The notes under the pieces were generated by a model. It was not told the DNA's origin. It searched no databases and worked only from the letters and a program-made list of their open reading frames with translations. From contig CANJRM010000022.1 in NCBI GenBank assembly GCA_947476645.1, positions 1-36,060 of the forward strand: a stretch of 36,060 nt of DNA, written 5' to 3'. Below are positions 1-36,060 of the stretch, one piece after another (position 1 is the first letter of the stretch; each line of letters begins with the position of its first letter). Origin of the DNA: Bacteroidota bacterium. Lineage in GTDB: Bacteria > Bacteroidota > Bacteroidia > Chitinophagales > LD1. The position numbers were made by a program, and so were the translations under genes.

Positions 1-228
1 GCTGATTTAGCTGCCGAACAAATTTTAGAAATGGTGAACGAACTGACACCTGCCTACAGAGTAGTTTTTAATCTGTATGTGGTGGAAGGTTACAATCACG
101 GTGAAATAGGAAAGCTGCTCGGTATTAGTGAGGGCACATCAAAATCGAATCTCGCAAAGGCAAGAGCGAAGATGCAGGAGAAAATTAGGGAGTTGAATAA
201 AGTTAACGTTAGTGCATATGGAAAATAG
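1..228 (+). CDS. ECF-type RNA polymerase sigma factor, C-terminal part (5' truncated by window edge)
   Basis: The reading frame is open from base 1, so only the last 75 residues are present. They form sigma region 4: a helix ending in LTPAYRVVFNLYVVEGYNH, then a helix-turn-helix EIGKLLGISEGTSKSNLAKAR that would contact the -35 (here -33) promoter element. The spacing and the 'EGTSKSNLAKARAKM' recognition helix are typical of sigma-70 family ECF factors of Bacteroidota. The stop codon lies 8 nt inside the next gene, whose ATG is at 218, so the two are translationally coupled. The partner protein has an inner-membrane helix and is likely to control this sigma factor. Family assignment is firm; the regulon is unknown. 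Confidence 0.9.
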   Translation, partial: ADLAAEQILEMVNELTPAYRVVFNLYVVEGYNHGEIGKLLGISEGTSKSNLAKARAKMQEKIRELNKVNVSAYGK

Positions 229-1684
229 TTCCGACAAACAAATACGCGAGAAACTCAGCAGCACTGAGTTTCCTTTCGACCTGCAGGCATGGGAACAAAT
301 GGAAGCAATGCTTGGTGAAAAGAAAAAGCGCAGAGGATTTTTCTGGTTGTGGACCGGGGGAATTGCTGCGGTGCTTTTGTTGAGCATCGGCATTCTTGGT
401 TGGGGTGTGTATTTAATGGATGAAGATGATAAGCAAGTAGAACAGATGATTGACGGCAGACCACAGACAGCGGTTAATACAACGTTAGCGGCAGTCGATA
501 ATGATAAGGCAAAAGTGGAAACTGAAAAACTAAAAGGAGAGAAAGCAGAAATTGAAAATCGCGTTTCATCTCGTAATTCAGAACAAGCGAAAGCAGAAGT
601 GAATGCGTCAACCGTTGCAAGTAGCAAATGGCAAATGGCAAAAGACAATAGTTCTTCTGCGTTAATCAGCGAGAATCCAAACAACGAAGGTCCACATCAT
701 CATCGTGCCAATATATTTTCGAAGCAAGTAACAAGTCGCGCTATGCATAAAAGCAAAACACAGACAGCAAGCAATTCGCAACCGGCAACTCGCAACCAAC
801 AAACAGTAACTCCTATTCAAAACGAGATAGAAATGCTCAACAGTGTTGATGCTGTAAAAAATTCAACCGCTGAAAATATTTTGCTTGCAAGACGAGAAGC
901 AGAACTTCTTCAATCCATTTCAGATAAAGCAGAAACAGGATTCGACAAAAAAGAAGCAGATGTTCTTCCTAAAAAGAAGAAGCAAATCTTCCATTACTCT
1001 CTCGGTGTTTTGGCAAATGTTACAGGAACAACATTGGGAAGTCAACCAGGTAATGCACCTGAACGTCCGCCTTTATTTTACAGTACCCCGTCTTACATGG
1101 TTGGCTTTACACACGATTTTCTTTTTGTGAATCGCATTGCCATCACCAATTCAATTCTGTTTTCGCAAACATCATTCAAGGTTTATTACGCAAAGACAAT
1201 CGGGTTTTCTCAAACACCAACTAATTACACATCACACATTACCGAGCTTGCTATTCCTATAGGCATAAAAGTATATGCTGTTGTAAAAAATAATTTCCGC
1301 TTCTACATCAACGCAGGGATCATCAACCACATCAAACTGAAAGAAACTTTCGATTATACTTTTGCTCCTGATACCATACCGTCTGCTTTGGCTGCCTTAG
1401 CCGACCAATTTCCGTTCCCATCACAAACCAATTTTGAACCCGAAGCTGCAAGCATTAATAGAACCGCGTCAGGAAATTCAAACAGCACTCAGAATTTCTC
1501 CATCAATAATGCGAAGCGTTATTACACTTCCTTCTATGCATCAGCAGGATTTGAATTTATTGCCCAAAAGCATTTTGTGCTTTTTGCCGAACCAACATTC
1601 TACATGGGTTTGCAAAAAATTGGCGTGCAGGAAAAGCGGAAATATAATTTGGGGTTGAGCGGTGGATTTAGATATCAGTTCTGA
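218..1684 (+). CDS. Membrane-anchored protein with C-terminal outer-membrane-barrel-like domain; candidate anti-sigma partner
   Basis: The product is 488 residues from ATG 218; a GTG two codons earlier is possible, but the ATG overlaps the sigma stop by 11 nt. The layout is a short charged N-terminus (about 1-38, cytosolic side), one strong membrane helix (about 41-67, rich in Leu/Ile/Gly/Trp), a long Lys/Glu/Ser/Asn-rich linker (about 70-255), then a region with alternating aromatic strands ending in the Phe-terminated 'GLSGGFRYQF' expected of an outer-membrane beta barrel. An N-terminal segment facing the cytosol next to an ECF sigma gene suggests anti-sigma function, but no zinc anti-sigma motif is visible. 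The linker carries two heptamer repeat arrays (617-644 and 771-798). Anti-sigma role is inferred from position only. Confidence 0.7.
   Translation: MENSSDKQIREKLSSTEFPFDLQAWEQMEAMLGEKKKRRGFFWLWTGGIAAVLLLSIGILGWGVYLMDEDDKQVEQMIDGRPQTAVNTTLAAVDNDKAKVETEKLKGEKAEIENRVSSRNSEQAKAEVNASTVASSKWQMAKDNSSSALISENPNNEGPHHHRANIFSKQVTSRAMHKSKTQTASNSQPATRNQQTVTPIQNEIEMLNSVDAVKNSTAENILLARREAELLQSISDKAETGFDKKEADVLPKKKKQIFHYSLGVLANVTGTTLGSQPGNAPERPPLFYSTPSYMVGFTHDFLFVNRIAITNSILFSQTSFKVYYAKTIGFSQTPTNYTSHITELAIPIGIKVYAVVKNNFRFYINAGIINHIKLKETFDYTFAPDTIPSALAALADQFPFPSQTNFEPEAASINRTASGNSNSTQNFSINNAKRYYTSFYASAGFEFIAQKHFVLFAEPTFYMGLQKIGVQEKRKYNLGLSGGFRYQF
617..644 (+). repeat. Four-unit heptamer array E in the barrel-protein linker
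   Basis: Four successive 7-nt units start with GCAA: GCAAGTA, GCAAATG (twice), GCAAAAG. They lie in the low-complexity linker of the sigma-linked barrel protein and encode part of 'ASSKWQMAKDN'. See the finding on heptamer arrays. Confidence 0.7.
771..798 (+). repeat. Four-unit heptamer array F in the barrel-protein linker
   Basis: Four 7-nt units: GCAATTC, GCAACCG, GCAACTC, GCAACCA. They encode 'SNSQPATRNQQ' in the same linker as the array at 617-644, with the same GCAA unit start and the same 28-nt total length. Confidence 0.75.
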
Positions 1685-1714
1685 CCTAAGAAAACTTTGA
1701 GAAGCGCATTAAAT

Positions 1715-1748
1715 ACAAAACGTCCCGCAGTACTGAGGGACGTTTTGT
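1715..1748 (+). terminator. Intrinsic terminator after the barrel gene
   Basis: A perfect 12-bp inverted repeat (arms ACAAAACGTCCC at 1715-1726 and its complement at 1737-1748) starts 30 nt after the stop of the barrel gene. The loop contains the small palindrome CAGTACTG. The A/T-rich outer arms make it usable in both directions, so it may also serve the convergent small membrane gene ending at 1781. Confidence 0.8.
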
Positions 1749-1780
1749 GTTTATATTCAAGTCCTTTTGGGAGGATTTGC

Positions 1781-2014
1781 TTATCCTTTAATATTTGGAT
1801 TTGACTCTCTAGCTACGAAGAAAAAGACCAAACCAATAGTCAGCAAGAACAAGCCAAACACCAACGGAATAAAATTTCCTGTTTGGTATAAACTCATGTG
1901 CAACTTAGGGTCGTTATACTCGTTGTTGTAAGAAGAGTTTTGAATGACAAAAACGAAATAAAGAGTCATTAGACCTCCTACGATGGTAAATATTCCTGCT
2001 ATTACTTTGCTCAT
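1781..2014 (-). CDS. Small two-helix membrane protein, unknown function
   Basis: The protein has 77 residues and starts with ATG. Helix one is about residues 4-26 (VIAGIFTIVGGLMTLYFVFVI), followed by a polar, probably periplasmic loop of about 23 residues rich in Asn/Tyr, then helix two at about 49-68 and a short polar tail. No recognisable motif. It stands alone on the minus strand between a plus-strand terminator and a divergently oriented barrel gene. Length, sensible topology and isolation support a real gene; the function is not known. Confidence 0.6.
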   Translation of the reverse strand: MSKVIAGIFTIVGGLMTLYFVFVIQNSSYNNEYNDPKLHMSLYQTGNFIPLVFGLFLLTIGLVFFFVARESNPNIKG

Positions 2015-2139
2015 AGTTGTAAAATTTTCGAGGGCGAATGTAAACCAAAAACAGAAATTGCAAAATGAGAAATGCCCAATGTGTTTTAGTTATTAAGACA
2101 ATTTCTTTTTGTAGTATCGCTTACACAAAATTTTTAACC

Positions 2140-3222
2140 ATGAATAGAAAAATACTTTCTACCGTTTTATTGGCAGTTCTCACTTCTGCTGTTTTTGGAC
2201 AAAAGGGATTTACCCTTCGATTGGCTGGCGGTTATGGCTGGCCCGGCTTTATTAAAAGCGAAGGAATTATGGGACCAAAGGTTGACCCTTTTACACCTTA
2301 CGATGATGCACTGGTGCCTATGGCAAATATTACCCGTTCAAATAATGATTCCGTAAGAAGCTGCGAGTCAGTGAATGGCTCATACGGAAAGGGAATGAAC
2401 TTTACTCTTGGTCTCGGTTACAGTATAAACCCCTATGTTAACTTTGAAATGGGAGTGTCGTTTTTAAAAAGTGCTACTATTTCCTGCCAGCAAAATTACC
2501 AGTTGGTAATTATTCCTTCTCCGGGTTCGCCTCCGTCTTATGACGAAAAACACTCCATGACAGCGACCATTAAGACAGATGCATTTGGTGTTACACTTTC
2601 TCCTTCTATTACCATTAAAGGTGCAAAGCCGGGCTGGAAAGTTTATCCATACGCACGGTTAGGAATTAGTTTGCCTGTTTATGGTGCCTTAAACCACTCC
2701 ATAGATGTTCATGTATCAGATGACATTTACCACTCTACTGCGAACGCAGATACAGCTTTGGCAGGGATTTTATCAAGAGGCCCTTATTTTTTAGGAAACA
2801 ATACCAAGGTGAGACTAAAAACAGAAGGGACTGTTTCTATAGGAGTAAATGGAGCTATTGGCGTTGCTTACAATCCGCTACCTTACCTAACTGTGTTTGC
2901 AGAGGTCAACGGACAATATCTTTCTACCCGTGCAAAAAGCAGCAAAATAGTACAGTGGGATGCTGATGGTAAAGATGAAATTGCAGCACGCGGTAAGTAT
3001 CGCACTGAGTTTGTTTTTCATGATAAACTAGATAATAACTCTAACAACGGTGCTTACCGTTTAGACGATGGCGACCCGTCTACCGTTAATTACGACCCAA
3101 ACAAACCAAAAGATGATTTGCGTCCTAGCGGACCTTTCAGCAACCTAGGTTTTAATGTAGGCGTTTCATTTACACTCAGCAAACAAACCTTAGGCAAGAA
3201 GAAAAAAGACGAAAAGAAATAG
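2140..3222 (+). CDS. Outer-membrane beta-barrel protein
   Basis: I place the start at ATG 2140, because from there the protein begins with a clean signal peptide (MNRKILSTVLLAVLTSAVFGQ, cleavage about residue 20). The in-frame ATG at 2065 would add a 25-residue extension without a signal-like n-region. The mature part (about 340 residues) alternates Gly/aromatic strands such as 'FTLRLAGGYGWPGF', 'GMNFTLGLGYSINPYVNFEMGVSF' and 'LGFNVGVSFTLSK', the pattern of an OmpA/PorT-like barrel. A Lys-rich tail (KKKKDEKK) follows the last strand, which is odd for a barrel ending at its C-terminal aromatic. Ligand unknown; monocistronic, followed by a strong terminator. Confidence 0.75.
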   Translation: MNRKILSTVLLAVLTSAVFGQKGFTLRLAGGYGWPGFIKSEGIMGPKVDPFTPYDDALVPMANITRSNNDSVRSCESVNGSYGKGMNFTLGLGYSINPYVNFEMGVSFLKSATISCQQNYQLVIIPSPGSPPSYDEKHSMTATIKTDAFGVTLSPSITIKGAKPGWKVYPYARLGISLPVYGALNHSIDVHVSDDIYHSTANADTALAGILSRGPYFLGNNTKVRLKTEGTVSIGVNGAIGVAYNPLPYLTVFAEVNGQYLSTRAKSSKIVQWDADGKDEIAARGKYRTEFVFHDKLDNNSNNGAYRLDDGDPSTVNYDPNKPKDDLRPSGPFSNLGFNVGVSFTLSKQTLGKKKKDEKK

Positions 3223-3241
3223 GGAAACAATTCCCCTAAAT

Positions 3242-3273
3242 AAAAAAGCCCCCGAATACTCGGGGGCTTTTTT
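3242..3273. terminator. Bidirectional intrinsic terminator
   Basis: A 13-bp perfect stem (AAAAAAGCCCCCG with its complement) around a 6-nt loop, with A-run and T-run on opposite sides. It sits between the convergent barrel gene (ends 3222) and esterase gene (ends 3293) and can stop transcription from both. Confidence 0.9.
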
Positions 3274-3292
3274 ATTTTACTCTTCTAAGAGA

Positions 3293-4510
3293 TTATTCTA
3301 TCACCACCTTTTTAGTTACAGTAGCAATATTCTTATCAGCAAATTCAACCTTTACCTGATAAATTCCTTTTGCAAAATTTGAAGTGTTGATTTTGCCATT
3401 AGCATTTTCAAAATTGTTTTGAGAAACAATCTGACCAATGTTATCATAAACGGTAACCATTGAAACTTTCGCGCTTGAGCGAATATTTACTTCGCTGTTT
3501 GCCGGGTTAGGGAACAAAGAAATTTCTGCAGTTTCTTTTATTTCATTTACACCAGTGCTTGCGCTGCAAACAAACTGCATTAAGAAATTAGCAACAGAAG
3601 AATCTATCTGCGCAGTTTCTGCAGCCGCGTTTGAGCCCGTTGCCCAAGGCACGTGCCCTTCGCCCGGATAAACAATGCTTACGTGGTTAACTCCAAATTG
3701 ATTATACAATGACTCAATAGCTCCTAAACCGCAAAGACGAACTGGTGTTGCATTGCTTTGAGCATTTGCACAGCCATAAGGAACTGTAGCATCCTGGTCG
3801 CCTTGCGCGTTGAATGATGGTTTACTGTTTGGCCCTACAAATTCCGGAATATTTAAACCACCTGCAAGATTGATAAGTGCAACTGCTTCAGAAGAATATC
3901 CAGGATTTCCGCTATTGCCTTCAAATCCACCATTCGCATTAATTACTGCCTGGAAAGTTGCAGGTGCTTCTTCGGTGCTATCTAAATACATTACGTGGAT
4001 GTAAAGAACTGCTCCAGCTGAATTACCTCCAACAAAAATCTGATTAGGATTTACACGGTAAGTATTTGTAGTAGCCGCATCTTTACGGAAATAACGAATA
4101 GCAGCCTTGCCATCGCTTATTGCTTTTAAAACTTCCTGCACAGCCTGCGATGAATCAAGCATAGCTATGAAACTCGCAACTCGATAGTCTATTGAAGCAG
4201 TAACGTATCCGCGCTTTGCAAACTCCTTACACATATTTACTACATAAGTATCGCTGGTTTTTGTGCTTCCGGTTAAAAAACTACCACCGTGCGCCAATAT
4301 AATTACCGGACGTTGGCTCGCAGTATCACCCGTTGGTTCGTAAACATCCATAGCGAGACTGTATGGGGTTGAATAAGTAACGGTCGTTTTTGTAAAAGCC
4401 GAAAAGAAATTTTTGTCGTGATAACGACCGCCACAGTTCTGTGCGTTTGCATTTTGAGCAATCAATAAGACCGCACAAAAAAGAAGAAATGAGTAAATTT
4501 TTGTTTTCAT
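3293..4510 (-). CDS. Secreted alpha/beta-hydrolase (esterase) with type IX secretion sorting domain
   Basis: The 405-residue precursor has a signal peptide (residues 1-23, ending NANAQ), an alpha/beta-hydrolase domain (about 45-315) and a C-terminal Por-type sorting domain (about 328-405, starting 'ISLFPNPANSEVNI' and ending KKVVIE). The oxyanion-hole motif HGGSF is at 74-78, the nucleophile elbow GGNSAG puts the catalytic Ser at 164, and 'GDQDATVPY' and 'GEGHVPW' supply the likely Asp (240) and His (286). This fits a BD-FAE/carboxylesterase-like enzyme exported across the inner membrane by Sec and across the outer membrane by T9SS, then attached to the cell surface or released. Substrate unknown. 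It lies 45 nt downstream of metG, same strand. Confidence 0.85.
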   Translation of the reverse strand: MKTKIYSFLLFCAVLLIAQNANAQNCGGRYHDKNFFSAFTKTTVTYSTPYSLAMDVYEPTGDTASQRPVIILAHGGSFLTGSTKTSDTYVVNMCKEFAKRGYVTASIDYRVASFIAMLDSSQAVQEVLKAISDGKAAIRYFRKDAATTNTYRVNPNQIFVGGNSAGAVLYIHVMYLDSTEEAPATFQAVINANGGFEGNSGNPGYSSEAVALINLAGGLNIPEFVGPNSKPSFNAQGDQDATVPYGCANAQSNATPVRLCGLGAIESLYNQFGVNHVSIVYPGEGHVPWATGSNAAAETAQIDSSVANFLMQFVCSASTGVNEIKETAEISLFPNPANSEVNIRSSAKVSMVTVYDNIGQIVSQNNFENANGKINTSNFAKGIYQVKVEFADKNIATVTKKVVIE

Positions 4511-4555
4511 GAAATGAAGTTTGGGTTATGAAAAAGTATCCGAAAGTAAAATGTT

Positions 4556-6637
4556 TTATCGAATGATGCTTCCGTTAGCTGTTAAATCTTTAGGCGATAC
4601 AAAATGGAGTTTCCCTGCCTCATCTTCTGCCAGCAAAATCATTCCTTTTGATTCTATACCGCGTATTTTACGGGGAGCCAAATTAGAAACTACCGAAACC
4701 TGTAAACCGATTAATTCTTCTGGTTTAAAATGCTCTGCAATTCCCGAAACAATGGTGCGCGTTTCAAAACCTAAGTCAACAGTAAGTCTCAAAAGCTTAT
4801 CTGCTTTCTCCACTTTTTCAGCGGTAATAATTGTGCCTACACGCAAATCGAGTTTTGTAAAATCATCGTAAGTAATCTCAGGCTTGTCCGATGTCTGATA
4901 TCTGATGTCCGATGTTTTTAAATCCATGGTTTTTGTTTTTGCTTCCGACTTCGGACTTCCGACTTCGGACTTTTTCAGTTTCGCTATCTGCTTCTCAATC
5001 ACTTCATCTTCCAACTTCTGATAAAGCAAACTTGCTTTGCCGAGAATATGATTTGCTTTCAATAAGTCCTGCCTGCCTACATCTGCCCAACTGAAATGCG
5101 AAGCATCTAAATTGAGCATCGCAAAAATTTTCTTAGAAGTGAAAGGCAAAAACGGCTCGCATAAAATTCCGAGGTTGGCTATAATCTGCAAACAATCGTA
5201 CAACACTACAGCAGTAGCTTCTTTATCCGTTTTAATCAATTTCCAAGGCTCCTTTTCTGAAAGCATTTGATTGCCGTGGCGGGCCACATTCAGCATTTCA
5301 CCCAACGCTTCACGGAAATGAAAATGCTCCAACGAATCAGAAATTTTCTCGCGTTGCGCGGTGATGAAAGTTTTCAGTTCAGAACATTCACCTGCTTGTG
5401 GAACTTTATTGTCGAAAAATTTGTCGGTCAAAACCATTACACGGTTTACTAAGTTGCCGAGTATGGCAACGAGTTCGCTATTCACCCGCGTTTGATAATC
5501 CTTCCAGGTAAATTCTGAATCTTTTGTTTCGGGTGCAATAGAACACAGCACATAACGAAGCTCATCGGCTTTGTCCCGAAAGTCTTCGATGTATTCGTGC
5601 ATCTCCACGCTCCACTTGCGGCTAGTGCTCATCTTATCTCCTTCCAGATTGAGAAATTCATTGGCAGGAACATTATCGGGCACTATGTAATCGCCATGCA
5701 TGTGCAACATCACAGGGAAAATTATGCAGTGAAAAACAATATTGTCTTTCCCTACAAAATGAATCAGGCGCGTGTCGCTGTCCTTCCAGTATAATTCCCA
5801 ACTCTTATTGTTTTCTTTTGCCCACTGCTTGGTAGCAGAGATATAACCGATAGGCGCATCGAACCAAACGTAAAGCACTTTGCCTTCTGCATTTGGCAAA
5901 GGAACTTTTACGCCCCACTCACCATCGCGTGTCATGGCGCGGGGCTGCAAACCTGCATCTATCCAACTTTTCGATTGACCATAAACATTCTGTTTCCAGT
6001 CTTTCGCGTGGTCGCGAATGAGCCATTGCTTCAACCACGGCTCATATTCATTCAGCGGCAAATACCAATGTTTGGTCTCGCGTAACACAGGTTTGTTGCC
6101 ACTCAAAGTAGAGCGCGGATTTATCAGTTCACTTGGCGAAAGCGTCTTGCCGCATTTCTCGCATTGGTCACCAAACGCATTTTCATATCCGCAATTCGGA
6201 CAAGTGCCAACGATATATCTATCAGCGAGAAAAACTTTTTTCTCTTCATCAAAATATTGTTCGCTCGTAACTTCTTTGAACAAACCCTTATTGTAGAAAT
6301 CAAGAAAAAATTCCTGCGCTGTTTGGTGATGAATTGGTTCGCTGGTGCGATGATAGATATCAAACGCAATTCCGAGTTTGTCGAAACTAGCTTTTATAAG
6401 TCCGTGATATTTGTCAATGATGGCGCGCGGAGTGGTGTTCTCCTGTATCGCCTGAATAGTAATGGCCGTTCCGTGTTCATCGCTGCCGCAAACAAAAACC
6501 ACATCGCGTTTTTGCGCGCGCAGATAGCGCACATAAATATCGGCAGGTAAATAAGCGCCCGCTAAATGACCAATATGTTTAGGTCCGTTGGCATAAGGCA
6601 AAGCCGCAGTAATCGTATATCTTTTCCAGTTCTTCAT
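4556..6637 (-). CDS. metG: Methionine--tRNA ligase with C-terminal tRNA-binding domain
   Basis: Charges tRNA-Met with methionine in the cytosol. I start at the Met of MKNWKRYTITAALPYANG (6637), 18 codons inside the longest frame, because this matches the family N-terminus and a -7-like CAACTTTGCG lies just upstream on this strand. Visible: 'HIGH' (GPKHIGHLAGAY), zinc-binding CPNCGYENAFGDQCEKCGK, the 'KMSTS' loop (GDKMSTSRKW), the anticodon-binding helical domain, and a C-terminal OB-fold tRNA-binding domain of about 110 residues from 'YDDFTKLDLRVGTI'. Total about 693 residues, normal for the long MetRS form. The linker just before the OB domain is encoded by two heptamer repeat arrays (4886-4913 and 4942-4969). 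Confidence 0.97.
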   Translation of the reverse strand: MKNWKRYTITAALPYANGPKHIGHLAGAYLPADIYVRYLRAQKRDVVFVCGSDEHGTAITIQAIQENTTPRAIIDKYHGLIKASFDKLGIAFDIYHRTSEPIHHQTAQEFFLDFYNKGLFKEVTSEQYFDEEKKVFLADRYIVGTCPNCGYENAFGDQCEKCGKTLSPSELINPRSTLSGNKPVLRETKHWYLPLNEYEPWLKQWLIRDHAKDWKQNVYGQSKSWIDAGLQPRAMTRDGEWGVKVPLPNAEGKVLYVWFDAPIGYISATKQWAKENNKSWELYWKDSDTRLIHFVGKDNIVFHCIIFPVMLHMHGDYIVPDNVPANEFLNLEGDKMSTSRKWSVEMHEYIEDFRDKADELRYVLCSIAPETKDSEFTWKDYQTRVNSELVAILGNLVNRVMVLTDKFFDNKVPQAGECSELKTFITAQREKISDSLEHFHFREALGEMLNVARHGNQMLSEKEPWKLIKTDKEATAVVLYDCLQIIANLGILCEPFLPFTSKKIFAMLNLDASHFSWADVGRQDLLKANHILGKASLLYQKLEDEVIEKQIAKLKKSEVGSPKSEAKTKTMDLKTSDIRYQTSDKPEITYDDFTKLDLRVGTIITAEKVEKADKLLRLTVDLGFETRTIVSGIAEHFKPEELIGLQVSVVSNLAPRKIRGIESKGMILLAEDEAGKLHFVSPKDLTANGSIIR
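4886..4913 (-). repeat. Four-unit heptamer array A in the metG linker
   Basis: Four consecutive 7-nt units on the plus strand: GTCCGAT at both ends, GTCTGAT and ATCTGAT inside. They encode the 'SDIRYQTSDKP' part of the linker between the helical and OB-fold domains of MetRS. Confidence 0.8.
4942..4969 (-). repeat. Four-unit heptamer array B in the metG linker
   Basis: CTTCCGA and CTTCGGA alternate twice, giving a perfect 14-nt tandem duplication. It encodes 'KSEVGSPKSEA'. It is separated from array A by exactly 28 nt, so the whole A-spacer-B block is 84 nt, an in-frame 28 codons. Confidence 0.85.
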
Positions 6638-6708
6638 TCTTCGCAAAGTTGAAATTTTTTGTGAGAGTGAGGCGGTGACATATTTCTTCAAAATATCATT
6701 GCTGATTT

Positions 6709-6716
6709 TATCTTGC
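6709..6716 (+). promoter_or_regulatory. Putative -7 promoter box TATCTTGC for the nuclease-like gene
   Basis: TATCTTGC lies 14 nt before ATG 6731. The same octamer sits 15 nt before the udk start (16353-16360). Both resemble the Bacteroidota -7 element TAnnTTTG. No convincing -33 TTTG was found, so this is a similarity call. Confidence 0.4.
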
Positions 6717-6730
6717 AGAAAAATTAGACC

Positions 6731-7978
6731 ATGATTATTAAAGGAGATAGAAAAAGCGGAGTCCCTATCATTATTGAAAACGGGGCTGTGAAAAAACTGA
6801 ACCGCATTTCCTTAAATGAGAAAACATTTAACGAGGCATGGTTGCAAAAATTAATTTACGAGCATGCTAATCTGTTACCGGTAGATAAAATTGAAGATGG
6901 ATTTAGTCCGTTAATTCCTTTGGGAAGAGAAATGTCTACATCTGCCGGATACATTGATAATCTCTACATTTCTGAAACTGGGAACATCACAATAGTTGAG
7001 ACCAAACTTTGGCGTAATGCTGAATCAAGAAGAGAAGTGATAGGTCAAGTGATTGACTATGCAAAGGAACTAAGCAAATGGACTTTTGCTGATTTAGATA
7101 AAAGTGTGATTGCCTCAAATAAACTTTACCAGAATTCAACCGATAATTTATTCACCACTTTTAAAAAATATAATCAGCTACTTGAAGCAGAAGAACATTT
7201 ACTGATCGACAACATCAACAAAAACTTAAAGAGGGGAAAGTTTTTGCTGCTCATAGTTGGCGATGGTATTCAGGATAATTTAGAAGAGATGGTAGACTAC
7301 CTCCATCAAACTCCGCAATTGCATTTTACAATTGCTTTAGTAGAACTTCAAGTTTACTCCGCAGATGAAAAACAAGATTCGTTTGTTGTAATTCCTCAAT
7401 TGGTTACTAGAACAAGAGAAATAACAAGAGCAATTGTAAGAATTGAGAATGGCGATGCAAGTAACATTGTAGTAACCATACCGAAAGAAGAACCTAAAAA
7501 GCAATCAGGGCAAATAAGTGCACGTGCTACAATTACCGCAGAAGATTTTTTTGAACAGCTAAAAAAGAACACAAACAAATCCATTGTCGAATTTGCCTCA
7601 CAAATAATTAAAGATGCCGAAGATGCCGGTTATCTCATTGAATGGAACAGTGGTAGTTTTGGAGTTAAGTTGCCTGACCCTATTGGCACTCCAATCAATA
7701 TTGGTTTATTCAATGTAGACCGAAACGGACTAATGTATCTCGCATTTTCACGAGGACAATTTGAAAAACTAAATCTGTCCTTAGAACTCAGCCATTCCTT
7801 TGCGGCTGATACATTGCCCCTCTTCCCGGGTTTAAAGCAAAGCGAAAACAAACCGCACATTTGGAACAAGTATCCAAAATTGGAATCACTACAACCTGTG
7901 TATGAAAAATTCACAGAGCGATTAAAGTTGTACGTTTCGCAAATTAAGGAAGCACGGATGAAGTCTTCAGAAGAGTAA
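6731..7978 (+). CDS. PD-(D/E)XK nuclease-like protein, unknown role
   Basis: 415 residues, no signal peptide or membrane segment. Residues 70-115 look like a PD-(D/E)XK core: Asp76 in 'YIDNLYIS', then a strand 'NITIVETKLW' with Glu90-x-Lys92, and a following helix 'REVIGQVIDYAKEL' with Gln106. This arrangement resembles NucS-like and restriction-endonuclease-like folds. The C-terminal half (about 265-400) has no motif I recognise; the middle 'VIPKEEPKKQSGQ' is a linker. It is divergent from metG and sits 18 nt before the ldcA-like gene, but a promoter-like box occupies that gap. Could be DNA repair or defence; the nuclease fold is an inference from motif spacing, not a proven activity. Confidence 0.7.
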   Translation: MIIKGDRKSGVPIIIENGAVKKLNRISLNEKTFNEAWLQKLIYEHANLLPVDKIEDGFSPLIPLGREMSTSAGYIDNLYISETGNITIVETKLWRNAESRREVIGQVIDYAKELSKWTFADLDKSVIASNKLYQNSTDNLFTTFKKYNQLLEAEEHLLIDNINKNLKRGKFLLLIVGDGIQDNLEEMVDYLHQTPQLHFTIALVELQVYSADEKQDSFVVIPQLVTRTREITRAIVRIENGDASNIVVTIPKEEPKKQSGQISARATITAEDFFEQLKKNTNKSIVEFASQIIKDAEDAGYLIEWNSGSFGVKLPDPIGTPINIGLFNVDRNGLMYLAFSRGQFEKLNLSLELSHSFAADTLPLFPGLKQSENKPHIWNKYPKLESLQPVYEKFTERLKLYVSQIKEARMKSSEE

Positions 7979-7982
7979 CATT

Positions 7983-7993
7983 TATATTTTCGC
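7983..7993 (+). promoter_or_regulatory. Putative -7 promoter box TATATTTTCGC, near-leaderless start
   Basis: TATATTTTCGC ends 3 nt before ATG 7997. The identical 11-mer precedes pyrH (13936-13946) by 4 nt. If these are -7 boxes, transcription would start at or beside the ATG. Confidence 0.45.
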
Positions 7994-7996
7994 TTC

Positions 7997-8893
7997 ATGC
8001 TATTACGACCACCTGCATTACAAAAAGGAGATTCAATTTATCTCCTGAGCACAGCGCGAAAAATTTCGTTAGAAGAATTACAGCCCGCTATTCAAACTTT
8101 TGAAACTTGGGGATTGAAAGTGGTGATTGGAAAAACAATCGGAAAAGAGTTTCGTCAGTTTGCAGGAACTGATGTAGAGCGCAAAGAAGATTTTCAATTC
8201 GCGTTGGATGATAAAAACATCAAAGCAATTATTTGCGCGCGTGGCGGCTATGGCACCGTGCGCATGATGGACGATTTGAATTACGATGAGTTTATGAAAC
8301 ATCCGAAATGGGTGGTGGGGTTTAGTGATGTTACTTTTTTGCATACCGATATTTCAAACAACCTCGGCATTCAAACACTCCATGGCGTAATGCCTTTTAG
8401 TTTTTTAAAGGCAACATCCGAAGCTATTGAAACTTTGCGCAAAGAATTGTTTGGAATAAAAAACGAATTTGAAATTGCTCGACATGAATTGAATCGCATT
8501 GGCAATGCCGAAGGAATTTTAATAGGCGGAAATCTTTCCATTCTTTATAGCATTACCGGAACAAAAAGCGGTATCAATACTTCAGGCAAAATTCTTTTTC
8601 TCGAAGATTTAGATGAATACCTCTATCACATCGACCGCATGATGATGAATCTGAAACGTTCGAGCAAACTGAATGATTTAGCTGGATTAGTTATTGGCAG
8701 TTTCACTGAAATGAAAGACAACAAAGTGGCTTTTGGTTGCACCGCTTATGATATCATAGCTGAACACGTAGCAGAGTTCAAGTATCCTGTTTGTTACAAT
8801 TTCCCAGCGGGGCATATTGAAGATAACCGCGCACTCGTTATAGGAAGAAAATATTCTTTGCAGGTGAGTAACGATTCGGTAAAATTATTCTGA
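7997..8893 (+). CDS. LD-carboxypeptidase, peptidase family S66 (LdcA/MccF type)
   Basis: 298 residues, cytosolic. Family S66 enzymes remove the terminal D-Ala from murein tetrapeptides during cell-wall recycling; the MccF branch cleaves microcin-type substrates. The S66 signature ARGGYG (81-86) is followed by 'VVGFSDVTFLH' with nucleophile Ser110; the other triad members are probably Glu203 in 'LFLEDLDEYLY' and His273 in 'FPAGHIEDNRAL'. Length matches the family (about 300). The stop TGA overlaps the next ATG by one base (TGATG), so it is coupled to pnuC. LdcA or MccF cannot be separated by eye; LdcA is the more likely role. Confidence 0.9.
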   Translation: MLLRPPALQKGDSIYLLSTARKISLEELQPAIQTFETWGLKVVIGKTIGKEFRQFAGTDVERKEDFQFALDDKNIKAIICARGGYGTVRMMDDLNYDEFMKHPKWVVGFSDVTFLHTDISNNLGIQTLHGVMPFSFLKATSEAIETLRKELFGIKNEFEIARHELNRIGNAEGILIGGNLSILYSITGTKSGINTSGKILFLEDLDEYLYHIDRMMMNLKRSSKLNDLAGLVIGSFTEMKDNKVAFGCTAYDIIAEHVAEFKYPVCYNFPAGHIEDNRALVIGRKYSLQVSNDSVKLF

Positions 8894-9450
8894 TGGATAA
8901 TTGGTTAGAATATGCCGGTGTTGCTTTCGGAATTATTTACGTGTTGTTGGCTTCGCGCAGTAACATTTGGTGTTGGTTAGCCGGTATTATCAGTTCGGCA
9001 ATTTATATCTACATCAATCTTACACATCAGCTTTTTCAGGACGCCATTCTTCAAACGTATTATGTGGTGGCAGGATTTTATGGTTGGTGGCTTTGGAATA
9101 AAAAAGGAAATACAGAACATGAAATAAGCATCACCTCCTTGTCGCTTCAACAAAATATGATACTGATTTGTTTCGGTGCATTACTTGTTCCTGTTTTGGG
9201 TTTTGTGTTTTCAAAACTTGGCAATTCACTTTCTTATTTCGATTCGGCAGTTACTATTTTCAGTTTCATTGCCACCTGGATGACGGCAAAAAAGATTTTA
9301 GAGAACTGGCTTTTCTGGATTGTGATTGATTTGGTGGCTGCGGTTATGTATTACATCAAGCATCTCGAACTTACTTCTGCTCTTTATGTTTTCTTTGCTG
9401 TAATTGCCGCCTATGGCTATTTCGAATGGAAGAAAACTTTGGCTAAATGA
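8893..9450 (+). CDS. pnuC: Nicotinamide riboside transporter, PnuC family
   Basis: Integral inner-membrane protein of 185 residues with about seven helices; takes up nicotinamide riboside for NAD synthesis by facilitated diffusion, pulled by phosphorylation inside the cell. The family pattern is visible: N-terminal 'WLEYAGVAFGIIYVLLASRSNIWCWLAGIISSAIYIYI', then 'YYVVAGFYGWWLWNKKG' with the Trp-rich substrate region, and a C-terminal 'VFFAVIAAYGYFEWKK'. It overlaps the gene before it by 1 nt and the kinase after it by 4 nt (ATGA), so it is the middle gene of a tightly coupled operon whose last member supplies the trapping kinase. Confidence 0.93.
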   Translation: MDNWLEYAGVAFGIIYVLLASRSNIWCWLAGIISSAIYIYINLTHQLFQDAILQTYYVVAGFYGWWLWNKKGNTEHEISITSLSLQQNMILICFGALLVPVLGFVFSKLGNSLSYFDSAVTIFSFIATWMTAKKILENWLFWIVIDLVAAVMYYIKHLELTSALYVFFAVIAAYGYFEWKKTLAK

Positions 9451-9968
9451 TTTACAAAATCACGCTTACGGGAACCGAGTCAACCGGCAAATCAACGCTG
9501 GCGGAAAAACTTTCCATTCATTATAAAACCATTCACGCTCCTGATTATTCGCGCTATTACATCGGGCAATTAGAGCGCGCTTATACATATACCGATATCC
9601 TGAAAATTGCTGAAGGAATTATTGAACAGGAGAACAACATGATTCGCCAAGCCAATAAAATTTTGTTCAGCGATAACGACCTCATCAACATAAAAATCTG
9701 GTTGCAGTATTACAGATGGGATGTGCCGCAATGGCTCAACGATGAAATTAAAAAACGCAAAAGCGATTTGTATTTGCTGTGCGATATTGATTTGCCCTGG
9801 ATGCCCGATCCGCAACGCTCCAATCCAAACGATCGCACAGAATTATTCAACGAGTTCTCCAACGAGTTAAACTCTATAGACGCTAATTTCAAATTCGTGA
9901 GCGGAGCTTTGACCGACAGAACCGAAATTGCCATTGCGCATATCGATACGTTTTTGATTAATCAATAG
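9447..9968 (+). CDS. NadR-like ribosylnicotinamide kinase (kinase domain only)
   Basis: 173 residues. The Walker A motif GTESTGKST is at 8-16, and 'LLCDIDLPWMPDPQRSNPNDR' is the characteristic later motif of the NadR kinase domain. It would phosphorylate nicotinamide riboside entering through PnuC to NMN. The N-terminal HTH and the NMN adenylyltransferase domain of enterobacterial NadR are absent, as in many Bacteroidota homologues, so adenylylation must be done elsewhere. Its ATG overlaps the pnuC stop. Strong call from motif plus neighbour. Confidence 0.9.
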   Translation: MIYKITLTGTESTGKSTLAEKLSIHYKTIHAPDYSRYYIGQLERAYTYTDILKIAEGIIEQENNMIRQANKILFSDNDLINIKIWLQYYRWDVPQWLNDEIKKRKSDLYLLCDIDLPWMPDPQRSNPNDRTELFNEFSNELNSIDANFKFVSGALTDRTEIAIAHIDTFLINQ

Positions 9969-10015
9969 AAAAGAACAATTTCCGACTTGTATCGTATAAT
10001 TTGTTTCCGAATACC

Positions 10016-11812
10016 ATGACCGAGAGTTCAGCAGTTAAATTAGCTTTTGAAGAACAGATTGAAAATTTACTTGCCGAGTTTGAGCAACGCAAAAAACTCC
10101 GCGATACTACCTGTTCTCACATCGCTCTTGAAGCACTTCACCTAGCTAAAGAGAAGGGTGATAAAGCGCTTTGGCTTAATGCTGCCACCACGCTCACACA
10201 TTACTATGCCGACATTACCAGTGAGTTCGAAAAAGCAATTCAGTATTTGCAGGAAGTAGTTGATGCGTTGGATGATGAAAAAGATGCGGAACAAAAATCG
10301 GAATTCTACAGGCGCATAGGTTTGAATTACGATTACTTAGGCGAACTCATCAAATCGAAATTGGCTTATGATGATTCTGTTCGACTACTCGAAACCAAAA
10401 CTGATTTAAGCGAAACGGGATTCTTAACGCTTGCGCGTTCGCTATTCAATGAGTCCATTATTTATGGTGACTTAGGATTAGAAACGCTTTCGAAAGAATA
10501 TCTGCATAAGGCATTTGAGTATTTTCAGAAAGCCAATTACAAGCAGGGTATTTCGCGTTGTTACATTTCGTTTGGTATAGAAGCATACGACAAAAAGGAA
10601 ACCGGAAAAGCGCTGGAGTTTTATGAAAAAGCAATTGCTATTGCTGAAGAAATAAACGACACACCGCCTTACTGCATTGCTATGGCAAACTGCGGAATTG
10701 TGTATGCCGATTTAGGAGAAAAAGAAAAAGCAATTGACTGTTCCGTGAAGGCAATTGAGCGCGTAAAAAATCAAACTAACAAACATTTTGAGTTGAGTAT
10801 TTATCAGTTGTCGGGGCGCATTTACCAAGTGGTAAAAGATTTTGAAAAGGCGCATGAACTTTTTACAACTGCCGATGGAATTTATGTTGACATGGGAAAG
10901 GTGGTTGACAATTTTGAGTTGTATAACTACTGGTCCGAAACCTTAAATGAATTGGGCAGACACAAGGAAGCGTATGAAAAACTTCAACGCTTCATGAAGC
11001 AGAAAGATGATTTGCATGAACTGAATAAGCAAGCAGAGCTGAGTGATGCTACGCTTCGCTTTAAATATGAAGAAGGAAAGAAGGAGCAGGATTTGCTCAA
11101 GAAAAAAAATGCAGAGATTGAGCAATACGCTCATCAATTAGAGATGTCGAATTTCGAATTGAAACAGTTTGCGCACGTGGCTTCGCACGATATGAAAGAA
11201 CCGCTGCGCATGATTTCAAATTACTCGCAACTTCTTGAGAAAAGCTTTAACGGACAATTAAAAATTGACCAGAAAGATTACATCTACTACATTAATGATG
11301 GAGCCAAACGCATGATGAATGTGATTCAGAGTTTATTGCATCTTTCTAAAATTAACTCGACACAACGAAAAGAAACAGTGAGTTTGAATGATGCGCTTGA
11401 TGAAGTGCAGCATTTACTTAAACCATACATTGAAGAAAAAAACGCCATCATCAAATCTGCTTTGCTTCCTGAAATTTCTGCTGATAAAATTCACATGATT
11501 CAGTTGCTGCAAAATCTGGTGACCAACGGAATTAAATACAACCGAACCAAACAGCCGGTTGTTGAAATTGGATATTCTTCTACTGAAAAAGATCATTGCA
11601 TTGAAGTGGCCGATAACGGAATTGGCATTGCAAAAGAATACCGCGATAAGGTGTTTATCATCTTTCAACGCCTGCACAACCGCAACGAGTTTGACGGCAC
11701 GGGCATTGGTCTTTCCATCTGCAAAAAAATTGTTGACTCGCTCAACGGCAAAATCTGGATTGAAGATTCTCCTCTGGGTGGAACAAAATTCTGTTTCACC
11801 ATTCCAAAATAA
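10016..11812 (+). CDS. Cytoplasmic sensor histidine kinase with N-terminal TPR domain
   Basis: 598 residues from ATG 10016 (a TTG 15 nt upstream extends the frame but overlaps a promoter-like TATAATTTG at 9995-10003). Residues about 10-330 are helical repeats of TPR type (for example 'GKALEFYEKAIAIAEEIND', 'EKEKAIDCSVKAIERVKNQ'). A coiled coil (about 335-380) leads to a HisKA domain with 'FAHVASHDMKEPLRMI', phospho-acceptor His391, and a HATPase domain with N box (LLQNLVTNGIKYN), G1 (VADNGIGI) and G2 (GTGIGLSICKKI). No signal peptide or membrane helix, so it senses a cytosolic state or partner protein. No response regulator is adjacent; a lone receiver lies at 24827. Confidence 0.92.
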   Translation: MTESSAVKLAFEEQIENLLAEFEQRKKLRDTTCSHIALEALHLAKEKGDKALWLNAATTLTHYYADITSEFEKAIQYLQEVVDALDDEKDAEQKSEFYRRIGLNYDYLGELIKSKLAYDDSVRLLETKTDLSETGFLTLARSLFNESIIYGDLGLETLSKEYLHKAFEYFQKANYKQGISRCYISFGIEAYDKKETGKALEFYEKAIAIAEEINDTPPYCIAMANCGIVYADLGEKEKAIDCSVKAIERVKNQTNKHFELSIYQLSGRIYQVVKDFEKAHELFTTADGIYVDMGKVVDNFELYNYWSETLNELGRHKEAYEKLQRFMKQKDDLHELNKQAELSDATLRFKYEEGKKEQDLLKKKNAEIEQYAHQLEMSNFELKQFAHVASHDMKEPLRMISNYSQLLEKSFNGQLKIDQKDYIYYINDGAKRMMNVIQSLLHLSKINSTQRKETVSLNDALDEVQHLLKPYIEEKNAIIKSALLPEISADKIHMIQLLQNLVTNGIKYNRTKQPVVEIGYSSTEKDHCIEVADNGIGIAKEYRDKVFIIFQRLHNRNEFDGTGIGLSICKKIVDSLNGKIWIEDSPLGGTKFCFTIPK

Positions 11813-11863
11813 CATTTAAGAAACCTGCACTTCTTATATTCGCTGCTTCAACATTAAAACGTT

Positions 11864-12874
11864 ATGCAGGCAATTATTCCCGTGGCGGGAGCCGGAACAA
11901 GGTTACGTCCGCTCACTTACACACAACCCAAGGTTTTAATTTCGGTAGCCGGAAAACCTATTCTCAGCTTTATCATTGACGAATTACAGGAAAACGGCAT
12001 CACCGATTTCGTTTTTGTAATAGGCTACCTCGGAGAAAAAATAAAAGAGTTCGTAGAGAAAAATTATCCGAAGCTCAATGCAAAATTTGTTCAGCAGGAA
12101 AAGCGCGAAGGTCTTGGTCACGCTATATGGATGGCAAAAGACCAGCTTGATTTAGATAAAGAATTAGTGATTCACCTCGGTGATACGATTGTAGATATTG
12201 ACATCAAAAAAATTCTTGCCGAGCAACATTCTACACTCGTTGTAAAGAAAGTTGATAATCCGCAGGCGTTTGGAGTAGCAGAAATTGATGCCGATGGATT
12301 TATTAAAAAGGTAGAAGAGAAACCAATGATACCCAAGAGCAATATGGCGTTGGTCGGTTTTTATTTTATAAAAGAAACGCGAAAACTTTTTGACGCGCTT
12401 GGATACAATATTCAAAACAACCTGCGCAACAACAATGAGTTTTACTTAACCGATGGTTTGCAGCAAATGATTAAGGATGGTGTGATTTTTAAAAGCCATA
12501 AAATTGAAAGCTGGTACGATGTAGGCAAAAAAGATATTCTGCTCGAAACAAATGCACTGTTGCTGAAGAAACTTGGAGACAAAGCAAGTAACAAAGGTGT
12601 GAGTGAAAACTCCATCCTCGTTCCGCCCGTGCAAATAGCAGCTGGAGCAAAAATCAAAAACTCGATTATAGGTCCCAATGTTTCTATTGGCGAAAACACC
12701 GAAATCAATTATTCCATCATCAAGAATTCTATTGTTGGTTCATTCAGCAAATTGGAAAATATGGTATTGCACTCATCGTTGATTGGCAGCGATTCCATCA
12801 TCAAAGGATTGAGCCAGAGTTTGAATATTGGAGATAATACAGAGATAGATTTGAGAGGAGAAAAGCAAAGCTAA
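11864..12874 (+). CDS. Sugar-1-phosphate nucleotidyltransferase with left-handed beta-helix tail
   Basis: 336 residues. The N-terminus is the NTP-transferase signature 'IIPVAGAGTRLRPLTYTQPKVLISVAGKPIL', with G-x-G-T-R-L for nucleotide binding and Lys in 'QPK'; 'HLGDTIVD' holds the metal-binding Asp and 'VEEKP' binds the sugar phosphate. From about residue 255, hexapeptide repeats ('SIIGPNVSIGENTEINYSIIKNSIVG') form a beta-helix. This matches glucose-1-phosphate thymidylyl/uridylyl or mannose-1-phosphate guanylyltransferase relatives of the long RmlA/GlmU-like class; the exact sugar cannot be told. It likely supplies NDP-sugar for polysaccharide synthesis. A -7-like TATATTCGC lies at 11835-11843. 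It is 7 nt before the next gene. Confidence 0.88.
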   Translation: MQAIIPVAGAGTRLRPLTYTQPKVLISVAGKPILSFIIDELQENGITDFVFVIGYLGEKIKEFVEKNYPKLNAKFVQQEKREGLGHAIWMAKDQLDLDKELVIHLGDTIVDIDIKKILAEQHSTLVVKKVDNPQAFGVAEIDADGFIKKVEEKPMIPKSNMALVGFYFIKETRKLFDALGYNIQNNLRNNNEFYLTDGLQQMIKDGVIFKSHKIESWYDVGKKDILLETNALLLKKLGDKASNKGVSENSILVPPVQIAAGAKIKNSIIGPNVSIGENTEINYSIIKNSIVGSFSKLENMVLHSSLIGSDSIIKGLSQSLNIGDNTEIDLRGEKQS

Positions 12875-12881
12875 TTAGCGA

Positions 12882-13823
12882 ATGAAAAACAGAGTTTGCG
12901 ATTTATTTGGAATTCAATATCCCATTATTCAGGCCGGCATGATTTGGTGCAGTGGTTGGGAACTGGCAAGTGCAGTAAGCAATGCAGGTGGCTTAGGAAT
13001 TATTGGAAGCGGAAGTATGTATCCCGAAATTCTGCGCGAGCAGATTCGCAACTGCAAAGCCGCAACATCAAAACCATTTGGTGTAAACGTACCGTTGCTT
13101 TATCCTGATATTGACAAACACATTGCTATAATTATTGAAGAAGGAGTGAAAATTGTTTTCACCAGCGCGGGCAATCCGAAAACGTGGACGAAGCATTTAC
13201 AGCAACACGGCATTAAAGTGGTGCATGTAGTTTCATCATCTAAGTTTGCAAAGAAAGTAGAAGATGCCGGTTGCGATGCGGTGGTATGCGAGGGTTTTGA
13301 AGCAGGCGGACACAACGGAAGAGAAGAGACAACTACTTTCGTTTTAATTCCGCAAGTGCGCGCGGCCACTAATCTTCCATTGATTGCTGCTGGTGGAATT
13401 GGCACAGGCAAAGGAATGTTAGCGGCAATGGTTTTGGGAGCTGAAGGAGTTCAGATAGGAACAAGATTCGTTGCGAGTATTGAATCATCGGGGCATGAGA
13501 ATTTTAAAAACATGATAGTAAACGCACAGGAAGGAGATACGATGCTCTCGATGAAAAAAGTGGTGCCTGTTCGTTTGGTGAAAAATGATTTTCAAAAACG
13601 CATTCAGGAAGCAGAAGATAAAGGGGCAAGCAAAGAAGAACTCGAACAAATTCTTGGTCGCGCGCGTGCAAAAAAGGGAATGTATGAAGGTGACATGAAC
13701 GAAGGCGAATTGGAGATTGGTCAAATTGCTTCGTTTGTAAAAGAGATAAAACCTGCTGCTGAAATTGTGAATGAGATATGGAACGAGTTTCTGGAGGCGA
13801 AGAAAAATACAGCGGCTCTTTAG
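12882..13823 (+). CDS. Nitronate monooxygenase / FabK-like FMN enzyme
   Basis: 313 residues with an FMN-binding TIM barrel of the 2-nitropropane dioxygenase family. Landmarks: 'YPIIQAGMIWCSG' near the N-terminus, 'NAGGLGIIGSG', the central 'CEGFEAGGHNGREE' with His144, and the phosphate-binding 'IAAGGIGTGKGMLAAMVLGAEGVQIGTRF'. The same fold serves nitronate oxidation (Nmo) and enoyl-ACP reduction (FabK); His at this position is common to both, so the choice is open. It starts 7 nt after the nucleotidyltransferase, suggesting cotranscription, and is followed by a palindromic repeat. Confidence 0.88.
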   Translation: MKNRVCDLFGIQYPIIQAGMIWCSGWELASAVSNAGGLGIIGSGSMYPEILREQIRNCKAATSKPFGVNVPLLYPDIDKHIAIIIEEGVKIVFTSAGNPKTWTKHLQQHGIKVVHVVSSSKFAKKVEDAGCDAVVCEGFEAGGHNGREETTTFVLIPQVRAATNLPLIAAGGIGTGKGMLAAMVLGAEGVQIGTRFVASIESSGHENFKNMIVNAQEGDTMLSMKKVVPVRLVKNDFQKRIQEAEDKGASKEELEQILGRARAKKGMYEGDMNEGELEIGQIASFVKEIKPAAEIVNEIWNEFLEAKKNTAAL

Positions 13824-13830
13824 CCTTACG

Positions 13831-13887
13831 TCACCCTGAGCTTGTCGAAGGGTTTTCCAAATATGGTTCGACAAGCTCACCATGACA
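13831..13887. repeat. REP-like palindrome, copy 1
   Basis: Inverted arms around TGAGCTTGTCGAA (left 13831-13852, right 13867-13887), flanked by TCA/TGA, separated by a short A/T-rich loop. Related copies are at 16230-16289 and 25268-25315. It lies between the FMN enzyme and pyrH and could act as a 3' hairpin. Confidence 0.85.
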
Positions 13888-13935
13888 TATTTTCCTTTCT
13901 CTTCGATTTAATCTTTAGGCGATTCAACCCTCTTT

Positions 13936-13946
13936 TATATTTTCGC
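13936..13946 (+). promoter_or_regulatory. Putative -7 promoter box TATATTTTCGC for pyrH
   Basis: Identical to the 11-mer before the ldcA-like gene and ending 4 nt before ATG 13951, so a near-leaderless pyrH-frr transcript is predicted. Confidence 0.45.
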
Positions 13947-13950
13947 CACT

Positions 13951-14658
13951 ATGCAATACAAGCGCATCCTTCTAAAACTCAGCGGAGAATCTTTAATGGG
14001 CAGCAAGCAATTTGGTATTGATGCCGATATGGTGATGCTCTACGCCAACGAAATTAAGCAGGCAACCAATGCCGGTGTGCAGGTGGCAGTAGTAATTGGC
14101 GGAGGAAATATTTTCAGAGGAATACAGGCAACTGCCAATGGCATTGACCGTGTGCAGGGTGATTATATGGGAATGCTTGCCACCGTGATAAACAGCATGG
14201 CATTGCAAAGCGGTTTAGAAAAAATTGGTGTGAGCACACGATTGCTGAGTGCTATTGAAATGAAAGAAATTGCCGAGCCGTTTATTAAACGCAGAGCGGT
14301 TCGTCATTTAGAAAAAGGTCGTGTGGTAATTTTTGGTGCGGGAACGGGTAACCCTTATTTTACTACGGATACCGCTGCAGCATTACGCGCTACCGAAATT
14401 GAGGCCGATGTAATTTTGAAAGGAACAAGAGTAGATGGCATTTACGATTCAGACCCTGAGAAAAACCCGAAGGCGAAAAAATTTGACAAGCTAAGTTTCG
14501 GTGATGCGTTAAAGAAAAAATTAAGCATAATGGATTTAACTGCGTTTACCCTTTGTCAGGAAAATCATTTGCCCATTATTGTTTTTGACGTAAACAAAAA
14601 GGGCAACCTCAAAAAAGTGCTGGACGGAAAAAAGATTGGAACTGTAGTAACAGACTAA
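13951..14658 (+). CDS. pyrH: UMP kinase
   Basis: Converts UMP to UDP in pyrimidine nucleotide synthesis; hexameric amino-acid-kinase-fold enzyme of the cytosol. 235 residues, the normal bacterial length. Family blocks are intact: '[12 protein letters not shown]' at the N-terminus, '[11 protein letters not shown]', '[13 protein letters not shown]', '[17 protein letters not shown]', '[12 protein letters not shown]' and C-terminal '[20 protein letters not shown]'. Followed after 44 nt by frr, the standard bacterial gene order. Near-leaderless start predicted from the upstream -7-like box. Confidence 0.97.
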
Positions 14659-14663
14659 AACCC

Positions 14664-14695
14664 GAATTGCCTAATTACCTAATAAACTAATTACC
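14664..14695 (+). repeat. Four-unit octamer array between pyrH and frr
   Basis: Four successive 8-nt units related to TAATTACC (GAATTGCC, TAATTACC twice, TAATAAAC) fill most of the 44-nt gap between pyrH and frr. It resembles the heptamer arrays found inside genes of this window, with a unit one base longer. Confidence 0.6.
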
Positions 14696-14702
14696 ATTTA
14701 TC

Positions 14703-15269
14703 ATGACAGACGCAGACGTAAAAAAACTTTTAGACGACACAAAGAACCAGATGCAAAAAGCATTGGAGCATTTTGAATTTGAACTTTCAAAAATAAGAGC
14801 GGGACGTGCCAACTCGGGCATGCTCGATGGCATAGAAGTAAATGCTTACGGAGCCATGACTCCTATTTTTCAGGTGGGAAATATTTCTACTCCTGATGCA
14901 AGAACGCTTTCTATTCAGCCGTGGGATGCTTCGTTATTACCCGAAATTGAAAAAGCAATTTTGAAAGCGAACATAGGCATCACTCCGCAAAATGACGGAA
15001 AGATTATTCGTTTGAATATTCCTCAAATGACCGAAGAGCGCAGAAAAGATTTAGTGAAAAATGCAAAAGCAGAAGCAGAAAAAGCCCGCATCTCTATTCG
15101 CACTATTCGCAAAGAGGCAAATGAGCAGGTGAAGAAATTTCAAAAGGACGGATTACCGGAAGACAGCGCGAAGAACGCTGAAACTTTGGTGCAGAATATC
15201 ACGAATGATTTCTCAGCTAAGGTAGAGAAGCACTTAGAAGTGAAAGAGAAAGAAGTGATGACAGTGTAG
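14703..15269 (+). CDS. frr: Ribosome recycling factor
   Basis: Works with EF-G to split post-termination ribosomes. 188 residues against the usual 185. Visible family blocks are 'FELSKIRAGRANSGMLDGIEVNAYG', 'TPDARTLSIQPWDASLLPEIEKAI', 'ITPQNDGKIIRLNIPQMTEERRKDLVK' and the C-terminal long helix 'RKEANEQVKKFQKDGLPEDSAKNAE'. It is downstream of pyrH in the common pyrH-frr pair and converges on a minus-strand gene whose stop is 33 nt away. Confidence 0.97.
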   Translation: MTDADVKKLLDDTKNQMQKALEHFEFELSKIRAGRANSGMLDGIEVNAYGAMTPIFQVGNISTPDARTLSIQPWDASLLPEIEKAILKANIGITPQNDGKIIRLNIPQMTEERRKDLVKNAKAEAEKARISIRTIRKEANEQVKKFQKDGLPEDSAKNAETLVQNITNDFSAKVEKHLEVKEKEVMTV

Positions 15270-15301
15270 TCTTCCAAGATTCTCATCAGGTTCTACAATA
15301 C

Positions 15302-16186
15302 TTACTGAGGTATTATCGAAACTTCTTCCTCCAACTTTCCATCCCTGAACATTCTTAAATAATGTTTCTTGTTATCCATTTCATCGCTGCCTATTTGGTA
15401 GTTGTAAGCGTATTCGCCTTCGCGCTGCGTTTCGTTTACATACACTTTTTTCATGTGGTTGTCTTCGTCAAATAAAGCCACCAATATTTTTGAAGTTCTT
15501 GAAAAGCTATAACTCAAACTGCCCGAGTAAACAGTGCGTGTGGTAATGGTGTGTTGTGGTGCTGAGTAAGATTCGCCAGATGCTTCTTCATAAATCTGAG
15601 TGGGCAAAATTCCTTTTGCTTTAGCCACAAATCTTCGAAGGTCATACATCATAACGGTGTCTTCGCTGTAAATGGAAGACAAAGCATAATCATTCGTGAA
15701 ACACCACACGGCATTTTGTGCGGCATCGGTTTGATATTTTTTGCAGTTCAGTAGTTCGGTAAGCCCGAGTAAATTTCCGGTGGCTCGATTGCGCAAAACA
15801 AATTTAGCATCGGATGATGGAGCACCATCGTGCGCTTCGGTGCACATGGCATAAATGCGGTAGTTCTTTTTCTGTTTCGATGGAAGTTTTACAATCAGCG
15901 ATTGTGTAACAATCATGGTTTGTAACGAAGAATCATCAGGAACCAATCTGTAGCCATATTCGAGATTCAAATTCAGATTTTCATTCGAAGCATTGCTTAG
16001 TTCCATAGCCATGCAGGGACCGTGATGTGAAGACGATGCACCATGAAACGAAGTGTCGGGCTTTGCCCCGCTCATATTTATATGCACTAATTTTTTCTGA
16101 ACGGCTTCGGAAAGTTTGTAAGAAGTTTCGGCATGTGTGCCGAAAGCAAAAAACACCGGGAGCAGCAAAAGAAGAATTGGTTTCAT
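15302..16186 (-). CDS. Secreted protein of unknown function
   Basis: 294 residues with a signal peptide (MKPILLLLLPVFFAFGTHAE). The mature part has a His/Ser-rich patch ('SFHGASSSHHGPCMAMELSN', about 47-66), a conserved-looking Cys pair region ('CTEAH', 'LNCKKYQ', 'WCFTND') and a C-terminal stretch ('ILVALFDEDNHMKKVYVNETQREGEYAYNYQIGSD') that looks like a small beta-sandwich of the FlgD-Ig kind. No catalytic motif recognised and no T9SS tail. Single gene between frr (convergent) and udk (divergent). Probably periplasmic or surface; function unknown. Confidence 0.65.
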   Translation of the reverse strand: MKPILLLLLPVFFAFGTHAETSYKLSEAVQKKLVHINMSGAKPDTSFHGASSSHHGPCMAMELSNASNENLNLNLEYGYRLVPDDSSLQTMIVTQSLIVKLPSKQKKNYRIYAMCTEAHDGAPSSDAKFVLRNRATGNLLGLTELLNCKKYQTDAAQNAVWCFTNDYALSSIYSEDTVMMYDLRRFVAKAKGILPTQIYEEASGESYSAPQHTITTRTVYSGSLSYSFSRTSKILVALFDEDNHMKKVYVNETQREGEYAYNYQIGSDEMDNKKHYLRMFRDGKLEEEVSIIPQ

Positions 16187-16229
16187 GGCTTCGTTTTTAG
16201 ATTAAACAGAATATTGTCTTTAGACCAAA

Positions 16230-16289
16230 TGTCACCCTGAGCTTGTCGAAGGGTTAAGCGTAAAAGGCTTCGACAGGCTCAGCCTGACA
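16230..16289. repeat. REP-like palindrome, copy 2
   Basis: Left arm with CACCCTGAGCTTGTCGAAGG (16230-16253) and right arm with TTCGACAGGCTCAGCCTGACA's complement pairing (16269-16289). Same family as 13831-13887 and 25268-25315. It lies between divergently transcribed genes (secreted unknown and udk), so here it is not a simple 3' hairpin. Confidence 0.85.
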
Positions 16290-16375
16290 TGTTGAGTTTA
16301 TGTTCTCTAAACTCCAACTGCTACAGTATAACGCTGCGTTGAACTCATTTATTATCTTGCGCAAAAAAATATTTC

Positions 16376-16996
16376 ATGCTGATTATAGGAATAGCGGGCG
16401 GCTCGGGCTCGGGTAAAACTACGGTGGTAAAAAAAGTGATGAGCTCGTTTTCCAGTCATCAGGTAACCATTGTTTCGCAGGATAGTTACTACAAAGACAA
16501 CAGCCACATTTCACTGGCGGAGCGCGCCAATATCAACTTCGACCATCCTGAAAGTATTGAGTTTGATTTGTTGGTGGTGCACATGAAACAACTGCGCGCT
16601 GGCAAAGCCATCGAAGAGCCCGTGTATGATTACATCACTTCTACCCGAATGAAAGAAACCATTCACGTAGAGCCGAACCATGTGATTATTGTAGAAGGCA
16701 TTTTGCTTTTTACCGATAAGCGCGTGCGCGACCTTTGCGATATAAAAGTGTTTGTAGATGCCGAACCCGATGACCGCCTCATTAGAATTATTGAGCGCGA
16801 TATGCGTGAGCGCGCCAGAACAGCGCAGCAGGTAATTGAACGCTACGCGCTGGTGAAAGAAATGCACGTGCAGTTTATAGAGCCCACCAAACGGTTTGTA
16901 GATATTATCATACCGCAAGGCGGAGAAAACAAAGTGGCTATTGATATGTTGGTGGCTACCATCAAACAAAAACTATTGCAGGAAAATGCACAATGA
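16376..16996 (+). CDS. udk: Uridine kinase
   Basis: Phosphorylates uridine/cytidine in pyrimidine salvage. 206 residues, the expected size. Walker A 'GIAGGSGSGKTT' at 5-16, 'SQDSYYKD' with the catalytic Asp, 'NFDHPESIEFDLL', 'YDYITSTR', 'VEGILLFTDKRVRDLCDIKVFVD', and the 'RIIERDMRERART' lid. The TATCTTGC box at 16353-16360 may be its -7 element. It overlaps the following hydroxylase gene by 4 nt. Confidence 0.95.
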   Translation: MLIIGIAGGSGSGKTTVVKKVMSSFSSHQVTIVSQDSYYKDNSHISLAERANINFDHPESIEFDLLVVHMKQLRAGKAIEEPVYDYITSTRMKETIHVEPNHVIIVEGILLFTDKRVRDLCDIKVFVDAEPDDRLIRIIERDMRERARTAQQVIERYALVKEMHVQFIEPTKRFVDIIIPQGGENKVAIDMLVATIKQKLLQENAQ

Positions 16997-18252
16997 ATTT
17001 TGCCGCAGATAAAATTTCGGAAACGGTTGGAATCATAATAGCCATTGTGTTTATCGGTGGTATTGCATTGGAGTTTGTGGTAGCACGTTTATTAAGGAAG
17101 AACTATTTCTCCACCACTTTTCTCACCATCAATTTAAGCATAGCATCGTTACAACAACTCACCGATGTTATCAGCAAAGTGATTTTTATTTCGGCTTTTA
17201 TTTTTGTGCAGCAGCATTATTCGGTGCAACAAATTTTTGGCTGGAAGCCCATCGTTGTCACCAATCCTTTTTCGCCTTTCAGTTTGTTTCAGCTTGCCAA
17301 TTATTTTCTGGTGATTGTAATAGCCGATTTTTGCCAGTATTGGCTGCACCGTTTTTCGCACGAGGTAAACATTATGTGGGCGGGGCATATTACGCACCAC
17401 TCCAACACCGAATACAACTACGGTGTGGCGATAAGGCAGAACGCGCTCGAAAATATTTACACCTGGGTTTTCTTTATGCCGCTTGCGGTGTTCGGCATTC
17501 CGTGGCAAATGTTTGTGGCGGCTTATGCGGTTAGTTTGGTGTGGCAGTTTCTGGTGCACACGCGCTTAGTCAACAGGCTTGGTGTGCTAGAGGTTTTTAT
17601 GTCCACGCCATCGCACCACCGCGTGCACCACGGCAAAAACCCGCAGTATATTGATAAGAACTACGGAGCGTTTTTTATTGTATGGGATAAACTCTTCGGC
17701 ACGTTTGAACCCGAAGCCGAAGAAGTGCAATACGGCATTACCGCACCGCTGCAAAACCAAAACCCCGCCTGGAGCAATGTGCATCATCATGTTTCTATTT
17801 TTAAAACTGTAGTTGCGGAGCGCAATTGGAAACAAAAGCTCAAATGGATTTCCGGCAAGCCATCTTCTATTTATGAAAACGTAAAAACAGAATTTATTGC
17901 AACATCTGCTTACACTGTTCAGCCCGAAAAGAAAGTCTATGTGTTTGTCAATTTTCTACTTGTGGCTATCAGTAGTTTTTTAGTAATGAATTATTACACG
18001 CAAAGCGGAAAACTGTGGGTGTATGGTTGCGCGTTTGCCGCTGTGCTTATTTGTTTTTCCATTTTCAGTGCCTTGCTCGAAAACAAAAAATGGGCAGATT
18101 ATGCAGAGGTAATTCGCTTGGTTCTTTTCGCTGGCGTTGGACTTGCACTTTCCTTTAATCAGCAATTATTTAAAGCAGGAGTTGTTTCGGTTGCGGTTTC
18201 AGTGGTGTTGTTGCTTGGCACTTGGGTGATTGCGTGGCGGTATCAGCAGTAA
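16993..18252 (+). CDS. Fatty acid hydroxylase / sterol desaturase family membrane protein
   Basis: 419 residues with about eight hydrophobic segments. The di-iron histidine clusters are intact: HRFSH (119-123), HITHH (132-136) and HHRVHH (208-213), with 'HTRLV' at 189. This family uses O2 and a non-heme di-iron centre to hydroxylate or cleave lipids; the pattern resembles alkylglycerol monooxygenase-like members. The C-terminal 120 residues add further membrane helices beyond the catalytic part. Its start overlaps the udk stop (ATGA), so it is coupled to an apparently unrelated gene. Lipid substrate unknown. Confidence 0.88.
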   Translation: MNFAADKISETVGIIIAIVFIGGIALEFVVARLLRKNYFSTTFLTINLSIASLQQLTDVISKVIFISAFIFVQQHYSVQQIFGWKPIVVTNPFSPFSLFQLANYFLVIVIADFCQYWLHRFSHEVNIMWAGHITHHSNTEYNYGVAIRQNALENIYTWVFFMPLAVFGIPWQMFVAAYAVSLVWQFLVHTRLVNRLGVLEVFMSTPSHHRVHHGKNPQYIDKNYGAFFIVWDKLFGTFEPEAEEVQYGITAPLQNQNPAWSNVHHHVSIFKTVVAERNWKQKLKWISGKPSSIYENVKTEFIATSAYTVQPEKKVYVFVNFLLVAISSFLVMNYYTQSGKLWVYGCAFAAVLICFSIFSALLENKKWADYAEVIRLVLFAGVGLALSFNQQLFKAGVVSVAVSVVLLLGTWVIAWRYQQ

Positions 18253-18341
18253 TAAAAATCTTCATCTTTTTACAATTCTCTGACAATTAATTTCTGAAAA
18301 CTATTTTTCGGAAAGGGGTTTTAATTAGTTTTGAAATACCT

Positions 18342-19352
18342 ATGAAAACCATTTTCAAATTGATTATTCCTGTTTGCGCTGCGCTTCTGCTATCATTTGC
18401 GGGGTGCAAAAAAGAAACCACCAGTAATACAGATGCTGCAACCTTTCAAGCGGGCTTGGAGGAAATTATCAATAATAACCAGCCGCTTAAGACCACCACC
18501 GTGATAGAGGTTTCTTATGGGGGAGCCATCATTGGTACCAACATACGGTTTCTTTTTCGCCCCAATGCATTTATAGATGCAGATGGAAATGTAGTAACAG
18601 GAAATGTAGATGTGCAGATTCAGGAGTTCTACAAAAAATCGCAAATGATTCTGGCAAACAAAACCACCATGGCAAGCGATGGATTACTCGATTCGCGTGG
18701 TGAGGTTTATATAAATGCTACGAAGAACGGTCAGCCACTTCGCATTCGCGCGGGTTATGCTATTATTCAATTTGAAGCTACTGATTACAACAAACCCATG
18801 AATTTATTTACAGGGTCGGTTTCGGCTGGAACGGATGATGTTACATGGACAGTCAATTCTGTTCTGCCATCTTCTAACAGTTCTGTAGGTTGCTCTTACG
18901 GTGGATATCCCTATTATTCTGGTCAACTTGTGTACCTTGACAGTTCAGCCAATTCAGCTATCTGCGACACGCTGCATACTTTTCCGCTCGATTCGTTCGG
19001 TTGGATAAACTGCGATTATTTTACACGTGATATTTATGCGGGTGTACCCACTACCAGTGTAACTATGAATGTTCCATCGGGTTATGATAAGACCAATACA
19101 AAAGTTTACATAGTGTTTACTACTATCAATTCGGTGGTGTCGGTTTATAGTTATAGCAGCGGTGCGTTTAGTTTGTTGGGCGGCTATGAGGTGCCTATAG
19201 GTATGCAGGCAACAATTGTAGCACTCAATTACCACAGCGGCAATTGGTATTCATCGTTTACTCCGGTTACGTTTGCAAACAACCATGTGGTTAGTTTAAC
19301 TTTTGCACCTACTACTATTGATGCTTATACGGCACAGGTAAATGCACTGTAA
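18342..19352 (+). CDS. Lipoprotein of unknown function
   Basis: 336 residues with a lipoprotein signal: hydrophobic stretch then 'LSFAGCKKE', Cys22 as the lipidated residue. The mature part is mainly beta, with no enzyme motif; Ser/Thr/Tyr-rich stretches are common ('SSNSSVGCSYGGYPYYSGQ'). The block 'NIRFLFRPNAFIDADGNVVTGNVDVQIQEF' resembles a domain often seen in Bacteroidota surface lipoproteins, but I cannot name it with certainty. Stands alone, convergent with the glycosyltransferase. Confidence 0.65.
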   Translation: MKTIFKLIIPVCAALLLSFAGCKKETTSNTDAATFQAGLEEIINNNQPLKTTTVIEVSYGGAIIGTNIRFLFRPNAFIDADGNVVTGNVDVQIQEFYKKSQMILANKTTMASDGLLDSRGEVYINATKNGQPLRIRAGYAIIQFEATDYNKPMNLFTGSVSAGTDDVTWTVNSVLPSSNSSVGCSYGGYPYYSGQLVYLDSSANSAICDTLHTFPLDSFGWINCDYFTRDIYAGVPTTSVTMNVPSGYDKTNTKVYIVFTTINSVVSVYSYSSGAFSLLGGYEVPIGMQATIVALNYHSGNWYSSFTPVTFANNHVVSLTFAPTTIDAYTAQVNAL

Positions 19353-19417
19353 AGATTTCGCCATTGGTGTTTAGTATTCGCCCTTGTTTGTGTTTAGCAT
19401 CGTCTTCTTGCAATTCA

Positions 19418-20545
19418 TTACTCACTCACTTCCTCATAAACCCTCATCGTCTTCTCTGCAAAAACTTTATCGTTCATAGTTTGCGCGTGAGCGTAACCGC
19501 TTATTTGCATTTGAGTGCGCAGCGTTTCGTTAGTCAATACTTTTAAAAGCGCAGTGGCTATTTCTTCGGCATTGGTTGGGTTTACATACAAAGAATTTTT
19601 TCCGCCAGCTTCTTCAATAGCTCCGCCCCTGGTGGCTATCACTGGCACTTTGCTATACAGGGCTTCGAGCACAGGCGCGCCAAAACCTTCAAACAAACTC
19701 GGGAACACAAATGCACTGGCTGCGGTGTAAACCGCAGGCAGTGTATCGTTGCTAATGCCCGAAATAATTTTCACGCGCTGTGTCAGATTCTTTTGTGCAA
19801 TCAATGTTTCTATTTCATTTCGTGTAGTTCCCACACCGCCTACCAGCACTAAATCTTCTTCTACTTTATTTTTAATTAAATCAAATGCTTCAATCAGCGT
19901 TCGCTGATTCTTACGCGGGAAAAAGGAACCCACATTCAAAATATACTTTGCGGGTAATCTGTATTTGGTTTTTAATTCAGCATTCAGCATTCTGACTTCA
20001 GCATTCTGAAACGTAGTGTCAACGCTTGGATAAATCACTACTATCTTTTTCTCCTCCACTCCATATCGCTCCATCAAATCATTCTTCGTTTCCTCGCTTA
20101 TAGCAATAATTTTATCGGCATGTTTTGCCGCGTAGCGCGTTTTGAGTTCGTAAATCCTGCGGTCAACAAAAGGATATTGCTCGGTGTGTTTCAGGAAAAT
20201 TAAATCGTGAATAGTAACAATAGTGCGGAATGCGGAATTCGGAATTCGGAATGGAATTTCATTAGAAAGTCCGTGGTAAATGTCAATGCGGTTTTGGGCG
20301 AGTTGATTTTTAATTCCGAAAGAACGCCACAGCGGATGTAGTGTTTTTTGAAATTTAGTTTCAGGAAAAAAGATGTTGAACTTGCCGTGGAGCTGCTCTA
20401 AGTATTCCTCTTTTGCCTTCGGAGAAAACAGCAGATACTCGTGCTCAGGAAAATCGCGCATGAGTGCATTCAGCAAAATTCTTGCATGATTGCCCAATCC
20501 GGTAGAGTTATTCAAAGCGCGCTTGGCGTCAAATCCTATTTTCAT
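19418..20545 (-). CDS. Glycosyltransferase, GT4-type (GT-B fold)
   Basis: 375 residues, cytosolic. The N-terminal 'MKIGFDAKRALNNSTGLGNHARILL' is the acceptor-domain start; 'LNVGSFFPRKNQRTLIEAFDLI' opens the nucleotide-sugar domain and 'PSLFEGFGAPVLEALYSKVPVIATRGGAIEEAGG' contains the EX7E motif. Such enzymes add sugars to surface polysaccharide or lipid carriers. It starts 8 nt after the DUF5686 gene on the same strand, probably one transcript. Two inter-motif segments ('IPFRIPNSAFRTI' and 'FQNAEVRMLNAELK') are encoded by heptamer arrays (20225-20252, 19976-20010). Confidence 0.92.
   Translation of the reverse strand: MKIGFDAKRALNNSTGLGNHARILLNALMRDFPEHEYLLFSPKAKEEYLEQLHGKFNIFFPETKFQKTLHPLWRSFGIKNQLAQNRIDIYHGLSNEIPFRIPNSAFRTIVTIHDLIFLKHTEQYPFVDRRIYELKTRYAAKHADKIIAISEETKNDLMERYGVEEKKIVVIYPSVDTTFQNAEVRMLNAELKTKYRLPAKYILNVGSFFPRKNQRTLIEAFDLIKNKVEEDLVLVGGVGTTRNEIETLIAQKNLTQRVKIISGISNDTLPAVYTAASAFVFPSLFEGFGAPVLEALYSKVPVIATRGGAIEEAGGKNSLYVNPTNAEEIATALLKVLTNETLRTQMQISGYAHAQTMNDKVFAEKTMRVYEEVSE
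19976..20010 (-). repeat. Five-unit heptamer array C in the glycosyltransferase gene
   Basis: Five 7-nt plus-strand units: TTCAGCA (three times), TTCTGAC and TTCTGAA. They encode 'FQNAEVRMLNAELK', a stretch between the two Rossmann-like domains. Confidence 0.8.
20225..20252 (-). repeat. Four-unit heptamer array D in the glycosyltransferase gene
   Basis: GCGGAAT twice then TCGGAAT twice, exactly 28 nt. It encodes 'FRIPNSAFR' in the N-terminal domain, just before the 'TIVTIHDLIFL' strand. Confidence 0.85.
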
Positions 20546-20553
20546 TTTCTGTT

Positions 20554-23148
20554 TTAAAATTGTATTTGCAATCCCGCCCGCACTCCAAAATTTCCATAAC
20601 GGAAACTAAATGCCGAGCCGCGTTTATCCAAATGGGTGGCTCGCCAAAACATATCTACGCGGAAAATTTTGAGAATATTTTCAATTCCGAAACTGAATTC
20701 CATCAATGGTATTTTATCTGCCACCTCCAATTGTATGATGCCGTTGTTGGCGGGGTTGTCTTTCATGTTTGCATAATTAGCCACATAGTTTGCGCGCGAT
20801 ATATCGCCCCACCACATGCGCATACTCCACACCTCGCGCCATTTTAATTTCCGTATTCCCGGTATGCGATTCAGCAAAACACCACCAAGATGATGATTGA
20901 TAATAACACTCACATAACGGTCTGCAATAAACTGATAATCGCGAATGGTATTGAAACCGCCCGCGTTGTAAATGTAAGTTTCCGAGGCATTGGGCATGTT
21001 CAAAAATAAAAACGGCAGTGTGCCGAATGTTTTACCCACCTCCACCTGAAAATAAATTCTGCCTATAGGTCCCAGCGGTTCGTTGTCGCTAATGCCGCAG
21101 GCAATGCGCTGATAATTGAATTCGCCTTTCATAATTCGCTTGGCACCCACACCATATTGCAAATACACAATCGGATATTTACTTCCCAAACTGAGCCGTT
21201 TAAATTCTCCGCTCACAAATTTTTCCTGCCAGGCAAAACGTTGTGTAAAAACAAATTCACTGATAGTAGCCGAAGTTATGTCGGTGTTCTTGCGCAAATC
21301 CTTTTCGGTGGTGTGGTAGCTGAATTTAAAATCGCCCACAGGTTGCAGATAGCGATTGACGAAGGCAAATTTCATCGAGTAACCAACCTTCCACTCCTTG
21401 TAAAAATCTGCTTTCAATTCGCGAACAGCTACGAGTTTCATAGGAATATATTTTCCTTCTTCTATTCTGCGCACACCAAAGTTGGTGAGCAATCCGCCAT
21501 TGCCGAAATAATTATTGTAGTTGGAAATAGAAGAAAGGTCGCTGCGGTAAGTAGCACCAATACTCATGCGTGGCGATTTTTTTAGCAACCACAAAAACTC
21601 GGCACCGTATTTCACTTTTAAATCGCGAAACCCAAAAGCCGCATAGCCGCCAAACATGACCGTCTTGCTGAATTTATTACTGGTGGTCATGCCGAATTTC
21701 AAACGCCAGCCTTCTACTTTGTTGTTGCTTACAAACGAAAAAATATTGCCGATAGAAACAGGACCAAGGTCTTTGTAGCCGAGATAAATCGTTTGAATCA
21801 AATCCAAATACGTTTTCATGATAGGCAGATTGCGAAGCGTATCAATCATGGTGTAAATCTTCTGCTCGGTAAACGAAAGTGTATCGTGCCGAATTGAATT
21901 CCAGTAGGCTGTACTTCGAAGATTAGCGGAATCGTTGACCGTGATATCGCTCTTTTCTTTTTTGAAAAGCGAGTCGAGTGTTTGCGCGGTTTCGTTCACT
22001 AAAAAGTTTTTGTAGCTCGCTGTTTTGCGACCAATCAAACCCGGAGCTTTCTGCGGCTTAATAAAATTGATAATCAGCTTTTCTTTTTTCAGCATCCACA
22101 CCGAATCTTTCACGGGTACAAATTCATTGTATAAACTAATCTTTTTTACAAAATTCACATCGGCATCGCTGGTTACTTTCATACTTATTTGCTTGAGCGC
22201 AAAAGCAGAATCGGCAATCCACATATCGCCTTCAAAAGTTAAACCGCCTTTGCTTTTTGGCAGAAACTGAATTTTGTAACACCAGAAATTATCAATGAAT
22301 TGACTGTCGATTAAATAGTAGTGATAACTCAACATGCCCACCTGCGACACAGGCGAAACAAACTGCCGTTTCATCAACTCAATCCAGTCGGCATAAACAT
22401 CGCTCTCAATGTACATGTTACCTAAGAACTGTGTAATGCTCATGTCGTTAATGCCCGAAACTTTCGATGCCTTAATAATTTCTCTTCGGTCAATTGGAGT
22501 TCTGCGGTAATGAAAATCAGAAACAGTTTCGCTGAGGAAAAAAGGAAGGAACGGTTTTTCTTCGCTGGTGGAATCAATGTTTTTGAAAACAAATTTGAAC
22601 GGCTTAAAAACTTTTCGGTTCTGAAATTTGTCGCTCAAATCATCTAAGTCAATTTCAATTTTGTTGTAAGCTTCGTAACCATACGAATCGAGTTTCTGTT
22701 TGTTGTGCGAATGCTTTCGCGCTACGGTTTCTCTTACAATCCGCAGAGCGGGATTTACTCCCGGAACAATCACCACTTCCTGCAAACTGTAATCGGCACG
22801 CTCTAATTGAAAGTTGATGACTTGCTCTTTTACAGCAGAAATTTTTCGAAACATTTTGTTGTAGCCAATGGAAGAAGCACACAACGAATCGGCAGGAAGT
22901 TTTATTTCGAATTTGTATTTGCCATCAAAATCGGTTTGTGTTCCTATAGTCGTTCCGCGAATGAAAACATTGGCAAATGGAATGGCTTCTTCGGTTTGCT
23001 TATCGGTTACTTTGCCCGATAGATTTACTGTTTGCGCGTTAGAAACAGCGGCAAACAATAAGTGAGCAAACACAAAAAAAAGAGATAACCAACGCGTTAA
23101 TTTCAAATTATAAATCTGAGTTGAAAATGTATTTTCGGACTTTACCAA
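20554..23148 (-). CDS. DUF5686 outer-membrane protein with N-terminal carboxypeptidase-regulatory-like domain
   Basis: Up to 864 residues. After a signal peptide (ending VSNAQ), residues about 42-125 form a CarboxypepD_reg-like beta sandwich ('NLSGKVTDKQTEEAIPFANVFIRGTT'), followed by the DUF5686 region ('SYGYEAYNKIEIDLDDLSDKF', 'GDMWIADSAFALKQISMKV') and a long barrel-like C-terminus ending in 'FSFRYGNFGVRAGLQIQF'. Function of DUF5686 is not established; such proteins are outer-membrane barrels of Bacteroidota. The start is uncertain: no ATG precedes the signal peptide; TTG at 23148 gives a long n-region, TTG at 23106 a normal signal peptide. Only 11 nt separate this start from the divergent xth ATG. 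Confidence 0.88.
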   Translation of the reverse strand: MVKSENTFSTQIYNLKLTRWLSLFFVFAHLLFAAVSNAQTVNLSGKVTDKQTEEAIPFANVFIRGTTIGTQTDFDGKYKFEIKLPADSLCASSIGYNKMFRKISAVKEQVINFQLERADYSLQEVVIVPGVNPALRIVRETVARKHSHNKQKLDSYGYEAYNKIEIDLDDLSDKFQNRKVFKPFKFVFKNIDSTSEEKPFLPFFLSETVSDFHYRRTPIDRREIIKASKVSGINDMSITQFLGNMYIESDVYADWIELMKRQFVSPVSQVGMLSYHYYLIDSQFIDNFWCYKIQFLPKSKGGLTFEGDMWIADSAFALKQISMKVTSDADVNFVKKISLYNEFVPVKDSVWMLKKEKLIINFIKPQKAPGLIGRKTASYKNFLVNETAQTLDSLFKKEKSDITVNDSANLRSTAYWNSIRHDTLSFTEQKIYTMIDTLRNLPIMKTYLDLIQTIYLGYKDLGPVSIGNIFSFVSNNKVEGWRLKFGMTTSNKFSKTVMFGGYAAFGFRDLKVKYGAEFLWLLKKSPRMSIGATYRSDLSSISNYNNYFGNGGLLTNFGVRRIEEGKYIPMKLVAVRELKADFYKEWKVGYSMKFAFVNRYLQPVGDFKFSYHTTEKDLRKNTDITSATISEFVFTQRFAWQEKFVSGEFKRLSLGSKYPIVYLQYGVGAKRIMKGEFNYQRIACGISDNEPLGPIGRIYFQVEVGKTFGTLPFLFLNMPNASETYIYNAGGFNTIRDYQFIADRYVSVIINHHLGGVLLNRIPGIRKLKWREVWSMRMWWGDISRANYVANYANMKDNPANNGIIQLEVADKIPLMEFSFGIENILKIFRVDMFWRATHLDKRGSAFSFRYGNFGVRAGLQIQF

Positions 23149-23159
23149 AATAGAACTTT

Positions 23160-23933
23160 ATGAGCGAATTAAAAATTATCTCTTATAACGTAAACGGAAT
23201 TCGTGCGGCTTCAAAAAAGGGATTAGCCGATTGGCTGAAGCAGATTAATGCCGATGTGGTTTGTGTGCAGGAAATAAAAGTAGCGCGCGAAGACTTTGAC
23301 CCTTCTGCCTTTGAAGCGCTCGGTTATCACACGTATATTTTTCCTGCGGTGAAGAAAGGATATAGTGGTGTGGCAGTTTTTACGAAACAAAAACCTGATA
23401 ATGTGGTGGAAGGTTGCGGCATAAAAATGTATGACGATGAAGGAAGAAATCTGCGCATTGATTTAGGTGACCTCAGCATCATGAGTGCTTATTTTCCGAG
23501 TGGCACCACAGGCGATGAACGCCAGGGAGTGAAGATGAATTACCTCGCAGATTTTATCAAAGCCATAACTGATTTACAACAGAAGAGAACCAAGCTGATT
23601 GTTTGTGGCGATTACAATATTTGTCACAAACCCATTGACATTCATAATCCGGTTTCTAATAAAGACACTTCAGGTTTTAAACCCGAAGAGCGCGAGTGGA
23701 TGGAACAGTATTTCAATTCGGGATTCATTGACACGTTTCGGTATTTCAACAAAGAGCCGCATCAATATTCGTGGTGGAGCCAGCGGTTTAATTCACGCGC
23801 GCAAAACAAAGGATGGCGTATTGATTATATAGCGGTAACAAAGAACCTGGAAAAAAATTTAGTCGAAGCGCGTATGTTTCAGGAAGCCGTTCACAGCGAC
23901 CACTGCCCTGTTTATTGCAAATTGAAATTCTAA
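23160..23933 (+). CDS. xth: Exodeoxyribonuclease III
   Basis: Base-excision-repair AP endonuclease and 3'-5' exonuclease, 257 residues, cytosolic. Endonuclease/exonuclease/phosphatase fold: 'ISYNVNGIRAA' (Asn10, Asn12 region), 'VVCVQEIKV' with metal-binding Glu38, 'SAYFPSG', 'VCGDYNICHKPIDIHNP', 'FIDTFRYFNKEPHQYSWWS', 'GWRIDYIAVT', and C-terminal 'SDHCPVYCKL' with the catalytic His. Complete and well conserved. It shares an 11-nt gap with the divergent DUF5686 gene, and is 10 nt upstream of the ceramidase-like gene, likely cotranscribed. Confidence 0.96.
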   Translation: MSELKIISYNVNGIRAASKKGLADWLKQINADVVCVQEIKVAREDFDPSAFEALGYHTYIFPAVKKGYSGVAVFTKQKPDNVVEGCGIKMYDDEGRNLRIDLGDLSIMSAYFPSGTTGDERQGVKMNYLADFIKAITDLQQKRTKLIVCGDYNICHKPIDIHNPVSNKDTSGFKPEEREWMEQYFNSGFIDTFRYFNKEPHQYSWWSQRFNSRAQNKGWRIDYIAVTKNLEKNLVEARMFQEAVHSDHCPVYCKLKF

Positions 23934-23943
23934 TTCACCCAAA

Positions 23944-24741
23944 ATGAAAAATCAAAAATCTGTTTTCACTATTGCAGTAGGTATGGCTATCGCGCTGCTC
24001 TCGCTTTTTTTTCTTGCAGTAGTTAATGGTTGGTTTGGACCATCTACCGATGTAGGCGGACAATTTTGTGAAGAAGCGAGAGCAGGTTTAATTAAACAAC
24101 CTGCTAATACCTGGAGTAATTTCGGTTTTGTGTTTGTAGGTTTATTGATGGCATGGCAAATTGCACAGGGAACTTTTGGCCAAAACAAAAACAGATTCAC
24201 ACAAAGTTTTTTCACGGCTGTATTTTTTTCATCGCTTGTAATTTTTCTTGGACCGGGAAGCATGGCTATGCACGCCACCGAAACTGAAATAGGAGGAGAG
24301 TTGGATATGCTGAGCATGTATCTGGTGGCATCGTTTGCAGCATCGTATTCGTTGCAACGTTTTTATGCATGGAAGAACAGCACTTTCGCCATTTCATTTG
24401 TGCTGATGGTTCTTATTTGTGAGGTTGTTGGTTTGTATCATGAGCCATTGCCTATTATTGATTATGCGGGCAACGCCATCTTCGGTTTCTTTCTTACAGT
24501 CACCTGTGTTTTTGAAATGCTGAATAGTTATGTGCGCAAAATTACACTCGAAAGAAAATACGGTTACTACAGTTTGGGATTTCTTCTTCTCGCTTTTTTT
24601 ATCTGGAATATTTGGAAAGATACCAGTCCGCTTTGTGACCCTGGCTCACTCATACAAGGGCACGCCATGTGGCATTTGCTTGATGCCGTTGCCGCTTATT
24701 TTTTATTTCGTTTCTACGCAAGTGAACATTCTGCGAAATAA
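23944..24741 (+). CDS. Ceramidase-family (CREST superfamily) membrane protein
   Basis: 265 residues, about seven membrane helices. Motifs of the alkaline-ceramidase/Per1 family are present: 'FCEEARAGLIKQPANTWSNFGFV' after helix one, 'GPGSMAMHATETEIGGELDMLSMY' and C-terminal 'GHAMWHLLDAVAAYFLFRFY'. The His residues of MAMH and GHAMWH with nearby Ser and Asp would hold zinc. Members hydrolyse ceramides or related amides in the membrane; Bacteroidota make sphingolipids, so a lipid-remodelling role is reasonable but the substrate is inferred. Ten nt after xth. Confidence 0.82.
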   Translation: MKNQKSVFTIAVGMAIALLSLFFLAVVNGWFGPSTDVGGQFCEEARAGLIKQPANTWSNFGFVFVGLLMAWQIAQGTFGQNKNRFTQSFFTAVFFSSLVIFLGPGSMAMHATETEIGGELDMLSMYLVASFAASYSLQRFYAWKNSTFAISFVLMVLICEVVGLYHEPLPIIDYAGNAIFGFFLTVTCVFEMLNSYVRKITLERKYGYYSLGFLLLAFFIWNIWKDTSPLCDPGSLIQGHAMWHLLDAVAAYFLFRFYASEHSAK

Positions 24742-24826
24742 TCCGTTGAATTATTTCGAACACATCACCCGCAATTAAAACATGCTTTGCAACGAAGCAT
24801 TTTTATAATTGCCACAACATTTGCAG

Positions 24827-25255
24827 ATGAAGAAACTGAGTAGCATTATTCTCATTGACGATGATTCAATGACCACATTCCTCAATGAAACTATTATACG
24901 CGATGCTCATTGCACAGAAAACATTCACGTATTTCAAACCGCAGTAAAAGCGCTTGACTTTCTTTCACAATCTTTAATTTATGATGGAAGAGAAAAGGGA
25001 TTCGAACGCAATAGTCTGATTCTCCTCGACCTTCACATGCCACCGCCCGATGGCTGGGCTTTTTTGAAAGAGTATTTGCTATTGCCCGAAACGAGCCGTA
25101 AAAAATATACGGTGGTTATTCTTAGCTCTTCTGTTGAAGTGGAAGATTTGGAGCGTGCAAAAACAATTTCAGACGTAAGCGATTTCTACAACAAACCGCT
25201 CACGCACGAAATGCTGATGGAAATTCTGAACAAGCATTTTGCCGATCACTTTTAG
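24827..25255 (+). CDS. Single-domain response regulator (receiver only)
   Basis: 142 residues from ATG 24827; a TTG at 24809 extends the frame but overlaps a promoter-like TATAATTGCC (24804-24813). One receiver domain: acidic cluster Asp11-13 in 'IILIDDDSMT', phospho-acceptor Asp68 in 'LILLDLHMPPPDGW', Ser100 in 'VVILSSS', Lys123 in 'DFYNKPLT'. No output domain, so it acts by protein contact, for example in a phosphorelay. No kinase adjacent; the soluble TPR kinase at 10016 is the only kinase in the window. Followed by REP copy 3. Confidence 0.93.
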   Translation: MKKLSSIILIDDDSMTTFLNETIIRDAHCTENIHVFQTAVKALDFLSQSLIYDGREKGFERNSLILLDLHMPPPDGWAFLKEYLLLPETSRKKYTVVILSSSVEVEDLERAKTISDVSDFYNKPLTHEMLMEILNKHFADHF

Positions 25256-25267
25256 TAATAGCTACTA

Positions 25268-25315
25268 TGTCATGCTGAGCTTGTCGAAGCACTCTTCGAC
25301 AAGCTCAGAGTGACA
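25268..25315. repeat. REP-like palindrome, copy 3 (tightest hairpin)
   Basis: 22-nt arms (25268-25289 and 25294-25315) with only two mismatches around a 4-nt loop; core CTGAGCTTGTCGAAG. It follows the receiver gene by 12 nt and precedes a promoter-like box, so it may end that transcript. Confidence 0.9.
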
Positions 25316-25385
25316 ACGGGTTTATTTTTTGAAACATTAGTAAACGCGAGCAACATCTATAAATTCGCGCCTCAAAATCATTTTT

Positions 25386-27110
25386 ATGAGGCAGCTACTT
25401 TCTCTCGCAATTCTTTGTTCGCTCATCTTCGTTTCATGCGGTAGCAGTGATAAAAAAACCGATGCACAACACCGCGATGCAAAAGGCGGTGTAAAGTATG
25501 GCGGCACTTTTCGTTACAACGAAGTGGAATATCTCAAAAGCATTTATCCGCTTTCTGTCACTGAGGTAACGGGTCACCGAATCATTACACAAATTTATGA
25601 AGGGTTGGTTCGCTTCAATCCAAAAGATTTAAGTGTTGAACCTTTGCTGGCGAAAAGTTGGGAGGTGAACAACGATGCTACGGTTTACACTTTTCATTTA
25701 CAACGTGGTGTTACTTTTCATGACGACCCTTGTTTTGCCGATGGCAAAGGGAGAGCCGTGAACGCACAGGATTTTGTTTACTGCTTTGATTTGCTCTGCA
25801 CACCTGACCCGAAAAATCAGGGCTTCAGTTTTTTCCGCGATGTAATTAAAGGTGCTAACGAAGTTTATACAGCGCGTGAAAAAAATAAAGGAGATAAATC
25901 TGTTGAACTCGGAGTGAAAGCTTTGGACGATTCAACCCTTCAGATTACACTCACAAAACCAACTACGGATTTACTCAGTCGTTTAGCGCTTCCGTTTGTT
26001 TCGGTGTTTCCTAAAGAAGCAGTGGAGAAATATAAAGGCGATATTCTTTTTCATACGGTGGGCACGGGACCCTTTCAGTTGAAAGCATTGAAACAGGATG
26101 AGGCCGTAATTCTTACACGCAACGAAAAATACTGGGGAAAGGATGAATTTGGAAATCAGTTGCCTTACCTTGATGGCGTGAAAGTGAGTTTTATTAAAGA
26201 AGATAAAACCGAAATGCTGGAGTTAGTAAAAGGAAATTTAGAAATGAAATACCGTTTGCCGTTTTCTATGATTGATGAAATTTTGGATAACAACAAACAA
26301 CTGAAAGGTGATTACAAAAAATTTGTTCTACAAAGTATTCCTGAATTCAGCAACCAATTTTATGGTTTCTTAATTCCTGATAAAGTGACGGGAAATAAGA
26401 ATGTTCGATTGGCTTTTAACTACGCTATTGACAGACAAAAAATTGCTGACTATACAGCGAAGGGAGAAGGTGTTCCGGCATTGAATGGTTTTGTTCCACT
26501 GGGTATGCCGGGTTACGACAATTCATTGGTGAAGGGTTACAAATTTGATGCGGCTAAGGCAAAAGAATATTTGGCAAAGGCAGGCTACCCTAACGGAAAA
26601 GGCTTTCCTAAAATTACTCTGGAAACAAATAGCGGTGGAGGAAGAAATTTAGATGTGGCAGAAGCTATCAAGAAAATGCTTACCGAAAATCTAAACATTG
26701 AAGTGGAACTGACGCAGGTAGTTTGGGCGCAACACACGAATAATGTAGAAACAGGAAAATCAAATTTCTGGCGCTATGGTTGGGTGGCTGATTATCCTGA
26801 CCCGAATAATTTCCTAAATCTTTTTTACGGAAAGAATGTTCCGAAGACGATGGAAGAAGCGGCTTACACTGATCCTACACGTTACGTCAACAAAACTTTT
26901 GATGCACTTTACGAGAAAGCATTGGTGACTGTAAATGCAGAAGAGCGAAATAAAATTTATGCTCAGCTCGACCAGATGATTGTGGATGACGCGCCTGTGT
27001 TACTCATTTATTATTCTATGAACCGAAGATTGATTCAACCTTACGTGAAAAATTTCAACAACAACGGTATGGAGTATCGCAGTTTCAGAGAAGTTTGGTT
27101 CGATAAATAA
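25386..27110 (+). CDS. Peptide/solute ABC transporter substrate-binding lipoprotein (SBP family 5)
   Basis: 574 residues. Signal with lipobox 'LIFVSCGSS' (Cys19). The mature protein matches the DppA/OppA family: 'GGTFRYNEVEYLKSIYPLSVTEVTGHRIITQIYEGLVRFNPKDLSVEPLLAKSWEV' at its start, 'TGPFQLKAL', 'NVRLAFNYAIDRQKI', 'YGWVADYPDPNNFLNLFYG' and the terminal 'RSFREVWFDK'. It would bind oligopeptides in the periplasm and hand them to an Opp/Dpp permease, but no permease or ATPase gene is nearby, so it is an orphan binding protein. A -7-like TATAAATTCGC is at 25358-25368. Confidence 0.92.
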   Translation: MRQLLSLAILCSLIFVSCGSSDKKTDAQHRDAKGGVKYGGTFRYNEVEYLKSIYPLSVTEVTGHRIITQIYEGLVRFNPKDLSVEPLLAKSWEVNNDATVYTFHLQRGVTFHDDPCFADGKGRAVNAQDFVYCFDLLCTPDPKNQGFSFFRDVIKGANEVYTAREKNKGDKSVELGVKALDDSTLQITLTKPTTDLLSRLALPFVSVFPKEAVEKYKGDILFHTVGTGPFQLKALKQDEAVILTRNEKYWGKDEFGNQLPYLDGVKVSFIKEDKTEMLELVKGNLEMKYRLPFSMIDEILDNNKQLKGDYKKFVLQSIPEFSNQFYGFLIPDKVTGNKNVRLAFNYAIDRQKIADYTAKGEGVPALNGFVPLGMPGYDNSLVKGYKFDAAKAKEYLAKAGYPNGKGFPKITLETNSGGGRNLDVAEAIKKMLTENLNIEVELTQVVWAQHTNNVETGKSNFWRYGWVADYPDPNNFLNLFYGKNVPKTMEEAAYTDPTRYVNKTFDALYEKALVTVNAEERNKIYAQLDQMIVDDAPVLLIYYSMNRRLIQPYVKNFNNNGMEYRSFREVWFDK

Positions 27111-27138
27111 TTTCCACTTCAAAAAATAAAACATAAAC

Positions 27139-28074
27139 ATGAAAAAGATTTTTCGTCTGCTAGCTGTTGTAATAATTATTCTATTACTGATTCCTGTAGC
27201 GATTGTTTTTTTACGTCCAAACAGAATTATAGCTAAGGACAAAGCAAAGACAGAACTGTCGAAGCCTTATTCTCACTTCATTCACTGGCGCGATGCGGAA
27301 ATTCATTACACCGATGAGGGAAATGGTTTTCCTGTGCTGATGATTCACGGCTTTGGCGGCTCGTATGCTAATTTTCAGAAGCTCGCAGATTTAATGAAGA
27401 ACGATTACCGTGTTATTCGCATTGACCTGCCCGGCTTTGGTCTTTCAGATTTTCCAACTACTACGGAAAATGAAAACTATGTAGCTGATTACAAAGAATA
27501 TCTCGGTTACATTCTCGATACGCTTCATCTCGATTCGGTTTATGTAATTGGTAATTCGATGGGCGGAGGAATGACATGGTTAATGGCTGCTGACCATCCG
27601 GAGAAGGTGAAAAAAATTGTTTTGCTTGATGCAGCAGGTTATGACACCAAAGATGTGGCGGCTAAACTCGCTATGTTCAAATACAAATCTGTGGCAAAAG
27701 TTTTTGACCGCGGCATGCCCATGTTCATGAGCAAAAGCGGAGCTCAAAAGAGTTATTGCGTGAAGGAAAAAATTGAACCCGCAGTTGTACGACTGAATAA
27801 TCATTTCACCAATCGAGAAGGAAACATTACACACATGCTTAACCTTGCACGCTCGCAACAGTTTGCCGATAGCGCATGGATTCAAAACGTGCATTGTCCT
27901 ACATTGATTGTTTGGGGAAAGCAGGATGAAATAATTCCGTTGGAGCATGCTTACCGCTTTCAGCGCGATATAAAAGGAAGTGAACTTGTTTTGTTTGATA
28001 GCTGCGGCCATTGCCCAATGATGGAAATGCCGCTCGAAACTGAACAGGCGATTGTGAAGTTCTTTAAGGAATAA
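27139..28074 (+). CDS. Membrane-anchored alpha/beta hydrolase
   Basis: 311 residues with an N-terminal hydrophobic helix (5-25) that anchors or exports it. Hydrolase motifs: 'MIHGFGGSYANF' (oxyanion HG), nucleophile elbow 'VIGNSMGGGM' with Ser at about 138, 'LIVWGKQDEIIP' with the acid residue and 'SCGHCPMMEMP' with the His. This is the epoxide-hydrolase/esterase-like branch; substrate unknown. It starts 28 nt after the binding-protein gene and overlaps the convergent RluA gene by 11 nt at the 3' ends. Confidence 0.88.
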   Translation: MKKIFRLLAVVIIILLLIPVAIVFLRPNRIIAKDKAKTELSKPYSHFIHWRDAEIHYTDEGNGFPVLMIHGFGGSYANFQKLADLMKNDYRVIRIDLPGFGLSDFPTTTENENYVADYKEYLGYILDTLHLDSVYVIGNSMGGGMTWLMAADHPEKVKKIVLLDAAGYDTKDVAAKLAMFKYKSVAKVFDRGMPMFMSKSGAQKSYCVKEKIEPAVVRLNNHFTNREGNITHMLNLARSQQFADSAWIQNVHCPTLIVWGKQDEIIPLEHAYRFQRDIKGSELVLFDSCGHCPMMEMPLETEQAIVKFFKE

Positions 28075-28756
28075 ATTCTTTAAACGAATTCCAGATTTCA
28101 TCAACGGGAACTTCTGCAATAATTTTCATCGCTTCATTAGTAACAGGATGAGTTAGTTCCAAACTTCTCGCATGCAGACAAACCGCATTCTCTGCGTAAA
28201 CTTTTGTGGAACCATAATGTGCATCACCAATAATAGGGCAACCGATATGCGATAGCTGCGCACGTATCTGATGAAATTTTCCAGTGATGAGTTTTACCTG
28301 AAGCAAGGAACCCGATTCATTTTGCGCTATGAATTTATAACGCAACACCGCACGAACAGAATCCCTTACCTGCGTTGGATGCAGAATTGCTTTTCGCAGA
28401 ATGGTATCTTTCACTAACCAATTCGTTAACTCATCTTCATCTTTTGACGGACGGTTTTCTACAATGGCTAGATATGTTTTATCAAGTTGCCTTTTCGAAA
28501 ATGTTTCGACCAGCATTTTTAAAACGCTTTTCTTCTTGGCAAACAGAACAACTCCGCTTACGGGTCTGTCTAAGCGGTGCGGAACTCCTATAAAACATTT
28601 CTGTGGATACTTCTCTTTAGCGCGTATGAATTGCAGCGCGAGCGACTCTACCGAATATTTTAAATGCGGCTCGTGTTCCGTTACAATTCCATGCGGTTTA
28701 TTGACGGCAATAAGCTGTTTATCTTCATACAAAATTTTCAATTCAGTAAAATTCAT
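28064..28756 (-). CDS. RluA-family RNA pseudouridine synthase
   Basis: 230 residues from the Met of MNFTELKILYEDKQLIAVNKP; nine codons upstream the frame has another ATG but the family normally begins near here. Catalytic block 'GVPHRLDRPVSGVVLFAKK' has the essential Asp63; 'LITGKFHQIRAQLSHIGCPIIGDAHYG' and 'CLHARSLELTHPVTNE' complete the family pattern. It isomerises a uridine in rRNA or tRNA; the target cannot be told because the N-terminal S4 domain of RluD-type enzymes is missing, suggesting an RluA/TruC-like member. The last chromosomal gene before the tRNA-Asn insertion site. Confidence 0.93.
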   Translation of the reverse strand: MNFTELKILYEDKQLIAVNKPHGIVTEHEPHLKYSVESLALQFIRAKEKYPQKCFIGVPHRLDRPVSGVVLFAKKKSVLKMLVETFSKRQLDKTYLAIVENRPSKDEDELTNWLVKDTILRKAILHPTQVRDSVRAVLRYKFIAQNESGSLLQVKLITGKFHQIRAQLSHIGCPIIGDAHYGSTKVYAENAVCLHARSLELTHPVTNEAMKIIAEVPVDEIWNSFKEFIP

Positions 28757-28776
28757 CGAAAAAACTTTGGGTGATA

Positions 28777-28807
28777 TTGGCAAAATTTCGAAAGAAATTT
28801 ACATTTG
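28777..28807 (+). promoter_or_regulatory. Promoter of tRNA-Asn (TTGG-N19-TACATTTG)
   Basis: TTGG at 28777-28780 and TACATTTG at 28800-28807 with 19-nt spacing fit the Bacteroidota -33/-7 pattern. Transcription would start near 28813, giving a leader of about 105 nt before the tRNA. Confidence 0.6.
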
Positions 28808-28917
28808 CCGTCCCTTAAAGTAAGGTTACAACTCCAAACGCAGGTGTTATAGTCAGAATGACTGAGAAGAAAGGAAGTTTTCCGGCTGGTTGCCGAAAAC
28901 AAACAGATGGAAAACAT

Positions 28918-28994
28918 TCCTCCTTAGCTCAGCTGGTTAGAGCACAAGACTGTTAATCTTGGGGTCCCTGGTTCGAGCCCAGGAGGGGGAGCCA
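28918..28994 (+). tRNA. tRNA-Asn (anticodon GTT)
   Basis: 77 nt with encoded CCA. All stems pair: acceptor TCCTCCT with AGGGGGA (one G-T), anticodon stem CAAGA/TCTTG with loop CTGTTAA (anticodon GTT at 28952-28954), T stem CCTGG/CCAGG with loop TTCGAGC, discriminator G. It is the integration target of the element to its right: the recombinase gene on the minus strand ends inside it (stop at 28924-28926). Confidence 0.97.
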
Positions 28995-30510
28995 AACTGG
29001 ACAGGTCGTTAGAAATAACTTCCTGTCCTTTTTGTTTTTGGCTGAAACCCTCGCCAGTATTGCATAGTAGCGATACGAATGGGTTGACTTGAGTGGTTCG
29101 ATATTCTCCATGACCGAAAATCAACTTTTCGGGAAATATCGAACCAACTACTAAGCTTCTGTCAGTAGGACTTGCAGTTGTCATAACACGCTGGAAACCT
29201 TTTACAACGGATACGCCTTCGTTAAAATTTTTAGGAGCCTCATTCCCTGTTTGTGATTTTAAGCGCACCTGCTCAGCTTGCAGTTTGTCCTTATCCTCGA
29301 CTAATCGTTGGTTAATGCTCTTGAAATCTGCTGCATCTATTTTGCCTTCGATTAGCAAATCCTGATTCTTGACAATCTTTTCATTTAAAACCTTTATCTG
29401 GTTTTCTATCTCGTTTGCCTTCCGTGTGATATACTTAGTTTTATCAACCACCATTGTTTTGAAAATGTTGTTGTAAAGTTTTTCAACGGATTCTTTTACT
29501 TTGAAACTACCAACAGCTTTCATCAGCTTACCTTCAAACTCATCTTTCGCTATTCGCTGATTGCAGCCGTATTTGCTATCGCAGTGGTAATAGGAATAGT
29601 ATCCAGTTCTTCCTTTGGAACGAGAAGCTGTAAATGGATGGTTGCAGTATGGGCAGATAACATGACCTCGCAGAAAGAATTGGTTTTCCTTTTTGGCTAT
29701 CCGAATGGGGATAGGCTGATTACCATTCAATATATTCTGAACCTGCTCAAATACTTCCAAATCCACAATTGGTTCGTGTAATCCTTTTACCCAGTATTCA
29801 CTTTCGCCTTTGAAGGCTGGAACTTTTACATAACCAGCATAAACCTTGTTTCGGAGAATATTGATGAAGGTTTGCTTGCAAACACCAATATTTAATTCCT
29901 TTCGCAGAGCTTCAGCAGAATAATTACCTGTAGCGAAGTTTAGAAATGCTTCTTTTACCATAGCAGCATCTTCGCTTTTCGCCATGCTTGCTCTGTTATC
30001 AATTTCGCTTCTCACGTAGCCAAATGGCACTCTATTAAGGTAGGCACCTTCTTTTGCATACTTGTAGTTGCTTGCCTTTACGCGAAGAGAAATTTTATCA
30101 CTCTCGATTTCATCAAGTGTGTATTGGATATTTTCAATCAGTTTGTGTTCAGGGATACTTTCATCAATAGTCTGTTCTATGGCGCAGACTGTAACTCCAA
30201 GTTTTTTAAAATCAGTTTTAGTTTTTACAGTTAAATGTTGGTTTCGGCCAAACCTATCCCATCGCGTAACTAATACATAATCTACATTTCCTTTGTTTTC
30301 CTTTATAAAAGAATGTAGGCGCAGAAATTCTTTACGGTCAAAATCCCTCCCGCTTTCTTTGTCGGTGAAACAACTAATCACCTCCCACCCCTTTCTATCG
30401 CAATAATTCCTCAGTTGTTCTTCTTGGTATCGAAGGCTTGCGCCCTCTTCCTGTTCTACTGTACTAACCCGTGTGTAAAGTACCGCTTTCTTCTTTTCTT
30501 TAATCATCAT
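28924..30510 (-). CDS. Large serine recombinase (integrase) ending inside tRNA-Asn
   Basis: 528 residues. N-terminal resolvase domain (about 8-150) with catalytic Ser16 in 'LYTRVST' and 'TRWDRFGRN'; recombinase domain (about 165-260, 'VPFGYVRSEID', 'FINILRNKVYAGYVK'); zinc ribbon with 'CPYCNHPF' and a later Cys pair (about 280-315); a coiled coil (about 365-420, 'IENQIKVLNEKIVKNQ'). It would integrate and excise the mobile element. The last 22 residues ('PPPGLEPGTPRLTVLCSNQL' within them) and the stop are encoded by the antisense of the tRNA, so this tail comes from the target site. The start overlaps the preceding small gene by 11 nt. Confidence 0.93.
   Translation of the reverse strand: MMIKEKKKAVLYTRVSTVEQEEGASLRYQEEQLRNYCDRKGWEVISCFTDKESGRDFDRKEFLRLHSFIKENKGNVDYVLVTRWDRFGRNQHLTVKTKTDFKKLGVTVCAIEQTIDESIPEHKLIENIQYTLDEIESDKISLRVKASNYKYAKEGAYLNRVPFGYVRSEIDNRASMAKSEDAAMVKEAFLNFATGNYSAEALRKELNIGVCKQTFINILRNKVYAGYVKVPAFKGESEYWVKGLHEPIVDLEVFEQVQNILNGNQPIPIRIAKKENQFFLRGHVICPYCNHPFTASRSKGRTGYYSYYHCDSKYGCNQRIAKDEFEGKLMKAVGSFKVKESVEKLYNNIFKTMVVDKTKYITRKANEIENQIKVLNEKIVKNQDLLIEGKIDAADFKSINQRLVEDKDKLQAEQVRLKSQTGNEAPKNFNEGVSVVKGFQRVMTTASPTDRSLVVGSIFPEKLIFGHGEYRTTQVNPFVSLLCNTGEGFSQKQKGQEVISNDLSSLAPPPGLEPGTPRLTVLCSNQLS
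28999..29033 (+). terminator. tRNA-Asn terminator, located inside the recombinase coding region
   Basis: GGACAGG (28999-29005) pairs with CCTGTCC (29022-29028); an inner stem GTTA/TAAC closes a GAAA tetraloop (29012-29015); a T-run follows. It starts 5 nt after the tRNA CCA, so it should end tRNA transcription. On the other strand the same bases encode the C-terminal region of the recombinase. Confidence 0.8.
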
Positions 30511-30685
30511 AGCGTTCGTTTTTTAAGTTCAATAATTCAGCTTCCTTTTTAGCCAATAATGTTAGTGCGGCTACCACTTTTTTCAATTCACCCTCGCTAA
30601 GTTTGGTGCCGTCTTCCTCCAGAATCTTTCTTGCTTTTTCTAACGGATATTCATACGTGGCTTCTTCATATTTTTTTCTTTTCAT
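30500..30685 (-). CDS. Small charged helical protein coupled to the recombinase
   Basis: 61 residues, about half of them charged, mostly helix ('EYPLEKARKILEEDGTKLSEGELKKVVAALTLLAKKEAELLNLKNERYDD'-like composition, quoted in part). It has a purine-rich ribosome site (GGAGAAGG) 5 nt before the ATG, rare for this window, and its last codons overlap the recombinase start by 11 nt. This suggests translational coupling and a role with the recombinase, for example as an accessory or directionality protein; that role is inference. No family recognised. Confidence 0.6.
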   Translation of the reverse strand: MKRKKYEEATYEYPLEKARKILEEDGTKLSEGELKKVVAALTLLAKKEAELLNLKNERYDD

Positions 30686-30700
30686 GTTCCCTTCTCCCGT

Positions 30701-30729
30701 ATTCTCAAATTTTTTAATCGGGCGAGAAT
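30701..30729 (-). promoter_or_regulatory. Leader hairpin upstream of the recombinase operon
   Basis: ATTCTC (30701-30706) and GAGAAT (30724-30729) can pair just upstream of the purine-rich ribosome site of the small gene. A four-codon reading frame (Met-Pro-Lys-Lys-stop) lies immediately before it in the mRNA. Together they could form a translational control element; weak evidence. Confidence 0.3.
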
Positions 30730-30836
30730 TATTTTTTAGGCATAGTTATTCGATAAAAGAAACGCTTTGCTGCCGTTACTTTTAAAGCACTATGACCTGA
30801 CTACTGTTGTTGATTGTAAACCGTATTATACTTCTA

Positions 30837-30852
30837 AATAGCTAGCGCTATT
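30837..30852. repeat. Short inverted repeat, possible operator
   Basis: AATAGC, 4-nt spacer TAGC, GCTATT. It lies in the leader about 80 nt downstream of the predicted recombinase-operon promoter. Could bind a regulator, or be chance. Confidence 0.25.
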
Positions 30853-30929
30853 CCGCTTAAGATTTGGCGTGGTTGAATAATGAAAGCGATGTTTACTCGT
30901 TTAATTTCACAACTCAAACCTGATTTATT

Positions 30930-30960
30930 CAAAGGTACGAAATTATGTTGATGGATGCAA
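30930..30960 (-). promoter_or_regulatory. Strong Bacteroidota-type promoter for the recombinase operon (TTG-N20-TACCTTTG)
   Basis: On the minus strand TTG (30960-30958) and TACCTTTG (30937-30930) are 20 nt apart, the same layout as at 35876-35906. It predicts a leader of roughly 240 nt before the small gene at 30685, far longer than for chromosomal genes here. The 330 bases 30686-31016 hold this promoter, the leader elements listed, and the hairpin at 30969-30989; no further coding sequence was seen. Confidence 0.65.
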
Positions 30961-30968
30961 GTTTGAGC

Positions 30969-30989
30969 TGCCACTTTTTTTAAGTGGCA
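30969..30989. terminator. Hairpin between divergent genes
   Basis: TGCCACTT and AAGTGGCA around a five-T loop, 8 perfect base pairs, 28 nt before the ATG at 31017. It is not followed by a clear T-run, so it may be a leader hairpin or operator rather than a terminator. Confidence 0.35.
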
Positions 30990-31016
30990 CACCATATTTA
31001 TAGGTAAACACACGCC

Positions 31017-31520
31017 ATGAAAAACGACATCTACTTCTGGTATGCCGCTGATTACACCAGCCTATACATCGACCCCCTGCAATACTCAATGAACCTTCCA
31101 ATCTTTTCAAATAAGGTAATCGCAATCGAACGAATCATTCCAAACGACACCGAATTGCTGCCAGTTATATCACCCCTTATTCCAACTAGACTGGAAGATA
31201 CCCCCTACGGAACCATACTTGGACGCTCCTATGAAAACTTCCTGCGGAGACGGCTAAAGGATATATATGAATACAGCCTCGTTCTGGAAGATGGCACAAG
31301 GGTTAGCAACCTAGGTTACGGAGTATTGATTGAGAACACCAGAGCTTCGTTGATTAATCATTGTTTATTCAAGGTGTTGGGTGAATCGGTCAATATAAAG
31401 ATATGGCAGCCTGAAAGGTTTTATAAAATCAAAGATGGTGTAATCATCCCTACGGAGCATGTCACCAAGGATGTAATGGCTTACGTTTCTGGGTTATTCA
31501 TTGAAGAAATTTTTGAATAG
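31017..31520 (+). CDS. Unknown 167-residue mobile-element protein
   Basis: No signal peptide and no membrane segment. Mixed alpha/beta composition with blocks 'PYGTILGRSYENFLRRRLKDIYEYSLVLEDGTRVSNLGYGVLIENTRASL' (quoted by parts: PYGTILGRSYENF, LEDGTRVSNLGYG) suggesting a compact soluble domain. Starts with ATG after a hairpin, divergent from the recombinase operon, and ends directly at a C-rich tract. I do not recognise the family. Real-gene support comes from length, start context and even amino-acid composition. Confidence 0.6.
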   Translation: MKNDIYFWYAADYTSLYIDPLQYSMNLPIFSNKVIAIERIIPNDTELLPVISPLIPTRLEDTPYGTILGRSYENFLRRRLKDIYEYSLVLEDGTRVSNLGYGVLIENTRASLINHCLFKVLGESVNIKIWQPERFYKIKDGVIIPTEHVTKDVMAYVSGLFIEEIFE

Positions 31521-31538
31521 CCCTCCCTTCCCTCCCCC
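31521..31538 (-). other. Four-tract G-quadruplex motif on the minus strand
   Basis: Directly after the TAG at 31518-31520, the plus strand has four C-tracts with one- to two-base loops (C3 T C3 TT C3 T C5). The minus strand is therefore G5-A-G3-AA-G3-A-G3, a canonical tight G4 motif, unusual in this A/T-rich genome. A C-rich stretch with the direct repeat TACCGCCCT continues to about 31567. Confidence 0.7.
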
Positions 31539-31652
31539 GTTACCGCCCTTACTACCGCCCTACCCCCGTTCCGATATGATAGGGGACGATGGTAAAGACT
31601 GCCTGAGGGGAATTTTCCGATTTTGATATTCCATTTGCCTGTGCTCAAAAAT

Positions 31653-31674
31653 TTTTTTTCGGATTTTTTTCGGA
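31653..31674 (+). repeat. T-rich 11-nt tandem duplication
   Basis: TTTTTTTCGGA occurs twice head to tail. It sits between the C-rich tract and the nested inverted repeat, in an A/T-rich run of about 35 nt. Confidence 0.75.
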
Positions 31675-31689
31675 TAAAATTTAAGCGTA

Positions 31690-31761
31690 CCTTGATGCAC
31701 TACGCGAGCACGTCTATGCTCTATTGAATACATAGCAAGAACGTGCTAATCCGTATCAAGG
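31690..31761 (+). other. Nested inverted repeat, candidate structured RNA or replication/transfer site
   Basis: Three nested perfect arm pairs: CCTTGAT (31690-31696) with ATCAAGG (31755-31761); AGCACGT (31707-31713) with ACGTGCT (31741-31747); CTATG (31714-31718) with CATAG (31731-31735). The 243 bases between genes (31521-31763) hold this, the G4 motif and the T-rich repeat; no coding sequence seen. Confidence 0.65.
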
Positions 31762-31813
31762 GATGAAGGTGCGTTCAATCCTTTTTCATTTCTTCGTTGA
31801 ACAAAACAGAAAC

Positions 31814-32116
31814 ATGAACATCCTGAAATTAAACAGCGGCAAAGTAGAAGTCCGCAAAGATTCTGGAACTCTTATACGCAACATCGGCAACGCCGATGCC
31901 GTGTTTGCAGACTTCAATGCGGCACAAACCCATGTGCTTATAACCACCAACAAAGGGAAAGTTGAAGTGCGTAAAGAAAGCGGAACGCTGGAAAGAACAA
32001 TTGGCAATGGCGATGCCACCAGCGCAAGATGGATGGGTGATGATGTGGCCATAACCACCAACAAAGGTAAAACCGAAATACGCAAAGCCAGCGGCACCCT
32101 GATAAGAACGATTTAA
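31814..32116 (+). CDS. Small beta-repeat protein (blade-like repeats)
   Basis: 100 residues from ATG 31814 (an ATG at 31763 in the same frame overlaps the end of the inverted repeat and gives an unlikely N-terminus). Three repeats of about 37 residues: residues 8-47, 48-84 and a partial 85-100, each with 'GKVEVRK-SGTL-R-IGN' and 'ITTNKGK' blocks, resembling beta-propeller blades or stacked beta-hairpins. Two full repeats plus a closing fragment are too few for a propeller, so it may oligomerise. No signal peptide. It is 21 nt before another internally repetitive gene. Confidence 0.65.
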   Translation: MNILKLNSGKVEVRKDSGTLIRNIGNADAVFADFNAAQTHVLITTNKGKVEVRKESGTLERTIGNGDATSARWMGDDVAITTNKGKTEIRKASGTLIRTI

Positions 32117-32137
32117 TTTTCATCAACACCAACCAGC

Positions 32138-32509
32138 ATGAAACACCTTCTTGCCTTATTCTTTATTACCCTCTCCACCCTCACCCTAAAAGCACAAATT
32201 GCCGAGGTAAAAGTGGAGGGCAGCTATGCCAAGATTTACAACGATAAAGGGCAATACACGGGTAATTCGGTGTATATCGGTAACAATACTCTTGAAGGCT
32301 ATAGCAATGAATACCTCGTTATTAAAGAAGGTAGTTACGCCAAGATATACGATGCCAAGGCTCATTACACTGGCAATTCAATTTATATAGGAAACAATAC
32401 CGTCAAGCATGTAAGCCAGTCTGCGATTCTTGTCAAGGAAGGCAGCTATGTGAAGTATTACGACTTCAAGGGACATTACACTGGCAATTCAACATACGAA
32501 CCGAAATGA
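32138..32509 (+). CDS. Secreted three-repeat protein
   Basis: 123 residues with a signal peptide (MKHLLALFFITLSTLTLKAQ). The mature part is three repeats of 37 residues starting at 27, 64 and 101: 'EGSYAKIYNDKGQYTGNSVYIGNNT', with the third cut short. The conserved pattern is EGSY-x-K-x-Y-D-x-KGHYTGNS-x-YIGNN. A paired gene at 31814 is also a 37-residue repeat protein without signal, so they may be relatives in different compartments. Function unknown; likely periplasmic or surface. Confidence 0.7.
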   Translation: MKHLLALFFITLSTLTLKAQIAEVKVEGSYAKIYNDKGQYTGNSVYIGNNTLEGYSNEYLVIKEGSYAKIYDAKAHYTGNSIYIGNNTVKHVSQSAILVKEGSYVKYYDFKGHYTGNSTYEPK

Positions 32510-32650
32510 TATGAAACTCCTGTTTGTAATCATCGTATAAAGATGGATACAATTATTTTGATGTTGGAAGGAATGAAAATCAAAGGGTGATTTATATCAT
32601 CCTGTTATAAGTTTCAGCATTCTTTTTTTTGCCAAACAAATTCAAATCCC

Positions 32651-32881
32651 ATGAAAAGAACTTACGCCATAAAAACCACACCATCTTCAGGAGTTGCCAC
32701 CTATCAATCTGGATTTGACACTAAAGCAGACGCGGAAAAATACCTAAGCGAAATGGAAAAGTCCTCAGACGATTCTTTCTCCGTTGTTTATGTTGCCGAT
32801 TATTCTCCATGGGAAGGTAGTGCAATAAGAAATACGCTAAGCGGAATATCCGAGCGGCAGGAGATTGCAGGATATCAATAA
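32651..32881 (+). CDS. Small protein of unknown function
   Basis: 76 residues, soluble. 'MKRTYAIKTTPSSGVATYQSGFDTKADAEKYLSEMEKSSDDSFSVVYVADY' (quoted here only as blocks KRTYAIKTT, FDTKADAEKYL, SFSVVYVADY) suggests a beta-alpha-beta mini-domain. It starts with ATG after a gap of 141 nt without other coding signal, and ends 24 nt before the lipoprotein. No family recognised. Confidence 0.5.
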   Translation: MKRTYAIKTTPSSGVATYQSGFDTKADAEKYLSEMEKSSDDSFSVVYVADYSPWEGSAIRNTLSGISERQEIAGYQ

Positions 32882-32904
32882 ATAAAACGGCTATACTTGA
32901 TAGA

Positions 32905-33408
32905 GTGAAATACATTTTCGTCCCCACCTTTCTGCTGCTCGTCTTCTTATCATCTTGCCATAACAACAATGCAGAAAAAGAAATAACCAATACCATCAAT
33001 GCTGTTTACAAAGAGCCGAATGTGTATTCCCAACTGGGAGCTAATACCACTTTGCTTAGCAAACAATTAAGCCATTTGATTGCCAGAGCAAAAGAAGTGG
33101 AAGAGCTTGACCTGCAAAGGGTGCGCAACAGCGAATATCCAACTGATAAGCCATTGCTTATTGAAGGGGAGATATTTACAAGCGTATACGAGGGCTATAG
33201 CTCATTAAAAGTGGATGAAATGGAAGTTGAGAACAACACAGCCAAAGCAGTTGTAATATTCTTAAATGAAGGTTATAAGCTTAACTGGAGTGATACCTTA
33301 CTGCTGACAAATGAAAATGGCTGGAAGCTGGATGATGTGAAATACAACAAGGATAACGGCAGCTTGCAGAAAACCCTTAAGGAGTTTAATTCCAATTACA
33401 AAGAATAA
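32905..33408 (+). CDS. Lipoprotein of unknown function (mobile element)
   Basis: 167 residues from GTG 32905. Signal with lipobox 'VFLSSCHNN', Cys18. The mature part has helical 'QLSHLIARAKEVEELDLQRVRNSEYPTDKPLLIEGEIF' (blocks only) and strands 'NNTAKAVVIFLNEG', 'WSDTLLLTNENGWKLDDVKY', a layout seen in small NTF2-like or DUF3828-like lipoproteins; that resemblance is tentative. GTG is the only start before the signal peptide. Followed by a good terminator. Confidence 0.65.
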   Translation: MKYIFVPTFLLLVFLSSCHNNNAEKEITNTINAVYKEPNVYSQLGANTTLLSKQLSHLIARAKEVEELDLQRVRNSEYPTDKPLLIEGEIFTSVYEGYSSLKVDEMEVENNTAKAVVIFLNEGYKLNWSDTLLLTNENGWKLDDVKYNKDNGSLQKTLKEFNSNYKE

Positions 33409-33426
33409 GGCACGCCAACTAAGGGC

Positions 33427-33455
33427 AAAGCCAGTTCCGAAAGGGCTGGCTTTTT
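33427..33455 (+). terminator. Intrinsic terminator after the lipoprotein gene
   Basis: AAAGCCAG (33427-33434) pairs with CTGGCTTT (33446-33453) around an 11-nt loop, followed by T residues. Placed 19 nt after the stop at 33408. Confidence 0.8.
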
Positions 33456-33527
33456 GCTACACTTCAAATGAGTAGCTATACCTATTGCTATCAAATAATG
33501 TTATGTTTAATTTGCTTCAAAAAATAC

Positions 33528-33914
33528 ATGGAAACAACATCGCCCAAATCACTTTATGAAAGACTTGGAGGTCTTTCAGGAATCACAGCAATTGTTGATG
33601 ATATTGTTGACGCTCACATGACCAACCCAGCAGTTAAGTCAAGATTTTTGCCATTAAAGGATAACCCAGAACATTTTGCAAAAGTCCGAGAACATCTGAT
33701 AAACTTTTTAGCATCAGGCAGTGGTGGAAGCGAACAATACACAGGAAGAGATATGCCAACTGCACACAGAGGTATGAACATTAGCAATGGAGAATACATG
33801 AGCGTGATTGATGATATTATGTCGGCATTAGCTAAGCATAATATTGATGATGAAAGCAAAAAAGATGTGCTGTTCATTGCCTATTCTTTGAAAGAGACAA
33901 TGGTGGGTAAATAA
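33528..33914 (+). CDS. Group I truncated hemoglobin
   Basis: 128 residues from ATG 33528 (METTSPKSLYERLGG); the longer frame from 33468 adds 20 residues outside the family and overlaps the upstream terminator region. Family features: 'SLYERLGGLSGI' at the start, 'HMTNPAVKSRF' (CD region), 'LINFLASGSGGSEQYTGRDMPTAHRGM' with the proximal His80, and 'IDDIMSALAKHNID'. It binds O2 or NO with heme; group I members often detoxify NO. Monocistronic with its own terminator. It sits in the mobile element, so it is likely cargo. Confidence 0.93.
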   Translation: METTSPKSLYERLGGLSGITAIVDDIVDAHMTNPAVKSRFLPLKDNPEHFAKVREHLINFLASGSGGSEQYTGRDMPTAHRGMNISNGEYMSVIDDIMSALAKHNIDDESKKDVLFIAYSLKETMVGK

Positions 33915-33944
33915 ATCAGCTATCTCAGCATAGCTTGTTGATGA

Positions 33945-33974
33945 AGTCAGTCCTGCAATGGGCTGGCTTTTTTA
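33945..33974 (+). terminator. Intrinsic terminator after the hemoglobin gene
   Basis: AGTCAGTCC and GGGCTGGCT form 9 pairs (two G-U) around a 6-nt loop, followed by six T. The GGGCTGGCTTTTT part resembles the terminator at 33427-33455. Confidence 0.8.
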
Positions 33975-33990
33975 TTTTCTCCTAGTATTT

Positions 33991-34342
33991 ATGGTTATGC
34001 AAACAGTAAAATATAGGTGGAAAATCGGTTTGGTGAAACGGTTGAATATTCATTTGCTAATGCAATGAATTCCCGTTACAAGGCCATTGAACAACTAAAG
34101 CTATTTCGAGGTGAATCGAAGTCATACAAAGGTCTTAAGCTATCCTATTCAATTACAGACATTCAAACTTTTGACATCCTTACAGGAAAGCGATTCAAGA
34201 ATATCCTGCGAGTGAATTGGAAATTCTGGCCAATCTGGATTTGCATTGTGAAATGCCAGCTTGCTTCACCGAGCTTGATGATGAATCATACTTAACGATT
34301 GCCGATGACATGGTTTACCCGTATTGCTTCACGGTTGATTAG
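33991..34342 (+). pseudogene. Frameshifted small gene
   Basis: A coding-like sequence runs through two or three frames. From ATG 33991 (frame 1) about nine codons read 'MVMQTVKYR'; frame 3 from about 34017 gives 'ENRFGETVEYSFANAMNSRYKAI...FDILTGKRFK'; frame 2 from about 34199 gives 'EYPASELEILANLDLHCEMP...MVYPYCFTVD' and a TAG at 34340. Each change is equivalent to a one-base deletion. A GTG at 34017 could be an alternative start, leaving one frameshift. The acidic, well-formed tail argues for decay of a real gene (or programmed shifting) rather than chance. Its stop overlaps the convergent primase-like gene by 4 nt. Product not recognised. Confidence 0.5.
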
Positions 34343-35532
34343 TCTTCACAATTTCTCTGTTTCATTAAATCATTATTTAAGTAGCTCACCAATTCCTTAA
34401 ATGATTTCCAGTATTTCTCAACCGTCTTTTGGCTGATGGGATGATGCGTGTATACCTTCCTTTGAGCAATCTTCCCGTATTTGTCGAAGTCCCACGATTC
34501 AATGATGTCATACAACTTCTGTGTGCTTTTATCCTTCCAATGCTTCGTAATTTCATCTCTGCATATTTCCAGCTTCTCATCACGAGTTAATTCGCTATGC
34601 TGGCAGAATACAATCTTCCTTTTCTTTCTGAAGTATATCGGCTTGAGCGTTCCGTCTTCCTTATACTTAAATACTGATTTCACTATCCGTAATAAGTGGT
34701 TGCCATCAACGGGAGTTTCACATATCCTATAATTCACCTTGGATAGTATGCCGTAGGCCTTCTCAAATGATATTTCAGGATTCAGATAGACTAAGTTACC
34801 ACAATAAGCTACTAGCGTATTATTTCTGTTCTTCTTAATCTTCCTTATAGGCATAAAGCATCTGATGTTATCATACCCTTCCCAATTTACCACATACTCA
34901 CCTTCAACTGGTATTTCATCTATGTTGTCAAAACGGATGGAAATGGATTTTGCCCCCCCATCTATGGTATATGCCTTTCTTTCTTCTCTTCTTACTATAG
35001 ATGGGGGGGCAGAAATACCTGAATAGGTAAAAGCATTATCATTGATGAAAAGGTTATCATCATAAGAGATTATGTTGTATTGTGTTGCCTTGGCTGCTTG
35101 TATATCTACATACTCCTGAATGCCCAAATCCTGAACGATACCAGTATAGGTAGAACGAAAGTTATCTAGGGTAACACCAGATACCCTTACCAGAATAGCA
35201 TATCCATGACCACCAAATGAATGGTAATAGGAATATACCTTGCTTTTATCTAGGGTATGAATATCAAACTCTGGATTATCTATATCAATATATATAACAC
35301 CAGTGCTTTGAAGGGTATTATTTGTGTTCTTGTAGCCCTTATACTGGAAGTTATAGGTTACACATGGCAGACTGGCCTTGGTGGTATCATATACCTCAGG
35401 GTTGTGTCTTGCTTGAATTATTTTATCGGTATAGGTTGAATACTTGATTTTATTCAACCATTGGGTTATAGAGATGTTTGAAACTACACTTGGGTTGGTG
35501 ATGTTTTCATAGGTATTGATTTGGATGTCCAC
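34339..35532 (-). CDS. BT4734/VirE N-terminal domain protein (primase-like), mobile-element replication candidate
   Basis: 397 residues from GTG 35532. Residues about 20-165 match the BT4734-like/VirE_N domain, a relative of archaeo-eukaryotic primases: 'VIYIDIDN' (Asp83, Asp85), 'SFGGHGYAILVRVSG' and 'ATQYNIISYDDNLFIN'. The middle and C-terminal parts ('NYRICETPVDGNHLLRIVKSVFKYKEDGTLKPIYF', in blocks; then 'YGKIAQRKVYTHHPISQKTVEKYWKSF', helix-turn-helix-like) could be a primase-C-terminal and DNA-binding region. A usual D5/DUF3987 helicase fusion is absent. Role in element replication is inferred. The gene contains a 15-bp perfect inverted repeat (34951-35011) just after the first domain. 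Confidence 0.75.
   Translation of the reverse strand: MDIQINTYENITNPSVVSNISITQWLNKIKYSTYTDKIIQARHNPEVYDTTKASLPCVTYNFQYKGYKNTNNTLQSTGVIYIDIDNPEFDIHTLDKSKVYSYYHSFGGHGYAILVRVSGVTLDNFRSTYTGIVQDLGIQEYVDIQAAKATQYNIISYDDNLFINDNAFTYSGISAPPSIVRREERKAYTIDGGAKSISIRFDNIDEIPVEGEYVVNWEGYDNIRCFMPIRKIKKNRNNTLVAYCGNLVYLNPEISFEKAYGILSKVNYRICETPVDGNHLLRIVKSVFKYKEDGTLKPIYFRKKRKIVFCQHSELTRDEKLEICRDEITKHWKDKSTQKLYDIIESWDFDKYGKIAQRKVYTHHPISQKTVEKYWKSFKELVSYLNNDLMKQRNCED
34951..35011. repeat. Perfect 15-bp inverted repeat with C7/G7 tracts inside the primase-like gene
   Basis: TGCCCCCCCATCTAT (34951-34965) and its exact complement (34997-35011); the stem extends to 19 positions with one G-U. The loop is a pyrimidine-rich 23-nt run on the plus strand. 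It encodes 'SAPPSI' and 'TIDGGAK' at the end of the VirE_N domain. Confidence 0.85.
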
Positions 35533-35875
35533 TGTATCATATCATTCTGCTTTTATGTTATTGTGTCTGCTGTTTTTAGCTAGTGCAGAAGCTGGAGGTA
35601 ATTACTCCCCCAGCAACCAGCATCAACCCTATTACAGGCTGATAGGTATAATTTACAATCAAAGGCTCAATAGTAAATAGTTGGTCTAGTGAAAAACGAA
35701 CTAACTGCTAGGAAGATTTAGGACTTGACCTCAACTCAGGCAGTTGGCTGAAAAAGAGGCTGCATTATTTGTTTAGGCTGTAGTAAAAGCCAACTACCCA
35801 AAGATACTAAGAATTTCGGTAGGCTGCAAGCAAAAGCGCGCATTTATAAAGAATAAAATATATTTCCAAATTTTC
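35533..35875. other. Intergenic stretch without visible genes
   Basis: No coding sequence of useful length on either strand. It holds the start region of the primase-like gene (minus strand) and the approach to the promoter at 35876. Short inverted pieces occur (for example AGTTGGC and GCCAACT near 35750 and 35790) but form no array. Confidence 0.5.
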
Positions 35876-35906
35876 TTGCATAATTCATTTTTTATTCGTA
35901 CCTTTG
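35876..35906 (+). promoter_or_regulatory. Bacteroidota-type promoter (TTG-N20-TACCTTTG)
   Basis: TTG 35876-35878 and TACCTTTG 35899-35906, 20-nt spacing, the same layout and same -7 octamer as the recombinase-operon promoter (minus strand, 30930-30960). It precedes the gene fragment starting at 35941. Confidence 0.7.
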
Positions 35907-35940
35907 CATATATCGATAAGTTAATGAAAGTATATATAAT

Positions 35941-36060
35941 ATGCTTAAAATCAATTTATTAGATTGCAATACGGATATGGTCTCCACCCATATTCTTTTC
36001 AAACAACCATCGACTAAATATTGGATTTACCACCCAATTTTTTCTGATTTTACATCAGAA
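35941..36060 (+). CDS. Start of an unknown gene, cut by the window edge
   Basis: From ATG 35941 the frame is open for 40 codons to the last base (MLKINLLDCNTDMVSTHILF... ending SDFTSE). A strong promoter lies 34 nt upstream. A 12-codon frame at 35924 overlaps it and could be a leader peptide. Too short for family assignment. Confidence 0.5.
   Translation, partial: MLKINLLDCNTDMVSTHILFKQPSTKYWIYHPIFSDFTSE

Follow-up and report, generated by a model that had tools for sequence, protein, structure and literature searches.

How does the gene of a large serine recombinase come to end inside a tRNA gene, and what becomes of the enzyme's C-terminus when the DNA around it is rearranged? The question is raised by the window analysed here, one whole contig of 36,060 nucleotides (G000:C22), in which the recombinase reading frame closes as ...NDLSSL|APPPGLEPGTPRLTVLCSNQLS, with its stop codon TAA at 28924-28926 lying within tRNA-Asn. 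Three features define the overlap.

28918-28994, plus strand: tRNA-Asn(gtt), the target and attB side of attL (ARAGORN; position 73 at 28991)
28924-30510, minus strand: large serine recombinase, integrated form, 528 aa (open reading frame and Pfam)
28924-28992, minus strand: tail of the integrated form, 22 codons and a stop from tRNA antisense (first codon after the bar at 28992-28990)

The initial annotation had read the recombinase into tRNA-Asn and derived 22 codons and the stop from the tRNA; the open reading frame and ARAGORN bear out both this reading and its coordinates. Pfam domains follow one another on the protein in the order Resolvase (residues 9-156), Recombinase (180-263) and zinc ribbon (280-332), all above cut-offs, and the motif RVS near the N-terminus is invariant in 33 of 33 aligned sequences, its serine presumably being the catalytic serine of the recombinase. 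An AlphaFold model built from the window protein and nine IMG/VR relatives, a shallow alignment that lends it little weight, has a mean pLDDT of 74.4 and places two long helices (340-387 and 393-420) after the zinc domain, where large serine recombinases carry a coiled-coil insertion, at a pTM of only 0.32, while residues 498-528 fall below a pLDDT of 50. The answer that we favour, with a probability of roughly 0.75, is that the locus is the left junction of an element whose attP would lie in the end of the recombinase gene, that the circular form would encode a conserved tail in place of the tRNA-derived one, that the recombinase may dock on the T-loop of its target, and that loss of the tail may act as a switch.

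Homologues were searched with the window protein among 60 relatives, 30 genomes of the family, 396 of the order and 395 of the class, and a homologue at E 1e-40 or better was found in 53 of the 396 and 66 of the 395 genomes, respectively. A script took 106 loci, each with a recombinase open reading frame present. Left out before the counts were L012, which is cut by a contig end, L020, which contains stops and matches mainly over a tRNA, and the distant L017-L019 and L021-L024, which have low identity and a locus without an ARAGORN RNA gene; L074 was dropped as a duplicate of L008. Of the further match sites, 40 of the 60 listed were taken in, leaving out the other 20 and the lower-ranked rows for order and class.

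Across these loci, 86 of 106 frames meet an RNA gene called by ARAGORN with a GTTC[AG]A T-loop, always in antisense (76 tRNA and 10 tmRNA genes), and 3 more meet a tRNA with TTTGA in the loop. The types among the 86 are Arg (16), Leu (15), Asn (12), tmRNA (10), Lys (10), Met (7), Glu (5), Pro (3), Val (3), Ala (2), Ser (1), His (1) and Phe (1). The frame relative to RNA position 73 is identical in 85 of the 86, and the distance from an RT motif to that position is 109 nt in 81 of the 82 frames with the motif and 110 nt in L009. Given these counts, the antisense run of the recombinase into tRNA-Asn exceeds chance. Transfer RNA targets had been called less usual for large serine recombinases than for tyrosine integrases; within this family RNA genes are instead the usual target. 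The counter-case named in advance, an unchanged tail in homologues that lie away from tRNA genes, was not seen: the remaining 17 frames, which lack an ARAGORN RNA gene and were sorted by eye, comprise 7 with an RNA-like 3' end and the T-loop motif at 20 nt, 4 that enter an arm bearing an SN tail and the motif at 25 nt (L080, L106, L133 and L142), and 6 with neither feature (L088, L109, L134, L137, L138 and L155).

A FastTree tree of 86 labelled sequences with 12 RNA types requires at least 46 changes of target, compared with a mean of 59.2 (minimum 54) over 30 label shuffles. The window's own genome carries two more distant members of the family, one at tRNA-Arg (C178, L036) and one at tRNA-Leu (C177, L040), and the hosts of the family are probably Bacteroidota. 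A search of genome contigs with the window protein found no relative; in IMG/VR the window protein led to one distant locus and the alignment to 80 loci. Among the ten nearest of these 80, four show the motif at 20 in an RNA end, three (L209, L212 and L216) have GTTCGA at neither 20 nor 25 nt from the junction and lack the SN tail, one runs off its contig end, one is uninformative, and from one no open reading frame was picked up.

The right junction is located by comparison with a genome of the same genus (G014), in which the same locus lacks the element (L027); behind the tRNA stand the tRNA's own hairpin and then a PfkB-like gene. In the window's genome, the PfkB-like gene, at 90% identity, lies on contig C165, where it stands beside TTTCGAGAACAATCTATCTTCGGGAGC and then a hairpin. 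Two further features follow from this comparison.

28987-28992, plus strand: GGGAGC, the sole bases common to attL and attR (attL/attR comparison)
28992-36060, unstranded: mobile element, left part up to the contig end (putative right end and attR on C165; L064, junction near 2630)

The predicted crossover lies within or adjoining GGGAGC, and the identity of attP and attB is confined to these bases, a short match as in serine integrases. The length of the element comes to at least 7.1 kb in the window plus about 1.5 kb on C165; as the assembly leaves these contigs unjoined, the end on C165 may belong to a tandem neighbour. Judged from sequence, a large serine recombinase has inserted a mobile element at the 3' end of tRNA-Asn, and the window holds its left junction. 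A crossover at this 3' end had been suggested beforehand, and the junction does fall there, as placed from attL and the right end on C165. The right-hand repeat of the tRNA end that was to be sought did not appear as a long repeat; attL and attR share 6 nt. A long direct repeat was rejected in favour of a short core, as the window's genome holds only the tRNA itself (at most 2 mismatches) and such a repeat is also absent from 9 element regions scanned without a gap. In G005, a weak second copy of the tRNA end turned out to be its right junction.

The position of one motif distinguishes the two kinds of site.

28971-28976, plus strand: T-loop GTTCGA, 20 nt before the RNA end (proposed site at which the zinc-ribbon domain of the recombinase docks)

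TTCGA starts 20 nt before RNA position 73 in RNA genes (inclusive count) and 25 nt before the corresponding position in the right ends of the window's element and of G005, and the 25-nt rule led to right ends in G025, G036 and G015. A scan of 26 element regions, which include these last three, used earlier to form the offset rule, gave 18 matches at offset 25, spread over 15 regions, and 11 in all at the remaining 20 offsets from 15 to 35; among the 20 regions added after the rule was set, 12 gave 15 of the 18 matches. Of 28 elements, 18 have an identified right end, namely 15 from the offset scan and those of the window's element, G005 and G316 (see below); in the other 10 no right end was found, and some regions stop early at contig ends.

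According to excerpts of the work on the LI integrase, the motif of the zinc domain is shifted between attP and attB, lying 5 bp closer to the centre in the latter (Rutherford et al. 2013, PMC3783163), and within it position 18 is nearly invariant and G15 and C11 are strongly conserved (PMC3783163). The family here has the same shift by sequence, the presumed zinc-domain motif standing at 25 nt in attP and, 5 bp nearer the core, at 20 nt in attB. With the centre set between tRNA positions 71 and 72, a hand estimate from one near-palindromic attP, positions 18, 15 and 11 are taken by T54, G57 and C61 of the T-arm, and it is on this correspondence that the T-loop is proposed as the docking motif of the zinc-ribbon domain.

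When the circle is reconstructed from both junctions and the left arm is read across the junction into the right arm, the reading frame of the recombinase stays open. The tails so obtained are APEDRLFSKSVQDGLNLILMLYPLLTKYDVLPKKRTPKSRV for the window's element, APLRVIFSNQLVEDFKKIYELKPILKVV... for G036, APPKIQFSNQFKQDLRKIYDLKPFVEV... for G702 and APPSGLFSNQLYEDLRRIYDLRAFVPL... for G196; they measure roughly 17 to 45 residues and are conserved between elements, with a pattern of about FSNxLxEDLxxIY, from which the window's own tail deviates (FSKSVQDGLNLILMLYPLL) and to which that of G553 is a weak match. The letters SN are dictated by the motif with which right ends were located; the residues beyond them are not. 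Conservation was tested on 20 non-redundant right arms (4 near-duplicates dropped), over nucleotides 26-65 past the junction, outside the search motif. The mean pairwise BLOSUM62 score was -0.011, compared with a mean of -1.319 (sd 0.097, maximum -0.965) in 1000 dinucleotide shuffles, and 3 stops occurred in 259 codons, compared with a mean of 18.0 and a minimum of 7 in the shuffles.

A profile of the 20 tails was then compared with the translated regions of 11 elements lacking a right end. One match, in G316, reached E 2.4e-7, the next standing at 0.48; it marks a right end at 25 nt that has the core of that element's tRNA-Arg and is followed by a hairpin, and translation in the frame of the recombinase gives TPEGIFSNRFYEDLKALYNLNRLIVS. 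This end had been missed because it carries TTGGA instead of TTCGA. The same search yielded nothing in the other 10 of the 11 elements.

The attP site is thus most likely part of the recombinase gene, in which case a conserved tail would give way to tRNA antisense on integration. That the C-terminus differs between integrated and circular forms had been anticipated in the initial annotation, and this is predicted for the window's element and for the others with a right end found; conservation of the circle tail as protein had not been foreseen. The circle itself is reconstructed from junctions. No free circular copy was seen in phages (450 records) or plasmids (188 records), where all matches stayed below 60% identity and the best among those listed reached about 22-29%, nor among the ten nearest of the 80 IMG/VR loci.

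On the other side of the junction, the end of the recombinase gene appears to serve the RNA gene.

28999-29033, plus strand: terminator-like hairpin GGACAGG...CCTGTCC with T-run for the tRNA, in antisense to recombinase codons; left arm of attP (sequence)

Throughout the family, a hairpin with a T-rich tail stands directly behind the RNA gene, within the recombinase frame and in the orientation of the RNA gene. Stems of at least 8 occur at 75 of 86 loci, compared with 40 of 510 control windows taken further inside the gene on the same strand, and stems of at least 6 at 82 of 86, compared with 147 of 510. The hairpin sequences vary from locus to locus, and the hairpins are read as probable replacements for the terminator that the RNA gene loses by displacement on insertion.

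These elements can be joined in one mechanism. Left of the junction, recombinase codons would double, in antisense, as a terminator in place of the displaced one of the tRNA. In the integrated state the recombinase frame enters the tRNA antisense and stops there, and in the circle it would enter the right end of the element and acquire the conserved tail. The zinc-ribbon domain, to judge from position, would dock on GTTCGA, be it in the T-loop of any tRNA or tmRNA (20 nt) or in the right-arm copy (25 nt), which would allow one enzyme design to move between RNA genes. The tailed enzyme made from the circle would carry out integration; once the element is inserted and the tail lost, the enzyme may be weaker or altered in direction, so that the insertion reaction itself would help to set the switch. 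In its full extent, the mechanism would describe a widespread family of bacterial serine integrases in which integration rewrites the enzyme: the tailed circle form integrates, removal of the tail locks the element in or favours excision, the zinc ribbon reads the universal T-loop, and the host gene is repaid with an antisense terminator. We hold this wider picture tentatively, as not far short of an even chance.

The same arrangement could also arise from compact packing and involve no switch, the tail serving for folding or for integration only, attP sitting in the gene end because integrase genes adjoin attP, and the tail-less enzyme excising with the help of a directionality factor. All Pfam domains are kept in the tail-less form. 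The tRNA-derived tails vary in length, with the stop inside the RNA gene in 64 of 86 loci and the frame reading on through it in the other 22, which indicates that these tails are hardly selected. In addition, a MerR-like gene, a candidate directionality factor or regulator, stands upstream of the recombinase in 27 of the 94 relatives whose upstream DNA spans 900 nt or more (for example, L009:3210-4025 and L011:400-1215); none was matched in the window's locus. Compact packing draws on the same sequence evidence as the switch, from which it differs in consequence only, and no data speak against it; we regard it as a real possibility, though clearly below even odds.

Both accounts take the right arm to be translated. 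If its conservation were instead a feature of the DNA, such as a site for the recombinase or a directionality factor, or belonged to another small gene, no tail would have to exist. Constraint at the DNA level is indeed visible elsewhere in the recombinase gene, at a perfect inverted repeat.

29095-29104 and 29136-29145 (29095-29145), unstranded: 10-bp perfect inverted repeat GGTTCGATAT / ATATCGAACC inside the recombinase gene (sequence)

In the family, counting from RNA position 73, 81 of 85 loci carry GTTCGA at +105 to +110, 59 carry the mirror sequence TCGAAC at +148 to +153, and 58 carry both (L009 was left out of the codon and repeat counts). The arginine codon at the repeat is CGA in 82 of 83 cases, compared with 390 of 2880 arginine codons of these genes (site included), and the serine codon is TCG in 69 of 75, compared with 309 of 2713 serine codons. 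This codon choice points to selection on the DNA itself, and the repeat may be a recombinase binding site, an operator or an accessory site on its own gene. The repeat was also considered as a second attP; given its odd spacing (47 nt, counted by hand, between the T and its mirror), it was not called an att site.

In the right arms, the pattern of conservation is mostly that of a protein. Scores over 24 arms are best in the recombinase frame (-0.14, compared with -0.55 to -1.21 in the five other frames). In the set used for the shuffles, the median open length is 30 codons in this frame compared with 13.5 and 18 in the other frames, and stops, as counted above, are few. Identity by codon position in the 24 arms is 0.38 and 0.40 at the first and second positions and 0.31 at the third. 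Five near pairs of right arms give a mixed picture that does not decide on selection by itself: third-position differences are clearly more numerous in two and show no such excess in two, the latter being what a DNA feature would allow. The exceptional L009, with its extra nucleotide, belongs to G025, whose right arm encodes the tail motif (LFKRLYVLKPLL) in a frame shifted to match; a fixed frame and length together with this matching shift are what selection on the joined protein predicts. A protein profile also found G316 despite the change from TTCGA to TTGGA. Conservation of the right end as DNA alone, or as part of another small gene, is therefore improbable. Endings of the GLEP type are a familiar product of translating tRNA antisense, and the recombinase might merely lack a stop before the RNA gene, its tail meaningless in both states, but an artefact of gene calling is very hard to reconcile with one frame in 85 of 86 loci, an invariant length in 81 of 82 and a circle tail conserved far beyond its shuffles.

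With translation of the tail as the preferred reading, the family can be set beside known systems. It resembles the large serine integrases of the A118/LI type in domains, in a short core and in the 5-bp shift of the motif between attB and attP, as far as excerpts of the descriptions go (PDB 4KIS, 6DNW; PMC3783163, PMC3556126), and tRNA targets are not mentioned for A118/LI integrases in these excerpts (PMC3783163, PMC3556126). A profile of the family matches the C-terminal domain of A118/LI at E about 1e-21. Unlike that type, the family here targets the 3' ends of tRNA and tmRNA genes, has its putative attP in the recombinase gene and carries the antisense terminator in its left arm.

The nearest described systems are the archaeal suicidal tyrosine integrases and the repressor of mycobacteriophage BPs. 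For SSV-type integrases, the target is usually a tRNA gene. Like the family here, they have the attachment site in the integrase's own gene, which is divided on integration, and excerpts of a 2021 review state that suicidal integrases are tyrosine enzymes exclusive to archaea (PMC8371274). The family differs in that its enzyme is bacterial and, by Pfam, a serine and not a tyrosine recombinase, and in that just a short C-terminal tail would be lost, not the catalytic half. In BPs, according to excerpts of the report, it is the repressor gene that contains attP, and the repressor of the prophage is shorter by 33 residues (PMC4557955); integration-dependent immunity is thus alike in having attP in a coding gene and a C-terminally shortened integrated form, but unlike in that the gene concerned is not the recombinase gene. 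The viral form of the BPs repressor has an ssrA-like degradation tag (PMC4557955), whereas the circle tails here, compared by eye, show no common ending of this kind; one of them (G250m) ends in LLAA. Tyrosine integrases at tRNA genes, including those of tRNA-dependent lysogeny (PMC10865867) and of a Riemerella Arg-tRNA island (PMC6764341), share the tRNA target, as far as excerpts of these reports show. They usually have long cores that rebuild the tRNA, whereas insertion here falls behind the last tRNA base, with 6 nt shared. In the open-licence literature, searched by title and abstract, no serine integrase was recognised that docks on a T-loop or whose own gene contains attP; other terms may find one.

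Serine integrases are directional, and their direction is usually sought in coiled coils and in separate directionality factors. A DNA rearrangement that alters the enzyme's own C-terminus would offer a direct test case for a switch encoded in the enzyme itself. T-loop docking, if true, would explain in one step both the repeated landing in tRNA and tmRNA genes and the changes of target. For annotation, genome-derived reading frames of the family would end in tRNA residues and not in the enzyme's real tail, which matters for cloning them as tools. The family would also show genes divided by their own integration among bacterial serine enzymes, contrary to the archaea-only statement in the excerpted review (PMC8371274).

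Several minor observations concern neighbouring DNA. Tandem insertions at one tRNA are suggested by several right-end-like junctions in series in two arrays (L177 in G330a; L175-L176 in G330b), one of the G330a junctions having no intact recombinase behind it. Repeats resembling the 3' end of tRNA-Asn lie about 100 nt downstream of tRNA-Asn in L032 (G004:C38) and L035 (G044:C95), where the recombinase is absent from the site; they are probably traces of other elements. Two genes to the right of the window's recombinase are candidate cargo.

33468-33914: bacterial globin, cargo candidate (Pfam Bac_globin)
34339-35532: protein with a BT4734-like N-terminal domain, cargo candidate (Pfam)

At the other end, a small serine resolvase (Pfam Resolvase) adjoins the right junction on C165 (L064:2864-3466, G000:C165), and a small resolvase similar to it in sequence is present in the G005 island (L058:16224-16835).
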